This document shows positions 1-64,000 of a DNA stretch of 64,000 nt, piece after piece (the first letter of the stretch is position 1; the number at the start of each line of letters is the position of its first letter). The stretch lies in NCBI RefSeq assembly GCF_003362725.1, contig NZ_QKTV01000006.1:62001-126000 (forward strand), written 5' to 3'. The translations under genes were made by a program, and so were the position numbers. The notes beneath the pieces are model-generated. The model saw only the letters and a list, made by a program, of their open reading frames with translations, was not told where the DNA came from and made no database searches. This DNA is from Winogradskyella aurantiaca (lineage in GTDB: Bacteria; Bacteroidota; Bacteroidia; Flavobacteriales; Flavobacteriaceae).

Positions 1-2185
1 CTTCAAAATTTGGAACCGAACAATAATGATTTAATGCAAACCAACGTTCATTATTCTTATAAGGTTCTAATTCCATAGTTTTTCCTAATTGCACCTCATT
101 TTCATCAAAAAAACTAAGACCAACAGAATTTGGAGCGTATATCCATTGTCCCTCTGAATGAAAAAATCTTGTATCAACGCATTCCACTTCTTGAGCTTCG
201 CCTAAATCAATATTTATCTCAATATCTTCTCCCCAGAATCCTAGCCATTCTTTATCACCGTAGCGATTGTCGGAACCTGAAACGCCATTAATCAAACCTT
301 CTGGCCCACTACCAGAATACGCCTGGTGTGCTGTTTTATTAATGCTAATTTTGGCTCCAACACCTTTGTGAAAATTGATATATTGCTCAAAGACCTTGCC
401 CAGAGGCTTATTACCTTTAAAGATCTGTGCCTTGATTGTAGCGCTGTTTGCAATAGGAATTGGACTTGTATAAACTGTGGACTCTTTATCTGGATCCGAT
501 CCATCAAGAGTAAAAATAATGGTCTTTCCTTTTGAAAGCGTTTCCAGTTTATAAGCCGCCCCTTCGTCATCGGAGATCATTTCTCCATTTATCTCATACA
601 AGTGATTGGCATAGTTAATATCCAATGCCTCTAATCGGGCATGAAACTTTTCCACACGCCCCAAAAAATCATTATAATCTTTTCTTTCAGGATTGGTCCA
701 GACCACCTCGCTCATGGCCAATATTCTTGGGAAAGCCATATACTCAACCTGTTGGGTCGTGGGCATGTATTCGGTCCAAATATTACCCTGAGCTCCCCAG
801 ACATATTGGGCTTCTTCTGGGGTTAATTCTTCAGGAATAGGATTAAAATTATAGACCTTCTCTAAGGGCAAAAAGCCACCAATAGCTAGAGGTTCTTCCT
901 CGTTTTCAGACTGATAATAATCAAAATAGCAATGCGACGTTGGCGTCATCACCACTTGATGCTGCTGCCTTGCGGCAGCAATGGCAACCGAGGTGCCCCG
1001 CCAACTCATAACGGTGGCATTGGGCGCTAGACCGCCTTCTAAGATTTCATCCCAGCCTATAATTTGTCGGCCTTTAGAGTTTAGGAATTTCTCAATTCTC
1101 GTGATAAAATAATTTTGTAACTCGTGCTCATCCTTTAAACCCTCATTTTTCATTAGGTCCTGGCACTCCTTACAAGCCTTCCATTGAGCTTTCGGGGCTT
1201 CATCACCACCAATGTGTATGTAGGTGCTTGGAAATAAATCCATGACCTCATCCAGAACATTTTCAAGAAATGTAAAGGTGGCTTCTTTAGGACAATAAAT
1301 ATCTTCAAACACCCCCCATTTGGTGGCTACTTCTACTTCTTCCCCTGTGCAGCCCAATTCGGGATAGGCAGCAATTACCGCCTGGGAATGACCAGGCATT
1401 TCAATTTCCGGAATTATGGTCACAAATCGTTCCTTAGCATAGGCGACTACTTCTTTTATCTCCTCCTGAGAATAATAACCACCATAGCCCATTCCATCAA
1501 ACTGGTGGGGTTGATCGCTATAATGTCCAACCAATGTTTCTTTCCGAAAGGCAGCCACCTCCTGAAGTTTGGGATATTGTTTTATTTCAACACGCCAGCC
1601 TTGATCTTCAGTCAAGTGCCAATGAAAAGTATTCATCTTTAGCATGGCCAAGGCATCAATATACTTTTTAATAAAGGCCACCGGAAACATATGCCGGCCC
1701 ACATCGAGATGCATTCCGCGGTACTCAAATTGAGGAGCATCCTCTATACGAAGGCAGGGTAACTCATAGGTCTTTAATTCTTTGCTTCTCGCTTCATAAT
1801 TTGGCGGCAAAATTTGTCTTAAGGACTGCACCGCATAAAAGGCACCTTGATCTGAACTGGCTTCAATCCTAATGTGATTTGGTCCAATCTCTAATGCATA
1901 AGACTCTTCGGCTAAGGCATCATTCTTTACGAAAACCACATCATCACCCAATTCAACTTCTATCCCCGCGACTTGCAAATAAGATAATAAAAATTGACCT
2001 GAGGTTTTGAAATCTTCGGTATAGGCAACACCTACTTTTGAAGCTAAGCTAAAATGTCCTTCTTCTAAGGTCACCTGATCAGGTTGGGGGATTATTCCTT
2101 GATACTCTAATCGCTCAGCCGGCTGCGAACAATTAACCAAAAATGTGAATAAGAAGAGAATTGATAAGAATGGCTTGCTCGGCAT
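1..2185 (-). CDS. GH20 beta-N-acetylhexosaminidase lipoprotein (3' end cut by window edge)
   Basis: Exo-acting beta-hexosaminidase that removes terminal GlcNAc/GalNAc from glycans. The reading frame is open from ATG at 2185 to the window edge (about 728 codons seen, no stop reached). The N-terminus is a lipoprotein signal with lipobox LVNC (Cys19), so the enzyme is probably anchored in the envelope. The catalytic TIM barrel carries HIGGDE at residues 324-329, with the Asp-Glu pair of substrate-assisted GH20 catalysis, preceded by HWHLTEDQGWR and followed by WRGT and VWGAQGNIWTEY motifs. After the barrel come a chitobiase/hexosaminidase C-terminal-like segment and the start of an F5/8-C-like carbohydrate-binding domain (DLGEAQEV, GQWIYAP). 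It is divergent from the GH92 gene with 41 bp between starts, suggesting shared control. Family assignment is firm; the exact substrate is inferred. Confidence 0.93.
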   Translation of the reverse strand, partial: MPSKPFLSILFLFTFLVNCSQPAERLEYQGIIPQPDQVTLEEGHFSLASKVGVAYTEDFKTSGQFLLSYLQVAGIEVELGDDVVFVKNDALAEESYALEIGPNHIRIEASSDQGAFYAVQSLRQILPPNYEARSKELKTYELPCLRIEDAPQFEYRGMHLDVGRHMFPVAFIKKYIDALAMLKMNTFHWHLTEDQGWRVEIKQYPKLQEVAAFRKETLVGHYSDQPHQFDGMGYGGYYSQEEIKEVVAYAKERFVTIIPEIEMPGHSQAVIAAYPELGCTGEEVEVATKWGVFEDIYCPKEATFTFLENVLDEVMDLFPSTYIHIGGDEAPKAQWKACKECQDLMKNEGLKDEHELQNYFITRIEKFLNSKGRQIIGWDEILEGGLAPNATVMSWRGTSVAIAAARQQHQVVMTPTSHCYFDYYQSENEEEPLAIGGFLPLEKVYNFNPIPEELTPEEAQYVWGAQGNIWTEYMPTTQQVEYMAFPRILAMSEVVWTNPERKDYNDFLGRVEKFHARLEALDINYANHLYEINGEMISDDEGAAYKLETLSKGKTIIFTLDGSDPDKESTVYTSPIPIANSATIKAQIFKGNKPLGKVFEQYINFHKGVGAKISINKTAHQAYSGSGPEGLINGVSGSDNRYGDKEWLGFWGEDIEINIDLGEAQEVECVDTRFFHSEGQWIYAPNSVGLSFFDENEVQLGKTMELEPYKNNERWFALNHYCSVPNFE

Positions 2186-2226
2186 TTTAGTATATTAGAG
2201 TCCTTAAAAATAGCAACTCTTTTTAA

Positions 2227-5175
2227 ATGAAATATGCCCTTCTTGTTCTGGGATTAGCACTTTTCCTAAGTTCTTGTGATTCCAGATCGGAAATTCCCCC
2301 AGCACAAAAAGACCAAGCACTCATCAATTATGTGAACCCATTTATTGGAACTGGAGGACATGGCCATACCTATCCTGGGGCCAGCATGCCCTTTGGTATG
2401 ATGCAACTCAGTCCAGATACACGACTCGATGGATGGGATGGTTGTTCTGGATACCACTATTCAGATTCATATATTTATGGGTTTTCACACACCCACCTCA
2501 GTGGTACTGGAGTATCGGATTATGGAGATATTTTATTGATGCCAACCAATGAAATCATTTTTAATAATGGCACCAATCCTTCAACAGTCTCAGGACAGGT
2601 TGAGAAAGGCTATGGAGCTCATTTCTCGCATAAGAATGAAATTGCAAAACCTGGTTATTATAGTGTGCATTTAGATTCTACTAACATTGATGTGGAACTA
2701 ACAGTCAGCAAGCGCAGCGGCATACACAGGTACCAATTTCCTGATGCTGAGAACCAAATAGTAATCCTTGATTTAGAACACCGGGATCAATTGTTGGATT
2801 TCAAGTTTATACAAAACAATGATTTCAGCATTAGTGGCTTTAGGCATTCAAAAGCCTGGGCCACAGATCAAATGTTATTCTATTACATGGAGTTTTCGCA
2901 TAAAATCGACGAGTCCCACTTTAACGATCCTAACAAGCCTTCAATAATAGCCTTAAAATTTATAAATCCAAAAAACGAGCCTGTTCTAGTCAAAATAGCG
3001 ATTTCTGCTGTGGATATTGAAGGGGCAAAACAAAATCTAAAGACGGAAATTGGGGATAAAGGTTTCGAGGAGGTAAAAATAGAGGCACAAAAAGCCTGGG
3101 AAAGTCAATTGGAAAAAATAGTGGTTGAAAGCGATAATCAGGACTACAAAACCAATTTCTATACAGCCATGTATCACAACATGTTGGCGCCAAACCTCTA
3201 TCAAGATGTCGACGGCCGCTACCGTGGTATGGACCTCGAGGTACATCAAACCCAGGATTTTGACTATTACACGGTCTTTTCCTTGTGGGATACTTACAGA
3301 GCTACGCACCCTTTGTATACCTTAATTGAGCAGGAGCGAACGAATGACTTTATCAATACATTTTTAGCTAAATACGATGAGGGAGGTATTATGCCTATTT
3401 GGGATCTTTCAGCCTGTTATACCGGATGTATGATTGGTTATCATGCGGTTCCAGTAATCGCCGACGCCTACCTAAAGGGCATTAGGGGATACGATTCCGA
3501 AAAAGCTTTGGAAGCCATGAAACATTCCGCCATGCAGAACAAACTCGGCTTGGAATCGTATAAGAAAATGGGCTACATCCCCGTAGAATTTGAAAGCGAA
3601 TCGGTATCCAAAACCCTGGAATATGCCTATGATGATTGGACCATCGCACAAATGGCCAAGGCCATGGGAAAGGATGAGGATTATAAGACCTATTTACAGC
3701 GCGCCCAATCCTACAAGAACATCTTTGATCCTAGTTCTAAATTCATGAGAGGACGTTTTAGGAACACTTGGTTTGCGCCTTTTGATCCTTATGAAGTTAA
3801 CTTTAACTATACAGAGGCTAATGCTTGGCAATACTCTAACTATGTGCCGCAAGACATTTCAGGATTAATAGAATTACATGGCGGTAAGACAGCTTTTGAA
3901 GCACATTTGGATGAAGTTTTTTCTGCCAGTAATGAAACCTCAGGCCGCAACCAGGCCGATATCACTGGACTTATTGGGCAGTATGCTCACGGTAATGAAC
4001 CCAGCCATCATATGGCGTACCTCTACAACTTTATTAATCGGCCGCACAAAACTCAGGAAAAGGTTCATCAGATTCTCACTAAACTATACACCAATTCACC
4101 CGATGGTATTTCTGGAAATGAAGACTGTGGACAAATGAGCGCCTGGTACATTTTATCATCTATGGGCTTTTATCCGGTAACACCTGGAAGTAATCATTAC
4201 ATTATTGGCACCCCTTTATGGGAACGTAGCACTTTTAATTTAGAAAACGGAAATCAATTTACTATTGCGACAAATAACTTATCGGATACTAATATTTATG
4301 TAGAATATGTAAGACTCAATGGTAAAAATCTTGACAGGTCTTACCTCACCCATGATGAAATTATGGCTGGTGGGGTTCTTGAATTTGACATGACTGATAA
4401 TCCGGCTGTATGGGGGAGTAGAGCTGGTCAAGAACCCAAAACCGAGATTAATGAACACCTGATTGTTCCCGCACCTTATATAGCATCGGGAGATGTCGCT
4501 TTTAAAAATGAAACTGAGGTCAGATTAGAAACAATAGATACTGAATCTAAAATATATTATCGTTTAGGTCATAAAGGTGCATACCGAGAATATAAAGAAC
4601 CAGTTAAAGTTGTTCAAGCTGTAAATCTATTTGTTTATGGTGAAAGAAATGATGTAAAAAGCTCAATAGTTGAAACTGAATTCTACAAGATTGATCCAAA
4701 TATTTCTATTAAACTAGATACCGAATATGCCAACCAGTACAATGCAGGAGGTAATGACGCCTTAATCGATGGCATCGTTGGCACCGAAGACTTTAGAACG
4801 GGCACCTGGCAAGGCTATTGGAATGAAGACGTAATTGCGACGGTGGATTTGGGTAAAACAACTCCATTATCGAGCATTACAACTTCGTTTTTAAGAGATC
4901 AGCGCAGTTGGATTTTTTTACCAACTCAGCTTAGTATTTACACCTCAACTGATGGTCAAAACTTTAAAAAGGTTAAGAACTATAAATTTGAAGCTCCATT
5001 TAATACCGAGGAGGTTGAGATAAAAACTATCGAGCTCAATGATCCAGGACCTGCAAGATATGTTAAACTCGTTGCCAAGAAATTAGGAACTCTGCCCGAA
5101 TGGCATCTTGGTTATGCACATGATGGTCGCAGCTGGATTTTTATAGATGAAATACAAATAACTAAACAACCATAA
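2227..5175 (+). CDS. GH92 family alpha-mannosidase lipoprotein
   Basis: Calcium-dependent exo-alpha-mannosidase of the GH92 family (alpha-1,2-type in characterised Bacteroides enzymes), which trims mannose from high-mannose N-glycans. The 982-aa protein starts with a lipoprotein signal (lipobox LSSC, Cys17). The N-terminal GH92 beta-sandwich begins with VNPFIGTGGHGHTYPGA, and the (alpha/alpha)6 domain contains the family signature GNEDCGQMSAWYI (Glu632, Asp633) followed by SMGFYPV. Beyond about residue 730 there is an added region with a CHB_HEX_C-like segment and a C-terminal F5/8-C/discoidin-like domain, the same accessory architecture as in the GH20 protein next door. It is the first gene of an operon: its TAA is immediately followed by the ATG of the permease. 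The linkage cleaved (alpha-1,2, -1,3 or -1,6) cannot be decided from sequence by eye. Confidence 0.93.
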   Translation: MKYALLVLGLALFLSSCDSRSEIPPAQKDQALINYVNPFIGTGGHGHTYPGASMPFGMMQLSPDTRLDGWDGCSGYHYSDSYIYGFSHTHLSGTGVSDYGDILLMPTNEIIFNNGTNPSTVSGQVEKGYGAHFSHKNEIAKPGYYSVHLDSTNIDVELTVSKRSGIHRYQFPDAENQIVILDLEHRDQLLDFKFIQNNDFSISGFRHSKAWATDQMLFYYMEFSHKIDESHFNDPNKPSIIALKFINPKNEPVLVKIAISAVDIEGAKQNLKTEIGDKGFEEVKIEAQKAWESQLEKIVVESDNQDYKTNFYTAMYHNMLAPNLYQDVDGRYRGMDLEVHQTQDFDYYTVFSLWDTYRATHPLYTLIEQERTNDFINTFLAKYDEGGIMPIWDLSACYTGCMIGYHAVPVIADAYLKGIRGYDSEKALEAMKHSAMQNKLGLESYKKMGYIPVEFESESVSKTLEYAYDDWTIAQMAKAMGKDEDYKTYLQRAQSYKNIFDPSSKFMRGRFRNTWFAPFDPYEVNFNYTEANAWQYSNYVPQDISGLIELHGGKTAFEAHLDEVFSASNETSGRNQADITGLIGQYAHGNEPSHHMAYLYNFINRPHKTQEKVHQILTKLYTNSPDGISGNEDCGQMSAWYILSSMGFYPVTPGSNHYIIGTPLWERSTFNLENGNQFTIATNNLSDTNIYVEYVRLNGKNLDRSYLTHDEIMAGGVLEFDMTDNPAVWGSRAGQEPKTEINEHLIVPAPYIASGDVAFKNETEVRLETIDTESKIYYRLGHKGAYREYKEPVKVVQAVNLFVYGERNDVKSSIVETEFYKIDPNISIKLDTEYANQYNAGGNDALIDGIVGTEDFRTGTWQGYWNEDVIATVDLGKTTPLSSITTSFLRDQRSWIFLPTQLSIYTSTDGQNFKKVKNYKFEAPFNTEEVEIKTIELNDPGPARYVKLVAKKLGTLPEWHLGYAHDGRSWIFIDEIQITKQP

Positions 5176-6855
5176 ATGAGTCATCAAAATAACAAATCGG
5201 CCTTAGCTACTCTGGTCACGGTCTTTTTCTTTTGGGGTTTTATTGCCGCATCAAACGGAGTCTTTATTCCCTTTTGTAAGACCTATTTCAACATTGATCA
5301 ATTTCAATCGCAGTTAGTGGATTTTGCTTTTTATGGGGCTTATTACATTGGGGCCTTACTGCTTTTTGTAATATCCGGATCTGCAAAGAAGGACATCCTG
5401 AATAACTGGGGCTACAAAAATGGTATTGTCTATGGCTTGCTATTATCTGCCATTGGGGCTTTTGTTATGTATCCCGCCACATCTGGGGCTGAGCAAGGGC
5501 AGACCAATGTATTCTACCTGGTATTAATAGCTTATTTCGTAGTGGCCCTTGGCTTCTCGTTACAACAAACCGCTGCTAATCCATTTGCCATAGCTTTAGG
5601 AGATCCAAAAACGGGGTCGCATCGGTTAAATCTAGCCGGTGGTATTAACTCCTTTGGAACCACTATTGGACCCATTGTAGTTAGTCTAGTGATCTTTGGT
5701 TCTGCAACTTGGAGTACAGATGAACTAGCAGGTATGATTGCTGATAATAAAATCACCTTAGTAACAGTACAAACCCTTTATCTTGGTGTAGGTTTATTGT
5801 TTCTAATGGCAGCAGCCTTATTTTATTTTTCAAAGAAACTTCCTGCACTTAAATCTGAAACAGCTTTTGAATCCGCGAATAAAGCGCGAAACTTACTTCT
5901 TATTTTAACCATTATTATTGTAGCCTGTTTTAGCTACATCTTTAGCACCTATTCAGGCGAGGAGCTAACAGGTGCCGCCTTAGAGGAAGTTGAAAACACC
6001 AGGTTAATCGTCTTATTTGTAGCGCTGCTCTCTGTGATTGTAGCCATCTTAACAACATTCAGGAGTGCAGTCAAAAAACCGGAAGGATGGGGCGCTATGA
6101 AATATCCCCAATTAGTTCTGGGTATGCTGGCTATTTTCACCTACGTTGGTGTAGAAGTAACCATAGGATCTAACCTGGGTGAATTATTAAAGCAAGCCGC
6201 AGGTGATACTGGATTGAACGCGCTTAAACTACCCATTTTAAATGACTCTCAACTAGGAAGCTACATTTCGCTTTATTGGGGGGGGCTAATGATTGGAAGA
6301 TGGGTAGGCGCTATAACAGTGTTTAATCCAAGTAAAGGATTGAAGAAAGCCCTACTAATAATCGTTCCTTATGTAGCCTTTGGGGTTATTATTCTGGTGA
6401 ATTCCTTTAAAACGCCGTTCACATCAAACGAAATATTATTCTTTGCTATTTGTATAGCCGTGCAAATTATTGGTTTCTTTTTGGCTAAGGACAATCCTGT
6501 GACAACCTTGAAAATATTTAGTTTTCTAGGTATTATTGGAATGTTAGTTGGTCTTTTTACCCACGGGAATATTGCCTTATTTGCATTTTTATCAGGAGGC
6601 TTGTTCTGTTCTATTATGTGGCCTTGTATTTTTACCTTAAGTATCGCCGGTCTGGGCAAATATACCTCACAGGGATCTACTTTTTTAATTATGATGATTC
6701 TTGGAGGAGCTATTATTCCACCAGTACAAGGAAAACTTGCCGATGTATTTAGCATTCAGTCCTCGTATTGGATTGCTGTTGCCTGTTTTGGATATCTGCT
6801 GTTTTACGCTTACCGCACTAAATTGGTTCTTGATAAACAAGGAGTAGACTACTAA
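5176..6855 (+). CDS. Sugar:proton symporter of the FHS (FucP/NagP) MFS family
   Basis: Inner-membrane major facilitator with about 12 or more hydrophobic segments, resembling L-fucose permease and the N-acetylglucosamine permease NagP. The N-terminus ([22 protein letters not shown]) and the region [18 protein letters not shown] are typical of the FHS group. At 559 aa it is longer than most family members (about 410-450), the extra length lying in the loop regions around residues 225-300. The ATG abuts the stop of the mannosidase gene without any gap, and the glycosylasparaginase follows 20 bp later, so it most likely imports a monosaccharide or GlcNAc-containing product released by the glycosidases. 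The substrate is inferred from context only. Confidence 0.88.
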
Positions 6856-6875
6856 CCAAACAAACTCACAAATAC

Positions 6876-7889
6876 ATGAAACGAAGAGAATTTATTAAGA
6901 ATACGACCCTAAGTAGTGCAGGCTTAGCTTTAGGGACTTCACTAGCGTCGTGTAACAATGTACCAGGGGAAGTAGATAAAAACACAAGCACGGCCATCAG
7001 TTCTGAAGCGCCAACTATTCCTGTTGTTCTTGCCACCTGGCATGTGGAAGCGGCAACTACTAAGGCAATGGAAATCCTCGAGAATGGCGGTTCTGCTTTG
7101 GATGCTGTAGAACAAGGTTGCAAAATTGAAGAGGCTAATGAAAAGGGACAATCTGTAGGTAAAGGTGGATTACCCGATCGGGATGGTCACGTCACTTTAG
7201 ACGCCTGTATTATGGATCAAAATGGTAATTGTGGTGCTGTTGTGTATTTAAAAGACATTACCCATGCTGTCTCTGTTGCCAGAAAAGTCATGGAAGAAAC
7301 GCCACATGTGATGCTTGCTGGTGAAGGGGCACGACAATTCGCTATTGAACAGGGCTTCAAACCCGAGGATCTCCTAACAGAAGCCTCAAAGGAAGCCTGG
7401 AACAAGTGGAAGGTGGAAGCTAAATACAAGCCAATTATCAATATTGAAAATCATGATACCATTGGAATGTTAACCATAGATAAACAGGGAAATATATCTG
7501 GAGCTTGTACTACAAGTGGTTTAGCCTACAAAATGGCAGGACGGGTTGGAGATTCACCAATTATAGGTTCAGGACTATTTGTTGACAACGAGATTGGTGC
7601 TGCCGTGGCCACCGGGTTAGGTGAAGAAGTAGTTAAGACAGTTGGTAGTTTTCTTGTTGTTGAACTTATGCGCCAAGGCAAAACCCCGCAACAAGCTTGT
7701 GAAGAAGCCATCAGAAGAATTGTTGACAAACCCAACAGTAATTATAATAACTTTCAGGTTGGTTACATAGCCGTTAATAAAAGAGGCGAAACAGGTTGTT
7801 ACTCTATCCACCAGTATTTTAGTATGACTAAATTCCAGAATGGTAAAAACGAACAAATTCAATCAGATTTCTTTAATAAAGAAGCCTAG
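6876..7889 (+). CDS. N4-(beta-N-acetylglucosaminyl)-L-asparaginase (glycosylasparaginase, Ntn hydrolase)
   Basis: Cleaves the GlcNAc-Asn amide left after deglycosylation of N-glycoproteins, giving aspartate and an amino sugar. The 337-aa precursor has the self-cleavage site NHDTIGM; Thr195 would become the N-terminal nucleophile of the beta chain. GRVGDSPIIGSG (222-233) matches the substrate-binding segment, and TGLGE follows. The N-terminus begins MKRREFIK with a hydrophobic stretch ending in LASC, i.e. a Tat-type signal that may also carry a lipobox, so export of a folded protein is expected. It is the last gene of the GH92-permease operon, which fits a complete N-glycan stripping route. 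Its stop codon interlocks with that of the opposite aldehyde dehydrogenase gene. Confidence 0.92.
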   Translation: MKRREFIKNTTLSSAGLALGTSLASCNNVPGEVDKNTSTAISSEAPTIPVVLATWHVEAATTKAMEILENGGSALDAVEQGCKIEEANEKGQSVGKGGLPDRDGHVTLDACIMDQNGNCGAVVYLKDITHAVSVARKVMEETPHVMLAGEGARQFAIEQGFKPEDLLTEASKEAWNKWKVEAKYKPIINIENHDTIGMLTIDKQGNISGACTTSGLAYKMAGRVGDSPIIGSGLFVDNEIGAAVATGLGEEVVKTVGSFLVVELMRQGKTPQQACEEAIRRIVDKPNSNYNNFQVGYIAVNKRGETGCYSIHQYFSMTKFQNGKNEQIQSDFFNKEA

Positions 7890-9286
7890 AACCATTTGAC
7901 AGCAAATTTTGTAAGCGCTTCTGTAAATCCAGTATATGGCGGGAATAACATTTCTGTAACACCAAAGGTATGTTGCTTCATGAGGGCACGTTTGTTGCTA
8001 AAGGCCTCAAATCCAAAAAATCCGTGTGACTTTCCAACCCCACTATTATTAATCCCACCAAAAGGTAACTCGTGGTTTCCAAACTGAATATTACTATTAT
8101 TAACCACAGTACCACCAGCTTTGGTATTCTTAATGATGGTTTTAATGTTTGCTTTACTCCTACTGTAAATATACAAGGCCAAAGGCCGCTCTTTTGTATT
8201 AATATAGCTAATGGCGTCATCTAAGGACCTGTAAGTTACAATTGGTAAAATAGGGCCGAATATCTCATCCTTTAGCACAGAGGCCTCAGGATCAACATTG
8301 TCAATTAAGGTAGGTGCTATAAAACGGCTGGCCGCATCTACTTGACCTCCTGCTATTAGTTTTCCCCCACTACTGACAGCATTTTCTATATGCTGTTCCA
8401 GGCGCTTATAATGCTTGTCCGAAACAATTCGGCCATAGGACTCCGAAGACTTTGAATCCTCACCAAAAAAAGTGACCAACCATTTTTTACATGACTTGAG
8501 GAACTTATCTTTAATACCTTCCTCTACCAGAATATAATCGGGTGCCACACAGATTTGTCCGCAATTAAGAGATTTGGCCCACATCAATTTTTTAGCAGCA
8601 GCGTCCAGATTGGCAGTTGAATCAATTATGGTAGGAGATTTACCTCCAAGTTCTAAAGTAACAGATGCCAGATGTTTGGCAGCCGCGGTCATAACAATTT
8701 TACCAATTGCAGGAGATCCTGTAAAAAAGATATGATTAAAGGGTAATTCCAATAATGCCGTAGATGTTTCCACAGCACCTTGAAACAAGCTAACTTCCTC
8801 TTCCTTAAAAATAGTTTTTACTATATCCCCCATGACTTCTGAGGATCTTGGAGTCACTTCGGAAGGTTTTATAATTACAGAATTTCCTGCAGTGATAGCC
8901 GAGGCCAAAGGGCCAAAGGTTAAATTAAAAGGGAAATTCCAAGGTGAGATGATAAGGCAGACCCCTTTGGGTTCATGAATGTAAGAGGATGAAGCTCCCA
9001 ACATGGCTAATGGGGTAGCAACCTTTTTAGGTCTCATCCACTTATGCAAGTTGCTTTTAGCATGCTTAATAGTCCCTATAATCTGGAATATTTCAGTAAG
9101 CTCAGCTTCTACTTTGGGTTTTCCCAAATCAGTTGCTAATGCTTCTATAATATCTTTTCTATAGGTATGCTCTACTGCTCGGTGAAGTGCATTTAGCATT
9201 CTAATTCTCTGATTATAAGATATTTGACCTACTTTTTCTTGATGCTGTTTTTGCTTCTTAAAGCATTCTAAAAACTGTTTATCCAT
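7886..9286 (-). CDS. Aldehyde dehydrogenase, class 3 / fatty aldehyde type
   Basis: NAD(P)-dependent oxidation of an aldehyde to the acid. The 466-aa protein has the ALDH signatures in order: SPWNFPFNLTF (Rossmann entry), KPSEVTP, FTGSPAIG, LELGGKSP with general-base Glu212, and NCGQICVAPDY with catalytic Cys246. The length and the CVAPDY motif fit the class 3 (ALDH3-like, membrane-associated or long-chain aldehyde) branch rather than the 500-residue betaine-type enzymes. It has no partner gene in the same direction and converges on the glycosylasparaginase gene with a 4-bp overlap. The substrate is unknown; aromatic, fatty or lipid-peroxidation aldehydes are all possible. Confidence 0.92.
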   Translation of the reverse strand: MDKQFLECFKKQKQHQEKVGQISYNQRIRMLNALHRAVEHTYRKDIIEALATDLGKPKVEAELTEIFQIIGTIKHAKSNLHKWMRPKKVATPLAMLGASSSYIHEPKGVCLIISPWNFPFNLTFGPLASAITAGNSVIIKPSEVTPRSSEVMGDIVKTIFKEEEVSLFQGAVETSTALLELPFNHIFFTGSPAIGKIVMTAAAKHLASVTLELGGKSPTIIDSTANLDAAAKKLMWAKSLNCGQICVAPDYILVEEGIKDKFLKSCKKWLVTFFGEDSKSSESYGRIVSDKHYKRLEQHIENAVSSGGKLIAGGQVDAASRFIAPTLIDNVDPEASVLKDEIFGPILPIVTYRSLDDAISYINTKERPLALYIYSRSKANIKTIIKNTKAGGTVVNNSNIQFGNHELPFGGINNSGVGKSHGFFGFEAFSNKRALMKQHTFGVTEMLFPPYTGFTEALTKFAVKWF

Positions 9287-9327
9287 AAAAAATGTATTTA
9301 ATCTATACCCATTTTACTGGGGATTCA

Positions 9328-9460
9328 AGCCGTTTTTGTGCATTTCATCGATGTTTTTAGCGATCACAATCCTTTTATCCAATGGATTTTGTATTTCAAC
9401 TACAAATTTCAATGTTTATAGGGGCTGCGAGCCGTTTTTGTGCATTTCATCGATGTTTTT
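9328..9460 (+). repeat. Pair of perfect 31-bp direct repeats
   Basis: Copies at 9328-9358 and 9430-9460 are identical over 31 bp, with starts 102 bp apart; the sequence between and after them is not duplicated. Each holds the core GTGCATTTCATCGAT flanked by T-runs. The two lie in the 286-bp gap upstream of the small secreted-protein gene. An identical 15-bp core occurs at 62380-62394 on the minus strand, again upstream of a small ORF in the same orientation. The function is not known; a regulator site or a leader RNA element is possible. Confidence 0.85.
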
Positions 9461-9572
9461 TGAAATACCCTTCAGATTAACCAAATATCTACGGTATTCA
9501 TCCAAAAAATGCCATCCAAGGGGGGTTACAGGTGCATCTTTGAAACAGAATTAACAACAAACCCTACTTAAA

Positions 9573-9830
9573 ATGAAAACTCTAATCGCCCTAATCGTCT
9601 TCTTAAGTTTCACAACTGTTTCTTTAGCTCAAACAACTATTATTTCATCTCAAGAGACTCAGATTTCAAATGTAGTTAAAGAAAATACAACTGTAGTTAA
9701 AAAAGCAACTACAACTAAAATGCAAAGACGCGTTAAGAAATTAAATCATAAGAAAAGTAACGAGATTATAAGTATTAAAGCTTACCGAAAAAGTTTAAAC
9801 GTTAAAGTAAAAACTGTTAAGCTTTGCTAA
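9573..9830 (+). CDS. Small basic secreted protein, unknown function
   Basis: 85-aa product. A clear Sec signal peptide (MKTLIALIVFLSFTTVSLAQ) is followed by a short mature chain of about 65 residues rich in Lys, Thr, Ser and Val, with no recognisable domain and a single C-terminal Cys. The repeated valine/threonine/lysine stretches (VVKENTTVVKKATTTK) give it a strongly basic character. A good rho-independent terminator follows directly, and the 31-bp repeats lie upstream, so it seems to be a stand-alone transcription unit. I do not recognise the family. Confidence 0.7.
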   Translation: MKTLIALIVFLSFTTVSLAQTTIISSQETQISNVVKENTTVVKKATTTKMQRRVKKLNHKKSNEIISIKAYRKSLNVKVKTVKLC

Positions 9831-9850
9831 TTAAATAAACCCTAGAGAAT

Positions 9851-9880
9851 AAACCCGAACTAATACTTCGGGTTTTTTTA
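9851..9880 (+). terminator. Rho-independent terminator after the small secreted-protein gene
   Basis: Stem AACCCGAA (9852-9859) pairs with TTCGGGTT (9867-9874) around a 7-nt loop and is followed by a T-run. Confidence 0.85.
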
Positions 9881-9946
9881 TGCCTTTATTTTATCCAATC
9901 CAAACTAATTTCTTTTGTAGCTTTATAGCTTAAAAATTCTCCTTAT

Positions 9947-12799
9947 ATGTCCAATCAAAAACGGCTCTTTTTAGTTGACGCCTATGCCTTAATTTTTCGC
10001 GGATATTATGCTTTTATCAAAAACCCTAGGATTAATTCCAAAGGGGAAGATACATCGGCAATCATGGGTTTTATGAATTCACTTTTAGATGTTATTAAAA
10101 GAGAGCGACCAGATCATCTGGCAGTTTGTTTTGATAAGGGTGGTAGTGCAGACCGTGTAGAAATGTATACTGAGTATAAAGCGAACCGAGACGAAACCCC
10201 GGAAGGTATCAAAACAGCTGTGCCCTATATTCATCAGATTTTACAAGCCATGCATATCCCCATTATTGAAAAGGAAGGATTTGAGGCCGATGACATCATT
10301 GGAACATTATCTAGACAAGCCCAGAATGAGGGCTATAAAGTGTTTATGGTAACACCGGACAAGGACTTTGCGCAATTGGTTACGGACCACATATTTATGT
10401 ACAGACCAGTATTTGGAGGAGGCTATGAGACATGGGGAATTCCTGAAGTTCAAAAGAAGTTTGAAGTGGACACCCCAGAACAGGTAATTGACTTCCTTGG
10501 AATGATGGGGGATGCTTCAGATAATATTCCAGGACTTCCAGGAGTAGGCGAAAAGACAGCTAAAAAATTCATTAATCAATTTGGGAGTATGGAAGGGCTT
10601 TTGGCCAATACAGACCAATTGAAGGGAAAAATGAAAGAAAAAGTTGAGGCTAATGCAGAACTAGGAAAGCTTTCTAAAGAATTAGCCAGAATCATGTTGG
10701 ATGTACCTGTACAATTTGATGCTAAGGATTTTGAGTTAGATCACCCCGATATAGAGAAAGTTAAGCAGATATTTCAAGATTTAGAATTTAGAAGGCTTAC
10801 AGATAATTTTCTAAAAACGTTTGCCACCGAAACAGGAACTACCGAAAGCACTGATAAAAATTCAAGTAAAAACCCAAAGTCAACTGTGGTATCACAGACC
10901 TCTAATGCACCGGCTGGTGCAGGTCAATTCTCCTTATTTGGTGATGAAAGCTCCTCGGCTTCTACTCCATCATCGGATTATACCAGAAGTACCATTGAAA
11001 ATACGTCACACTTTTATCAAAGTATAGATGGGTCGATGGCAACTAGATTGTTTTTAAAAAATCTGATGAACCAAAAATCTGTTTGCTTCGATACAGAGAC
11101 TACGAGTATTAACCCTTTAGAGGCCGAATTGGTAGGAATCTCATTTTCTTGGGAAACAGGGAAAGGCTTTTATCTCCCCTTTCCTGAGGATCGGGAATTA
11201 GTACAGGACTTGATAGAAACATTAAGACCATTTTTTGAAAGTGAAACCATTGAAAAAATTGGACAAAATTTAAAATATGACATTAAAGTATTGGCTAAGT
11301 ATGATGTCGAGGTAAAAGGGAAACTGTTTGATACCATGCTAGCACATTATCTCATCAATCCGGACATGCGTCATAACATGGATGTGCTTGCTGAGACATA
11401 CCTCAATTACACCCCTATTTCAATTACATCATTAATTGGAAAGAAAGGGAAGAATCAATTATCCATGAGGCAAGTCCCCTTAGACCAACAAACTGAATAC
11501 GCGGTTGAGGATGCGGATATCACCCTCCAATTGAAAGAACACTTTGAAAAGGAATTGGGAGCAGCTAACACACAAGCATTATTTGACGATATTGAAATTC
11601 CACTGTTAAGAGTATTGGCAGATATGGAACTGGAAGGTATTAATTTAAATAAGGAATTTCTGCAATCACTATCTGAAGTATTAGCCAAGGATATTACAAA
11701 TTTGGAAAAAGCCATATATGAAGCCGCTGGAGAAGAATTCAATATTGCTTCACCCAAGCAACTTGGATTAATTCTATTTGAAAAACTCAAATTAGTTGAT
11801 AAGCCCAAAAAAACTAAAACGGGACAATACTCAACAGCAGAAGATGTACTCAGCTATTTAGCTAAAGACCATGAGATTATTAAAAACATCTTGGAATATC
11901 GTGGTTTAAGTAAACTAAAAAGCACCTACGTGGATGCGCTTCCCAATCAGGTTGCGCCTAATACAGGTCGTGTTCATACAGATTATATGCAAGCGGTAGC
12001 TGCAACAGGACGCCTCAGTAGTAACAATCCTAATCTTCAAAATATCCCAATTAGGACCGAACGCGGACGTCAGGTCCGAAAGGCCTTTATTCCAAGAAAT
12101 GAGAACTATACTTTGTTAGCGGCTGATTATTCTCAAATTGAACTACGCATAATTGCTGCCTTAAGCGAAGAACCTACAATGATTGAGGCTTTTAAACGCG
12201 GTGAAGATATTCATGCCTCAACGGCCGCTAAAGTATTTAATATTCCTATTTCTGAAGTTACACGTGAGCAACGTGGGAATGCTAAAACGGTCAACTTTGG
12301 AATCATTTATGGGGTTTCGGCTTTTGGGTTAAGTAATCAAACAGACTTGTCCAGATCTGAGGCTAAGGAACTCATAGATACCTATTATGCCACCTATCCT
12401 AAACTCAAACAATACATAAGTGATCAGGTAGATTTTGCTCGTGACCACGGTTATGTACAAACCATTTTAGGAAGAAGGAGATATTTAAAAGACATAAACT
12501 CAAGAAATGCTGTTGTTCGTGGGGCCGCAGAGCGCAATGCCGTCAACGCCCCTATTCAGGGAAGCGCTGCTGATATCATTAAGATCGCCATGATTAATAT
12601 TCATAACAAACTTCAAGACGATCAGTATCAATCTAAAATGTTGTTGCAGGTACACGATGAATTAGTATTTGATGCGTACAAGACTGAGCTTCCTAAGCTT
12701 AAAGAAATGATCAAAACTGAGATGGAGAATGCTTATAAATTAGCAGTTCCCTTAGTTGTCGACATGGACATGGGTGATAATTGGTTAGAAGCCCATTAA
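9947..12799 (+). CDS. polA: DNA polymerase I
   Basis: Repair and Okazaki-fragment-processing polymerase, 950 aa, all three domains present. The N-terminal 5'-3' exonuclease (about 1-290) has FEADDIIGT, TPDKDFAQLV and the helix-hairpin-helix PGLPGVGEKTA. The proofreading domain appears active, with FDTET carrying Asp382 and Glu384. The polymerase domain has motif A DYSQIELRI, motif B RGNAKTVNFGIIYG and motif C VHDELVFD. Between exonuclease domains, around residues 290-350, is a Ser/Thr/Asn-rich linker. It is slightly longer than E. coli Pol I (928 aa). Start ATG at 9947 precedes the conserved FLVDAYALIFRGYYAF. The DUF2490 gene follows 12 bp downstream. Confidence 0.98.
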   Translation: MSNQKRLFLVDAYALIFRGYYAFIKNPRINSKGEDTSAIMGFMNSLLDVIKRERPDHLAVCFDKGGSADRVEMYTEYKANRDETPEGIKTAVPYIHQILQAMHIPIIEKEGFEADDIIGTLSRQAQNEGYKVFMVTPDKDFAQLVTDHIFMYRPVFGGGYETWGIPEVQKKFEVDTPEQVIDFLGMMGDASDNIPGLPGVGEKTAKKFINQFGSMEGLLANTDQLKGKMKEKVEANAELGKLSKELARIMLDVPVQFDAKDFELDHPDIEKVKQIFQDLEFRRLTDNFLKTFATETGTTESTDKNSSKNPKSTVVSQTSNAPAGAGQFSLFGDESSSASTPSSDYTRSTIENTSHFYQSIDGSMATRLFLKNLMNQKSVCFDTETTSINPLEAELVGISFSWETGKGFYLPFPEDRELVQDLIETLRPFFESETIEKIGQNLKYDIKVLAKYDVEVKGKLFDTMLAHYLINPDMRHNMDVLAETYLNYTPISITSLIGKKGKNQLSMRQVPLDQQTEYAVEDADITLQLKEHFEKELGAANTQALFDDIEIPLLRVLADMELEGINLNKEFLQSLSEVLAKDITNLEKAIYEAAGEEFNIASPKQLGLILFEKLKLVDKPKKTKTGQYSTAEDVLSYLAKDHEIIKNILEYRGLSKLKSTYVDALPNQVAPNTGRVHTDYMQAVAATGRLSSNNPNLQNIPIRTERGRQVRKAFIPRNENYTLLAADYSQIELRIIAALSEEPTMIEAFKRGEDIHASTAAKVFNIPISEVTREQRGNAKTVNFGIIYGVSAFGLSNQTDLSRSEAKELIDTYYATYPKLKQYISDQVDFARDHGYVQTILGRRRYLKDINSRNAVVRGAAERNAVNAPIQGSAADIIKIAMINIHNKLQDDQYQSKMLLQVHDELVFDAYKTELPKLKEMIKTEMENAYKLAVPLVVDMDMGDNWLEAH

Positions 12800-12811
12800 T
12801 TTTTTTATCAA

Positions 12812-13507
12812 ATGAAAAAAAAGATACTCAGTTTGATATTGTTGATTGGCTTTGCAATCACTGGAAATAGTCAAAGCAATAATGGCAAACTTGGCGCATG
12901 GTACATGTATTTCTGGGATACCCAGATAAACGAATCTCAATTTGGGTTTCAAGGCGATTTGCAATATCGCAATTGGAATATTATTGGTGATCTAGAGCAA
13001 TTACTATTGAGAGGAGGAGTTACTTACAGGCCTGTAAATACTAATATCAAATTTACAGTAGGTTATGCATTTATACTGACTGGAGAAGAAGGAGCTGACA
13101 ATTCTGAAACCACCAATGAGCATAGAATATACCAGGAGGCCATATTCCCTTCTAAATTAGGTAAACGGCTTTATTTTAATCATCGGTTTAGATTTGAACA
13201 GCGCTTCGTAGAAACTCAGGACTTTAGAACACGAGTGCGTTATAACCTATTCCTCAATATTCCTCTTAACCAAGTGGCGCTCACAAAAAATGCTATATAC
13301 TTGGCACTCTACAATGAAATATTTGTAAATGGTCAAAAATCAATTGGTAATGACCATACAGTTGAATTATTTGACAGAAACCGACTCTATGTTGGACTTG
13401 GTTACGCTATTAAGACTAATTTGCGATTACAATTTGGTTGGATGAATCAAACTACAGATGCAGTTTCCAAAAATCAACTTCAATTTAGCCTTCACCATGT
13501 TTTTTAA
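12812..13507 (+). CDS. DUF2490 family outer-membrane protein
   Basis: 231-aa protein with a Sec signal peptide (cleavage near ITGNSQ) and a mature part made of alternating amphipathic strands (GDLQYRNWNIIGDLEQLLLRGGVTYR, LRLQFGWMNQT), ending in an aromatic HHVF typical of outer-membrane barrels. The pattern matches the DUF2490 family, whose role is not established. It lies 12 bp after polA and 24 bp before sua5, probably in one transcript, but this position says nothing about function. Confidence 0.8.
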   Translation: MKKKILSLILLIGFAITGNSQSNNGKLGAWYMYFWDTQINESQFGFQGDLQYRNWNIIGDLEQLLLRGGVTYRPVNTNIKFTVGYAFILTGEEGADNSETTNEHRIYQEAIFPSKLGKRLYFNHRFRFEQRFVETQDFRTRVRYNLFLNIPLNQVALTKNAIYLALYNEIFVNGQKSIGNDHTVELFDRNRLYVGLGYAIKTNLRLQFGWMNQTTDAVSKNQLQFSLHHVF

Positions 13508-13531
13508 TACTACTTGTTATTGAATTCTTGA

Positions 13532-14488
13532 ATGAGCATAATATCTAAAGATCTTAACAGAGCAAAGCAATTACTCGAATCAAATGAGCTTGTTGCTATT
13601 CCTACAGAAACCGTCTACGGTCTTGCTGGCAATATCTATAGCGAAACAGCCATTAAACAAATTTTTAAAACCAAGGAACGTCCTTTATTTAATCCTTTAA
13701 TTGTCCATATTCCAGATTCAGACTATCTAGAAAACGTAGCCATGGAAATTCCGGAGAAGGCGAGCAAGTTAGCCAAGAAATTTTGGCCTGGGCCTCTGAC
13801 TTTAGTTTTAAACAAGAAACCAACCGTTCCTGTTTTAATAACAGCAGGAAAAGATACTGTAGCCGTTAGAGTTCCAAACCACCCTGTTACATTAAAACTC
13901 CTAAAAACTCTAGATTTTCCACTAGCAGCCCCAAGTGCCAATCCGTTTGGCAATATCAGTCCTACTCGCCCAGAACATGTGGAAAAGTACTTTTCAAAAA
14001 AGATTAAGATGGTCTTAGATGGAGGTGCTTGTAAAGAAGGTATTGAGTCCACTATTGTTGGGTTTAATGGAGAAGATCCTATTGTTTATCGCCTAGGAAC
14101 CTTAAGTATTGAAGAAATTGAAGCAATTATCGGACCCGTCTCCATTCTCAACAAAAAGGAAGTTTTGCCCGACGCACCTGGTATGTTAGAGCGGCATTAT
14201 GCCCCAAAAACAACAACTATATTATCAGATTCAATTCAAAAAACGCTTAAAACTCTTGAGTATAAAAAGATAGGTCTATTGTCGTTTGGCCCAAAAAAGA
14301 ATTTCCCTGAAGTATCAACAGAACTATCATTATCTGAATCCAGTAATCTAGAAGAAGCAGCTCAAAAACTATATGATGCCATGCATCAATTAGATGCTAT
14401 TGATCTTGATGTAATCATAATTGAGAAATTGCCAGAAACTGGAATTGGTCGTTCAATTAATGACCGAATCTTAAGGGCAACAAAATAA
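13532..14488 (+). CDS. tsaC: L-threonylcarbamoyladenylate synthase (Sua5/YrdC/TsaC type)
   Basis: Makes threonylcarbamoyl-AMP from threonine, bicarbonate and ATP for the t6A37 modification of ANN-decoding tRNAs. The YrdC domain (about 1-200) has AIPTETVYGLAGN, KERPLFNPLIVHI, FWPGPLTLVL, VAVRVPNHP and the nucleotide-binding APSANPFGNISPT. At 318 aa it also contains the C-terminal Sua5 domain (from about 215, LPDAPGMLERHYAPKT), so it is of the long Sua5 form rather than the short TsaC form. Start ATG at 13532. Confidence 0.94.
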   Translation: MSIISKDLNRAKQLLESNELVAIPTETVYGLAGNIYSETAIKQIFKTKERPLFNPLIVHIPDSDYLENVAMEIPEKASKLAKKFWPGPLTLVLNKKPTVPVLITAGKDTVAVRVPNHPVTLKLLKTLDFPLAAPSANPFGNISPTRPEHVEKYFSKKIKMVLDGGACKEGIESTIVGFNGEDPIVYRLGTLSIEEIEAIIGPVSILNKKEVLPDAPGMLERHYAPKTTTILSDSIQKTLKTLEYKKIGLLSFGPKKNFPEVSTELSLSESSNLEEAAQKLYDAMHQLDAIDLDVIIIEKLPETGIGRSINDRILRATK

Positions 14489-14539
14489 TTATGTAAGCTT
14501 AATCATTTTCAAGCGTCCAAACTCTATGATAATTGTGGT

Positions 14540-15514
14540 TTGGTCTTCTTAAGAAACTTTTTTGTTGTAATCTCATTTATTTGCGCCGGAATAGCAAATG
14601 CTCAGACTTGCTGTTCAGGCGGGATTCCTTTGTCTAATAACATAGGCCTAAATTTTTCTGACGCTGATGCTACCCTCTTTAGTTTGAGTTACGATTATAA
14701 TTACCTCAATACCTTAAAAAACAAAGGAGAAACTTTAAACGATAATTCCAGACTGCGAACAACAACTTCAATCCTTCTTAATATTGGGCATTCTTTTGGA
14801 ACGAAGTTCACGGTTGAAGGCCTGTTTACATGGGTAAAACAAACCAGGCGTATTACACAATTTGGAAACCAAAACCTGGACCAAACCTCTGGTATTGGTG
14901 ATGCTGTGGTTTTAGGTAATTTTGCTCTTATTGCTGACCCTCAACTACCTACCACACTTAGATTAGGATTAGGAGTTAAGGTGCCTCTTGGATCTACTAC
15001 AGAGACAAACGATCAGGGCATTGTATTAAATGCCGATCTGCAACCTGGCAGCGGGGCCTGGGATTTACTCTATGTTTTAACGGCTATCCAACAATTGAAT
15101 TTTAGACCTAGTCTTAGTCTATCTTTAAGGGCGGTATTCAGGCATACAGGCACTAATTCTGAATATCTTGGAAATTCAGCTTATAAATTTGGTAACGAAT
15201 TCCAGGCTTATTTAGGTTTAGTAGATCAATTCCTTATAAAAAGTACCTTAATAAATCCAAGTCTTACGTTCAAATACAGAAATGCTCAAAAAGACAGGAT
15301 AAACACCAATTCCCTTCCAAATACTGGTGGAAATTGGGTCTTTATAATGCCGAATCTCTCAGTTATTGTGGCCCGAAATTTAAATCTTTATGCTACTGCA
15401 GAACTACCGTTATATGCAGTTCCTGATGGTCTTCAATTAACACCAACATATAGAATAACAACTGGCTTCATTTATTCCCTTTTGAGTAAACCAAAAATTG
15501 AAAAATTCCAATAG
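14540..15514 (+). CDS. Outer-membrane beta-barrel / porin-like transporter, Cys-Cys N-terminus
   Basis: 324-aa protein. No in-frame ATG precedes the signal peptide; TTG at 14540 gives MVFLRNFFVVISFICAGIANAQ, a good Sec signal, so TTG is taken as the start. The mature protein begins TCCSGGIPLSNNIG and continues with repeated strand patterns (TTTSILLNIGHSFGTKFTVEG, LRLGLGVKVPLGST, LSLSLRAVFRHTG) of a transporter-type barrel. The downstream DUF3179 lipoprotein ATG is one base after its TAG, so the two are translationally coupled. The Cys pair right after the signal suggests metal or redox contact, but this is inference. Confidence 0.75.
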   Translation: MVFLRNFFVVISFICAGIANAQTCCSGGIPLSNNIGLNFSDADATLFSLSYDYNYLNTLKNKGETLNDNSRLRTTTSILLNIGHSFGTKFTVEGLFTWVKQTRRITQFGNQNLDQTSGIGDAVVLGNFALIADPQLPTTLRLGLGVKVPLGSTTETNDQGIVLNADLQPGSGAWDLLYVLTAIQQLNFRPSLSLSLRAVFRHTGTNSEYLGNSAYKFGNEFQAYLGLVDQFLIKSTLINPSLTFKYRNAQKDRINTNSLPNTGGNWVFIMPNLSVIVARNLNLYATAELPLYAVPDGLQLTPTYRITTGFIYSLLSKPKIEKFQ

Positions 15515-15515
15515 T

Positions 15516-16616
15516 ATGAAATTGATAAAATATGCAATCGTCCTTTCCTTAGTAATAAACTTCAGTTGCAGTGATGATTCCGAAGGTATCGGAGAGCAAG
15601 GAAATCAAGAAAATACTGAATCTAACGAAAATCCCAACGGTGGAACAGCGGGGTCATCAGAATGGCTTATTCCCGTTAATGAAGTTAGAGATGGTGGCCC
15701 TGGTAAGGACGGAATTCCATCCATTGATGATCCAAAATTCTCTTCCGTCGCATCTTTTGATTCTCAAATTAATGATAATGACCTTGTGGTGGCACTTAAG
15801 GTTGGAAATAATGTTAAAATCTATCCACACTTTATTTTAGACTATCATGAAATTGTTAATGATACATTTAGTGCAGATAGACTTACGCTTTCTTATTGCC
15901 CTTTAACTGGCACGGCTTTTGCTTGGGAAAGTCAAGTAGGTACTACATTTACATCATTTGGTGTTTCCGGACTTCTTTACAACGCCAATCTTATTCTTTA
16001 TGATAGAGAAACGGATAGCAACTGGTCACAAATTTTGGAATTATGTGTCAATGGTGAATCAATCGGCCAGGTGCCTATTAAACATGAAGTTATTGAAACC
16101 AATTGGGGTACTATCAAGGCCATGTATCCGAATGCTCTTGTTTTAAATGCCGATACCGGTTTCTCAAGACCATATGGTACTTATCCCTATGGAGCTTATT
16201 TAGATGTGGATGATTTCTTTTTATTCACCCCTTCGATTATAAACCCTCAACTGCCCAATAAGCAAAGAATTCTGGCCGTAAAAGATGGAAATCGGGCTAA
16301 AGTATACAAGTTTTCTAGCTTTGAAGGTGGACGTGTTGTCAAAGATTCTTTTATAAATGACCGTTATCTAATAGTTGGAAATGCCGATGTAATGAATGCG
16401 TTCTTGCTCAGTGGTGATCAAAACAATTTGGAGTTTAATTTTGTACATAATGGTTCAGAAGCTTTTTTTGAAGACAATGAGGGTACTGTTTGGAACATCT
16501 TTGGAGAAGCTATATCAGGACCACGCAGTGGAACTATATTGCAATCAACAAATTCATTCATGAGTATGTGGTTTGCAGTTGCAGCTTTTTATCCAGACCC
16601 CATTATCTTCGAATAA
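15516..16616 (+). CDS. DUF3179 domain lipoprotein
   Basis: 366-aa protein. The chosen ATG at 15516 gives a lipoprotein signal with lipobox INFSC; an upstream in-frame TTG at 15498 would only add six polar residues and is less likely. A Gly/Asn/Glu-rich linker follows, then the DUF3179 domain, with its hallmarks LSYCPLTGTAFAW, FGVSGLLYNANLILYDRET and SNWSQ. The role of DUF3179 is not known; the Cys in SYCPLTG is conserved in the family. It is coupled to the upstream barrel gene, so both may form an envelope unit. Confidence 0.85.
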   Translation: MKLIKYAIVLSLVINFSCSDDSEGIGEQGNQENTESNENPNGGTAGSSEWLIPVNEVRDGGPGKDGIPSIDDPKFSSVASFDSQINDNDLVVALKVGNNVKIYPHFILDYHEIVNDTFSADRLTLSYCPLTGTAFAWESQVGTTFTSFGVSGLLYNANLILYDRETDSNWSQILELCVNGESIGQVPIKHEVIETNWGTIKAMYPNALVLNADTGFSRPYGTYPYGAYLDVDDFFLFTPSIINPQLPNKQRILAVKDGNRAKVYKFSSFEGGRVVKDSFINDRYLIVGNADVMNAFLLSGDQNNLEFNFVHNGSEAFFEDNEGTVWNIFGEAISGPRSGTILQSTNSFMSMWFAVAAFYPDPIIFE

Positions 16617-16650
16617 GTAAATCGTTGGTATTCATTTGATTTTGGTCATT

Positions 16651-16672
16651 TTAATTATATTTTTATAATTAA
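16651..16672. other. A/T-only perfect inverted repeat
   Basis: A 9-bp arm TTAATTATA (16651-16659) and its complement (16664-16672) are separated by four T. It lies between the DUF3179 gene and the T9SS gene. It could be a weak terminator or operator; AT-rich sequence makes chance plausible. Confidence 0.35.
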
Positions 16673-16683
16673 GAAATAGCCTC

Positions 16684-17790
16684 ATGATCAAGTATATCTG
16701 GATAAGCTTATTACTAATTACCATTAGTACTAGCGCACAACAACTACCAGTAGTCAGCACACTTAACAATAGTATAAATGAATCCTCTGGGATTGTATAC
16801 GTCAATGATATTTTAATAACTCATAACGATTCTGGAGGTGGGAATGAACTTTATCAAGTAGACACAGCAACCGGCAATGTGGAACGAACAATTGTTATTT
16901 CCAATGCAACTAATGTTGACTGGGAGGATTTAGCTGCGGACGACACCTTTATTTATATAGCCGACTTTGGCAATAATTCTGGTAGCAGAACAGATCTTAA
17001 AATTTATAAAGTCCTGATAAGCGATGTTTTAAATTTCAATTCAGTAACTGCTGAGGTTATTGAGTTTTCCTATAAAGATCAAGTTGATTTCACCCCCACA
17101 ACAGCAAGCACTGATTATGATGCAGAGGGGCTAATTAGTTTTCAGGATAATCTTTACATATTTACAAAACAATGGACATCTCAAAACACTAGTGTATATG
17201 AATTGTCCAAAACACCAGGCAACTATGAATTGGATATAACAGACTCGATTAATATTAATGGGTTAGTTACAAGCGGCACCGTAAGTATTGACGAGTCAAC
17301 TGTTCTACTAACTGGATACAACATCTCGATTGTTCCATTTGGTTTTTCTCCTTTTATAATTGAACTAACCGGTTTTTCAGGAAGTCAATTTTCAAATGGT
17401 ACTTCAGTAAAAACAAGTATTTCAACTCCTAACGGTTTATCAAGTCAAATTGAAGCTATTGCCCCATTAGGATTATCTGATTTTTACCTTACGTCTGAAG
17501 TTTTTAATTCCGATAACCCTGCTCTATTTAGCTACACCTCAAATTCGTTGGGTATATCTGATTCTAACCTCAATGCCACAGGTTTTTATCCAAATCCAAG
17601 TTCAGATATGATTTTTTTCAAAAATGACGTTTCAAGGGTGGAAGTTTACAGCTCCTCTGGTCAACTGATAATAGAGCAAACTCATGGAGACCCTATAATT
17701 ATCACTAATATAGACAGAGGATTGTATCTTGTTGTCCTGACAAATTCTCAGGACAGATACAGTACCACACAGAAACTTATTGTAAATTGA
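16684..17790 (+). CDS. T9SS-exported protein with propeller-like repeats
   Basis: 368-aa secreted protein. It has a Sec signal (MIKYIWISLLLITISTSAQ), a body with beta-propeller-like repeats (SSGIVYVNDILITHNDSGGGNELYQVD, DWEDLAADDTFIYIADFGNN, YDAEGLISFQDNLYIFTKQ), and a C-terminal type A sorting domain starting near GFYPNPSSD and ending KLIVN, which directs export through the type IX system. The Asp-rich loops could bind calcium. No catalytic motif is visible, so I give no function. The next gene begins 23 bp downstream. Confidence 0.82.
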   Translation: MIKYIWISLLLITISTSAQQLPVVSTLNNSINESSGIVYVNDILITHNDSGGGNELYQVDTATGNVERTIVISNATNVDWEDLAADDTFIYIADFGNNSGSRTDLKIYKVLISDVLNFNSVTAEVIEFSYKDQVDFTPTTASTDYDAEGLISFQDNLYIFTKQWTSQNTSVYELSKTPGNYELDITDSININGLVTSGTVSIDESTVLLTGYNISIVPFGFSPFIIELTGFSGSQFSNGTSVKTSISTPNGLSSQIEAIAPLGLSDFYLTSEVFNSDNPALFSYTSNSLGISDSNLNATGFYPNPSSDMIFFKNDVSRVEVYSSSGQLIIEQTHGDPIIITNIDRGLYLVVLTNSQDRYSTTQKLIVN

Positions 17791-17813
17791 ATTCTATTAA
17801 AAATTCCAATCAC

Positions 17814-18281
17814 ATGAAAACTCTATTTATTGCCTTAACTTTTATGTTGATGTCTTTTCAAACAAATGCCCAGATGACCATTGAGGACTATCAAATGGAG
17901 CAGGAAATCTATAAAATGGAGAAACGAGAAATATTTGAAGAGTTTATAGGTGAGGTTGTTAACAAAGATTTTTGGGCCACTTACAACGAATATGAAGCTA
18001 AACGCTTTGACTTAGAAATGAGACGCTTTGAAATCGTTAAAAATTACTCTCAAGACTATTTTAATATGAGTAATGAACAGGCAGCTAGCCATTTGAAATT
18101 AGCCGAAAAACTAAACATCGATTTCAATAGACTTATGACCCAATACAGTAATAAGTTTATAAAGTCCCATGGCGGAAAGGTCGCCATGCAGTTTTATCAA
18201 TTAGAGCTATATTTCTTGGCCGTTTCAAGGACAGAATTAATTGAAAACATACCTACGGTTGCTGAGATGTTGAAGGATTAA
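17814..18281 (+). CDS. Conserved-looking periplasmic protein, unknown function
   Basis: 155 aa from ATG 17814, which gives a clean signal peptide (MKTLFIALTFMLMSFQTNAQ); a longer frame from TTG 17787 overlaps the previous stop and is not preferred. The mature part is strongly alpha-helical and charged (Glu/Lys/Met/Tyr rich: DYQMEQEIYKMEKREIFEEF), possibly a coiled coil. No domain recognised. Confidence 0.72.
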   Translation: MKTLFIALTFMLMSFQTNAQMTIEDYQMEQEIYKMEKREIFEEFIGEVVNKDFWATYNEYEAKRFDLEMRRFEIVKNYSQDYFNMSNEQAASHLKLAEKLNIDFNRLMTQYSNKFIKSHGGKVAMQFYQLELYFLAVSRTELIENIPTVAEMLKD

Positions 18282-18302
18282 TGACCTGGTGCGCAAAAAC
18301 TT

Positions 18303-19712
18303 ATGATAAAACTCTTCTTCAGGATTTGTTGGTTCTTCTTAATTTTTATAGCCTATGGACAGCAGGGAAATTATAAGTACAATCAATACGGTAACCGATC
18401 AATACTTTTAACTGGAAATGTCACAGGAAGTGTTACAGATATTGGTCTAACATATTACAATCCCGCCCGACTTTCTTTAATTGAAAACAACGGATTTGCT
18501 TTCAATGCCAGGGCCTTTCAGTATAATCAACTCAATATTGATCCTTTAATAACGGATGGTGACCCTGTAAACCGGGGGACATTTACTGGAGTGCCATCGT
18601 TGCTTGGAGGTACCTTTAGTCTATTTGATCAAAGATTTGCTTACGTTTTTCTAGCCAAATATCGGGTTAACAGAGATATATCCTCAACCTACTCTCAATT
18701 GAACGATAGAATTCTAGATGAATTTCCAGATGCTGAGGCTTACCTTTTAAAAACTAGCGTTGGAAATGACATAAGAGACGATTGGTATGGGCTAAGTTGG
18801 GCCAACAAATTAAATGACGATTTAAGTATTGGAATTTCCTTATTTGGCAGCTACTATAAATATCGTGGAATTAGGTCCTATAGCCAGGACTTTCAATTTA
18901 CAACTGAGCAAGTAAGTTCAGAACAATTTCAATACTCATTTGATCAACGGTCTTATGGCTTCCATGTTAAAATAGGTGCCGATTATAGATTTGAAAAGGT
19001 CGACATAGGCATTAATATTAATTTACCTTATCTGGAAGTAGCAAGCAGCGGGAGTTATGGACTTTCTCTTGTTAAAGCAGGAACTCAAGACAATAGTGAT
19101 CTACTGTTCGATTTTGAATCCGAAAATATTAAGGCTCGTCGTCGCATTCCTTATGGTATTTCAGCAGGTGCTGGTATAAAACTAGGAAGAAGTCGACTTC
19201 ATCTTAATCTTGATTTTATGTCCAGCTTAAGTGAATATTCAAGATTGGACATTCCACAATTGGAAATCAATGGCCAACCTACAGATGTTATTTTCAATGA
19301 GAAAAGGCGGTTTGTAACCAATTTTGGTGTAGGAGGTGAATTGTATATTGAAGAGAATTTTTCAGCCCTATTTGGATTTAGTACAGATTTTGACTCGCTT
19401 GGAGGTGAGACTAACTACTTTGATTTGGTAACAACTAATGCTGACGAATTAAGTGCCGGCACTAACTATATCCATTTAAGTGGTGGTGTGGATTGGAAAT
19501 TTAAATGGGCAAGTCTAATTTTTGGTCTTACCTATACACGTGGCACTAACAGTATTTCAATTTCTGATAATGATTTTATTGAACCGCCTAACACCGGTGT
19601 AGCAGATAACTCAAAAATTACTTCATCAAGAATTCAGTTTGTAATTGGTTTCGAAATCCCATTTATAAAAGGAATGTCATCCACCAACAACAATCGAGTA
19701 AACATTAATTAA
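18303..19712 (+). CDS. FadL/PorV-like outer-membrane beta-barrel protein
   Basis: 469-aa protein with a signal peptide ending near IAYGQ. Early in the mature part GNVTGSVTDIGLTYYNPARLSL resembles the start of OMPP1/FadL-type and PorV-like barrels (a hatch-like helix followed by an N-P-A motif). Many alternating strands follow, and an aromatic strand near the C-terminus (IQFVIGFEIPF). The ligand is unknown. It follows the helical periplasmic protein by 21 bp. Confidence 0.7.
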   Translation: MIKLFFRICWFFLIFIAYGQQGNYKYNQYGNRSILLTGNVTGSVTDIGLTYYNPARLSLIENNGFAFNARAFQYNQLNIDPLITDGDPVNRGTFTGVPSLLGGTFSLFDQRFAYVFLAKYRVNRDISSTYSQLNDRILDEFPDAEAYLLKTSVGNDIRDDWYGLSWANKLNDDLSIGISLFGSYYKYRGIRSYSQDFQFTTEQVSSEQFQYSFDQRSYGFHVKIGADYRFEKVDIGININLPYLEVASSGSYGLSLVKAGTQDNSDLLFDFESENIKARRRIPYGISAGAGIKLGRSRLHLNLDFMSSLSEYSRLDIPQLEINGQPTDVIFNEKRRFVTNFGVGGELYIEENFSALFGFSTDFDSLGGETNYFDLVTTNADELSAGTNYIHLSGGVDWKFKWASLIFGLTYTRGTNSISISDNDFIEPPNTGVADNSKITSSRIQFVIGFEIPFIKGMSSTNNNRVNIN

Positions 19713-19765
19713 TGCTATATAATTCTTAATCAATTTTTTATATCTTTCTCCATCTTAATTAAATC

Positions 19766-20497
19766 ATGATGATAAAACGTAACACCTTCATAATTTGCAT
19801 ATTACTGTCTTCATTTCTACAGGCTCAAAATACGGGCGAGGTTGACTCGATAGCCGTACGTCTACTGGACAAAATGACAGGAGTTATTGGCGATCTTAAT
19901 TCACTTTCTGTTGATGTAAGAACCGAAAATGACTTTGAAAACGATCTTTTTGAAAACGAGCGCCATTTTGGAACCCATTCGATGAAGTTTAATGGTCCAA
20001 GTAAAATGACCATCCATAGTCATGGTGATAAAGGCAATAGAGCAATTTGGTATAATAGTGAATACCTAACGTATTATTCTTTTGATGAAAACAACTATGT
20101 TCGTTTTGAAGTACCTGATACTACAATAAAAATGGTTGATTCGGTGAATGCCAAGTTCGGAATAAAATTTCCAGCAATTGACATATTTTATCCTGACTTA
20201 ACAGATGACATTCTGGACTATTTTGATCATGTGAAATTTTTAGGGCTTAAGACTGTTGAAAATGTGGAGTGCTTTCATGTCATGGCTTTCAATAAAGAAA
20301 CGAGTTTACAAATTTGGATTACCAATGACGCTATGTATCTTCCTCATAAATATTTGTTTATTGAAAAGGACAATAATCACATGCAACACGAAGGAACTTT
20401 TGCTAACTGGTCCTTTAATCCTTACATACCTGATGAGGTATTTGAATTTACGCCACCAAAAAATGCCAAATTAATAAGTATCATGTCTAAATCTTAA
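19766..20497 (+). CDS. DUF2092 family periplasmic protein (LolA-like fold expected)
   Basis: 243-aa protein with a Sec signal (cleavage near FLQAQ). The remainder resembles DUF2092 proteins: a helix with DKMTGVIGDLNSLSVDVRTEND, then antiparallel strands (HSMKFNGPSKMTIHSHGDKGNRAIWYN, NVECFHVMAFNKETSLQIWI) and a C-terminal DEVFEFTPPKNAKLI. Such proteins are thought to adopt a LolA/LolB-like half-barrel, which would suit lipid binding; this is inference. The DUF6515 gene starts 12 bp downstream. Confidence 0.75.
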   Translation: MMIKRNTFIICILLSSFLQAQNTGEVDSIAVRLLDKMTGVIGDLNSLSVDVRTENDFENDLFENERHFGTHSMKFNGPSKMTIHSHGDKGNRAIWYNSEYLTYYSFDENNYVRFEVPDTTIKMVDSVNAKFGIKFPAIDIFYPDLTDDILDYFDHVKFLGLKTVENVECFHVMAFNKETSLQIWITNDAMYLPHKYLFIEKDNNHMQHEGTFANWSFNPYIPDEVFEFTPPKNAKLISIMSKS

Positions 20498-20509
20498 TTT
20501 CACAGCCAG

Positions 20510-21568
20510 ATGTCTTCAAAATATTTACATATAAGTTTAGGTTTTATATTCGCCTTTTTACTTCTCTTAACACCAGAACATCTTGAAGCACAACGTATGC
20601 GTCATGGTGGTGGTGGCGGACGTTCAATGTCACACCAGAGTAGAAATGTGAGTCGTCCATCTACAAATAGATCAAGAACAACAAAACCGAAGACTACCAA
20701 TCGTTCAACTAACAGATCGTCAACCTCAAATAGGTCTTTTAATGGGAGCCGAAATAAATCAACAAATAGATCTAGCAGCACCAACAAAAAGACTTCGAAT
20801 GTAAAGAATAGAACTTCAAATCGCAGTACTACTAATTCTAAGAATAGAGCTACCAACCGATCTACAGACCGCAGTAAAAACACCAGAAATGTTGATCGAA
20901 GCAATAAGGGAAATAACAATCGGGTCGGGAACAAAAACAACATTAATATAGATCGGAGCAAAAATGTTACCATAAACAATCGAAACACCTATGTTAGAGG
21001 AGGTACGCGTGCCTACGTACGACCTCCATACCGCTATGGTGGATTTCATTACTATTGCCATAGGCCCTATTTTTGGCATCCCTATACTCCATTTTACTGG
21101 GGATCGTGGTATCACCCTTGGGGGTACTTTGTAGCTACTATTGCCACCACAGCCATTATAGTGAGTATTGTAGACAGCGGAGATAATAACAAAGAGAAAG
21201 AGGAGGAAGAAGAATACCATTATGACAATGGGACCTATTACTTGAAAACCCCTGAAGGTTTTGTGGCTGTGCAAGCCCCTGTAGGTGCTCAAGTACCTGA
21301 AATCCCCAAAGAGGCCGAAAAGGTTGAAATCGATGGCAGCGACAAGACTAATTATTATGTAGCTGGAGCCTTCTATGAGCAAAATGAAGATGGCTACATC
21401 GTTATTCCTGCTACTGCAGGAACTATAGTGCCTAACCTTCCTGAAGGTGGAGAAGAAGTAAAAATTGGTGAACAAACCTATGTACAGTTTGGAGAAACGT
21501 ACTATCAACCAATACAAGTAGATGGTAAAGATATGTATGAAATTGTGGATGTTCGCCCAGCAGAATAA
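20510..21568 (+). CDS. DUF6515 family protein with Arg/Ser/Asn/Thr-rich low-complexity region
   Basis: 352-aa protein. A signal peptide (cleavage near HLEAQ) precedes a region of about 130 residues built from degenerate repeats such as TNRSSTSNRS and KSTNRSSSTNKK, then an aromatic His/Tyr/Trp/Pro patch (YRYGGFHYYCHRPYFWHPY), a single hydrophobic segment (YFVATIATTAIIVSIVDSG), an acidic run EKEEEEEYHYD, and a C-terminal part with two tandem similar units (DNGTYYLKTPEGFVAVQAPVGAQVPEIPKEAEKVEI and EQNEDGYIVIPATAGTIVPNLPEGGEEVKI). The last units match the DUF6515 pattern. The basic repeat could bind surface polymers or nucleic acids; not established. A terminator follows. Confidence 0.82.
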   Translation: MSSKYLHISLGFIFAFLLLLTPEHLEAQRMRHGGGGGRSMSHQSRNVSRPSTNRSRTTKPKTTNRSTNRSSTSNRSFNGSRNKSTNRSSSTNKKTSNVKNRTSNRSTTNSKNRATNRSTDRSKNTRNVDRSNKGNNNRVGNKNNINIDRSKNVTINNRNTYVRGGTRAYVRPPYRYGGFHYYCHRPYFWHPYTPFYWGSWYHPWGYFVATIATTAIIVSIVDSGDNNKEKEEEEEYHYDNGTYYLKTPEGFVAVQAPVGAQVPEIPKEAEKVEIDGSDKTNYYVAGAFYEQNEDGYIVIPATAGTIVPNLPEGGEEVKIGEQTYVQFGETYYQPIQVDGKDMYEIVDVRPAE

Positions 21569-21588
21569 AACGCGATTCTAAATATATC

Positions 21589-21622
21589 AGGGGCGTCCAT
21601 GATGGCGCCTCTTTTTTTTTGT
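21589..21622 (+). terminator. Rho-independent terminator after the DUF6515 gene
   Basis: Arms AGGGGCG (21589-21595) and CGCCTCT (21606-21612, one G-T pair) enclose a short loop and are followed by a run of nine T. Confidence 0.8.
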
Positions 21623-21677
21623 TTTAATTGATAGTTAAACTAACTGAATATCAAGGGTAAAAAAGATATCCAAAGAG

Positions 21678-21708
21678 TTGGCTTATCCAATAGTTTATCA
21701 TAAATTTG
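21678..21708 (+). promoter_or_regulatory. Promoter of rplM-rpsI
   Basis: TTG at 21678-21680 and a perfect Bacteroidota -7 box TAAATTTG at 21701-21708 are separated by 20 nt. The leader to the GTG start is 49 nt. Confidence 0.75.
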
Positions 21709-21757
21709 CAAACTCTTTTTCGGAAGAGGAAATGTTTAATAATCAAAACTATTTAGT

Positions 21758-22213
21758 GTGGACACATTAAGTTACAAAACGGTTTCAGCAAACAAAGCTA
21801 CTGTTAACAAGGAGTGGGTTGTTGTTGATGCTGATGGACAAAACTTAGGTCGCCTAGCCTCTAAAGTAGCAATCCTACTAAGAGGTAAACACAAAACAAA
21901 CTTTACTCCGCACGTTGATTGTGGTGATAACGTTATTGTTGTCAATGCAGAAAAAATCAACTTAACTGGTAACAAATGGACAGATAAAAGTTATATCCGT
22001 CATACAGGTTATCCAGGTGGACAAAGAAGCTTATCTGCTACAGAGTTGTTTGAAAAAGATCCAACAAGATTAGTAGAGAAGTCTGTGAAAGGCATGTTAC
22101 CTAAAAACAAACTTGGAGCAGAGTTGTTCCGTAACCTAACTGTTGTTGAAGGTGCTGAGCATGCACATGAAGCTCAAAAACCTAAAGCAATTAATTTAAA
22201 CGATTTTAATTAA
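21758..22213 (+). CDS. rplM: 50S ribosomal protein L13
   Basis: 151-aa ribosomal protein of the large subunit, one of the early assembly proteins. WVVVDADGQNLGRLASKVAILLRGKHK, NVIVVNAEKINLTG and GMLPKNKLG are the family landmarks. The start is GTG at 21758, giving MDTLSYKTVSANKATVNKEW, the normal N-terminus in flavobacteria. Its TAA overlaps the rpsI ATG by one base, so the two are translationally coupled as in most bacteria. Confidence 0.98.
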   Translation: MDTLSYKTVSANKATVNKEWVVVDADGQNLGRLASKVAILLRGKHKTNFTPHVDCGDNVIVVNAEKINLTGNKWTDKSYIRHTGYPGGQRSLSATELFEKDPTRLVEKSVKGMLPKNKLGAELFRNLTVVEGAEHAHEAQKPKAINLNDFN

Positions 22214-22599
22214 TGGAAGTAATTCACAAAATCGGCCGTAGAAAGACGGCTGTTGCCCGTGTATATGTTGCCAAAGGAAAAGGTAACATTACGGTGAACA
22301 AAAAAGCCATGGCGGAATATTTTCCTACTGCCCCATTGCAGTATAAGGTTAACCAACCTTTAGTCATGACTAACAATGATGGCAACTTTGATATTACTGT
22401 TAACGTATATGGAGGTGGTGTCACCGGCCAGGCAGAAGCCGTGCGTTTAGCTTTATCTCGCGCAATGTGTGAGTTAGATGCTGAAAACAGAGCAATATTA
22501 AAGCCAGAAGGTCTATTAACAAGAGATCCAAGAATGGTAGAGCGTAAGAAATTCGGTCAGAAGAAAGCGCGTAAGAAATTCCAGTTCTCTAAACGTTAA
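22213..22599 (+). CDS. rpsI: 30S ribosomal protein S9
   Basis: 128-aa small-subunit protein whose C-terminal tail contacts P-site tRNA. The typical start IHKIGRRKTAVARVYV and end KKFGQKKARKKFQFSKR (basic tail ending in KR) are present. It begins inside the stop codon of rplM and is followed by a strong hairpin before rpsB. Confidence 0.98.
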   Translation: MEVIHKIGRRKTAVARVYVAKGKGNITVNKKAMAEYFPTAPLQYKVNQPLVMTNNDGNFDITVNVYGGGVTGQAEAVRLALSRAMCELDAENRAILKPEGLLTRDPRMVERKKFGQKKARKKFQFSKR

Positions 22600-22615
22600 T
22601 ATCCAACAACTTATA

Positions 22616-22648
22616 TTCAGAACCTTGTTTCAAGGTTCTGAATGTTCT
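22616..22648 (+). terminator. Hairpin between rpsI and rpsB (terminator or attenuator)
   Basis: A perfect 12-bp inverted repeat, TTCAGAACCTTG (22616-22627) and CAAGGTTCTGAA (22631-22642), with a 3-nt loop. It is followed by T-rich but interrupted sequence, so termination may be partial. Confidence 0.6.
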
Positions 22649-22808
22649 TTATTTTTTGAATCAAGCTCGGTAAAACGAGCATTTATTAACCAGTGTTTGT
22701 TGCTCACGACCAAAGTGTCGGAGTTTAGTTTAGCATCTAAATGGTTAGGGCAGGCGAAAGCTTCCACCTTATCATTGCTAATTCAACAGAACGTAAACTA
22801 TTACAAAA
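22643..22808 (+). promoter_or_regulatory. Long leader upstream of rpsB, possible autoregulatory RNA
   Basis: 166 nt precede rpsB without a credible ORF. It contains hairpin GCTCG (22665-22669) with CGAGC (22676-22680), and conserved-looking segments around GTGTTTGTTGCTCACGACC and GGTTAGGGCAGGCGAAAGC. Ribosomal-protein leaders often bind their own product; here this is only a possibility. Confidence 0.35.
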
Positions 22809-23600
22809 ATGGAAAACGTAGAAGTAAAAGATCTACTAGAAGCAGGTGTACACTTTGGTCACCTCACAAGAAAATGGGATCCAAACATGGCTCCTTACAT
22901 TTATATGGAGCGCAATGGCATCCATATTATCAACCTTTACAAAACTGCAGCTAAAATTAGTGAAGCCTCTGAAGCGCTTAAAAAGATTGCTGCGTCTGGA
23001 AAGAAGATTCTTTTCGTTGCCACTAAAAAACAAGCTAAGGACATTGTTGCTGAGAAAGCTGCAGCCGTTAATCAACCTTACATTACAGAGCGTTGGCCAG
23101 GTGGTATGTTGACGAACTTTGTAACGATTAGAAAAGCCGTAAAGAAGATGGCTTCTATCGATCGTATGAAGAAAGATGGAACATTCAACTCACTTTCTAA
23201 GAAAGAACGTTTACAGGTGGATCGTCAACGTGCCAAATTAGAAAAGAACCTTGGTTCTATTAGTGATATGACACGTTTACCAGGTGCGATCTTTGTAGTT
23301 GATATCAAAAGAGAGCATATTGCTATTAAGGAAGCTCAAAAATTGAACATTCCAATTTTCGCTATGGTTGATACCAATTCAGACCCTCGTCAGGTTGACT
23401 TTTTAATTCCGTCTAATGATGACGCCTCTAAATCTATTGATAAAGTTTTAGGGATTGTGACTTCAGCAATTGCAGATGGTTTAGCAGAAAGAAAATCTGA
23501 GCGTGCAGAAAAAGATAATCAAGCGGCAAAGGCCGAGGCTGCTCCAGCTCCAAAAGCTGAGCCAGTAGTTGCAGCTGCTGCAGTACAAGAAGAAGAATAA
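22809..23600 (+). CDS. rpsB: 30S ribosomal protein S2
   Basis: 263-aa small-subunit protein. VKDLLEAGVHFGHLTRKWDPNM, YITERWPGGMLTNF and NIPIFAMVDTNSDP are family signatures. The C-terminus has an extra Ala/Glu/Pro-rich tail (about residues 235-263) seen in Bacteroidota S2. It is followed 39 bp later by tsf, the usual pairing. Confidence 0.98.
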   Translation: MENVEVKDLLEAGVHFGHLTRKWDPNMAPYIYMERNGIHIINLYKTAAKISEASEALKKIAASGKKILFVATKKQAKDIVAEKAAAVNQPYITERWPGGMLTNFVTIRKAVKKMASIDRMKKDGTFNSLSKKERLQVDRQRAKLEKNLGSISDMTRLPGAIFVVDIKREHIAIKEAQKLNIPIFAMVDTNSDPRQVDFLIPSNDDASKSIDKVLGIVTSAIADGLAERKSERAEKDNQAAKAEAAPAPKAEPVVAAAAVQEEE

Positions 23601-23639
23601 ATAACTTAATAGTTTAGCATTTCGCTAGAAAGGAATAAA

Positions 23640-24470
23640 ATGGAAAATACAGTAAAAATTACAGCTGCCGAAGTTAATAAGCTAAGAAAAGCTACAGGCG
23701 CTGGAATGATGGATTGTAAAAAAGCCTTAGTTGAGGCTAACGGGGATTTTGATAAGGCTATCGAGATCTTACGTAAAAAAGGACAGAAGGTTGCTGCTAA
23801 AAGAGCAGACAGAGAGTCTACTGAAGGAGCTGCTATTTCAAAAGTAAATGGTGCTCGTACTTCTGGAGTTTCTATCGTATTAGGATGTGAAACTGATTTT
23901 GTTGGTAAGAACGAAAACTTCGTAAACTTAGCACATGAATTAGCTGAACTTGCTTTAAATTACAGTTCTAAAGAAGAATTTTTAGCAGCGGATTTCAATG
24001 GTATGACTGTTGCAGATAAATTAATCGAGCAGACTGGTGTTATTGGTGAAAAACTAGACATCAATGCTTTTGAAAAAATAGAAGCTCCGTTTGTTGGTTC
24101 TTATATCCACGCTGGAAACAAGATTGCAACTTTAGTTGGTTTATCTGCTAGTGCTGAGGGTGCTGAAGTAGTTGCTAAGGATGTAGCGATGCAAGTTGCT
24201 GCCATGAATCCAATCGCCTTAAATGAGGATGAAGTTAATGCCGCAGTGATTGAAAAAGAAATCGAGATTGCTAAAGACCAATTACGTCAGGAAGGAAAGC
24301 CTGAAGCAATGTTGGATAATATTGCCAAAGGTAAATTAAAGCGTTTCTTTAAAGATAACACCTTAGTAAATCAAGCTTTCATCAAGGATAGCAAGGTTAG
24401 CGTTAAGGATTATGTAAAGACTATAGGAGATGTAGCTGTTACCAGTTTCAAGCGCGTAGCTCTTGGCTAG
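23640..24470 (+). CDS. tsf: Elongation factor Ts
   Basis: 276-aa nucleotide exchange factor for EF-Tu. The N-terminal UBA-like module has VNKLRKATGAGMMDCKKALVEANGDFDKAIEIL, and the TDFV motif (GCETDFVGKNENF) contacts EF-Tu. Cotranscribed with rpsB, and ended by a strong terminator. Confidence 0.98.
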   Translation: MENTVKITAAEVNKLRKATGAGMMDCKKALVEANGDFDKAIEILRKKGQKVAAKRADRESTEGAAISKVNGARTSGVSIVLGCETDFVGKNENFVNLAHELAELALNYSSKEEFLAADFNGMTVADKLIEQTGVIGEKLDINAFEKIEAPFVGSYIHAGNKIATLVGLSASAEGAEVVAKDVAMQVAAMNPIALNEDEVNAAVIEKEIEIAKDQLRQEGKPEAMLDNIAKGKLKRFFKDNTLVNQAFIKDSKVSVKDYVKTIGDVAVTSFKRVALG

Positions 24471-24493
24471 ATTTTAGCTTATACATACAATTT

Positions 24494-24526
24494 AAAAGCC
24501 TTTTCAGTATTGAAAAGGCTTTTTTC
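24494..24526 (+). terminator. Rho-independent terminator after tsf
   Basis: Perfect 13-bp stem AAAAGCCTTTTCA (24494-24506) with TGAAAAGGCTTTT (24511-24523), 4-nt loop, then T-run. Confidence 0.9.
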
Positions 24527-24564
24527 TTAGACTTAATTAGCTTTTAAAGAAGTTAATAATTGTT

Positions 24565-24572
24565 TAGTTTTG
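24565..24572 (+). promoter_or_regulatory. -7 box of the pyrH-frr promoter
   Basis: TAGTTTTG fits TAnnTTTG exactly and lies 41 nt before the pyrH ATG, just after the tsf terminator. No convincing -33 TTG is seen. Confidence 0.5.
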
Positions 24573-24613
24573 CTAAACTTCGAAAAACTGAATTTAACCG
24601 ATTATTAGCACTG

Positions 24614-25321
24614 ATGAAATTTAAAAGAATACTCTTAAAACTATCTGGAGAGGCATTAATGGGCAATCGAAATTATGGAATTGACCCTGAAAGATTAGCT
24701 GAATACGCCAAGGATATTAAAGATATTGTTGACAAAGGTGTGGAGGTAGCAATTGTCATTGGTGGCGGCAATATATTTAGAGGTGTTGCTGGGGCAAGTG
24801 TTGGTATGGATCGAGTTCAAGGAGATCATATGGGCATGTTGGCAACTGTTATAAACGGCCTTGCTCTCCAAGGAGCCTTAGAAGATTCCGGACTTCCAAC
24901 AAGACTTCAGACGGCTATAAAAATCAATGAAGTTGCTGAACCCTTCATTAGAAGGAGAGCCATACGTCATCTTGAGAAAGGACGCGTCGTTATATTTGGC
25001 GGTGGAACAGGAAACCCTTATTTCACAACTGATTCTGCTGCGGTACTAAGAGCTATTGAGATTGAAGCAGATGCTATTTTAAAAGGAACTCGGGTAGATG
25101 GAATTTACACAGCTGATCCGGAAAAAGACGAATCAGCAATTAAATTTGACCATATTACCTTTGAAGAAGTCCTTAAAAAAGGGTTAAAAGTGATGGATAC
25201 TACCGCTTTTACCTTGAGTCAAGAAAACAAATTACCTATTATTGTATTTGATATGAATAAAAAGGGTAACCTTTTGAAGCTCATATCGGGTGAAAAAATA
25301 GGAACCACTGTAGATCTATAA
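24614..25321 (+). CDS. pyrH: UMP kinase
   Basis: Phosphorylates UMP to UDP in pyrimidine nucleotide synthesis; hexameric cytosolic enzyme of the amino-acid kinase family. 235 aa from ATG 24614 ([15 protein letters not shown]); a longer frame from TTG 24560 crosses the promoter box and is rejected. [43 protein letters not shown] and DGIYTADP are diagnostic. The frr gene follows 10 bp downstream. Confidence 0.98.
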
Positions 25322-25331
25322 GTTTTTAATC

Positions 25332-25886
25332 ATGGAAGAAGAGATTCAATTTATTCTGGATACAGCTAAGGAAGCAATGGACAAAGCTGTTCATCACTTG
25401 GAAAAACAACTTGTTAACATTAGAGCTGGAAAGGCAAGCCCTTCTATGTTAGGCAGTGTTATGGTTGAGTATTATGGATCGCAGACCCCATTAAATCAGG
25501 TGGCTAATGTCAACACACCTGATGGTAGAACTATTACGGTGCAACCCTGGGAAAAAACAATGCTTCAAGAAATTGAACGTGGGATTATGATCGCCAATCT
25601 TGGGTTTAATCCAATGAATAATGGTGAATCCATTATTATTAATGTGCCACCACTTACAGAAGAACGTAGAAAGGAGCTTGCAAAACAAGCTAAAGCCGAG
25701 GCCGAGGATGCCAAAATCGGGGTGAGAAATGCCCGGAAAGAAGCAAATCATGATATAAAAAAATCAGATGCTTCTGAAGATGTTCAATCCAATGCTGAGA
25801 TTGATATACAAGAAATGACAGATAACTACGTTAAGAAGATCGATGCCATTCTAGATACTAAAGAAAATGAGATCATGACTGTTTAA
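25332..25886 (+). CDS. frr: Ribosome recycling factor
   Basis: 184-aa factor that splits post-termination ribosomes with EF-G. Landmarks: LVNIRAGKASPSMLG, VEYYGSQTPLNQVANV, WEKTMLQEIERGIMIANLGFNP and PPLTEERRKELAKQAK. Pairing with pyrH is the common bacterial arrangement. Confidence 0.98.
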   Translation: MEEEIQFILDTAKEAMDKAVHHLEKQLVNIRAGKASPSMLGSVMVEYYGSQTPLNQVANVNTPDGRTITVQPWEKTMLQEIERGIMIANLGFNPMNNGESIIINVPPLTEERRKELAKQAKAEAEDAKIGVRNARKEANHDIKKSDASEDVQSNAEIDIQEMTDNYVKKIDAILDTKENEIMTV

Positions 25887-25932
25887 TGAGCAGTTATTTC
25901 TTTTTGTTCTTTCCTCATTTAATATCATCTTA

Positions 25933-27210
25933 ATGCTAAGAGCCTTTTGTATTGTCTTTATTCTTTTTGTAACAATACAAATTCAGGCCCAAGTCCCCAG
26001 CGAAGCTGAAAAAAAAACCATCTTTAATGACTCACTTAAAAAAGTAGAGTTTCTTAGTAATATTGGTGTTGGATATTTCCCAACCAAATATTTTAAAATT
26101 GATTTAAGATCTCTTTTTAAACTCAATCAATACGAAGGTGTAAGAACAGGGCTTGGCGGTATTACTACTGACGCATTATCCAAACGATTCCGCTTGAATG
26201 GATATTTTGCGTATGGGTTTAAAGACCAGACCTGGAAATACAGTTTTGGAGGCGGTATGAGATTAGGGCAACTGAACTCTAATTCATGGTTGAACTACAG
26301 TTATACAAACGATATTACAGAAACGGGGAGTTCTACTTTTTTAACGGACAAACGCTTCTTTTCTTTTTTTGAACCACGACTCATTAATATAAGCTTGTTT
26401 CACAAGCATTTAACCCATGCAGTCTCAATAGAACATAAAATCACAAACCATCTTTTATCCGAATTGCGATTTGCTGTAAGTGATGTCACCCCCACATACG
26501 ACTATATTTTTGTTTTGAACAATCAGGAGTTTCGAAGATTCGATCAAAGTCTTCTGAAATTAAGCCTGCAGTGGTCACCATTTAGTGTTTATGAATATGA
26601 TGACAAGCGCCTAGTCGAGGTGAAGGATGGCTATCCTAAATTTACGTTACAGGGTACTCAAAGTATTAAAGGGCTCTTTAAAAGTGATTTCAACTTTAGT
26701 AAAATAGATTTTAGAACGGTTTATCAAATTTTCCATAGAAACAGGGCCATCTCAAGGTTTACTATTGTAGCAGGATTGGCAGTTGGTGAGACGCCACTCA
26801 CTAATTTATATCATGCCTATCCTAATAACATCAATAAGACAACTATACTACAACGCTTTACTGTTGCTGGCCTCAATAGTTTTGAAACCATGTATTTCAA
26901 TGAGTTTTTTAGTGATCGATTTGCCACTTTCCAGTTTAAGCACTTTCTAAAACCTTTTGAAGTAACACAATGGTTTAAGCCACAACTTGTACTTATTACA
27001 AGACATGCCATTGGTGACATGAACAATATTGATCGACATCAGAATATAACATTTGACACGCTCGACAAATTTTATTCTGAATCTGGTTTTGAAATTAATA
27101 AGCTCATTTTTGGTTTTGGTTTAAGTTTCGCTTATCGCTACGGTAGTTATCACCTCCCTGTCTGGGAGGATAATTTATCTTTTAAATTTACTTTTAATCT
27201 TACGTTTTAA
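25933..27210 (+). CDS. Outer-membrane beta-barrel protein resembling the C-terminal part of DUF5686 proteins
   Basis: 425-aa protein with a signal peptide (cleavage near IQAQ). The sequence is a series of amphipathic strands; the segments FNSDFNFSKIDFRTVYQ-like, NSFETMYFNEFFSDRFATFQFKHFL and the terminal YGSYHLPVWEDNLSFKFTF resemble the barrel half of the DUF5686/carboxypeptidase-regulatory-like family, but the N-terminal domain of those roughly 800-aa proteins is absent. No frameshift is evident and the signal peptide is intact, so this looks like a genuine short form. The ligand is unknown. Confidence 0.65.
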   Translation: MLRAFCIVFILFVTIQIQAQVPSEAEKKTIFNDSLKKVEFLSNIGVGYFPTKYFKIDLRSLFKLNQYEGVRTGLGGITTDALSKRFRLNGYFAYGFKDQTWKYSFGGGMRLGQLNSNSWLNYSYTNDITETGSSTFLTDKRFFSFFEPRLINISLFHKHLTHAVSIEHKITNHLLSELRFAVSDVTPTYDYIFVLNNQEFRRFDQSLLKLSLQWSPFSVYEYDDKRLVEVKDGYPKFTLQGTQSIKGLFKSDFNFSKIDFRTVYQIFHRNRAISRFTIVAGLAVGETPLTNLYHAYPNNINKTTILQRFTVAGLNSFETMYFNEFFSDRFATFQFKHFLKPFEVTQWFKPQLVLITRHAIGDMNNIDRHQNITFDTLDKFYSESGFEINKLIFGFGLSFAYRYGSYHLPVWEDNLSFKFTFNLTF

Positions 27211-27257
27211 ACGGGTGATTAAATTGTTAAGATTAACAGTAATCCTCTGCTTTTTCC

Positions 27258-27265
27258 TACCTTTG
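27258..27265 (+). promoter_or_regulatory. -7 box of the MMPL exporter promoter
   Basis: TACCTTTG is a perfect TAnnTTTG box, followed by 19 nt before the ATG. No good -33 element at the usual distance. Confidence 0.5.
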
Positions 27266-27284
27266 CCGCTGATTTTAAGCCCGT

Positions 27285-29699
27285 ATGTTCAAACTATTGA
27301 CAACCAGATTTTGGGAAACTGTAGCCAGGTTAATTCTTAGGAATAAAGTTCTTATTCTTATATCGATTCTTGTCGCTACTGTTTTATTAGGTATGCAATG
27401 GAAGCATATGCGCTTCACCTACACCGAAGCCAATTTGTTACCCGATGACCATGAGGTTAATCTAGAATACAATAACTTCCTTAGCATTTTCGGTGAAGAA
27501 GGAAACTTAATAGTTATAGGGGTAAAGGATTCTTCCCTATACACAGTTGAAAAGCTTAATGCCTGGAATAAGCTTTCAGAGTCTTTTAAAGCCTACGACG
27601 AAGTTGATGCAGTAATCTCTATTAAAGATCTGCAAAAACTTTCAAAAAACACAGTGGAAGAGCGGTTTGAATTATCACCGTTCATAAAGGACTCTATTGA
27701 AAACCAGGCGCAGTTGTCCAAGTTAGAAAAAGAGCTATTTGAGAAGTTCCCTTTTTACGACAACTTTCTTTATAACAAGGAAACCCGAACACTCCGATCT
27801 GTTATTTCCTTAAAAAAGGACATTGTTAATACAGCGGCTCGTAAGACTTTCATCATAGATATTCTTCAAAAGAGAATTGAAGAATTTGAAAAAGAATCTG
27901 GAATGGATGTTAGGGTTTCTGGTATGCCATACATCAGAACCCTCAACTCACAAAGTATTATTGATGAGATTGGACTATTTATTGGGGCTGCCCTACTTGT
28001 CACGTCTCTGATTTTTTTCCTTTTCTTCAGATCATTCAGAGCAACCTTCATTTCACTCATTGTGGTTTGTATTGGTGTCATGTGGACTTTTGGTATTTTA
28101 GGTCTTTTAGGTTATGAGATTACAGTTCTAACGGCCTTAATACCCCCTTTAATCATTGTTATAGGAATACCCAATTGTATCTTCCTAATCAATAAATACC
28201 AACATGAGGTTAAGTCTCATGGTAATAAGGTTAAATCCTTACAACGTGTTATCACTAAAATTGGTAATGCAACGCTGATGACCAATGTAACAACAGCCTC
28301 AGGGTTTGCTACCTTTATACTAACCGAGAGTAAACTACTTAAGGAATTTGGTATTGTTGCCTCCTTGAGTATACTGGCAATCTTTATCCTTTGCTTACTC
28401 ATTATACCCATTATTTACACATTTCTTCCCTTTCCCAAACAGCGCCATCTGGAGCACCTTAACAAACGATGGATTGGTGGATTTGTAAACTGGATGGAAT
28501 CGATGGTAAAACATAGACGCATTACAATCTATGTAACTGGACTCATGCTTATCATTTTGAGTATTATTGGTATTTACCAAATCAGGATTTCAGGAAGTTT
28601 GATTGAGGATATGCCAAAGCGAACCCAGTTCTTTCAGGATATTCGATTCTTTGAGCAGGAATTTAATGGTATTATGCCTTTGGAGATTATGATTGATACC
28701 AAACGAAAAAAAGGTGTAATGAAGTTAAGTACCCTCAAGCGTATGAACGAGCTTGAGGAATTAATTATTGAAATACCTGAATTATCCCAGCCAGTATCAG
28801 TGGTTGGATTAGCTAAGTATTCTAAACAAGCCTATTACAATGGCAATCCAAAATACTACCAATTACCAACAAGTCAAGAGAACACATTTATTTTATCATA
28901 TGCTAAAAATTCTGGCTCAAACCTTGACCTGCTGGAAAGTTTTGTAGACAGTACAGGACAATATGCTAGAATTACCACTTTTATGAAAGATGTTGGTACT
29001 GATAGAATGGAACGTATTGAAGAAGACTTACAAAACAAAATAAATCGGATTTTTCCTGAAGAACGATATGGTGTAACCATGACAGGAAAGGCTCTGGTTT
29101 TTCAAAAAGGGACCAAATATCTAGTTAGAAACCTAGTCATCTCACTATCACTTGCAATTTTCTTAATATCACTGTTCATGGCTTATATGTTCAGATCGGT
29201 TAAAATGATTATTGTCTCGTTAGTACCAAACTTATTACCACTATTAGTTACCGCTGGTCTTATGGGATATGTTGGTGTACCCATAAAACCATCTACAATA
29301 CTGGTATTTAGCATTGCTTTTGGGATTTCTGTTGATGACACTATTCATTTCCTGGCAAAATATAGACAAGAACTGCAGGCCAACCATTGGAAAATTAGAA
29401 GGTCTGTCTATGCCGCTTTAAGAGAAACAGGTGTAAGTATGTTCTATACATCAATAGTCCTTTTCTTTGGGTTTTCTGTATTCACCATAAGCAGTTTTGG
29501 GGGAACTGTAGCTTTAGGAGCACTAGTTTCCGTCACTTTACTCTTTGCAATGCTTTCCAATTTACTATTATTGCCCTCGCTATTACTATCATTAGAAAGA
29601 AGTATTGCCAATAAGGAGGTTCTTAAAAAACCAGCCATTAATATTATTCCTGATGATGGTGATGTAGAAGCAAGAATGTACCTGAAAAAAAAGAAATAA
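27285..29699 (+). CDS. RND superfamily exporter, MMPL/HpnN-like
   Basis: 804-aa inner-membrane protein with the duplicated RND plan: one TM helix, a large periplasmic loop (about 45-225), five TM helices (about 235-400), then the same again in the second half. The first half has ANLLPDDHEVNLEYN and the second half FGISVDDTIHFLAKYRQEL, a motif typical of the MMPL/sterol-sensing group whose buried Asp pair carries protons. The C-terminus is short and basic (LKKKK). Substrates of relatives are lipids or hopanoids; for this one no partner genes point to a substrate. asnS follows 19 bp downstream. Confidence 0.88.
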   Translation: MFKLLTTRFWETVARLILRNKVLILISILVATVLLGMQWKHMRFTYTEANLLPDDHEVNLEYNNFLSIFGEEGNLIVIGVKDSSLYTVEKLNAWNKLSESFKAYDEVDAVISIKDLQKLSKNTVEERFELSPFIKDSIENQAQLSKLEKELFEKFPFYDNFLYNKETRTLRSVISLKKDIVNTAARKTFIIDILQKRIEEFEKESGMDVRVSGMPYIRTLNSQSIIDEIGLFIGAALLVTSLIFFLFFRSFRATFISLIVVCIGVMWTFGILGLLGYEITVLTALIPPLIIVIGIPNCIFLINKYQHEVKSHGNKVKSLQRVITKIGNATLMTNVTTASGFATFILTESKLLKEFGIVASLSILAIFILCLLIIPIIYTFLPFPKQRHLEHLNKRWIGGFVNWMESMVKHRRITIYVTGLMLIILSIIGIYQIRISGSLIEDMPKRTQFFQDIRFFEQEFNGIMPLEIMIDTKRKKGVMKLSTLKRMNELEELIIEIPELSQPVSVVGLAKYSKQAYYNGNPKYYQLPTSQENTFILSYAKNSGSNLDLLESFVDSTGQYARITTFMKDVGTDRMERIEEDLQNKINRIFPEERYGVTMTGKALVFQKGTKYLVRNLVISLSLAIFLISLFMAYMFRSVKMIIVSLVPNLLPLLVTAGLMGYVGVPIKPSTILVFSIAFGISVDDTIHFLAKYRQELQANHWKIRRSVYAALRETGVSMFYTSIVLFFGFSVFTISSFGGTVALGALVSVTLLFAMLSNLLLLPSLLLSLERSIANKEVLKKPAINIIPDDGDVEARMYLKKKK

Positions 29700-29718
29700 A
29701 ACAGATAACACGATATTA

Positions 29719-31152
29719 ATGAAAACCTCATCAATTTCAAATCTATTAAATGTTCAGCCGGCTTTACAGAAAATTACAATTAAGGGTTGGGTTAGAACAT
29801 TTAGAGCTAACCGGTTTATAGCAGTAAATGATGGATCTACTTTACAGAACATTCAATGTGTGGTAGATTTCGAAAGCTTTGATGAAGCATTGTTAAAACG
29901 AATTACTACCGGTGCCGCAGTGGAAATTTCTGGTGAATTGGTTGAAAGTCAGGGCAAGGGTCAGGCAGTAGAAATAAAAGTTGACAGTATTAGAATACAT
30001 GGGGATTCTGATCCTGAAAGCTACCCTATACAACCTAAAAAACACTCATTTGAATTTTTAAGAGAGCAGGCTCATTTACGAACTAGAACTAACACATTCA
30101 GTGCCGTTATGAGATTGCGCTCGGCCTTATCATTTGCAGTACATAAGTACTTCACAGAAAATGGTTTCTATAACATGCACACTCCAATCATTACGGGAAG
30201 TGATGCAGAGGGTGCTGGTGAAATGTTTAGAGTTACAACTCTAGATCTAAAAACCCCACCAGTAAGTGACGAAGGGAATGTAGATTACTCACAAGACTTT
30301 TTTGCTAAGGAAACTAATTTAACGGTGTCCGGACAATTAGAAGCGGAAACCTACGCCATGTCTCTTGGTAAAGTCTACACCTTTGGACCAACTTTTAGAG
30401 CAGAAAATTCCAATACATCAAGGCATCTAGCTGAATTTTGGATGATTGAACCTGAGGTGGCCTTTATGGACTTAGATGGGAATATGGATTTAGCTGAAGA
30501 TTTCATGAAATCTGTTATCAGTTACGTTATTGAACATAACAAAGAAGATTTGGAGTTTTTAGATCAACGCTTGTTTAACGAGGAGAAACAAAAGCCTCAA
30601 AATGAACGCAGTCCAATGCGTTTAATTGAGAAATTACGTTTTGTGACTGACAATAATTTTAAACGTGTTTCCTATACCGAAGCCATAGATATATTGAGAA
30701 ATTCCAAACCCAACAAAAAGAAGAAATTCAATTATATAATTAATGAGTGGGGGGCAGATTTACAAAGTGAACACGAGCGTTTTTTAGTAGAGAAGCACTT
30801 TAAGTGTCCAGTGATTTTGTTCGATTATCCTGCCAATATCAAGGCATTTTATATGCGTCTAAACGAAGACGAAAAAACCGTGCGCGCAATGGATATTCTC
30901 TTTCCAGGAATCGGTGAAATTGTGGGTGGTTCACAAAGGGAAGAACGCTTAGAAGTATTAAAAGAAAAAATGGCTGCCTTAGATATTCCCGAAGAAGAAT
31001 TATGGTGGTATTTAGACCTAAGAAAATTTGGTACAGCCGTTCATTCTGGGTTTGGTTTAGGTTTCGAACGTCTGGTCATGTTCGTAACCGGAATGACTAA
31101 CATCCGTGACGTAATTCCTTATCCTCGTACTCCCCAAAATGCTGAATTTTAG
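29719..31152 (+). CDS. asnS: Asparaginyl-tRNA synthetase
   Basis: Class IIb synthetase charging tRNA-Asn, 477 aa. N-terminal OB-fold (KGWVRTFRANRFIAVNDGS), then motif 2 region FGPTFRAENSNTSRHLAEFWMIEPE and motif 3 GFGLGFERLVMFVTG. The end RDVIPYPRTPQNAEF is standard for AsnS. Its presence suggests direct charging of Asn without the amidotransferase route. Confidence 0.98.
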   Translation: MKTSSISNLLNVQPALQKITIKGWVRTFRANRFIAVNDGSTLQNIQCVVDFESFDEALLKRITTGAAVEISGELVESQGKGQAVEIKVDSIRIHGDSDPESYPIQPKKHSFEFLREQAHLRTRTNTFSAVMRLRSALSFAVHKYFTENGFYNMHTPIITGSDAEGAGEMFRVTTLDLKTPPVSDEGNVDYSQDFFAKETNLTVSGQLEAETYAMSLGKVYTFGPTFRAENSNTSRHLAEFWMIEPEVAFMDLDGNMDLAEDFMKSVISYVIEHNKEDLEFLDQRLFNEEKQKPQNERSPMRLIEKLRFVTDNNFKRVSYTEAIDILRNSKPNKKKKFNYIINEWGADLQSEHERFLVEKHFKCPVILFDYPANIKAFYMRLNEDEKTVRAMDILFPGIGEIVGGSQREERLEVLKEKMAALDIPEEELWWYLDLRKFGTAVHSGFGLGFERLVMFVTGMTNIRDVIPYPRTPQNAEF

Positions 31153-31243
31153 AATTATCAGTCATTTTAAAGTAGCGCGAATTGTTGCTCTTGTTGAATT
31201 GTTTTTGTTTCTTTAAATAACCCCAAGCTGAAGTGTCCGGTTT

Positions 31244-32704
31244 ATGTTAAAACAATATCTCCAATTCAAGCTATCACAGAAGTTGTCTCCGCAACAGATT
31301 CAGTTAATGAAACTGATTCAGTTACCGACGCAAGCTTTTGAACAACGACTTAAGCAGGAACTGGAAGAGAATCCAGCATTAGATACTGGAAAAGAGTCTC
31401 TAGAAAGTGATGGCATGGATGAATTTGATAATTCAGATGATATTCTCAATGACAATGATCGTATTGAGGCGGACGACATTAATGTTGACGATTATTTAAG
31501 TGACGATGAAATACCAGATTACCGCACTCAGGCCAACAATTACAGTGCAGATGATGAAGAAAAAAGTGTTCCTTATGCGTCAGGAATTTCATTTACCGAA
31601 TATTTAAGAACGCAATTAAGAACCTTTAGGTTGGATGACCAAAAAGAAGCCATTGCCGAATTTTTGGTAGGAAGTGTTGATGATAGTGGTTACATAAGAA
31701 GGTCCATTTCAGATATTACAGATGATCTTGCCTTTACTCAAAACATCTACACAACCGAAGATGAAGTTGAAGAAGTCCTCGCGATTGTTCACAAATTAGA
31801 TCCTGCAGGTGTTGGTGCACGAAACTTGCAAGAATGTTTAAGTATTCAGCTTCACAGAAAAGAGGCTTCAGAAAGTGTTGAATTAGCTCAAAAAATTATA
31901 GATGAATCCTTCGATAGCTTTACAAAAAAACACTATCAGAAACTGGTTCAAAAATACGGTATATCGGAGGACGACTTAAGAGATGCGATTGAAGAAATTG
32001 AAAAACTCAATCCTAAACCAGGAGGCTCTTACTCCAATAATACACAACTGGTAGAACATGTGGTTCCAGACTTTGCTATACGGATTAATGAAGGAAATCT
32101 CGAATTAACCTTAAACGGACGAAATGCCCCCGAACTACATGTGTCTAGAGCCTATAATGATATGCTCAAGGGGTACAAAGAATCCAAGGAAAAAAGCAAA
32201 TCCCAGAAAGACGCGGTTTTATTCATCAAACAAAAACTTGATGCGGCAAAGTGGTTTATAGAAGCAGTAAAGCAACGCCAGCAAACCCTTTATGTGACCA
32301 TGAGTGCCATTATGAATCATCAAAAGGCATATTTTCTATCGGGCGACGAAAGGCAACTTAAACCGATGATTCTAAAAGATATTGCTGATGAAATTGGCAT
32401 GGATGTGTCTACTGTGTCACGTGTAGCTAATAGTAAGTATGTAGATACCCCATATGGTACAAAGCTTATTAAAGATTTCTTTTCCGAATCAATGACCAAT
32501 GATCAAGGCGAGGAAGTTTCTACCCGAGAAATAAAAACCATCCTTGAAACCGTAGTTGAGGAGGAAGACAAAAAGAAGCCACTAACCGATGATAAGTTAG
32601 CCGCGATATTAAAAGAAAAAGGCTATCCAATTGCCAGACGAACCGTAGCTAAATACCGAGAGCAACTGGACATTCCTGTAGCGCGTCTCAGAAAAAAGAT
32701 ATAG
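31244..32704 (+). CDS. rpoN: RNA polymerase sigma-54 factor
   Basis: 486-aa alternative sigma factor. Region I is Gln-rich (LKQYLQFKLSQKLSPQQIQLMKLIQLPT), region II strongly acidic (about 45-110), the core-binding domain follows, and the RpoN box ARRTVAKYR lies at residues 464-472, recognising the -24 element. No bacterial enhancer-binding activator is encoded in the window. ATG 31244. The next gene begins two bases after its stop. Confidence 0.98.
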   Translation: MLKQYLQFKLSQKLSPQQIQLMKLIQLPTQAFEQRLKQELEENPALDTGKESLESDGMDEFDNSDDILNDNDRIEADDINVDDYLSDDEIPDYRTQANNYSADDEEKSVPYASGISFTEYLRTQLRTFRLDDQKEAIAEFLVGSVDDSGYIRRSISDITDDLAFTQNIYTTEDEVEEVLAIVHKLDPAGVGARNLQECLSIQLHRKEASESVELAQKIIDESFDSFTKKHYQKLVQKYGISEDDLRDAIEEIEKLNPKPGGSYSNNTQLVEHVVPDFAIRINEGNLELTLNGRNAPELHVSRAYNDMLKGYKESKEKSKSQKDAVLFIKQKLDAAKWFIEAVKQRQQTLYVTMSAIMNHQKAYFLSGDERQLKPMILKDIADEIGMDVSTVSRVANSKYVDTPYGTKLIKDFFSESMTNDQGEEVSTREIKTILETVVEEEDKKKPLTDDKLAAILKEKGYPIARRTVAKYREQLDIPVARLRKKI

Positions 32705-32706
32705 TT

Positions 32707-33315
32707 ATGGGCAATTTTGTTTTAAGGGCTATTTCATTTGTGTTTCATCCATTGATTATGCCATTATTGGGTGTTCTTTTTTACATGTCTAAATCGCCAA
32801 GATTTATACCAGAAAACATTAGTTATGCAAAGATATTTTCGACGATTATCTTAACTTTTATACTTCCCATTTTACTGTTTTTTTTATTGAAAACAATCAA
32901 TAAAGTAGATAGTATTTATTTGAGATCCACAAGAGAGCGGATAATTCCTTTGTTCTTAAACTGCGTCATTACAGCTTTAATTCTTTGGCGTGTATTCCCC
33001 CCTTCTGAAATACCTGAGTTGTACTATTTTTTTGTAGGTATCCTGTGCTCCTCGCTGGCATGCTTTATCCTAGTAATTTTTAAAGTAAAGGCTAGTATTC
33101 ATATGATTGCCGCCTCAGGATTTTTCATGTTTGCCATTGCTGTTGGGGTTCATTTTAAAATTAATATTAATGGAACTATAGCTTTAATGATGATCATACT
33201 TGGAGCTATAGCCACATCGCGATTGCATTTAAAAGCTCATACAAACTCAGAACTCGTTATTGGCATGTTCACAGGCATGTTTCCTCAGTTAATATTACTG
33301 CAATTCTGGCTATAA
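32707..33315 (+). CDS. Integral membrane protein, degenerate PAP2-like
   Basis: 202 aa with about six hydrophobic helices. The last third, KASIHMIAASGFFMF and SRLHLKAHTNSELVIGM, resembles PAP2 phosphatase motifs 2 and 3 (SGH and SR-x5-H-x3-D), but the Gly of SGH is missing and the final Asp is replaced (HTNSELV), so activity is doubtful. The arrangement directly after rpoN (2-bp gap) suggests a shared transcript. Its 3' end overlaps the convergent outer-membrane gene by 6 bp. Confidence 0.7.
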   Translation: MGNFVLRAISFVFHPLIMPLLGVLFYMSKSPRFIPENISYAKIFSTIILTFILPILLFFLLKTINKVDSIYLRSTRERIIPLFLNCVITALILWRVFPPSEIPELYYFFVGILCSSLACFILVIFKVKASIHMIAASGFFMFAIAVGVHFKININGTIALMMIILGAIATSRLHLKAHTNSELVIGMFTGMFPQLILLQFWL

Positions 33316-34008
33316 GATGTAAAAAATCAGTCCAATTTTCATTGCTGTAATGGTTAATGGCTGTCCTTCTAATTGAGCAGATTCATTGAATATAGGATTA
33401 AGGGCGTAATAAAAATGAAAATTCCAATCTCCATACCCCACCCCAATTGTAACACCATATTGCAAGTCATTAAAGTCTTTAACATTAGACAAATCTACAT
33501 TGCCTAATTCGCTTCTAAATTTGGTTGTGTTGTACAGCAAATAACTAAACTTAAACCCTGGGTATACCCGCCAAAACCTGTTTTGTGTAGGAGTAGATGT
33601 TCTCCATCTAAATTCTAACGGTACATCCAGCATATACGTCGTAAACTTATTACGGGAAACAGATACGCCCTCTGGAACTAGATTGTAATCATAATCTGAA
33701 TCAGTTTGTGTAATGGCAATATTTTGGATGTAAGAATTAGAATTTAACCCAACACCAAGGCCTATTGAAAAGTTACGTCTCTTATTAATTGGCATATCCC
33801 TTATAAACCCCAAGTGAAACCCAGTAGAGAACCCCGTTTGAGTAACATTAGGATTAAGCCTTACAAGTGCATTGTAGGTCAGGCCCACATAGAACTGATC
33901 CTCCCTATAAAGTGAATCAATTACTTTTGGTACTTGTTCTTCAGTTTGCTGCGAAAATAATGCAGAAAGCGGCGCCAAAAGAACTACAAGCAAAAGTATA
34001 CTTCGCAT
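33310..34008 (-). CDS. Outer-membrane beta-barrel protein of the OMP_b-brl_2 / 'PorT family' type
   Basis: 232-aa protein with a signal peptide (cleavage near SALFSQ) and eight or so amphipathic strands (FYVGLTYNALVRLNP, STGFHLGFIRDMPIN, NFSIGLGVGLNSN, FRWRTSTPTQNRFWRVYPGFKFSYLLY), ending LIFYIL. Databases often call such proteins PorT family, but it lacks the N-terminal pattern I know from true SprT/PorT, so I do not assign a T9SS role. It lies downstream of the ExbD genes but a terminator separates them. Confidence 0.72.
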   Translation of the reverse strand: MRSILLLVVLLAPLSALFSQQTEEQVPKVIDSLYREDQFYVGLTYNALVRLNPNVTQTGFSTGFHLGFIRDMPINKRRNFSIGLGVGLNSNSYIQNIAITQTDSDYDYNLVPEGVSVSRNKFTTYMLDVPLEFRWRTSTPTQNRFWRVYPGFKFSYLLYNTTKFRSELGNVDLSNVKDFNDLQYGVTIGVGYGDWNFHFYYALNPIFNESAQLEGQPLTITAMKIGLIFYIL

Positions 34009-34024
34009 AGAGTTAAAACTACAA

Positions 34025-34062
34025 AAAAAGCGCTATGATTTTTACTTTCATAGCGCTTTTAA
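34025..34062 (-). terminator. Bidirectional-looking terminator after the exbB-exbD operon
   Basis: Stem AAAAAGCGCTATGA with TCATAGCGCTTTT around an 10-nt loop. On the minus strand it is followed by seven T. Confidence 0.8.
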
Positions 34063-34080
34063 ATTATAAATTAAGATGTG

Positions 34081-34545
34081 TTATTCCTGCTGAAGTTGAT
34101 TGGTAATATACATTACCTTCAAGGCATTTGCTTCACGTAGTTCCTGCTTTATATCAGACACTAAACCAGCATTAGTATCCTTATCTACCTTCAGACCTAT
34201 TACAATTTTATCTTTTAATTCTTCTCGAGTACCAGCAATAAATTCATAAACCGCAGGTTGCACATCCGGCAGGCCTGTAAAGGCATCATTAATTTGGATT
34301 CTCGCTTCGGTACCAAACTGTTTATATTGTTCGCTAGGCTTCCCAGCATAGATAAACATCGTTCTATCTTTTTCCAACTTCTCAACTTGATCAGCTGACG
34401 GTAACAAATTCTGTATTTTAAGACTATTGTCTCTCATTACAGTTGCAACCATAAAGAAAAATAGAAGCATGAATACAATATCTGGTAGTGATGCCGTAGA
34501 TATCGCTGGCAAATCGCCCTTCTTTTTATTTTTAAACTTAGACAT
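34081..34545 (-). CDS. exbD: Biopolymer transporter ExbD, second copy
   Basis: 154-aa proton-channel subunit: short basic cytosolic N-terminus, one TM helix with the essential acidic residue Asp22 (TASLPDIVFMLLFFFMV), then a periplasmic domain. It works with ExbB in energising TonB-type or related systems. Nine bases separate it from the upstream exbD copy. Flavobacteria typically carry two ExbD paralogues side by side. Confidence 0.92.
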   Translation of the reverse strand: MSKFKNKKKGDLPAISTASLPDIVFMLLFFFMVATVMRDNSLKIQNLLPSADQVEKLEKDRTMFIYAGKPSEQYKQFGTEARIQINDAFTGLPDVQPAVYEFIAGTREELKDKIVIGLKVDKDTNAGLVSDIKQELREANALKVMYITNQLQQE

Positions 34546-34554
34546 ACTCTACTA

Positions 34555-35166
34555 TTATTTTGTTGGTTCCGCTTCAGATAATTTCATTGGATACATGTCC
34601 TTAATTCTTTGAATCTGCTCGTTGAGTTTCTCATCAGGTGAGAATTGATTTTTAGACTTTTCATCCAACATGGATTGGAATGTTCGGTTAAACAATCGTT
34701 CGGCCTCTCTATTTCTTAAATAATTGTAGGCTGCAACCAACTCATTCTGAACTTCAATATACTTTCCATATGAAGTCTCACGGTCATGCTTAAGTGAAAT
34801 AATCGCCTTATCAGGATGGTCAGAAGAAGCGGGATCACGTTCACCTTGACAATAGTCACAACGTTCACCAGCTGCATTTACATCACCTCCGTTATCCAGG
34901 AAGGCAATAGCAGCCTCTCGTAGGTCCGTTATTTCCATCTCTTCTTCTTCAACCAAAAGTTGATCACGTCTATTTAATAGAACTATAAAAAGATTCTTTT
35001 GCTTAATGATTGGAGGTTCTACCTCAGAATCATCAATGGGTGGCAAACTTCTTAAGATACCCTTATCTTTTTCAATGGTTGTTGTAACCAGGAAGAAAAT
35101 AAGTAATAAGAAGGCAATGTCAGCCATAGATCCTGCGTTTACCTCGGGTGCTGCTCTTTTTGCCAT
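34555..35166 (-). CDS. exbD: Biopolymer transporter ExbD, first copy, with extended periplasmic domain
   Basis: 203-aa ExbD paralogue. TM helix with Asp16 (GSMADIAFLLLIFFLV). The periplasmic part is about 50 residues longer than usual and holds a C-x2-C pair (GERCDYCQGERD, Cys103 and Cys106), then KAIISLKHDRETSYGKYIEVQNELVAAYNYLRN, the normal ExbD core. The Cys pair could form a disulfide or bind metal. It sits between the 147-aa membrane protein and the second ExbD. Confidence 0.92.
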   Translation of the reverse strand: MAKRAAPEVNAGSMADIAFLLLIFFLVTTTIEKDKGILRSLPPIDDSEVEPPIIKQKNLFIVLLNRRDQLLVEEEEMEITDLREAAIAFLDNGGDVNAAGERCDYCQGERDPASSDHPDKAIISLKHDRETSYGKYIEVQNELVAAYNYLRNREAERLFNRTFQSMLDEKSKNQFSPDEKLNEQIQRIKDMYPMKLSEAEPTK

Positions 35167-35174
35167 AGTTCTAG

Positions 35175-35618
35175 TTATTTACTAATTACTTTCTTAACTC
35201 CTGAGAATATCATTGAAATTGCAGCTACCGCTAACAAAATGTAGAAGGCGATAAGACCTGTTCCAACCATGTGTGATTGACCATCAGTTGCAATTCCATC
35301 TTGAAGTTTATATTCCATTGGGTCTCCACCTGCAGCCACATATGAAATAATGATTACGGCTGCGAATGCACCAATTCCTATTAAGGTATTTTTTAGAGAT
35401 TTAGTGTTAGTGAATAAATTCTTTAATACAAAGAAAATTACCAATACTAAAATAACTCCTAAAACTACATAGGCTATATAAGCCATCGGATCAACTAGAC
35501 CCGCCTCTTCGCCAGACTTGATAGCATCGTCTCCAGCAGAGATAATTCTCACTAGGAAAATGACACCAAGTAAACCAAGAATGGCTACTATGATTTTAGA
35601 TATTTTTTGTAATGTCAT
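35175..35618 (-). CDS. Small membrane protein within the exbB-exbD cluster, unknown function
   Basis: 147 aa with four predicted TM helices (ISKIIVAILGLLGVIFLVRII, YIAYVVLGVILVLVIFFVL, TLIGIGAFAAVIIISYVA, GLIAFYILLAVAAISMIF). No domain recognised. It lies between exbB (21 bp) and exbD (8 bp), a position that implies a role in or near the proton-channel complex. Confidence 0.78.
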   Translation of the reverse strand: MTLQKISKIIVAILGLLGVIFLVRIISAGDDAIKSGEEAGLVDPMAYIAYVVLGVILVLVIFFVLKNLFTNTKSLKNTLIGIGAFAAVIIISYVAAGGDPMEYKLQDGIATDGQSHMVGTGLIAFYILLAVAAISMIFSGVKKVISK

Positions 35619-35639
35619 AACGTGCGTTATTTAGTCTTA

Positions 35640-36401
35640 TTATTTCTTGTGTCTTACTAATAGATCCATTAACGTAATGGATGCATCTTCCATATCATTT
35701 ACGATACTGTCAATCTTAGCGATGATGTAGTTGTAAAAGATTTGAAGAATAATAGCCACAATAAGACCAAATACAGTTGTTAAAAGTGCTACTTTAATAC
35801 CACCAGCAACAAGAGATGGTTGCATATCACCAGCAGCTTCAATTTTATCAAATGCCTGGATCATACCAATTACTGTACCCATGAAACCAAGCATCGGTGC
35901 TAAGGCGATAAATAATGAAATCCATGAAACATTTTTCTCTAATTGACCCATTTGAACTCCACCATAAGCTACAACAGCTTTTTCGGCAGCATCAATATCT
36001 TCATCAGCTCTATCAAGGCCTTGATAGAAAATAGATGCAACAGGTCCTTTTGTATTTCTACAAACTTCTTTTGCAGCTTCAATTCCGCCTGAAGCAAGCG
36101 CGTCCTCAACATTTTGAGTCAACTTTTTTGTATTTGTAGTAGAAAGGTTTAAAAAGATAATTCTCTCGATAGCAATTGCCAAACCAAGAATTAAACACAA
36201 TAGTACAATACCCATGAATCCTGGGCCCCCTTCAATAAAACGCTTTTTTAATTCTTGATGAAAACTTACGTCTCCAGCAGCATCATCTTGTACCATTGTT
36301 ACAGTATCAGCAGTTGCTGAAACGGTAGTTGCTGCATTCGCATTTACAGTTCCGATAGCCATGAAAATTGTCATAACTAGGATAGAAAAAAATCTTTTCA
36401 T
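35640..36401 (-). CDS. exbB: MotA/TolQ/ExbB proton channel family protein
   Basis: 253 aa from ATG 36401. This start gives a signal-like MKRFFSILVMTIFMAIGTVNANA followed by an extra periplasmic segment, as in many Bacteroidota ExbB proteins; a longer frame from 36461 is unlikely. TM helices at about 60-80, 165-190 and 205-230, with the channel helix ISLFIALAPMLGFMGTVIGMIQAF and KVALLTTVFGLIVAI. It forms the stator with ExbD. First gene of the operon exbB, small membrane protein, exbD, exbD. Confidence 0.93.
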   Translation of the reverse strand: MKRFFSILVMTIFMAIGTVNANAATTVSATADTVTMVQDDAAGDVSFHQELKKRFIEGGPGFMGIVLLCLILGLAIAIERIIFLNLSTTNTKKLTQNVEDALASGGIEAAKEVCRNTKGPVASIFYQGLDRADEDIDAAEKAVVAYGGVQMGQLEKNVSWISLFIALAPMLGFMGTVIGMIQAFDKIEAAGDMQPSLVAGGIKVALLTTVFGLIVAIILQIFYNYIIAKIDSIVNDMEDASITLMDLLVRHKK

Positions 36402-36475
36402 TGTTCTTAATCTTAATTTATTAGTTAAAGTGTTAAAGATAAAAAAAAAGTTGTAACCCAATTAGAAAACATGAG

Positions 36476-36563
36476 CAGAGAGGAAGGGATTCGAACCCTC
36501 GATACGCTTTTGGCGTATACACACTTTCCAGGCGTGCGCCTTCGACCACTCGGCCACCTCTCT
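36476..36563 (-). tRNA. tRNA-Ser (anticodon GGA)
   Basis: 88 nt with acceptor AGAGAGG/CCTCTCT plus discriminator G, D arm GCCGAGTGGTCGAAGGC, anticodon stem CACGC/GTGTG with loop CTGGAAA (anticodon GGA, reading UCC and UCU), a long type II variable arm built on TACGC/GCGTA, and a T arm with GGTTCGAATCC. The 3' CCA is not encoded. It lies between ansA and exbB. Confidence 0.95.
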
Positions 36564-36627
36564 GTAGTCTAAAAAATTACAGGGCGGCAAATAACAAAAA
36601 AAACTTTAAACACTAAAATTTAGCACG

Positions 36628-37659
36628 TTAATTTTCCGTGATTTCCCCGCGAATAGGGCTCTCAAAGACTTTTTTGAACTCAGAATCAGAAAGGTCCATT
36701 CCTAACATGATCATAAGTTTAGTTACTGCTGCTTCGGTTGTCATGTCACCCCCAGAAATTACCCCTATTTCTTTTAATTTGGAACTGGTTTCATACTCCC
36801 CCATTCGAACACTTCCCCCAATACATTGTGTCACATTAATAACCTTCAATCCATTTTTAATGGCACGAGCAAGACTTCTAATAAACCAATCACTAGACGT
36901 GGCATTACCTGCACCATAGGTCTCTATTATAAGACCTTTAAACAGCTTACTTGAGAGAACCCCTTGTAAAATGGACTTTGATATACCAGGAAACAACTTT
37001 AATACGCCAATGTCTGTTACCAGGTTTCTATGAATCTGCAATGGGCCTTCGTTACTATGTTCCAACAGCATTTTTTCATCAACACGAAGTCGTACCCCTG
37101 ATTCTGCCAGGTAGGGATAATTGGGTGAATCAAATGCTTCAAAATGCTCAGCATTAATTTTGGTTGTTCGATTGCCTCTGTACAACTTATATTCAAAATA
37201 TAAACCCACTTCTTGAATCACACTTACACCATTGGCTTGTAATGAAGCCAAGTGAATTGAAGTAATCAGATTTTCCTTGGCATCAGTTCTCAAATCTCCA
37301 ATCGGTAGCTGTGAACCAGTAAATATTACGGGCTTACAAAGATTTTTAAAAATAAATGACATCGCTGATGCAGAATAGCTCATAGTATCACTTCCATGCA
37401 GCACAACAAATCCATCGGTTTCCTCATAATTGAATTGAATAATTTCAGCAATCTCTACCCAATATTTAGGTTCCATATTGGATGAATCTATTGGATGATC
37501 AAAAGAAAACGTCTTAATCTCACAATCCAATAATTTCAGTTCAGGAATACGCTCTAGGATGGTATCAAAATCAAATGGTGTTAAGGCCCCGTTTTCGGGA
37601 TTCTTAACCATTCCAATGGTTCCGCCAGTATATATTAAAAGTATTTTAGGTTTATGCAT
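36628..37659 (-). CDS. ansA: Type I L-asparaginase
   Basis: Hydrolyses asparagine to aspartate and ammonia in the cytosol. 343 aa with YTGGTIGM (Thr14 nucleophile), LHGSDTMSYSASAMSF (second Thr and Asp) and FTGSQLPIGDLRTDAKENL. No signal peptide, so a cytosolic type I enzyme. The ATG is one base after the stop of tatD, so the two are coupled. The presence with the glycosylasparaginase elsewhere in this window is probably coincidental. Confidence 0.95.
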   Translation of the reverse strand: MHKPKILLIYTGGTIGMVKNPENGALTPFDFDTILERIPELKLLDCEIKTFSFDHPIDSSNMEPKYWVEIAEIIQFNYEETDGFVVLHGSDTMSYSASAMSFIFKNLCKPVIFTGSQLPIGDLRTDAKENLITSIHLASLQANGVSVIQEVGLYFEYKLYRGNRTTKINAEHFEAFDSPNYPYLAESGVRLRVDEKMLLEHSNEGPLQIHRNLVTDIGVLKLFPGISKSILQGVLSSKLFKGLIIETYGAGNATSSDWFIRSLARAIKNGLKVINVTQCIGGSVRMGEYETSSKLKEIGVISGGDMTTEAAVTKLMIMLGMDLSDSEFKKVFESPIRGEITEN

Positions 37660-37660
37660 A

Positions 37661-38428
37661 TTAGACCTTGAAAATTTTAACTGAGTTTGCTGTTGTTATT
37701 TTGGCAATTTCGCTAATAGGGATCTTATAAATTGTTTCAAGTTTCTCAAGAATGAATGATAAATAAGAACTTTCATTTCTTTTACCTCTAAATGGAACCG
37801 GAGCTAAATAAGGGGCGTCGGTTTCTAAAACAATATGTTCTAAGTCAATTTGATCTAAAAACTTATCAATTTTACCATTTTTAAAGGTCACTACTCCACC
37901 TATCCCCAATTTAAACCCTAGATCAATAGCTTTATTAGCATCATCAAGGGTACCAGTAAAACAATGAAAAATACCAAACAAATCCTCACTTCGTTCCGAC
38001 TCTAAAACTTCAAAAATTTCACTGAAAGCTTCCCTGCAATGAATAACTATTGGAAGCCCATATGATTTTGCTAATTGAATTTGATATCTAAAGGCTTTTT
38101 TTTGAATCTCTAGGGTAGTCTTATCCCAATACAAATCTATTCCTATTTCACCTATAGCATGATACGCTGAGATTTTAAGGTTGTTTTCAACATGACTCAA
38201 TTCAAGCTTATAGTTTTCCTTTACATGAGTTGGATGTAGCCCAGTCATTAAAAATACCTCATCTGGATAGCGCTCTTTAAGATCTAACATAGCCTTGGAA
38301 TAAGTAGAATCTATGGCCGGCAGAAAAAACCTTGTTACCCCTTTAGATTTTGCTCGTTCAATAACAGCGTCAATATCTTGTTCAAAATCTTCAATATACA
38401 GGTGGGTGTGTGTATCTGTAATAGTCAT
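37661..38428 (-). CDS. tatD: TatD family metal-dependent deoxyribonuclease
   Basis: 255-aa TIM-barrel hydrolase. TDTHTHLY gives the first metal His pair, GEIGIDLYWD carries the metal Glu, PIVIHCREA and FHCFTGTLDD the later His residues, and ETDAPYLAPVPFRGKRNE the metal Asp. Family members act as 3'-5' exonucleases or D-tyrosyl-tRNA deacylase-related enzymes. ATG 38428 is chosen because it directly precedes the first motif and follows a -7 box by 4 nt; the longer frame to 38509 would run over the divergent gene. Confidence 0.94.
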   Translation of the reverse strand: MTITDTHTHLYIEDFEQDIDAVIERAKSKGVTRFFLPAIDSTYSKAMLDLKERYPDEVFLMTGLHPTHVKENYKLELSHVENNLKISAYHAIGEIGIDLYWDKTTLEIQKKAFRYQIQLAKSYGLPIVIHCREAFSEIFEVLESERSEDLFGIFHCFTGTLDDANKAIDLGFKLGIGGVVTFKNGKIDKFLDQIDLEHIVLETDAPYLAPVPFRGKRNESSYLSFILEKLETIYKIPISEIAKITTANSVKIFKV

Positions 38429-38432
38429 GCTG

Positions 38433-38440
38433 CAAAAGTA
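38433..38440 (-). promoter_or_regulatory. -7 box of tatD-ansA, leaderless-type spacing
   Basis: TACTTTTG on the minus strand ends 4 nt before the tatD ATG, implying a transcript beginning at or next to the start codon. Confidence 0.6.
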
Positions 38441-38477
38441 AATTATTATAATAAGTATATTTACAGAAAAGTTGACT

Positions 38478-38930
38478 ATGTCCATGCTTGCTCCCTTTCT
38501 GGAAGACAAGGGTTATTCTAAGGTAAAATTGAAGTTTACGAAGACCAATCATTTCGAAATAAGAGCTTCAATTAATGATGTTAAGGGTCGGTTTATTCTG
38601 GATACTGGGGCATCAAATTCTTGTGTTGGGTTTGAAGCCATAGATAGATTTAATTTATCTGTAAAAGATTCGGAAATAAAAGCAGTTGGTGCAGGAGCCT
38701 CCAATATGCAAACCAAAATATCCTCTTCAAATAAAATGAAAATTGGTAAATGGAAAAAAAACCGAGTTGCTCTGGTATTATTTAATCTTACTCATGTGAA
38801 TGAAGGGCTTATTAGTCATAATGCAAATCCTGTAGATGGGATCATTGGTGCTGATATCCTCAAAAAAGGAAAAGCCATTATTGATTACGATAAAAAGTAC
38901 CTCTATTTAAAACTTGACCAATCAAAATGA
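38478..38930 (+). CDS. Retropepsin-like single-domain aspartic protease
   Basis: 150 aa from ATG 38478 (a second ATG at 38484 is possible). The core has FILDTGASNSCV with catalytic Asp42 in D-T-G-A, a flap-like region, and IDGIIGADILKKGKAIIDY, the second hydrophobic-GADIL signature of retropepsins (DUF4124/gag-asp like). No signal peptide or TM, so probably cytosolic, and it would act as a homodimer. Its stop overlaps the next gene by 4 nt (ATGA), so protease and regulator are translationally coupled. Confidence 0.86.
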   Translation: MSMLAPFLEDKGYSKVKLKFTKTNHFEIRASINDVKGRFILDTGASNSCVGFEAIDRFNLSVKDSEIKAVGAGASNMQTKISSSNKMKIGKWKKNRVALVLFNLTHVNEGLISHNANPVDGIIGADILKKGKAIIDYDKKYLYLKLDQSK

Positions 38931-39556
38931 CACATTCTCCCACTGTTCTTATTGCTGATGATCACCCATTGGTACTAAAAGGACTTCATGATTTTTTAAT
39001 AGAGAAAAAACACAAGGTTCAATGGACGGCAAAACATGGACGCGAAGCCATGACCTTGATAAAAGCCCATGAACCCGATATTGCTATTTTGGATATTCAA
39101 ATGCCGCATATGACGGGCATAGAAATAGCTCAAAACATCCAGGAACTCAGTCTTAAAACTAAGGTCATTTTAATAACATTTGAGAAAAGTCCCAGTATAT
39201 ATCTTAAATCTAGAGAAGCAAATGTCTACGGGTATATTTTAAAGGAGTTTGCATTAGATGAAATTGAAAAATGTCTCGAACGCGTTTATCAATGTCTCTC
39301 GTATTTTAGTAAAGACCTGCTGCCACTTATAGAAATTGATGAAAGCATCGATATGCTCGATAGGTTAACCCATTCTGAACGAAATATTTTAAAGCAATTG
39401 GCATCCAATAAATCTGCTAAAGAAATAGCCGATGAAATATCAATTTCTGTAAGAACGGTTGAAAAGCATAAAAGCAGTATCAGACAGAAGCTAAATTTAG
39501 ATTCCAAGTCGGCGACACTTTATTTATTTGCTTACAGTCATTTAAAGTTCCTCTAA
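38927..39556 (+). CDS. NarL/LuxR family response regulator
   Basis: 209 aa. The receiver domain has Asp11-Asp12, phospho-acceptor Asp56 (AILDIQMP), Thr84 and Lys106 (YILKEFA). From about residue 145 a LuxR-type helix-turn-helix follows (LTHSERNILKQLASNKSAKEIADEISISVRTVEKHKSSI). No histidine kinase gene is in the window. It overlaps the retropepsin gene by ATGA. Downstream are two copies of a GTAGTTCTACGTAT element, candidate binding sites for this or a related regulator. Confidence 0.93.
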   Translation: MTHSPTVLIADDHPLVLKGLHDFLIEKKHKVQWTAKHGREAMTLIKAHEPDIAILDIQMPHMTGIEIAQNIQELSLKTKVILITFEKSPSIYLKSREANVYGYILKEFALDEIEKCLERVYQCLSYFSKDLLPLIEIDESIDMLDRLTHSERNILKQLASNKSAKEIADEISISVRTVEKHKSSIRQKLNLDSKSATLYLFAYSHLKFL

Positions 39557-39656
39557 ATTAAGTAGTTCTACGTATGGACTCGTATTGTTTTTATTTAGAC
39601 CTTTATGACTCCTGGTTTTACAATTTCGCTATTATTAAACCATACAGAAAATACTA

Positions 39657-39682
39657 GATCCTGGTATCACACTACCAGGATC
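39657..39682 (+). terminator. Hairpin downstream of the response regulator gene
   Basis: Perfect 10-bp arms GATCCTGGTA (39657-39666) and TACCAGGATC (39673-39682), loop TCACAC, followed by ATCCTTTTAT. Weak T-tract, so either a modest terminator or a structured element. Confidence 0.5.
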
Positions 39683-39695
39683 ATCCTTTTATAAA

Positions 39696-39713
39696 ATACG
39701 TAGTTCTACGTAT
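39696..39713. promoter_or_regulatory. 18-bp dyad, probable regulator-binding site
   Basis: ATACGTAG-TT-CTACGTAT is a perfect inverted repeat of 8-bp arms with a 2-bp centre. The right 14 bp are repeated exactly at 39562-39575. The symmetry suits a dimeric NarL-type regulator. Confidence 0.55.
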
Positions 39714-39782
39714 AGAAAATAGCTTCTTTTTCACGAATTTTACAATGCTATTAATTAATCCCCCAAATTTAAGTTCTTATAT

Positions 39783-39813
39783 GCACTGGGCTTTTTTTTA
39801 AAAGGCCCAGTGC
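39783..39813 (+). other. 9-bp hairpin upstream of the 35-codon ORF
   Basis: Arms GCACTGGGC (39783-39791) and GCCCAGTGC (39805-39813) with a T-rich loop that contains eight T. It could terminate transcription or shape the leader of the short ORF. Confidence 0.45.
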
Positions 39814-39827
39814 TTAATAAATGTTAC

Positions 39828-39935
39828 ATGTTAAGCAAACCAAAAAAAAGATGTGGTGATGCATTTACTATTATGCTCATCGCTTCAGTGGTAGCAATTA
39901 TTTCAATAAACATCTTGTTAATTTTTTTTAGTTAA
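39828..39935 (+). CDS. Candidate 35-aa single-pass membrane peptide
   Basis: ATG at 39828 opens 35 codons ending in TAA at 39933-39935. The peptide has a basic start (MLSKPKKRCGDAF) and one hydrophobic helix (TIMLIASVVAIISINILLIFF), a plausible small membrane protein. No Shine-Dalgarno, normal for this phylum. It lies between a hairpin and a terminator, downstream of the dyad. Coding status is unproven. Confidence 0.4.
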   Translation: MLSKPKKRCGDAFTIMLIASVVAIISINILLIFFS

Positions 39936-39965
39936 TCTAGTTAGTTAAAATAGCCCTGAAGCAAA

Positions 39966-39996
39966 AAAAGCGCAATTCGGTCAAATTGCGCTTTTC
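39966..39996. terminator. Bidirectional terminator between the short ORF and sucB
   Basis: Perfect 12-bp stem AAAAGCGCAATT (39966-39977) with AATTGCGCTTTT (39984-39995), 6-nt loop; A-run before and T-run after, so it works for both strands. Confidence 0.85.
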
Positions 39997-40017
39997 TATT
40001 TTAATATAAATCTTGTA

Positions 40018-41235
40018 TTACAACTCTAAGGCTCTTTTAATGTCATTATCCATGAGCAATTCGGTTGGATTTTCAAGCGCCTCCTTAACAGCTACAAGGA
40101 ACCCAACTGATTCTCTTCCATCAATAATTCTGTGGTCGTAAGATAAGGCCACAAACATAACTGGTCGGACTTCAACCTTACCATTTATAGCTACCGGTCT
40201 TTCAACTATGTTATGCATCCCTAGAATACCACTTTGAGGAGGGTTTATAATTGGTGTAGATAGCATACTTCCAAACACTCCACCATTAGAAATTGTAAAA
40301 GTACCTCCAGTCATTTCATCTACTGTAATTTGCCCATCGCGAGCACGTAATGCCAAACGTTTTACTTCTGCCTCAACCCCTCTAAACGATAAGTTCTCAG
40401 CATTTCTAATTACAGGGACCATCAATCCTTTGGGACCAGAAACAGCAATGCTAACATCTACAAAGTCATAGGTGATCATTTCTTTTCCATCAATCATGGA
40501 ATTAACGGCAGGAAATAATTTAAGAGCTCTAACAACCGCTAGTGTAAAGAAACTCATAAACCCAAGGCTCACCCCATGCTTCTCTTTAAACTCCTCCTTA
40601 TATTGTTTTCGTAAGTCAAAAATTGGAGACATATCCACCTCATTAAATGTGGTGAGCATGGCCGTTGTATTTTTGGCTTCAACCAATCGCTCTGCCACCT
40701 TTCTTCTCAGCATAGACATTTTGCTTCGGGAAGAACTTCTGTTTCCACCTGATGGTGTTCCCATAGAAGGCACCGCATTTATGGCGTCTTCTTTAGTAAT
40801 TCGCCCATCTTTTCCAGTTCCTGAAACCTCGGAAGGATTAACCCCTTTTTCAGCCATAATTTTCTTAGCTGCCGGACTTGCAGAACCTGTAGCGTAAGTA
40901 CTTTTTGTTTCTTTTGGTTCCTCTTTGGCTAAAGGCTCTGGAGCCTCCTCCTTCTTAGATTCAGTCTTAGAATCTTCTTTTTCTCCTGCAGGTGCCTCGG
41001 CACTTGTGTCGATTAAACAAACCACCTCACCAACGGCAACTGCATCACCTTCTTCTGCTTTTAGCGTAATGGTTCCACTAGCTTCTGCAGGTAACTCAAG
41101 CGTAGCCTTATCACTATCTACTTCTGCAATGGCTTGATCTTTTTCAACATAATCGCCGTCTTGAACCAACCATTCTGCAATTTCAACTTCTGTAATGGAT
41201 TCGCCTGGTGAAGGCACTTTCATTTCTAAAATCAT
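40018..41235 (-). CDS. sucB: 2-oxoglutarate dehydrogenase E2, dihydrolipoyl succinyltransferase
   Basis: TCA-cycle enzyme, 405 aa. One lipoyl domain (1-76) with Lys43 in DSDKATLE, an Ala/Pro/Glu/Lys-rich linker, an E1/E3-binding domain (about 125-160, [31 protein letters not shown]), and the acyltransferase core ending [15 protein letters not shown] (catalytic His368, Asp372). It follows sucA by 31 bp in one operon. The E3 subunit is not in the window. Confidence 0.97.
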
Positions 41236-41266
41236 GTTTTAACTTTTAAAGAAACTGTATATAGAT

Positions 41267-44029
41267 TTATATTCTGTTTTGATTATTTTTTGATTTATCG
41301 AAGACAAAATCGATAACTTCCTGGTGTCTAATTTTTGACCTGGTAGCACTTCCAGCCGCCGGCGCCCCATAAGGACGTCTGGTAGCGGCTCTAAATTGTC
41401 TAGCCTCTTCCAGATGCATCATCATATGTGCATAGCCCCCCATGTTTCTTGGTTCTTCTTGTGCCCAAACCAAATCATCCGCACCAGAGTATTTCTCTAT
41501 CACCGCTCTTATGTCCTTAGCCGGTAGTGGGAAAAGTTGCTCTATGCGAACTAAAGCCACATCTTCTCTCCCGAGTTGCTCCCTTGCATCGAGTAAATCA
41601 TAATAGAACTTACCAGTAACAAACACTACTGTTTTTACTTTCTTTGGAGACACCTGCACATCGTCTATTAACATTTGAAACGAACCATTAGCAAACGCTT
41701 CAACAGGAGAAACCACTAACGGATGCCTCAACAAACTTTTTGGTGTCATCACTACAAGAGGCTTTCTGAAGGTTGCTTTCATTTGTCGTCGCAACAAATG
41801 AAACATATTGGCAGGTGACGTACAATTGGCAACATACATATTGTCTTTAGCACAAAGCTGTAAATAGCGCTCCATTCTAGCGGAAGAATGCTCAGCTCCT
41901 TGTCCTTCATAACCATGAGGTAGAAGCATGACCAAGCCGTTTTGAGTCTTCCACTTGTCTTCGCCCGATGATATGTATTGATCAATCATAATTTGGGCCC
42001 CATTACTAAAGTCACCAAATTGCGCTTCCCAAATTGTTAGTGTCTTTGGACTCGCCATGGCATACCCATAATCAAATCCAACTACACCATACTCAGACAA
42101 CAGGGAATTATAAATGTTAAAATCACCCTGCTCTTCTGCCAATTGTTTAAGCAAAACAATCTCTTCTTCACTATCTTCAACTTTTACAACGGCATGTCTG
42201 TGAGAGAAGGTTCCTCTTTCAACATCCTGGCCTGAGATTCTAACGTTATAACCTTCCAGCAACAGTGACCCATAAGCCAAATGTTCAGCCATAGCCCAAT
42301 CTAATTTGTCCTCATCAAACATTTTTTGACGTGACTCTATAAGACGTTGAATTTTTCTGATGAACTTTTTATCCTCAGGCAAACTGGATATCACCTTAGT
42401 AATTTTAGCCAATACATCCTGCGCAACAGTTGTATCTATCGGTTTCATCATTTCCACCTCAGTAACTCTAGTGAACTCTTTCCACTCTTCGGTCATGAAA
42501 GGCGTAATCTCAGTTTTATCTACTTTTCTAGAATCTTCCAGTTTCTCTTCTAACTGCTCCTTATACTGCTTTTCGATATGCTGGACATATCCTTCTTCAA
42601 TCACCCCCTCTTCCAATAATTTCGCTGCGTAGATATCTCTAGGGTTTTTATGCTTTGCTATAGCTTTATATAACAAAGGTTGTGTGAATTTTGGCTCATC
42701 ACCTTCGTTATGTCCATACTTTCGATAGCCTAACAAATCAATAAACACATCCCTCTTAAACTGCATTCTAAAATCAAGGGCAAACAGTGCTGCATGAACA
42801 ACAGCCTCAGCATCATCAGCATTAACGTGCAGTACCGGAGATAAGGTTACTTTACCAACATCTGTACAATAGGTGCTTGATCTACCATCGAGATAGTTAG
42901 TTGTAAATCCAATTTGATTGTTTACGACAATATGTATGGTTCCCTGAGTTTTATAACCATCGAGTTGTGCCATCTGGACCACCTCATAAACCAATCCTTG
43001 TCCTGCAATAGCTGCATCACCATGGACCACAATAGATAGTACTTCCGTTGGATCTTTTATCTCTTGTCGATCTTGTTTGGCTCGAGCAATACCCTGAACT
43101 ACGGCACCTACGGTTTCTAAATGTGACGGATTTGGTGCAATATTTAAGTTGATCTTTTTCTCGTTGTAGGTTTCTCTATTACTGGTCCATCCTAAATGGT
43201 ATTTTACATCCCCATCAAATACTTTTTCCTCATAATCCTTGCCATCAAACTCACTAAAAATATCCTTGGCTGATTTTCCAAAAATGTTAGTAAGGGTACT
43301 CAATCTTCCACGATGGGCCATTCCCATGACAAACTCTTTAACCCCCTGATCAGCTGCTTTCTCTATGATAGCATCTACTGCTGGGATAAGAGATTCATTT
43401 CCTTCAAGTGAGAAACGCTTTTGACCAACGTACTTAGTATGGAGAAACGATTCAAAGGAAACTGCTTGATTCAGCTTTTTTAGAATATACTTCTTTTCAT
43501 CTGGGCTAAAGTTCCCATGATTATCGTTGATGTTCAAACGCTCTTGAATCCATTTAATCTCACCTGGCTCACGAATATACATATACTCGACTCCAATACT
43601 ATCGCAATAGATAGCCTCAAGGTGCTCAATAATCTTGCGCAAGGATAAGGCTCCAATACCCAGGATATCACCTGCATTAAAAACTGTATCTAAATCAGAT
43701 TGTGATAGCCCAAAATTCTCTATCGCCAGAGAGGGCGCATATTTGCGTCGCTCTCTAACGGGGTTCGTTCTAGTAAAAAGATGCCCTCTGGTACGGTAAC
43801 CATCAATAAGTTTTACAACCTGAAATTCTTTTTGAACATGCTCAGGAATTTGAGTACTCACTCCATCAACAAGTTCTCCCTCAAAACCATAATTCTCAGA
43901 TCCAAAATCATAACCTTGAAAAAAGGCTCTCCAGCTTGGTTCTACATTATCAGGATTTTTAAGGTATTGTTCGTATAACTCAGCAAAAAAAGATGTATGC
44001 GCTGCGTTTAAAAAGGAATATTTATCCAT
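41267..44029 (-). CDS. sucA: 2-oxoglutarate dehydrogenase E1
   Basis: Thiamine-diphosphate-dependent decarboxylase of the TCA cycle, 920 aa. The N-terminus has the E2-binding pattern FLNAAHTSFFAELYEQYLKNPDNVEPSWRAFF, then VKEFVMGMAHRGRLSTL, VVHGDAAIAGQGLVYE, GHNEGDEP (ThDP/Mg site) and LPHGYEGQGAEHSSAR. The last part ends ATRRPYGAPAAGSATRSK. First gene of the sucA-sucB operon. Confidence 0.98.
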   Translation of the reverse strand: MDKYSFLNAAHTSFFAELYEQYLKNPDNVEPSWRAFFQGYDFGSENYGFEGELVDGVSTQIPEHVQKEFQVVKLIDGYRTRGHLFTRTNPVRERRKYAPSLAIENFGLSQSDLDTVFNAGDILGIGALSLRKIIEHLEAIYCDSIGVEYMYIREPGEIKWIQERLNINDNHGNFSPDEKKYILKKLNQAVSFESFLHTKYVGQKRFSLEGNESLIPAVDAIIEKAADQGVKEFVMGMAHRGRLSTLTNIFGKSAKDIFSEFDGKDYEEKVFDGDVKYHLGWTSNRETYNEKKINLNIAPNPSHLETVGAVVQGIARAKQDRQEIKDPTEVLSIVVHGDAAIAGQGLVYEVVQMAQLDGYKTQGTIHIVVNNQIGFTTNYLDGRSSTYCTDVGKVTLSPVLHVNADDAEAVVHAALFALDFRMQFKRDVFIDLLGYRKYGHNEGDEPKFTQPLLYKAIAKHKNPRDIYAAKLLEEGVIEEGYVQHIEKQYKEQLEEKLEDSRKVDKTEITPFMTEEWKEFTRVTEVEMMKPIDTTVAQDVLAKITKVISSLPEDKKFIRKIQRLIESRQKMFDEDKLDWAMAEHLAYGSLLLEGYNVRISGQDVERGTFSHRHAVVKVEDSEEEIVLLKQLAEEQGDFNIYNSLLSEYGVVGFDYGYAMASPKTLTIWEAQFGDFSNGAQIMIDQYISSGEDKWKTQNGLVMLLPHGYEGQGAEHSSARMERYLQLCAKDNMYVANCTSPANMFHLLRRQMKATFRKPLVVMTPKSLLRHPLVVSPVEAFANGSFQMLIDDVQVSPKKVKTVVFVTGKFYYDLLDAREQLGREDVALVRIEQLFPLPAKDIRAVIEKYSGADDLVWAQEEPRNMGGYAHMMMHLEEARQFRAATRRPYGAPAAGSATRSKIRHQEVIDFVFDKSKNNQNRI

Positions 44030-44066
44030 TGTTATTTTGAGACGTTGTCAAAGAAACAAATTTTGC

Positions 44067-44074
44067 CAAAAATA
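44067..44074 (-). promoter_or_regulatory. -7 box of sucA-sucB
   Basis: TATTTTTG on the minus strand, a perfect TAnnTTTG, 37 nt before the sucA ATG. Confidence 0.5.
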
Positions 44075-44137
44075 CAACATTTATAACGATTTCGTGTTCT
44101 TATTACTATATTTATAAAGGTTTAAAAACCAACAATT

Positions 44138-44689
44138 TTGAAAGTACACAACACGCCTCGAAGTCTCCCTGTACATGGATTAATTACAGGACTTTTGATT
44201 TTAATATCGTCGATGAATCTATCTGCGCAATCGCTACCTTATGCCAATACACAAAACTTCTGGGACAAGGTCCAATTTGGTGGAGGTTTAGGACTTGGGT
44301 TTGGTGATGGATATTTTAATGGAACACTCTCTCCTTCTGCGATCTATAATTTTAATCGCTACGCGGCTCTGGGTACTGCACTTAACTTTACCTACGCGAA
44401 AGAGAAGAATTTTTATGAATCCTATATTGTTGGTTTTAGTCTTCTGGCTATTTTCAGACCCATACCAGAGATTCAAATATCCGTTGAACCTCAACAGTCT
44501 TATGTCAATAGAAACTTTGATTCCAGAACGGAATTCGCCGATCAAAAATACTGGGTTGGGGCTTTATTTACGGGTATCGGATTTAATACTGGGCACGTAA
44601 CCGTTGGTATACAGTACGATCTCCTATACGATCCTGGTCGCAGTGTCTATGGGAGCAGTTGGTTCCCATTTGTAAGAGTGTTCTTCTAG
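44138..44689 (+). CDS. Outer-membrane beta-barrel protein, small
   Basis: 183 aa. TTG at 44138 is taken as start because it alone gives a full signal peptide (LPVHGLITGLLILISSMNLSAQ). The rest alternates glycine-rich and aromatic strands (FGGGLGLGFGDGYFNGTLSPSAIYNFN, VGIQYDLLYDPGRSVYGSSWFPFVRVFF), ending in a C-terminal Phe, so an eight-stranded barrel is likely. Family not recognised. It is divergent from sucA and its end overlaps the opposite hypothetical gene by 4 bp. Confidence 0.72.
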   Translation: MKVHNTPRSLPVHGLITGLLILISSMNLSAQSLPYANTQNFWDKVQFGGGLGLGFGDGYFNGTLSPSAIYNFNRYAALGTALNFTYAKEKNFYESYIVGFSLLAIFRPIPEIQISVEPQQSYVNRNFDSRTEFADQKYWVGALFTGIGFNTGHVTVGIQYDLLYDPGRSVYGSSWFPFVRVFF

Positions 44690-45033
44690 GAAAATTGTTT
44701 TCTAAACCAAACCTTCTGCCATTCCCTTTGCAGGATTAATATAGCTACTTTACAACTTAACTCTTGTACCTCAGTTTCTTCTTGAGCTTTAATTTGATTT
44801 TCAGGCACATCGATGATGTATAAAAGATTTAGATATCTCCTGAAGTCAGATTCCATTAAAGTTTTTAACAGACCGCTTAGGTCATTGTACAGAATTTCAG
44901 GTGGTAATGAAAAGGGAAAACTGCTAGCTATATTGGCTTTAATGAGATCTTTATTAAGTTGTTGAATTAGGGCCACGTACAGATCATGCTTTTGAACGGT
45001 GGTAACTAAATCACTTAATTTTTCAGGTAACAT
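44686..45033 (-). CDS. Hypothetical protein coupled to the polyprenyl synthase gene
   Basis: 115 aa, all-helical and without signal peptide (MLPEKLSDLVTTVQKHDLYVALIQQLNKDLIKANI). The segment SGLLKTLMESDFRRYLNLLYIIDVPENQIK looks like a conserved core. No domain recognised. Its ATG overlaps the stop of the polyprenyl synthase gene by one base, so it is cotranslated with it. Confidence 0.78.
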   Translation of the reverse strand: MLPEKLSDLVTTVQKHDLYVALIQQLNKDLIKANIASSFPFSLPPEILYNDLSGLLKTLMESDFRRYLNLLYIIDVPENQIKAQEETEVQELSCKVAILILQREWQKVWFRKQFS

Positions 45034-46007
45034 TACACGGTTCTATTCATAAGTTGCAGACCAAATTGCTTTAACACCTTCTTTTTATCCTTAGGCAAGG
45101 TCATTTCGTCTAAAACAGCAAAAGCCTTTTCAGTAAAGCGTTCGACAGCTTTAGTTGTTGCATCTTTAGAGCCAGAGCTTTCATAAATAGATTTGATTTG
45201 TGCCACTTTTACATCCTTACTTAAATGGTCATTATTCATAATCTGAACAAACTCATTGGCTGAGTCTTTATTGGCCAATTCTAGGGTTTTTAGGTACAGA
45301 TAGGTCTTTTTGTTCTCCAAAATATCACCTCCAACCTGCTTGCCAAATGTTTTTGGATCTCCAAAAGCATCAAGAAAATCGTCCTGTAATTGAAATGCAG
45401 TACCTAAGTAAAGCCCAAACTTATAAATAGCATCAGCATCTTTGCTAGAAGCATCTGCAATTATTGCACCCATTTTTAAGGCTGCCCCAACCAGGACAGC
45501 TGTTTTATAAGCAATCATTTTTAGATATTCTTCCTCGGTAACATCATCTCGTGTTTCAAAATCAATATCGTACTGCTGCCCTTCACAGACTTCTATAGCG
45601 GTTGTATTAAATAGGCTCATTAAAGGTTTAAAAGTCTCAGCTGGGTAGGACTCTAAAAACCTTCCTGCTAAGATCAACATGGCATCACCTGATAAGATAC
45701 CTGTATTTAAATCCCATTTTTCATGCACTGTCTGTTGCCCACGTCTTAAAGGGGCTTCATCCATAATGTCGTCATGAATCAGTGAAAAATTATGGAAAAC
45801 TTCAACTGACATGGCGGCGTTTAAGGCCACCACACAGTCTGTACCAAACAATTCAGTACTCATCAAGGTAAGCACAGGCCTTAGTCGTTTTCCGCCGAGG
45901 GATAAAATATAATTAACAGGTTCATAAAGCGAGGCGGGTTGGTTTTGCCACGTTTTGGAATTCAAGTAATCTGAAAAGATTTGCTGGTATTGGGTAATGT
46001 TATGCAT
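45033..46007 (-). CDS. Polyprenyl diphosphate synthase (farnesyl/geranylgeranyl type)
   Basis: Chain-elongating trans-prenyltransferase, 324 aa from ATG 46007. LSLGGKRLRPVL binds the IPP phosphate; the first Asp-rich motif DDIMD is at 79-83 (SLIHDDIMDEAPLRRG) and the second is FQLQDDFLDAFGD. There is no two-residue insertion in the first motif. The aromatic at position -5 is Phe75, so product length (C15, C20 or longer) cannot be fixed. The isoprenoid gene dxs is elsewhere in the window. Confidence 0.92.
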   Translation of the reverse strand: MHNITQYQQIFSDYLNSKTWQNQPASLYEPVNYILSLGGKRLRPVLTLMSTELFGTDCVVALNAAMSVEVFHNFSLIHDDIMDEAPLRRGQQTVHEKWDLNTGILSGDAMLILAGRFLESYPAETFKPLMSLFNTTAIEVCEGQQYDIDFETRDDVTEEEYLKMIAYKTAVLVGAALKMGAIIADASSKDADAIYKFGLYLGTAFQLQDDFLDAFGDPKTFGKQVGGDILENKKTYLYLKTLELANKDSANEFVQIMNNDHLSKDVKVAQIKSIYESSGSKDATTKAVERFTEKAFAVLDEMTLPKDKKKVLKQFGLQLMNRTV

Positions 46008-46011
46008 GCAG

Positions 46012-46019
46012 CAAAAATA
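46012..46019 (-). promoter_or_regulatory. -7 box of the polyprenyl synthase gene, leaderless-type spacing
   Basis: TATTTTTG on the minus strand ends 4 nt before the ATG at 46007. Confidence 0.55.
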
Positions 46020-46087
46020 CGTCAAACCCAATGGTTTAATAAATAGTTACCGATGTTAAATAATTATTAAAACTAAGGAAACTTTTT

Positions 46088-46117
46088 TTGTTTTTAAAGT
46101 TTCCAAAGATATCTTTG
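46088..46117 (+). promoter_or_regulatory. Promoter of the TetR-RND efflux operon
   Basis: TTG at 46088-46090, 19-nt spacer, and perfect -7 box TATCTTTG at 46110-46117. The ATG of the TetR gene is 9 nt after the box, so the leader is almost nil. Confidence 0.75.
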
Positions 46118-46126
46118 CCGCTCACT

Positions 46127-46744
46127 ATGAGAAACAAAATAATTTCAAAAGCCACCGAGCTGTTTTTAAATTTTGGATTTAAAAGTGTCACCATGGACGA
46201 TATTGCCAACGAACTTGGCATATCTAAAAAGACCATTTATGTTCACTTTTCCAATAAGACAAAACTAGTAGAAGCTACTACTTTTCACCTGTTTGATGTG
46301 ATTTGCGATGGTATTGATGGTATTTGTGATACTGCCACTAATCCCATAGAAGAGTTGTACTCAATTAAGCTGTACGTAATGACACATTTAAAGAATGAAA
46401 AAACGTCACCACAATTCCAGCTTAAAAAATACTATCCTCAAATACACCAGCGCTTAAAAAACAAACAGTTTGAAAAAATGCATAAATCCGTCCTTGAGAG
46501 CCTTATAGAAGGTGTTAGGTCGGGCGTATTTAGAGACACTATAGATACAGACTTTATTTCACGGATGTATTTTACTGGTATGACCGGAATTAAAGACAAT
46601 ATGTTCTTTCCACATGATAAGTATCAAATGGAATACCTCATGGAGAGCTATTTAGAATACCATCTGAGGGCTATTGTCACCGATAAAGGAATGACCATTC
46701 TAAACAATTTTATTAATAAATCAATTACAAAAACAAATGCATAA
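46127..46744 (+). CDS. TetR/AcrR family transcriptional regulator
   Basis: 205 aa from ATG 46127 (a longer frame from 46088 would include the promoter). The N-terminal helix-turn-helix is clear: MRNKIISKATELFLNFGFKSVTMDDIANELGISKKTIYVHFSNK. The ligand-binding half is helical with SRMYFTGMTGIKDNMFF. It is the first gene of the efflux operon and overlaps TolC by 8 bp, so it probably represses its own operon. Confidence 0.94.
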   Translation: MRNKIISKATELFLNFGFKSVTMDDIANELGISKKTIYVHFSNKTKLVEATTFHLFDVICDGIDGICDTATNPIEELYSIKLYVMTHLKNEKTSPQFQLKKYYPQIHQRLKNKQFEKMHKSVLESLIEGVRSGVFRDTIDTDFISRMYFTGMTGIKDNMFFPHDKYQMEYLMESYLEYHLRAIVTDKGMTILNNFINKSITKTNA

Positions 46745-48080
46745 AATCCAATTAACCGCTATTATCTGCCTCCTCGTCGGCACGGTTTACGGACAAACTG
46801 AACGCATTAATTTAAGCCTTCAGGAATCCATTGACTATGCTCTTGCAAATAATAGGAATGTTAAAAATGCTGAGCGCGATATCACTGCAGCAGAAAAAGA
46901 AAAATGGGAAACCATAGCTATTGGTCTTCCTCAAATAGATGCCAACGTCAATTACCAGAATTTCCTAAAACAGCAGGTATCGGTTATTCCAGCCGAGTTT
47001 GTAGGTGGTGATCCTGGCGATTTTGTTGAAGTAATCTTTGGTACAAAGCACAATGTTAACGCTACAGCCACTCTTAATCAATTGATTTTTGATGGCTCAT
47101 ATATTGTTGGATTGCAGTCTACAAAAGTATTTCTAAACATTTCAAAACAAGCCAAAACTAAGACCGATCTTGAAGTAAGACAGGCTGTTATTAGTGCTTA
47201 TGGCAATGTTCTAATTGCTGTAGAGAGCGAACAAATTCTCATCAAGAATCGCGATGTCCTAAAAGACAACCTCAACGAGACAACCAAGTACTATGAAAAT
47301 GGACTGGCCGATGAGGAAAGTGTTGAACAACTGCAAATCACCTTATCAGGTATAGAAAGTGCCTTAAAGAATGCGACTAGGCTTAAAGATATTGCTTATC
47401 AAATGTTTAACATCACACTTGGCATCGATTTGAACGCCCCCACATATCTTACAGACTCCTTACAAAATCTAACAGACAACAATGTAGACTTAACATTGTT
47501 AGAAGCAGAAGAAGATGTCAATAATAATATTGACTTTCAAATTGCAGAGAATGAACGGATGTCCAAGGAACTGCTGGTTAAATTTGAAAAGAGTCAGGCA
47601 CTACCAAGAGTATCCGCGTTCTTAAACGGGGGTTACCAGTCTTTTGGAAATGAATTCGTGTTTTTTCAATCTGGGAATAGTTGGAATGGGTTCTCAACCC
47701 TTGGGCTAAACATCTCAATTCCCATTTTTAGTTCACTCGGAAGAAGCGCCAGAACCCAGCGTGCTAAAATTGATCTAGCCAAGGCAGAAGAAAGTCTTAT
47801 AGAATTGGAACAGCAGCTAAGCCTTCAAATCGCTACTGCCAAAAGTAATTATCAGTTTTCTATAGAAGACTATGAAATAAAAAAGAAGAACCTGGCACTT
47901 GCCGAACGTATTCAGAAAAAGAATGAAACCAAATTCTTTGAAGGCATCGGCACAAGCTTTGAATTAAGACAGGCACAGACGCAATTATACGACGCACAGG
48001 ATGAATATCTCTTGAGCATGCTTGCCGTTATCAATGATAAAACCGAATTAGAAACCGTTTTAAATCTCCCTAATCAATAA
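46737..48080 (+). CDS. TolC family outer-membrane efflux protein
   Basis: 447 aa with a signal peptide (cleavage near GTVYGQ). Two repeats of the outer-membrane efflux protein fold with long coiled helices: LSLQESIDYALANNRNVKNAERDITAAEKEK and the second half beginning LLEAEEDVNNNIDFQIAENERM. Forms the trans-periplasmic duct for the RND pump. Confidence 0.93.
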   Translation: MHKIQLTAIICLLVGTVYGQTERINLSLQESIDYALANNRNVKNAERDITAAEKEKWETIAIGLPQIDANVNYQNFLKQQVSVIPAEFVGGDPGDFVEVIFGTKHNVNATATLNQLIFDGSYIVGLQSTKVFLNISKQAKTKTDLEVRQAVISAYGNVLIAVESEQILIKNRDVLKDNLNETTKYYENGLADEESVEQLQITLSGIESALKNATRLKDIAYQMFNITLGIDLNAPTYLTDSLQNLTDNNVDLTLLEAEEDVNNNIDFQIAENERMSKELLVKFEKSQALPRVSAFLNGGYQSFGNEFVFFQSGNSWNGFSTLGLNISIPIFSSLGRSARTQRAKIDLAKAEESLIELEQQLSLQIATAKSNYQFSIEDYEIKKKNLALAERIQKKNETKFFEGIGTSFELRQAQTQLYDAQDEYLLSMLAVINDKTELETVLNLPNQ

Positions 48081-48102
48081 TAAATCCGTAATCAATTACC
48101 CG

Positions 48103-49281
48103 ATGAAACATAATATTTTATATCTAATCATAATTCTAACTGTTCTCGCTTGCGGGGAGGAAAAACAGTTGGATGTTGCCAGTCTTGAATTTGAAAATGT
48201 ATTGGCTTCAGAAAATATGGACACCTTAGTAGCAAAGAAAAAAGAGCTATATGATGAACAGAAAAAACTAAGCGATCAAATAAAGCGACTAAATGATAAA
48301 ATTTCGCTCTTAGACGTAAATAGCAATTTCCCTTTAGTAACCACTTTGGAAACTAAGGCGGAAAACTTTACGCACTTCGTAGAGTTGCAAGGAAATGTAA
48401 CCACTAACAACCTTGTGGTCATCACCGCAGAATACTCAGGACTATTAACCGATGTATATGTGAAAAAAGGACAAAAAGTAAAAAAGGGACAAATTCTGGC
48501 TAAAATTGATGATGGTGGATTAAGCCAGCAATTAACGCAAATGCAAATTCAAGCTGATTTGGCAAAGACCACTTATGAAAGACAAGCCCGTCTTTGGGAA
48601 CAGAACATTGGAAGTGAAATTCAATTTCTTCAGGCAAAATCTAATTATGAAGCTCAGGAAGAGGCTGTAAAGCAAATGAAACAACAAATTGCCAAGGCCA
48701 CGGTGACCGCACCATTCTCTGGAACTATTGATGAAATTATTGCCGATGAAGGCAATAATGTCGCACCTGGTTCACAGTTAATGAGACTTATTAACTTGAG
48801 TAATATGTACATTGAAGCAGATGTACCAGAACGTTTTATCGCAGATGTTACTAATGGAAAGACTGTTGAAATTTACTTCCCAGTTCTAGACAAAAGTATG
48901 GCTTCAAAGGTAAGACAAGCCGGAAATTTCATTAATGCGGCTAACAGAACCTTTAGAATTGAAGTTGATGTACCGGAACAGGGAGGATTTATTAAACCTA
49001 ATCTAACGGCCAAACTAAGGATAAATGATTATAGCAATGAACAATCCATATTAATACCACAAAATATAATCTCTGAGAATGCTCTAGGTCAACAATATGT
49101 CTATGCGATTGATGATATAAAAAATCAAATTGGGAAAGTCACCAGACTTATAATAAAGACGGGGAAGACACAAGGGGATGTCATTGAAGTAGTGGAAGGA
49201 TTAAAGCCTGGTTTAAATTTAATATTGGAAGGTGCCAGAAGTGTTAAGCAAGGACAGACCGTTAAAGTTGATAACTTTTAA
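48103..49281 (+). CDS. RND periplasmic adaptor (membrane fusion) lipoprotein
   Basis: 392 aa with lipobox TVLAC (Cys17). A coiled region (about 45-75, KKKELYDEQKKLSDQIKRLNDKI) precedes the barrel-sandwich hybrid: AEYSGLLTDVYVKKGQKVKKGQILAKIDDGG, then a helical hairpin and the second lipoyl half VTAPFSGTIDEIIADEGNNVAPGS. Links pump and TolC duct. The 22-bp and 11-bp gaps fit one operon. Confidence 0.94.
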   Translation: MKHNILYLIIILTVLACGEEKQLDVASLEFENVLASENMDTLVAKKKELYDEQKKLSDQIKRLNDKISLLDVNSNFPLVTTLETKAENFTHFVELQGNVTTNNLVVITAEYSGLLTDVYVKKGQKVKKGQILAKIDDGGLSQQLTQMQIQADLAKTTYERQARLWEQNIGSEIQFLQAKSNYEAQEEAVKQMKQQIAKATVTAPFSGTIDEIIADEGNNVAPGSQLMRLINLSNMYIEADVPERFIADVTNGKTVEIYFPVLDKSMASKVRQAGNFINAANRTFRIEVDVPEQGGFIKPNLTAKLRINDYSNEQSILIPQNIISENALGQQYVYAIDDIKNQIGKVTRLIIKTGKTQGDVIEVVEGLKPGLNLILEGARSVKQGQTVKVDNF

Positions 49282-49292
49282 ACCGCAGAGCC

Positions 49293-52200
49293 ATGACCGA
49301 ACAAAAGAAAAAAGTTGACAAGGAATTTAAACTGTCTTCATGGGCCATATCCAATAAGACCACTATGTATGTCCTTATTGCCGTGATTTTGGGATTGGGG
49401 ATCTCTTCCTATTTTTCAATGCCACGAGAAGATTTTCCTGAAATTAAAGAAACTAAAATCTATGTCAGCTCATTATTCCCTGGAAATACCGCAGAAGATA
49501 TTGAAAAACTAATCACAGATCCTCTTGAGGACAAACTCAAAACCGTAAGTGGTGTTATCAAGACCACCTCTACGTCGTTGGAAGACTACTCCATGATTAT
49601 GGTCGAATTCGACTATAGAATGGATATAGAAGTGGCAAAACAATTGGTAAAAGACCAGATTGATACAGAAACCGGAACTGAGGATTGGCCTACATTTAAT
49701 GGTGCTAAAGTCGACCCTAATGTGTTTGACCTGAGTATGTCTGAAGAGATCCCGATTATGAACATCAATATTTCGGGAGACTATCCAATTCAGAAGTTAA
49801 AAGAATTTGCTGAATATCTTCAGGACGATATTGAGGATTTATTGGAAATTAAACAAGCAGATATCCGAGGTGCGCAAGAACGTGAAGTTGAAGTAGCAGT
49901 AGATGTCTACAAAATGATGGCCACCCAGGTAAGCTTTCAGGATGTGATTAACGCGATTAGTAATGGAAATGTTACCACATCTGCAGGAAACCTAATCGCC
50001 AGCGGTCAAAGACGTACCATTCGCGTCATTGGGGAAATCGAAAACCCTCAAGAATTGGAAAATTTCGTTGTCAAGTCTGAGAAAGGGAATTCCATATATT
50101 TGAGAGACATTGCTGATATCAATTTTAAAGAGAAGGACCGTACCACATATGCGCGTAAGGACGGAAAACGAGTAGTAATGCTTGACGTAAAGAAACGTGC
50201 AGGAAGAAACATGGTGGCTGCTGTGGATCAGGTAAAAGATATCGTTAACGAGGCAAAAGACAACTACTTTCCACAAAACTTAGAGGTAACTATTACGAAC
50301 GATCAATCTGATAAGACCATAAGTCAGGTAGATGATTTAGTAAACAACATCATCTTTGGTATTATCTTGGTAGTAACGGTTTTAATGTTCTTTTTAGGAT
50401 TTAAAAATGCTTTATTCGTTGGGTTTGCCATTCCTATGTCCATGTTCATGTCATTAATGATTCTAGGAACTTTGGGGTACACACTAAATACCATGATTCT
50501 TTTTGGATTGATTATGGGATTAGGTATGCTCGTTGACAACGGAATTGTGGTGGTAGAGAATGTCTACCGTCTTATGGATGAAGAGGGCATGAGCAGAATT
50601 GAAGCGGCCAAAAAAGGCATTGGTGAAATTGCCTTTCCTATTATTATTTCAACAGTCACTACGGTGGCAGCCTTCGTGCCTTTAGGTTTGTGGCCAGGAC
50701 TATTTGGACAATTCATGATCTACTTCCCTATAACACTATCTGTAGTTTTAGGATCCTCACTATTTGTTGCCATATTTTTTAATTCGGTACTGGTGTCACA
50801 ATTTATGAGTACAGAGGATAAAGATATGCCACTGAAGCAAATCATTAAAATAACAGCCATTGTTGGAGGTATTGGCCTAGTGATTATGATCTTAGGTGGT
50901 GAATACCGAGCTCTTGGTAGCCTTATGGTATTTACAGCGATTTTGCTTTGGGTTTACCGTTTAATATTAAGAAAAGGGGCTAATTATTTCCAAAACAATA
51001 CTTTGGTATGGTTGGAAGGAGTTTATGAAAATACCTTAAGATCTGCCTTATCTGGATGGAAGCCTGTGGCCATTGCCATTGGAACATTTGTTTTACTTTT
51101 TGTCGCATTTGGGGGCTTTGGAGCGTCAGTTGCAAGTCAAAGAACTAAAGTCGAATTCTTCCCAGATAACAAACCCAATCAGATCATTGTATACATCGAG
51201 TATCCAGAAGGAACGGATATAGAGCGCACCAATGCCATCACAAGAGATATTGAACAACGTGTATATTCCATTCTCAATGAGTCTACTTACTTAGACGGGG
51301 ATCATAACTTTATGGTAGAAAGTGCCGTTTCTCAAGTTGGTGAAGGAGCTGGAAATCCAAATACTGATGGAGGATCTACGGCCGAAATGCCTCATAAAGG
51401 AAAGATCACTGCTTCTATGCGACAGTATAAATACCGTCGTGGTGAAGACAGTGAAACACTTCGTCAAAAAGTACAGCAAGCTGTCACTGGTATTTATCCT
51501 GGAGTTCTGATTTCTGTTGAAAAAGACATCAATGGACCACCGGCAGGTGCTCCAATTAATATTGAATTGCAAGGTGACGATTATGATGAGCTTATCGCAG
51601 CTGCCGAATCCATGCGTCGTTTCGTTAATTCCAGAAACGTCCCTGGTGTTGATGAGTTAAAAATTGATGTTAACCGCGACAAGCCTGCCATGCGTGTGAA
51701 AGTGGATCGTCAAAAAGCTGGGGAGCTAGGTGTAAGTACAGGGCAAGTTGGTGGTCAACTTAGAAATGCATTATTTGGTGCAAAAGCAGGCATCTATAAA
51801 GAAGATGGCGATGATTATGATATCTATGTGCGTTTTAACGAAGACCTCAGATACAACACCAGTGCCATTTTCAATCAAAAGATCACTTTTAGAGATATGG
51901 CTTCTGGCCAAGTGAAATCCATACCGGTATCCGCAGTTGCTGAACAATCCAACAGTTCAGGGTTTTCAGCTATTAAGCATAAGGACACCAAACGTGTGGT
52001 AACTGTTTACTCTGCTCTTGCTCCTGGATTTGTAGATGCTGCAGCTGTAGTGAATCAAATTCAGACAGAAATGCAGGATTACACGGAGCTTCCAAGTAAT
52101 ATTAAAATTGACTATACAGGACAAATTGAAGAGCAGAATAAACAACAAGCTTTCTTAATGGGTGCCTTTTTTAAAGGCCTAGCACTGATCTTCTTTATTC

Positions 52201-52820
52201 TAATTTTCCAGTTTAACTCAGTATCCAAACCGGCAATTATTATGATTGCCATCTTCCTGAGTCTTATTGGTGTGTTTGGTGGTATTGTAATTACTGGGGC
52301 CTCCTTTGTTATTATGATGACCATGATGGGAATCATCGCTTTGGCAGGGGTGGTTGTAAATAATGGAGTGGTATTACTGGATTATGCCCAGCTTTTGGTA
52401 GACAGGCGTAAGGTAGAATTGAATTTAGATGATGATGAATACCTTCCAACTAAAGATTTGTTTGAATGTATTGTGAGAGCAGGTAAAGCGCGTTTAAGAC
52501 CAGTATTATTAACGGCCATTACTACCATCTTAGGTTTGATACCTCTGGCCATAGGTCTTAATATAAATTTCTTCACCTTATTCAGTGAATTTGATCCAAA
52601 AATCTATATCGGAGGTGACAATGTGATATTCTGGGGACCATTAGCATGGACCGTAATTTATGGTCTTTTCGTGGCAACCTTCTTAACACTTATTGTCGTT
52701 CCAATCTTATTTTATCTTGTAACACGGTTTAAAATGTGGATGAAGCATAGATTTAATGAAGAATCTCAGGAACTCGTTCCGGTGGGAGAACTTAATGAAA
52801 AAGAAGAGTTAGTCTTATAG
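49293..52820 (+). CDS. RND efflux pump permease, AcrB/HAE1 type
   Basis: 1175-aa inner-membrane proton/drug antiporter. First TM then PRAEDFPEI-like MPREDFPEIKETKIYVSSLFPGNTAEDIEKLITDPLE, the TM4 proton-relay segment GLIMGLGMLVDNGIVVVENVYRLM with the Asp pair near 413, and MMTMMGIIALAGVVVNNGVVLLDYAQ in the second half. At 1175 aa it is about 120 residues longer than AcrB (1049); the excess includes a hydrophobic insert around 520-560 (KIIKITAIVGGIGLVIMIL) and a charged C-terminal tail. The terminator follows. Substrate unknown. Confidence 0.94.
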   Translation: MTEQKKKVDKEFKLSSWAISNKTTMYVLIAVILGLGISSYFSMPREDFPEIKETKIYVSSLFPGNTAEDIEKLITDPLEDKLKTVSGVIKTTSTSLEDYSMIMVEFDYRMDIEVAKQLVKDQIDTETGTEDWPTFNGAKVDPNVFDLSMSEEIPIMNINISGDYPIQKLKEFAEYLQDDIEDLLEIKQADIRGAQEREVEVAVDVYKMMATQVSFQDVINAISNGNVTTSAGNLIASGQRRTIRVIGEIENPQELENFVVKSEKGNSIYLRDIADINFKEKDRTTYARKDGKRVVMLDVKKRAGRNMVAAVDQVKDIVNEAKDNYFPQNLEVTITNDQSDKTISQVDDLVNNIIFGIILVVTVLMFFLGFKNALFVGFAIPMSMFMSLMILGTLGYTLNTMILFGLIMGLGMLVDNGIVVVENVYRLMDEEGMSRIEAAKKGIGEIAFPIIISTVTTVAAFVPLGLWPGLFGQFMIYFPITLSVVLGSSLFVAIFFNSVLVSQFMSTEDKDMPLKQIIKITAIVGGIGLVIMILGGEYRALGSLMVFTAILLWVYRLILRKGANYFQNNTLVWLEGVYENTLRSALSGWKPVAIAIGTFVLLFVAFGGFGASVASQRTKVEFFPDNKPNQIIVYIEYPEGTDIERTNAITRDIEQRVYSILNESTYLDGDHNFMVESAVSQVGEGAGNPNTDGGSTAEMPHKGKITASMRQYKYRRGEDSETLRQKVQQAVTGIYPGVLISVEKDINGPPAGAPINIELQGDDYDELIAAAESMRRFVNSRNVPGVDELKIDVNRDKPAMRVKVDRQKAGELGVSTGQVGGQLRNALFGAKAGIYKEDGDDYDIYVRFNEDLRYNTSAIFNQKITFRDMASGQVKSIPVSAVAEQSNSSGFSAIKHKDTKRVVTVYSALAPGFVDAAAVVNQIQTEMQDYTELPSNIKIDYTGQIEEQNKQQAFLMGAFFKGLALIFFILIFQFNSVSKPAIIMIAIFLSLIGVFGGIVITGASFVIMMTMMGIIALAGVVVNNGVVLLDYAQLLVDRRKVELNLDDDEYLPTKDLFECIVRAGKARLRPVLLTAITTILGLIPLAIGLNINFFTLFSEFDPKIYIGGDNVIFWGPLAWTVIYGLFVATFLTLIVVPILFYLVTRFKMWMKHRFNEESQELVPVGELNEKEELVL

Positions 52821-52842
52821 GCCAAAAAATAAATTACTTCAA

Positions 52843-52872
52843 AGGCCCGGATTAATATCCGGGCTTTTTTAA
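52843..52872 (+). terminator. Terminator of the efflux operon
   Basis: AGGCCCGGAT with ATCCGGGCTT (one G-T), loop TAAT, then a T-run. Confidence 0.85.
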
Positions 52873-52891
52873 TTATTGTGGACAAACTTCT

Positions 52892-52899
52892 TAAATTTG
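52892..52899 (+). promoter_or_regulatory. -7 box of aspS
   Basis: TAAATTTG is a perfect match, 50 nt before the ATG. The nearest TTG is 13 nt upstream of the box, too close for a good -33 element. Confidence 0.45.
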
Positions 52900-52949
52900 C
52901 GGCCTAAAAATAACGGTATTAATAGGCTATACCAGAAACACGAAGAGAT

Positions 52950-54704
52950 ATGTACAGGAGTCATAGTTGCGGAGAATTAAACTTAAATCATGTCAACCAA
53001 GAAGTTACCCTTTCTGGCTGGGTTCAAGGGGTAAGAGATAAAGGGTTTATGATTTATGTGGACCTGAGAGATCGTTATGGCCTTACTCAACTCTATTTCG
53101 ATGAAGAAAAGAGTAGTGCAGACCTAATGCAAAAAGCCAAATCACTAGGACGAGAATTTGTAATTCAAGTGAATGGACAAGTGGTTGAACGCGCTTCTAA
53201 AAATCCAAACATTTCAACTGGAGATATTGAACTTTTAGTAAAATCCTTGGAGATACTAAACGAAGCAAAATTACCGCCCTTTACTATTGAAGATGAAACA
53301 GACGGTGGTGATGATCTGCGTATGAAATACAGATATCTTGATATTCGACGAAATCCCGTTAAAAACAATCTAATATTTAGACATCAAGTGACACAAGGCG
53401 TTAGAAACTACCTTTCAAATGAAGGATTTATTGAAGTTGAAACCCCTTACCTCATCAAATCAACACCTGAAGGTGCACGTGACTTTGTGGTACCATCACG
53501 AATGAATGAAGGTCAGTTTTATGCCTTACCACAGTCTCCGCAAACCTTCAAACAACTACTGATGGTCGGCGGTATGGATAAGTATTTTCAAATAGTAAAG
53601 TGCTTTAGAGATGAAGATCTAAGAGCGGACAGACAACCCGAGTTTACTCAGATAGATTGTGAAATGGCATTTGTAGAACAGGAAGACATACTTAATACGT
53701 TCGAAGGCCTTACTAGACATCTTATTAAAGAGGTTCATGGTGTGGATACTGGAGACTTCCCGAGAATGACTTTTGATGACGCCATGCGCTTATACGGAAA
53801 TGACAAACCTGATATTAGGTTTGGAATGCAATTTGGAGAATTAAATCCGGTAGCACAACACAAAGATTTTAAGGTGTTTAATTCTGCAGAATTGGTAGTA
53901 GGAATTGCGGTTCCTGGCGGAAATGCTCATACCAGAAAAGAAATTGACAAATTAATAGACTGGGTAAAACGACCACAAGTAGGAGCTCTTGGAATGGTTT
54001 ATTGTCGCTGTAATGATGATGGTTCTTTTAAATCATCGGTTGACAAATTCTACGATCAGGATGACTTAGCGCAATGGGCGCAAGTCACGGGTGCTAAGCC
54101 TGGAGACCTTATATGTGTTCTATCTGGTGAGACCACTAAGGTAAGAGCACAATTAAGCGCTCTGAGAATGGAGTTAGCTGAAAGACTTGGTTTGAGAAAA
54201 ACAAATGAATTTGCGCCACTTTGGGTTGTTGATTTTCCATTGTTAGAATGGGATGAAGACAGCGAACGCTATCATGCCATGCATCATCCATTCACCTCTC
54301 CAAAGCCTGGACAGATAGATCTTCTAGATTCCGATCCTGGTGCGGTGAAGGCCAATGCCTATGATTTGGTCTTAAATGGTAACGAAATTGGGGGTGGCTC
54401 TATTAGAATTCATGATAAAGAAACTCAGGCTATCATGTTGAAGCATCTTGGATTTAGTGATGAAGAAGCCAGAGCACAATTTGGGTTTTTAATGGATGCT
54501 TTTGAGTTTGGTGCCCCACCTCATGGAGGAATTGCATTTGGATTAGACCGACTGGTTTCCATACTTGGAGGACAGGAAACCATTAGAGATTTCATTGCCT
54601 TTCCAAAAAATAACTCAGGAAGAGATGTCATGATCGATGCACCTGCACCAATCGATGATGAACAACTGTCAGAACTACATTTAAAAGTAACTCTAGAATC
54701 ATAA
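52950..54704 (+). CDS. aspS: Aspartyl-tRNA synthetase
   Basis: 584-aa bacterial-type class IIb enzyme. Anticodon-binding OB fold (1-105, [23 protein letters not shown]), class II motif 2 [21 protein letters not shown], a GAD insertion domain (about 280-410), and motif 3 [19 protein letters not shown]. Full length. Paired with asnS at 29.7 kb, so Asp and Asn are charged separately. Confidence 0.98.
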
Positions 54705-54709
54705 TAAGG

Positions 54710-54736
54710 AATCCTGCTTAAAGCAGGATTTTTTCT
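54710..54736 (+). terminator. Terminator after aspS
   Basis: Perfect stem AATCCTGCTT with AAGCAGGATT, very short loop, then TTTTTT. Confidence 0.8.
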
Positions 54737-54747
54737 TAGATTTAGTC

Positions 54748-56526
54748 ATGGCCAAGGCATCGGTTTTTAAACGCTTATTGTTATGGAGGTATCGGCATAT
54801 CTCAGGTAAGAACTTTATTTATTTACTGAGCCTGGTTATAGGTCTTCTGGCTGGATTAACTTCGGTAATTCTAAAGAATGTGACATTTGCAATTGAATCT
54901 ATTTTTGAGAAGGTTCTTGTCTTTTCCAATTATCAATTGTATTTCATTCTTCCTTTTTTGGGGTTATTCCTGGTGTACTTATTTGTAAAATATATCTCTA
55001 AGAAACCCGGAGAACATGCCATACCCACCATTTTGTATTCTATATCCAAACGAAACAGCATACTTGATAAACGCAATATTTATTTACCACTTGTAACCGC
55101 TCCACTCACGGTTGGTTTTGGAGGGTCGGTTGGTCTGTTAGGTCCTGCCATTGGATCAGCATCAGCCATTAGCTCAAATCTTGGCAGACTCTTACATATA
55201 GATCGTAAAACCCGAAGTTTGCTCATAGGTTGTGCCGCTTCTGGGGCCATCGCTTCCATTTTCAAATCTCCTATTGCAGCCATCATTTTTGCGATTGAAG
55301 TATTTAGCCTCGATCTAACATTCGCTTCATTATTGCCTTTATTAATGGCCTCTGTATCGTCCGTTATAACCTCTTATTTCTTTCTTGGTGATGAAATATT
55401 ATTTGACTTTAACGTTGCTGAAAAATTTAGGATAAAGGATACGGTTTTTTATCTGGTTTTAGGACTAGGAACTGGTATTGCATCCATCTATTTCTCCAAA
55501 ATCTATTTCGGGGTTACCTCATTATTTAATAAACTAAAAAACAGCAAGCAAAAACTCATGTTTGGAGGTATTGCCATTGGGGTAATGGTTTATTTTATTC
55601 CACCACTCTACGGGGAAGGTCTCGAATTTATAAATGATCTAATGGTGGGTAATGATGCCCATGCTTTAGGAAAGACTCCTTTTAATGAACATCTCAATAA
55701 TATTTGGATTGTCATTGCTTTACTCTTTGGCATCACTGTTTTTAAGGCTGTAGCAATGACAACAACATTTGCTGCCGGCGGAACTGGTGGTATTATCATT
55801 CCCACACTTGTGATGGGAAGTTCATTAGGCAATGTGGTTGCCAAGGTGATAAACAACTGTGGACTGGGCTTTAGTGTTTCGGAAGCCAACTTTACGCTTA
55901 TTGGAATGGCAGGTCTTATCGCTGGGGTGTTACATGCTCCCTTAACTGCCATTTTCTTGATTGCAGAAATTACCGGTGGTTATCAATTATTTGTACCACT
56001 TATGATTACGGCCTCCATGTCTTTCTTAATTAGTAAAAACAATTTAAATCATACGATTTACACCAAAGAACTTGCCGAAAAAGGGGCCCTACTTACCCAG
56101 GACAAAGACAAAAGTGTTCTCACCTTAATGAAACTGGAATCCGTAATTGAAAAAGACTTTTTACCACTGCATCCTGATATGAGTCTTGGACAAATGCTAA
56201 AGCAGGGCGTGGCCAAATCCAATCGAAATATATTTCCTGTCACCGATAGTCAAAACCGATTCTTAGGAATTATATTATTAGACAATATAAGAACAGTCAT
56301 GTTTGATCAATCGTTATACCTGTCTACTACCGTTGAAACTTTTATGATCAAGCCTCCCGATATTATTCACTATGAAACCGATTCGATGGAACGTGTTATG
56401 AAGAAATTTCAAGATTCAGGAGCCTGGAATTTACCGGTTGTGCGAGATCATAAATACTATGGTTTTGTATCTAAATCAAAGTTACTAACGGCCTATCGTA
56501 AAGAATTAATTAATATTACTTCATGA
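54748..56526 (+). CDS. ClC-family anion channel/transporter with CBS domains, gating Glu absent
   Basis: 592-aa membrane protein. The ClC fold is recognised by PGEHAIPTI (89-94), the anion-site helix GGSVGLLGPAIGSASAIS (125-142), GCAASGAIASIFKSPIAAIIFAIEVF (internal Glu184) and FAAGGTGGIIIPTLVMGS. In most relatives the second motif is GREGP, where Glu is the fast gate and proton site; here Leu130 and Leu131 replace Arg and Glu. A tandem pair of CBS-like regions spans about 455-590 (NIFPVTDSQNRFLGIILLD, DSGAWNLPVVRDHKYYGFVSKSKLL). It may be a passive anion channel. Its stop overlaps the next gene by ATGA. Confidence 0.92.
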   Translation: MAKASVFKRLLLWRYRHISGKNFIYLLSLVIGLLAGLTSVILKNVTFAIESIFEKVLVFSNYQLYFILPFLGLFLVYLFVKYISKKPGEHAIPTILYSISKRNSILDKRNIYLPLVTAPLTVGFGGSVGLLGPAIGSASAISSNLGRLLHIDRKTRSLLIGCAASGAIASIFKSPIAAIIFAIEVFSLDLTFASLLPLLMASVSSVITSYFFLGDEILFDFNVAEKFRIKDTVFYLVLGLGTGIASIYFSKIYFGVTSLFNKLKNSKQKLMFGGIAIGVMVYFIPPLYGEGLEFINDLMVGNDAHALGKTPFNEHLNNIWIVIALLFGITVFKAVAMTTTFAAGGTGGIIIPTLVMGSSLGNVVAKVINNCGLGFSVSEANFTLIGMAGLIAGVLHAPLTAIFLIAEITGGYQLFVPLMITASMSFLISKNNLNHTIYTKELAEKGALLTQDKDKSVLTLMKLESVIEKDFLPLHPDMSLGQMLKQGVAKSNRNIFPVTDSQNRFLGIILLDNIRTVMFDQSLYLSTTVETFMIKPPDIIHYETDSMERVMKKFQDSGAWNLPVVRDHKYYGFVSKSKLLTAYRKELINITS

Positions 56527-56765
56527 AACCCATTCATATAATCACTTTGGTACTATTTATCTTATCTATTGCTTTAATTGGATCAGGGTTTTTGATAGAG
56601 ACCGAACACCGTGAAAAGCTCATTGGCTCAGGAGTTTTGGTATTATTCCTACTTGGTTTCCCTTTATTTTCTTATTATCGATGGAAAGGAAAGGATGTAA
56701 AAGACTACATGCTCACTAAGGAAAACCTAGAAAAAATGCGGGAAAATCAAAGAGACGGCAAGTAA
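56523..56765 (+). CDS. Small two-helix membrane protein coupled to the ClC gene
   Basis: 80 aa with two TM helices (IITLVLFILSIALIGSGFLI and LIGSGVLVLFLLGFPLFSYY) and a charged C-terminal tail (LTKENLEKMRENQRDGK). ATGA overlap with the ClC stop points to coordinated synthesis. No family recognised. Confidence 0.75.
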   Translation: MKPIHIITLVLFILSIALIGSGFLIETEHREKLIGSGVLVLFLLGFPLFSYYRWKGKDVKDYMLTKENLEKMRENQRDGK

Positions 56766-56810
56766 TAGTCTAATTTTCAGATTACCAAATATTTAAATAT
56801 TACGATTTAT

Positions 56811-56843
56811 TTGGCTAAGTCCGTTCTTATTGAGTTACCTTTG
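56811..56843 (+). promoter_or_regulatory. Promoter of the cold-shock gene
   Basis: TTG at 56811-56813, 22-nt spacer, perfect -7 box TACCTTTG at 56836-56843. Leader of 23 nt to the ATG. Confidence 0.7.
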
Positions 56844-56866
56844 CGGCATAATTATATTTATTTACA

Positions 56867-57058
56867 ATGACTGGAAAAGTTAAATTTTTTAATGATTCAA
56901 AAGGTTTTGGATTCATTACAAACGACGATACAGGCAAAGATATCTTTGTTCATGTATCAAATCTTAATGGTATGGAATTACGTGAAGGCGATCATGTGTC
57001 TTATACTGAAGAAGAAGGACGCAAGGGCATGGTTGCAACCAATATAGAAATGCTCTAG
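56867..57058 (+). CDS. CspA-family cold-shock protein
   Basis: 63-aa single-stranded nucleic-acid-binding OB fold. RNP1 KGFGFIT (12-18) and RNP2 DIFVHVS are intact. Slightly shorter than E. coli CspA (70). Acts as an RNA chaperone; several paralogues usually occur per genome, so no specific letter is given. Its own promoter and terminator flank it. Confidence 0.96.
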
Positions 57059-57079
57059 AGATTTTTAAATCAAGAAACA

Positions 57080-57106
57080 AGCCTCACTTTAAGTGGGGCT
57101 TTTTTA
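57080..57106 (+). terminator. Terminator after the cold-shock gene
   Basis: AGCCTCACT (57080-57088) with AGTGGGGCT (57092-57100, one T-G pair), 3-nt loop, then TTTTT. Confidence 0.85.
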
Positions 57107-57553
57107 GTTTAATGAACGTTTTTTAACAAAGAAGCTGGTTAACAGACGGCTGCAGTCGTCTTCTAGAACACCCATACTGACCTGTGTTTTAGGATGTAAC
57201 TGGGTTTGTAATTTTCTGAAGCCCCGTTTGTCATCAGAGGCGCCAAACACAATTCGTGAAATCTGGCTCCAGTACAAAGCCCCTGCACACATTTGACAGG
57301 GCTCAAGAGTGACATAAAGGGTACAATTGTTAAGGTATTTACCACCTAAAAAGTTAGTAGCTGCAGTTATGGCTTGCATTTCGGCATGGGCCGTGACATC
57401 ATTTAATTGCTCTGTTAGATTATGTCCTCTTCCAATAATCTGGTTGTCCACAACAATGACAGCACCAACAGGAACTTCATCTTTATCATAAGCTAATTGA
57501 GCCTCTTGCAAGGCCTTTTTCATAAAATAGGCATCGTCAAAAGGCTCAATCAT
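57104..57553 (-). CDS. tadA: tRNA adenosine(34) deaminase / nucleoside deaminase
   Basis: 149-aa cytidine-deaminase-fold enzyme that converts A34 to inosine in tRNA-Arg(ACG). HAEMQAI supplies zinc ligand His56 and catalytic Glu58; PCQMCAGAL gives Cys86 and Cys89. DKRGF late in the chain fits TadA rather than guanine deaminase, but the latter is not fully excluded. Monocistronic by appearance, convergent with the cold-shock gene. Confidence 0.9.
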   Translation of the reverse strand: MIEPFDDAYFMKKALQEAQLAYDKDEVPVGAVIVVDNQIIGRGHNLTEQLNDVTAHAEMQAITAATNFLGGKYLNNCTLYVTLEPCQMCAGALYWSQISRIVFGASDDKRGFRKLQTQLHPKTQVSMGVLEDDCSRLLTSFFVKKRSLN

Positions 57554-57568
57554 GTATGAATATTGTCT

Positions 57569-60172
57569 TTAGTTCTTTATAATCTTATGGTTGTAGGTTA
57601 CCTGATCTCCTTTAATAGTTAAGAAGTAGATACCCGAATTGAATCCTGATATATCAAGTTGATATAAGTCAAATATCTCTGCATTCTTATTAAGAACAAC
57701 TCTTCCATTGATGTCTACAATACGGATGGTCACGTCACCAAGACTTGTCTTAGCATCGATAAATAGTTCTGACTGTGTTGGATTTGGATAAATACTTAAG
57801 GTGTTTTGATCAAACTGACCTGTACTCAATAATTGGTCACAATTTGCTAACGAGGGATCATTAGCCGGTGGCATAGTAAAATCCTCTGTTTGATCTCCTC
57901 TACTTCCTGAGCTACCTTGATCAGCATCAAAGCCCATTCCTCTAGCCGCAAAAACTTCCCAAATCATACATTGATCCTCGCCACCAGTAGTGGCCATATC
58001 AGCCGCTAATAAGGCATCGCGTCCATCTATAAACCCTGGACTACAAGGCTGAAGTTTAAGACCATCAATCACCAATTTCATTACCTTATTATTTCCACCA
58101 TCACCATTGTAGAAGTCCGAATCAAAACCATATTTATCAATATAGGCCCATGTTAAGTCCCATAAAGCTGTTGCCCATACGAATCCGACACCATGCGGTA
58201 CGCTCACCCCGGCCTCATTGGTATTAGCATAAGTGAATCCATTAACACCGGTATTAGTAGTATAAGGGGCAGGTCGTATTCCAACTCCATCTGTTGGCTG
58301 GCCTGTTGGGAAGGTGCCAATACCTCTAATTTTTTCGGCTGTATCTTCATCTCTCATGGTAAGCATTAGTCCAAACCAGTCAGACCAACCTTCGCCCATT
58401 TGCTCTAAATTTTGTAAACATGTAAAAGCAAAAGAACCGCCTGTTAACCTGTTTGAAATTCCATGACCATACTCATGAGCGATAATTCCATTATCAAAAT
58501 CTCCATCGATAAGGTCTGGGCCTCTCATAGTAAAGGAAAGGGATTGATTATTTTCCAATGCCGCGATTATGGCCTCGCCATCTGCCTGATTAATCATAAC
58601 CGATGGGATAGTTACGGCACCACCTTCAGCCCCTGGGCCCATTGATATTGGATCACCTGCTACATTGTTTACCATGACAACGGCTACTGCCCCAGCATTT
58701 TGAGCCTTCAGTATTTTCGAACCAAATTCACACTCACCTCGGCGAATTACTGCTATTCTCCCATTAAGTTGAGCACTATTGGTGATCGTTTGACAAATGT
58801 CATTAAAATCGCTGGTGCCATCCTGAGCCAATGCGAGATTGGCAGTTAATGGCTGTGTTAATACCTCTCCAAAAGCCGCTGGTACCACATCGTAATCTCC
58901 AGCAAGAGCGCCGTTGTTCACTGAACTTGGATTGGAAGCACCAATCCACAAGAACATCTGCATTCTTGGGCTAGCCCCATCACCTGGGGTTCCAAAATTG
59001 GCATTATTAAATCCGTTACCGTCCTGAGCATCGGCAATCACAAAATCTCGATCTCCAAAACTTCCATCGTAATTCTTTGCTTGGAAGTTTCCAGAAGCTT
59101 CATCAAACCCCTGCTTATACCAAACGTCATGCATGATATTGTTCCAATAGAACAAATTGGTAATGGCCGCATCTTCATAATCGATAGGAGAGTCATTTAA
59201 ATCAAGACTGTAATCAAATGTCAAGGTATTTCCACCATCGGGGGCATAACCACCTAAGTTATTGGCATCTCTGTCTTCTCTTGCCCATACATTATTCCCA
59301 CGAGTAATCGTAAACTCTGGCCCATCAACGCCATCATTGTCGTGCCATCCAAATGGACTAGCATCAGGATCAGAAGGATCGCTAACTAGGGCCCTGTTGC
59401 CATGATTTGGGCTTTCCACAGGCATGGGGTATACGTTATAGGTTGCGGCATCCCCAAGCATTGGTGCTGGTGCAAAGGCCTCAAATACATTGTGCTCTTT
59501 ATGACTTTTATGCCCTTCTGGATGTCCAAAATTACAGGTCAGGATTAAGTCGAACTGCTCAATCATGTTATTGTTCATGGCATCCATTCTAATACTCCAC
59601 CAGTGCGAATTATCATCTAAATAGATGGTGAAATCCCATGCCAATCGTAGTTGTCCATCAACTTCAACATAAACCAGTTCTGCCTCAATAGGAGACGAGA
59701 CTAAATCGCCAGCTAAAAATTGATATGAATTACCATTAGCCTCTGCCTCGGTAAAAGTACCTGCACCCAGATTCAGCATCCAATTAACCTGATTAAGAGC
59801 GGACTTAACATCATTAGCTGGTGAAACAGCATTAACCTTCTGATTTGCATTATTCTTAATACGGTTGGCAAAGTAAAACACCTTACCATCTTTCAAGGCG
59901 ACTGATGAAATTCCATTATGTATGCGAATTCCATTGTGCGCCTGATTGAGGTACAAATGGGTGATTTTGGTAGTTTTGGAATAAAACTGATTAGTAATTC
60001 GAAGATCTTCAATATCACGATCTGCAAAACCATATCGCGATTTCTGACCGTCTAAATAGGAATAAACTAAATCGGCATGCTCTGATTCAGAAAGTTTATT
60101 CTGTGCTACAATTAAGGTCTGCCCAAGAGCAAAAAAGGCAATTAATGCCAGGAAAGGAATTTTTCTTTTCAT
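57569..60172 (-). CDS. Secreted M36 (fungalysin) metallopeptidase with PA domain and T9SS sorting signal
   Basis: 867 aa from ATG 60172, giving signal peptide FLALIAFFALGQTLIVAQ. Propeptide (FTP-like) about 20-200, M36 catalytic domain with zinc site HEYGH (His566, Glu567, His570) and the downstream GEGWSDWFGLM supplying the third ligand, interrupted by a PA domain (about 410-540, GRIAVIRRGECEFGSKILKAQNAGAVAVVMVNN). The C-terminus is a type A T9SS sorting domain (LSIYPNPTQSELFI ... NHKIIKN). An extracellular protease, likely feeding on protein; propeptide cleavage should activate it. Confidence 0.94.
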   Translation of the reverse strand: MKRKIPFLALIAFFALGQTLIVAQNKLSESEHADLVYSYLDGQKSRYGFADRDIEDLRITNQFYSKTTKITHLYLNQAHNGIRIHNGISSVALKDGKVFYFANRIKNNANQKVNAVSPANDVKSALNQVNWMLNLGAGTFTEAEANGNSYQFLAGDLVSSPIEAELVYVEVDGQLRLAWDFTIYLDDNSHWWSIRMDAMNNNMIEQFDLILTCNFGHPEGHKSHKEHNVFEAFAPAPMLGDAATYNVYPMPVESPNHGNRALVSDPSDPDASPFGWHDNDGVDGPEFTITRGNNVWAREDRDANNLGGYAPDGGNTLTFDYSLDLNDSPIDYEDAAITNLFYWNNIMHDVWYKQGFDEASGNFQAKNYDGSFGDRDFVIADAQDGNGFNNANFGTPGDGASPRMQMFLWIGASNPSSVNNGALAGDYDVVPAAFGEVLTQPLTANLALAQDGTSDFNDICQTITNSAQLNGRIAVIRRGECEFGSKILKAQNAGAVAVVMVNNVAGDPISMGPGAEGGAVTIPSVMINQADGEAIIAALENNQSLSFTMRGPDLIDGDFDNGIIAHEYGHGISNRLTGGSFAFTCLQNLEQMGEGWSDWFGLMLTMRDEDTAEKIRGIGTFPTGQPTDGVGIRPAPYTTNTGVNGFTYANTNEAGVSVPHGVGFVWATALWDLTWAYIDKYGFDSDFYNGDGGNNKVMKLVIDGLKLQPCSPGFIDGRDALLAADMATTGGEDQCMIWEVFAARGMGFDADQGSSGSRGDQTEDFTMPPANDPSLANCDQLLSTGQFDQNTLSIYPNPTQSELFIDAKTSLGDVTIRIVDINGRVVLNKNAEIFDLYQLDISGFNSGIYFLTIKGDQVTYNHKIIKN

Positions 60173-60224
60173 GTTTCGGTTTTTATTATCCAGAGTAAGG
60201 AGACCCTGGCCCACAATTTTGTCA

Positions 60225-60232
60225 CAAAAATA
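60225..60232 (-). promoter_or_regulatory. -7 box of the M36 peptidase gene
   Basis: TATTTTTG on the minus strand, 52 nt before the ATG. Confidence 0.45.
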
Positions 60233-60373
60233 AAAAAATTAAGAATAACTATACATATTGATAATATTAGGATTACAAATGTCCTAAAGTGGAAATAATT
60301 AACCCCTAATTAAAGAAATTATGCATTTGAATATTTGACACTTTCAACCTTACCTCATCCTTAATAATCTTTG

Positions 60374-60381
60374 TAATTTCG
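60374..60381 (+). promoter_or_regulatory. -7 box of dxs, leaderless-type spacing
   Basis: TAATTTCG (TAnnTTTG with one change) ends 4 nt before the dxs ATG. Confidence 0.5.
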
Positions 60382-60385
60382 CAAA

Positions 60386-62170
60386 ATGAAGACGGGTTTA
60401 CTGGCACAAATTAACACTCCTAAAGATCTAAGAACACTTGATCCAGAACAATTACCAGACTTAGCGAAAGAGTTAAGACAATTTATTATTGATATAGTCG
60501 CTTCCAAAGAAGGACACCTCGGAGCAAGTCTTGGTGTAGTTGAATTAAGTATCGCTTTGCATTACAGTTTTAACACACCCCATGACTTGCTGATTTGGGA
60601 TGTTGGTCATCAGGCCTACGGTCATAAAATACTAACCGACAGAAAAGACCTATTTCATTCCAACAGACAGTTAAATGGTCTCAGTGGCTTTCCCAAACGC
60701 TCAGAGAGTATTTACGACGCTTTCGGTGTGGGGCATTCATCGACTTCGATTTCAGCAATTCTTGGTATGGCCATTGCGTCCAAGATCAAAGGTGAAAATA
60801 AAGAACATATAGCCGTTATTGGAGATGCTTCTATCGCCAGTGGAATGGCCTTTGAGGGCATGAATCATGCAGGTGTTACCAATGCCAATATCCTAATTAT
60901 CTTAAATGATAATGCCATTGGTATTGATCCTAGCGTAGGAGCCTTAAAAAACTATTTGACCAATGTCAAAAATGGAGCGGTGCATCAGGATAATATTTTT
61001 GAAGCCTTAAACTTCAATTATTCGGGTCCCGTTGATGGCCATAATATTGATGCGCTTTTGAGGGAATTTACACGCTTAAAAACCATAGGAGGCCCACGGT
61101 TACTTCATATTGTCACCACCAAAGGTAAAGGGCTAAAACCGGCGGAATTAGATCAAGTCACCTATCACGCTCCAGGAAAGTTTGATGCCTTAACGGGCAA
61201 ATTAAACCGTCCTTCGGTTCCATCAACATTGCCTAAATTTCAGGATGTCTTTGGAAAGACGCTTTTAGAATTAGCGAAAACAAATGAAAAGATTGTTGGT
61301 ATTACACCAGCCATGCCAACCGGATCATCTCTGAAGCTCATGATGGATGAAATTCCAGAGCGGGCATTTGATGTTGGAATTGCAGAACAGCACGCGGTAA
61401 CCTTAGCAGCAGGAATGGCCGCTGAAGGTCTCATCGTGTATTGTAATATCTACTCTACCTTTCTTCAACGGGCTTATGATCAGGTGATACATGATGTAGC
61501 CCTTCAAAAACTGCCTGTCATATTTTGTCTGGACAGGGCTGGCTTGGTAGGACAAGACGGCTCAACCCATCATGGGGTTTTTGACATTGCTTATCTAAGA
61601 TGTGTACCTAACTTGACTATTGCAACTCCCGCTAATGCCATTGAATTACGCCAACTTCTTTACACGGTTCAACTGGGTATTAAACAACCCATTGCCATCA
61701 GGTATCCAAGAGGGCGCGATACTATTGAAGCTTGGCAGGTCCCCTTTGAAGCCATGGAGATTGGTAAATCTGCTAGAATTAAAGAAGGATCTCAAATAGC
61801 AGTTTTAAGCTTTGGAACCATTGCTAAAAATGTTAGCAAGGCTATTACGAGCCTATCAGAGGCGGCTCAAATTGCGCATTACAATATGAGATTTGTATCT
61901 CCAATGGATGCCGCTGCGCTTCACAATATATGCAGAAAGTACCGAGCAATTATAACTGTAGAAGATGGTGTGATTTCTGGAGGCGCCGGTACAGCAGTCC
62001 TTGAATTTCTGAATACCAATAATTATTCCTTACCATGTAAAATCCTAGGGATTCCAGATCGATTTATCGAACATGGTAGTATAGAAGAATTACAGAAAAC
62101 GGTGGGCTTAGATCCTAACAGTCTGGCCATTGAAATTAAGACCTTACTCAATTGCGTCCATAGTCGCTAA
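60386..62170 (+). CDS. dxs: 1-deoxy-D-xylulose-5-phosphate synthase
   Basis: First enzyme of the MEP isoprenoid pathway, ThDP-dependent, joining pyruvate and glyceraldehyde 3-phosphate. 594 aa, a little shorter than E. coli Dxs (620). IWDVGHQAYGHKILTDR, GHSSTSISAILGMA, the ThDP/Mg motif GDASIASGMAFEGMNHAG with ILNDNAIGIDPSVGALKNYL, and GIAEQHAVTLAAGMA with the catalytic Glu. Its last 27 bp overlap the convergent small membrane ORF. Confidence 0.96.
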   Translation: MKTGLLAQINTPKDLRTLDPEQLPDLAKELRQFIIDIVASKEGHLGASLGVVELSIALHYSFNTPHDLLIWDVGHQAYGHKILTDRKDLFHSNRQLNGLSGFPKRSESIYDAFGVGHSSTSISAILGMAIASKIKGENKEHIAVIGDASIASGMAFEGMNHAGVTNANILIILNDNAIGIDPSVGALKNYLTNVKNGAVHQDNIFEALNFNYSGPVDGHNIDALLREFTRLKTIGGPRLLHIVTTKGKGLKPAELDQVTYHAPGKFDALTGKLNRPSVPSTLPKFQDVFGKTLLELAKTNEKIVGITPAMPTGSSLKLMMDEIPERAFDVGIAEQHAVTLAAGMAAEGLIVYCNIYSTFLQRAYDQVIHDVALQKLPVIFCLDRAGLVGQDGSTHHGVFDIAYLRCVPNLTIATPANAIELRQLLYTVQLGIKQPIAIRYPRGRDTIEAWQVPFEAMEIGKSARIKEGSQIAVLSFGTIAKNVSKAITSLSEAAQIAHYNMRFVSPMDAAALHNICRKYRAIITVEDGVISGGAGTAVLEFLNTNNYSLPCKILGIPDRFIEHGSIEELQKTVGLDPNSLAIEIKTLLNCVHSR

Positions 62171-62341
62171 GTCGGACTTTGGTTCTTCTTTCAATTCAAT
62201 TTCAACCATTTGAGGTGAATCCGAATCGTTCTCTGGCCTGGTGTAATCATCAATTAAAATTAGAAGCACAATAGCCATAAAAAATACCATAAAAGCACCT
62301 GGGGCATTGTCTTTCATAATGGTTAGATTTGGGTTAATCAT
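62144..62341 (-). CDS. Small single-pass membrane protein, 3' end overlapping dxs
   Basis: 65 aa from ATG 62341 (ATG 62317 would give 57 aa). One TM helix (GAFMVFFMAIVLLILIDDY) followed by an acidic tail (MVEIELKEEPKSDLATMDAIE). The 27-bp overlap with the dxs 3' end is in a different frame on the opposite strand. The 15-bp core of the 31-bp repeat lies 39 nt upstream of its start. Coding status probable, function unknown. Confidence 0.6.
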   Translation of the reverse strand: MINPNLTIMKDNAPGAFMVFFMAIVLLILIDDYTRPENDSDSPQMVEIELKEEPKSDLATMDAIE

Positions 62342-62379
62342 GCTCAATATGGGCAAAATATCGATATAAAACAAATTTT

Positions 62380-62394
62380 ATCGATGAAATGCAC
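62380..62394 (-). repeat. Third copy of the 15-bp repeat core
   Basis: GTGCATTTCATCGAT on the minus strand, identical to the core of the two 31-bp repeats at 9.3-9.5 kb; flanks differ. Confidence 0.55.
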
Positions 62395-62414
62395 GTTCCG
62401 GGCCGATTGCACTA

Positions 62415-63755
62415 CTAAAGAGAAGTCCCTTGAAGTCTGTGATACATTTCCATGGCCTTAGAATCCGATAAGGAAGCTACGAAGCTGCATATGGCCAATA
62501 GATTTTTATAGAGCGATTCGTTTTCAAAGGTGACTGCTGATGGTAAGGTTTGTAAAATCAGCTTATCGTAATTGGTTAGCTTACCATTGTAATAGTTAAA
62601 GGCAGAGTCTGCATATTGGGCAATTAGTCCCGACAACACCTTGTATCCCGAAATTTCTTTGTTAATGACTTCTTCTGACTGATAGATATTGCTGACACTC
62701 AACTTGATAATATCATCAATTTGAGCTGAATATTTTGACTTATCCATTAAAGACACATCAAATTCACCTTTTAATATCAGCTCTTCATTCTCCATAAATA
62801 TTTGGACAGCCTCATCAATCAAAGTACTAATGGCCAAAGCCCTTAGGTAAGCTACTCTATCTGTTGTATTGGATAAATCATGATATTTACTAGTATTAAT
62901 CCGATCTCGTACAAGATTAATTAGATACTCCAGTGCATACTCCTCAGGTATCAAACCGAGGTTAATACCGTCTTCAAAATCTATTACCGTATAACAGATG
63001 TCATCAGCTGCTTCCACCAAATAGGTCAGTGGATGCCTTCCATAACTTAAATGGTCCTGATGCCTTTTATGCAACCCAAGCTCTTGAGCAACATCTTCAA
63101 AATCTGATTTTTGATCCTGAAAAACACCATATTTCTTATCGGCAATATGAGATGTCGGTTTTTTGGGTAAGGATTCTTTAGGGTATTTCATAAAGGCGCC
63201 CAAAGTGGCATAACTCAATCGAAGACCACCGAGCATTCCCTGCCGGTCTTCGGTCAAGATCTTAAAGCCATTGGCATTACCTTCAAAATCACACAGATCC
63301 TGATATTCCTTATCTGTTAGATGGGCCTTGAACCCTTTTCCTTCACCATTTTCAAAATAGGCACCAATAGCCTTTTCTCCAGAGTGTCCGAAGGGTGGAT
63401 TACCTATATCGTGTGCCAAGGCTGCGGCGGCAACAATAGCTCCAAAATCATTGAACTGATACCCATGAACATTTTGCAGGTGTGGATGCTTTTTAAGAAT
63501 CTCTTTTCCAACTAATCTTCCAAGGGACCGTCCAACCACACTCACCTCAAGACTATGAGTTAATCTGGTATGAACAAAATCGGTCTTAGAGAGGGGAACC
63601 ACCTGCGTTTTATCCTGCAGGCTTCTAAAGGCTGCCGAAAAAATTACGCGATCATAATCCACCTCAAACCCTAAACGTGTTTCATCCTGTTCATTGCGTA
63701 AACGTTTATGAATATCCCCAGATCTTTTAAGAGAAAGTAGCTGTTCCCAGTTCAT
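62415..63755 (-). CDS. dgt: Deoxyguanosinetriphosphate triphosphohydrolase-like protein (dGTPase)
   Basis: HD-domain dNTP triphosphohydrolase that lowers dNTP pools. 446 aa from ATG 63755; the frame to TTG 63773 adds MHQINF and is less likely. TRLTHSLEV supplies His67, AALAHDIGNPPFGHSGEK the His115-Asp116 pair, and YLVEAADDICYTVIDFEDG a further Asp. Sequence is of the long dGTPase type with an extended helical C-terminus. Specificity for dGTP versus general dNTP is not decidable. Confidence 0.92.
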   Translation of the reverse strand: MNWEQLLSLKRSGDIHKRLRNEQDETRLGFEVDYDRVIFSAAFRSLQDKTQVVPLSKTDFVHTRLTHSLEVSVVGRSLGRLVGKEILKKHPHLQNVHGYQFNDFGAIVAAAALAHDIGNPPFGHSGEKAIGAYFENGEGKGFKAHLTDKEYQDLCDFEGNANGFKILTEDRQGMLGGLRLSYATLGAFMKYPKESLPKKPTSHIADKKYGVFQDQKSDFEDVAQELGLHKRHQDHLSYGRHPLTYLVEAADDICYTVIDFEDGINLGLIPEEYALEYLINLVRDRINTSKYHDLSNTTDRVAYLRALAISTLIDEAVQIFMENEELILKGEFDVSLMDKSKYSAQIDDIIKLSVSNIYQSEEVINKEISGYKVLSGLIAQYADSAFNYYNGKLTNYDKLILQTLPSAVTFENESLYKNLLAICSFVASLSDSKAMEMYHRLQGTSL

Positions 63756-63965
63756 GAAATTAATTTGATGCAATATAAGTATCCATTTATTTCAATTGCT
63801 ACAGAGCAGGTTAATTTTTGAATGTTAAGAAAACATCTCCCTAAGCTTTTGCGGCTTAACAATTAAGACATTTTCAAGAAACTTTTTAATCACAATCACT
63901 TAAAATTCAAGTAACCTCAATGCTTGGTTTTCGCATTTAATTTGCAGCATCAATTTAATGAGATA

Positions 63966-64000
63966 ATGAAATATCTATATACCTTTTTAACCTTGTTTTT
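63966..64000 (+). CDS. Start of a secreted-protein gene, cut by window edge
   Basis: ATG at 63966 opens MKYLYTFLTLFF, the beginning of a signal peptide, with AATTTG-like promoter sequence (63937-63944, one mismatch to TAnnTTTG) upstream. Nothing more can be said. Confidence 0.6.
   Translation, partial: MKYLYTFLTLF

Follow-up and report, generated by a model that had tools for sequence, protein, structure and literature searches.

Organization of the locus

The window, i.e. the whole stretch of 64,000 nucleotides analysed here, corresponds to positions 62001–126000 of contig C22 in G000, a Flavobacteriaceae genome of 3.1 Mb. All features of the locus lie on the forward strand. A gene for a single-domain aspartic (retropepsin-like) protease (38478–38930; PF13650, E-value 4.6e-12, DTG motif) is followed by a gene for a NarL/FixJ-type response regulator, hereafter RR (38927–39556; PF00072, Response_reg, 4.8e-26; PF00196, GerE, 2.1e-13). 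The protease scores 46.9 bits against a PF13650 cut-off of 24.3, which together with the DTG motif assigns it to clan AA (retropepsin-like). In the RR, the receiver and the LuxR-type (GerE) helix-turn-helix (HTH) domains both exceed their Pfam cut-offs, in keeping with the NarL/FixJ type, and the receiver Asp was located by eye in ILDIQMP. By Pfam, both proteins are ordinary members of their families. Divergent tatD-like and asparaginase-like genes lie on the 5' side and a convergent odhB-like gene on the 3' side (names read from the ORFs; synteny by tblastn), and no kinase gene was found among the ORFs read around the RR gene.

The interval between the RR gene and the odhB-like gene contains two consecutive copies of a short promoter-like module, each headed by a candidate operator. 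Operator 1 (TAAGTAGTTCTACGTA, 39559–39574) begins 2 bp past the RR stop codon and differs by one mismatch from TACGTAGNNCTACGTA; it is followed, at the canonical offset, by a -7 box read from the sequence (GACCTTTAT, 39598–39606), and both box and offset are the same in a second locus, L008. The start region of this module has diverged, with GCTATTATT coming 18 nt further down, so that the module was recognized by eye and received no score in our scan. A terminator-like hairpin (39657–39682; z = -5.4 for 39610–39692) is the proposed end of its short RNA, a diverged small RNA (sRNA) unit. Operator 2, identified from the sequence and by pattern scan, is a perfect 18-bp dyad (ATACGTAGTTCTACGTAT, 39696–39713), and the -7 box of module 2 (GAATTTTAC, 39735–39743) has a spacer one base shorter than the consensus. 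The putative transcription start and conserved RNA 5' end, GCTATTAAT (39747–39755), was placed from the position of the TAnnTTTG element as given in an excerpt of PMC9723704. Downstream of it are a leader hairpin (39783–39813; z = -3.6 for 39747–39827), an ORF of 35 codons whose predicted product, a membrane peptide with a single helix, belongs to a conserved family (39828–39935; 57 cores, summed pN/pS 0.25), and a terminator-like hairpin seen in the sequence between this ORF and the odhB-like gene (39966–39995). In the stretches containing hairpins 39657 and 39783, the native folding surpassed 200 of 200 dinucleotide shuffles. An Rfam search of the window gave no match except one tRNA. The elements named in a preliminary description of this DNA were thus all found in place.

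In the window genome as a whole, exact copies of TACGTAGNNCTACGTA number 4, compared with 0 for the reversed control. When up to 3 mismatches were allowed, there was no enrichment (46 forward matches versus 134 for the control), and only exact and one-mismatch sites therefore carry weight. A module pattern with a free gap (see below) revealed a third unit, at C10:8484, whose RNA contains AGGGA, and the diverged copies in this genome comprise the two modules in the window, the one on C10, and a copy behind a PAS–LuxR gene on C19. Two further exact dyads, at C10:10555 and C10:105409, lack a clear module. Around the latter (L006, 4980–5030; C10 about 105.4 kb), a cluster of overlapping TACGTAG half-sites, without a GCTATTAAT module, lies between two divergent genes of unassigned function. 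An exact dyad (L005, 7056–7071; L007, 652–2995) lies upstream of a gene for a 425-aa protein; two genes recognized by eye, one like those of TPR histidine kinases and one for a regulator whose N-terminus resembles a receiver, are found a few kilobases away. An explanation of the copies as a mobile or simple repeat was rejected, as they are found mostly at one syntenic place and the window genome contains only 4 exact dyads.

The protease gene as a neighbour

The preliminary description had regarded the protease and the RR as a translationally coupled signalling pair. We fetched 55 relative loci (L010–L064) by scanning contigs with the protease alone, i.e. independently of the operator motif; the closest protease relatives listed are from Winogradskyella (84% identity and below). 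According to tblastn, the RR gene adjoins the protease gene in 33 of these loci and is absent from its side in 22, three of which (L021, L022, and L052) are cut by a contig end 259–361 nt past the protease gene. The ATGA overlap is present in the window genome but in none of 34 other RR loci (L008 and L009 counted as one locus), 33 of which have a gap of 9–82 nt between the protease gene and the first listed start codon of the RR gene (L049 being not measurable). RR homologues are, moreover, located away from the protease gene in several genomes. The conserved gene order and the 4-bp overlap in the window genome would fit a protease that controls the RR or the peptide, but the overlap is unique to the window genome and the partnership is missing at so many protease loci that the two genes cannot be regarded as a conserved unit, and we consider such control most improbable. 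The protease is probably a conserved neighbour and not part of the module.

An array of putative promoter modules behind the response regulator gene

In relatives, the RR gene was found to be followed, usually within 20 bp of its stop codon, by one to four modules. Each consists of an operator, TACGTA-N4-TACGTA, then a TTG or TT-rich -33 element, a 20-nt gap, (G/T)AnnTTTAC, 3 bases, and GCTATTAAT; the predicted products are of two kinds, namely short RNAs closed by a terminator-like hairpin, and RNAs in which a leader hairpin precedes an ORF of about 31–38 codons for a one-helix peptide. The σA consensus of Flavobacterium psychrophilum is TAnnTTTG at -12 to -5 (PMC9723704, excerpt), and this position puts the presumed start at GCTATTAAT and the operator centre near -43. 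The module promoter would be a Flavobacterium-type σA promoter abutting the operator.

At least one scored module was present in all 33 RR-bearing loci of the motif-independent set, compared with 2 of the 22 loci without an adjacent RR (L026 and L061). Adding the loci fetched with the motif itself (L065–L094), which are not independent evidence, gives 58 of 58 distinct RR loci (61 loci including three repeats, L070, L071, and L090). The first scored module begins between -12 and +20 bp of the RR stop codon in 48 of the 58 (window and motif-fetched loci included). One, two, three, and four scored modules were found in 25, 27, 5, and 4 of the 61 loci, respectively, and modules within a locus are spaced by 128–187 or 266–408 bp. 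The spacer has the consensus length in 98 of 101 modules and the distance from the -7 box to the start in 97 of 101, in a scan that was trained on the consensus spacing and penalizes other spacings. The independent figure comes from a pattern permitting any gap of 25–53 nt, which matched 63 of 299 genomes of the family versus 2 for the reversed control; nearly all of the matches listed are 58–60 nt long. The preliminary description was therefore right in linking a short RNA or membrane peptide to the regulator, as both are conserved in the modules behind the RR gene, and has to be revised in its single module, which is one of an array. To judge from these comparisons, many Flavobacteriaceae carry an RR gene followed by one to four copies of one palindromic switch, each apparently giving rise either to a very short RNA or to an mRNA that encodes a membrane peptide with one helix.

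In a phylogenetic tree, 18 sampled adjacent RRs formed one group with support values of 100/99. Eight generic paralogues and L049 were left out and the outgroup was a single long-branched row, so that the tree shows the grouping of the adjacent RRs and not their exact root. Five genomes keep an operator, a peptide, or an sRNA without an adjacent RR and encode an RR homologue elsewhere (E-values 2.7e-39 to 6.8e-45). In four other genomes without an adjacent RR the best RR match was 1.1e-21 or weaker, and two genomes without a module (L032 and L045) have no RR homologue better than 1.1e-21. There are exceptions: L026 (Mangrovimonas sp. TPBH4, 4444–5302) has two full modules, and the RR search of its draft genome gave nothing better than 1.1e-20; L025, a metagenome-assembled genome, retains both the peptide and a dyad-like site, its strongest RR match being no better than 7.9e-15. 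L061, whose fetched locus has a module without an adjacent RR, may be a further one. The peptide is also kept without an adjacent RR in L021, L023, L024, L025, L027, and L035, in all but the first of which it is accompanied by a dyad-like site.

The relocated RR homologues of four Winogradskyella genomes (L099–L102) have TACGTA-N4-TACGTA 4–5 bp past their own stop codons; of the other three, one (L103) lacks a dyad within the DNA that was fetched, and in two (L108 and L109) every dyad is 500 bp or more away from the RR gene. At about 2135–2330 of L099–L102, the dyad (TACGTAGGCCTACGTA, or TACGTACCCCTACGTA in L099) lies between the gene for the RR homologue and the next region, which in L099 is a gene for a secreted-looking protein. 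These dyads may possibly represent a further target class of the RR subfamily. With a kinase from L103 as query, four genomes that carry an adjacent RR gave matches of 3.3e-27 to 1.1e-21, none of them a convincing partner, and two more gave nothing at 1e-20.

A conserved family of one-helix peptides

A search of relatives for the 35-aa ORF revealed a conserved peptide family encoded within the modules behind the RR gene. A filter on size, hydrophobicity, and motif passed 57 ORFs, from which 26-residue cores were taken; a few are evident false picks (e.g. L041_9), and the others follow a pattern of roughly K-x-x-x-I-x-L-(about 11 hydrophobic residues)-N-I-x-V-N-F-F. In 93 pairs of cores with 70–97% nucleotide identity, the summed pS and pN were 0.53 and 0.13, respectively, and pN was below pS in all 93, although the pairs share sequences and are thus non-independent. 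By this comparison, the peptide is under purifying selection. A looser filter found a peptide ORF in 51 of 58 distinct RR loci, and 62 of 66 peptide ORFs, a total to which loci lacking an adjacent RR also contribute, encode 31–38 residues. As the filter demands an Asn, the conservation of this residue is partly due to selection of the data; one RR locus, L076, has a small hydrophobic ORF lacking it. Searches of Pfam (window peptide and three relatives) and NCBIfam (window peptide and four relatives) gave no match at the cut-offs.

The proposed short RNA

A hairpin is present in 97 of the 101 units of the 58 distinct RR loci, and 82 of the 97 end in a U-rich stretch. Among the 39 units chosen for an alignment, there is no difference in the first 21 nt apart from one base inserted in one row. 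These rows were drawn from 48 sRNA-like units already required to match the 5' pattern, eight units with shorter or diverged 5' ends having been dropped (L018_1, with a canonical 5' end, is also absent), and the invariance is therefore partly a product of the selection; recurrence is tested by the 19-mer of the 5' end, TATTAATTAGTTCTTAGGG, which was found exactly in 78 of 397 genomes of the family and in none of the rows of the reversed control. Compensatory changes are found in the hairpin, where 78 cells have changes on both sides, versus 23.4 in shuffled alignments (0 of 500 as high), and the covariation score was 0.45 versus 0.25 (0 of 500). Both sides changed in 10 of 11 pairs, a count that by itself is not above the shuffles (mean 8.8; 128 of 500). 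For a further, 5' hairpin (UAGUUCU/AGAAUUA), 98.8% of the cells are compatible, but they hardly vary and so give no covariation support.

No Rfam model was found above the gathering threshold except tRNAs in 5 loci. The covariance model R1, run across the class with stricter filters (17 candidates per genome scored), gave hits of 33–39 bits in 11 of 295 genomes, which we take for chance terminator-like matches. The window genome contains no exact copy of the canonical 19-mer and reached at most 22.6 bits with R1 (150 of 3232 first-look candidates scored); it is thus a diverged representative. Two copies of the 5' end without a recognizable operator, L135 (exact) and L188 (G096:C10:56294; one mismatch, with a following hairpin), perhaps represent further regulatory contexts.

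Several loci have the sRNA without a peptide passing the filter (L047, L050, L072, L073, and L089), and the RNA thus looks like the more general output. Two other readings of the array were considered. Hydrophobic one-helix peptides of about 35 aa beside short RNAs resemble type I toxin–antitoxin loci, in which case the peptide would be a toxin and the short RNAs antitoxins. The RNA and peptide units are, however, co-directional and sequential without antisense overlap, and duplexes between the sRNA 5' end and the peptide mRNA were near those of mononucleotide shuffles (mean z = -0.47 over 35 rows, of which three share a locus and one is probably a false ORF; z was -1.8 or lower in four); with the sRNA also found where the peptide is missing, we regard this reading as very unlikely. 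Alternatively, the conserved leader could be an attenuator: read-through into the peptide gene would be governed by its hairpin and U-run, and the short RNA would be a by-product. Peptide units do carry a hairpin before the ORF (39783–39813 in the window), but units without a following peptide retain an intact 5' block, and the same block stands behind PAS–LuxR genes (see below) with no peptide of the family among the small ORFs listed there, which makes attenuation quite unlikely.

In a search for antisense targets in 8 genomes, 27 places were found, of which 13 were counted as copies of the sRNA itself, leaving 14 versus 19 for the reversed control, and no supported target emerged. The only recurrent match, at the rpsL–rpsG junction (end of rpsL; L190 and L192), was rejected as a target: the duplex energy at rpsL averaged -15.7 where the 19-mer is present (14 genomes) and -15.8 where it is absent (15 genomes, the window genome among them; 30 genomes were queried, and G051 gave no match). 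The short RNA might instead act as a protein sponge similar to CsrB and RsmZ, with AGGG in hairpin loops titrating an RNA-binding protein and the 5' block as the binding site. In 65 of the 101 units (a raw count), AGGG, AAGGG, or AGGGG lies among the first 60 nt, and the predicted fold of L072 includes a 5' hairpin that has its loop within AGGG. Against this, CsrA (PF02599) is absent from all 22 genomes examined, whereas the control search found it in Escherichia coli, Bacillus subtilis, and Thermotoga. A sponge for CsrA is thereby ruled out in these genomes, and a protein sponge in general appears unlikely.

A second context behind PAS–LuxR genes

Thirty loci were fetched by the 19-mer, 21 of them at the protease–RR site, one at a protease gene without an adjacent RR, 7 behind a gene read as encoding PAS plus GerE domains, and one with neither. 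At the seven PAS–GerE loci, the palindrome TACTCAA(A/T)TTGAGTA replaces TACGTA-N4-TACGTA, with the distance to the start and the 5' RNA block unchanged and a hairpin differing from that of the sRNAs at the RR site; TACTCAATTTGAGTA is a candidate operator palindrome for the PAS–LuxR regulator. GerE exceeds the Pfam cut-off in both PAS–LuxR proteins tested (the copy of the window genome and L137), and PAS_3 is above the cut-off in the former and just below it in the latter. A close homologue of the protein (62–71% identity) was found in 6 of 13 genomes, the window genome included, and all 5 of those whose downstream DNA was read have TACTCAA(A/T)TTGAGTA and a GCTATTA start. A change of neighbouring regulator thus goes with a change of operator but not of RNA, which is the best argument both for a pairing of regulator and operator and for regarding the RNA as the functional product.

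In the window genome (L173, 1420–2190, reverse strand; G000:C19 about 246.3 kb), the gene for the PAS_3–GerE regulator is followed by TACTCAAATTGAGTA, a promoter, and a putative short RNA, the RNA having diverged. The gene after the PAS–LuxR array is lipoamide dehydrogenase-like in the window genome and L172 and murF-like in the seven PAS–GerE loci fetched by the 19-mer. Both arrays of the window genome adjoin 2-oxoacid dehydrogenase genes (odhB in the case of the RR array), perhaps by chance.

Proposed mechanism and comparison with known systems

From the module geometry, the 5' end and hairpin of the RNA, and the selection on the peptide, all established by the comparison of genomes, we infer binding, transcription, seed action, and a role of the peptide as follows. 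The activated RR dimer would bind TACGTA-N4-TACGTA, centred near -43 beside the TTG at -33, i.e. in the position of a class II activator, and σA polymerase would then initiate at GCTATTAAT. One product would be an sRNA of about 65–75 nt with a highly conserved 5' end, most likely acting as a base-pairing seed, and a terminator hairpin. The other, at most loci, would be an mRNA with a hairpin leader for a peptide of about 31–38 aa with one transmembrane helix and an Asn near the C-terminus, which might act at the inner membrane, e.g. by feedback on a sensor, although this last step is a guess. We consider it likely that the small promoters arrayed immediately downstream of the RR gene are switched on by the RR in this way, giving sRNA and peptide. 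A broader reading, to which we would give about an even chance, is that the sRNA, with its nearly invariant 5' end of about 21 nt, forms a riboregulatory hub of Flavobacteriaceae under at least two LuxR-HTH regulators on which signals converge; the RR and the PAS-fold protein would each read their own palindrome behind their own gene, and the RR would add the peptide.

FixJ/NarL-type operators can have TACGTAG-like half-sites, and the half-site found here looks similar, as does the LuxR-type HTH. In the GacA/UvrY–RsmY/RsmZ/CsrB systems, a LuxR-HTH response regulator likewise drives multiple short RNAs. The present arrangement differs in the absence of CsrA from the 22 genomes and in RNAs that lie directly behind the regulator gene, and presumably also in its operator.

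The multicopy sRNAs FopS/GibS of Bacteroides are bound by RbpB and repress mRNAs for SusC-like transporters via a 5' seed; for FopS, canonical promoters and possibly an unknown regulator are described, and deposition in Rfam is stated (PMC11697453, excerpt). Base pairing by the RNAs described here is suggested by their conserved 5' end and by the architecture that they share with FopS as outlined there (PMC11697453). They differ from FopS/GibS, as far as that excerpt goes, in giving no match in the Rfam release searched (which may not include a FopS model), in the palindromic operator and usually adjacent LuxR-HTH regulator of their copies, and in that some units encode a peptide. Another conserved flavobacterial sRNA, Rfp18 of F. 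psychrophilum, pairs through its third stem-loop and has metalloprotease targets (PMC9723704, excerpt); it is set apart from the present RNAs by this description only.

Judged by title or start of abstract, no paper in our literature search treats the array of regulator, sRNA, and peptide, and the operator and RNA strings had no match in the paper texts searched. The arrays look like an undescribed small-RNA control system. To our knowledge, Bacteroidota other than Bacteroides offer few described examples of sRNA circuits whose transcription factor has been identified. The clean layout of operator, promoter, RNA, and peptide makes regulator binding, the sRNA regulon, and the partner of the peptide each testable in culturable species. 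If the hub reading is true, several signals would converge on the same RNA targets and on a membrane protein.
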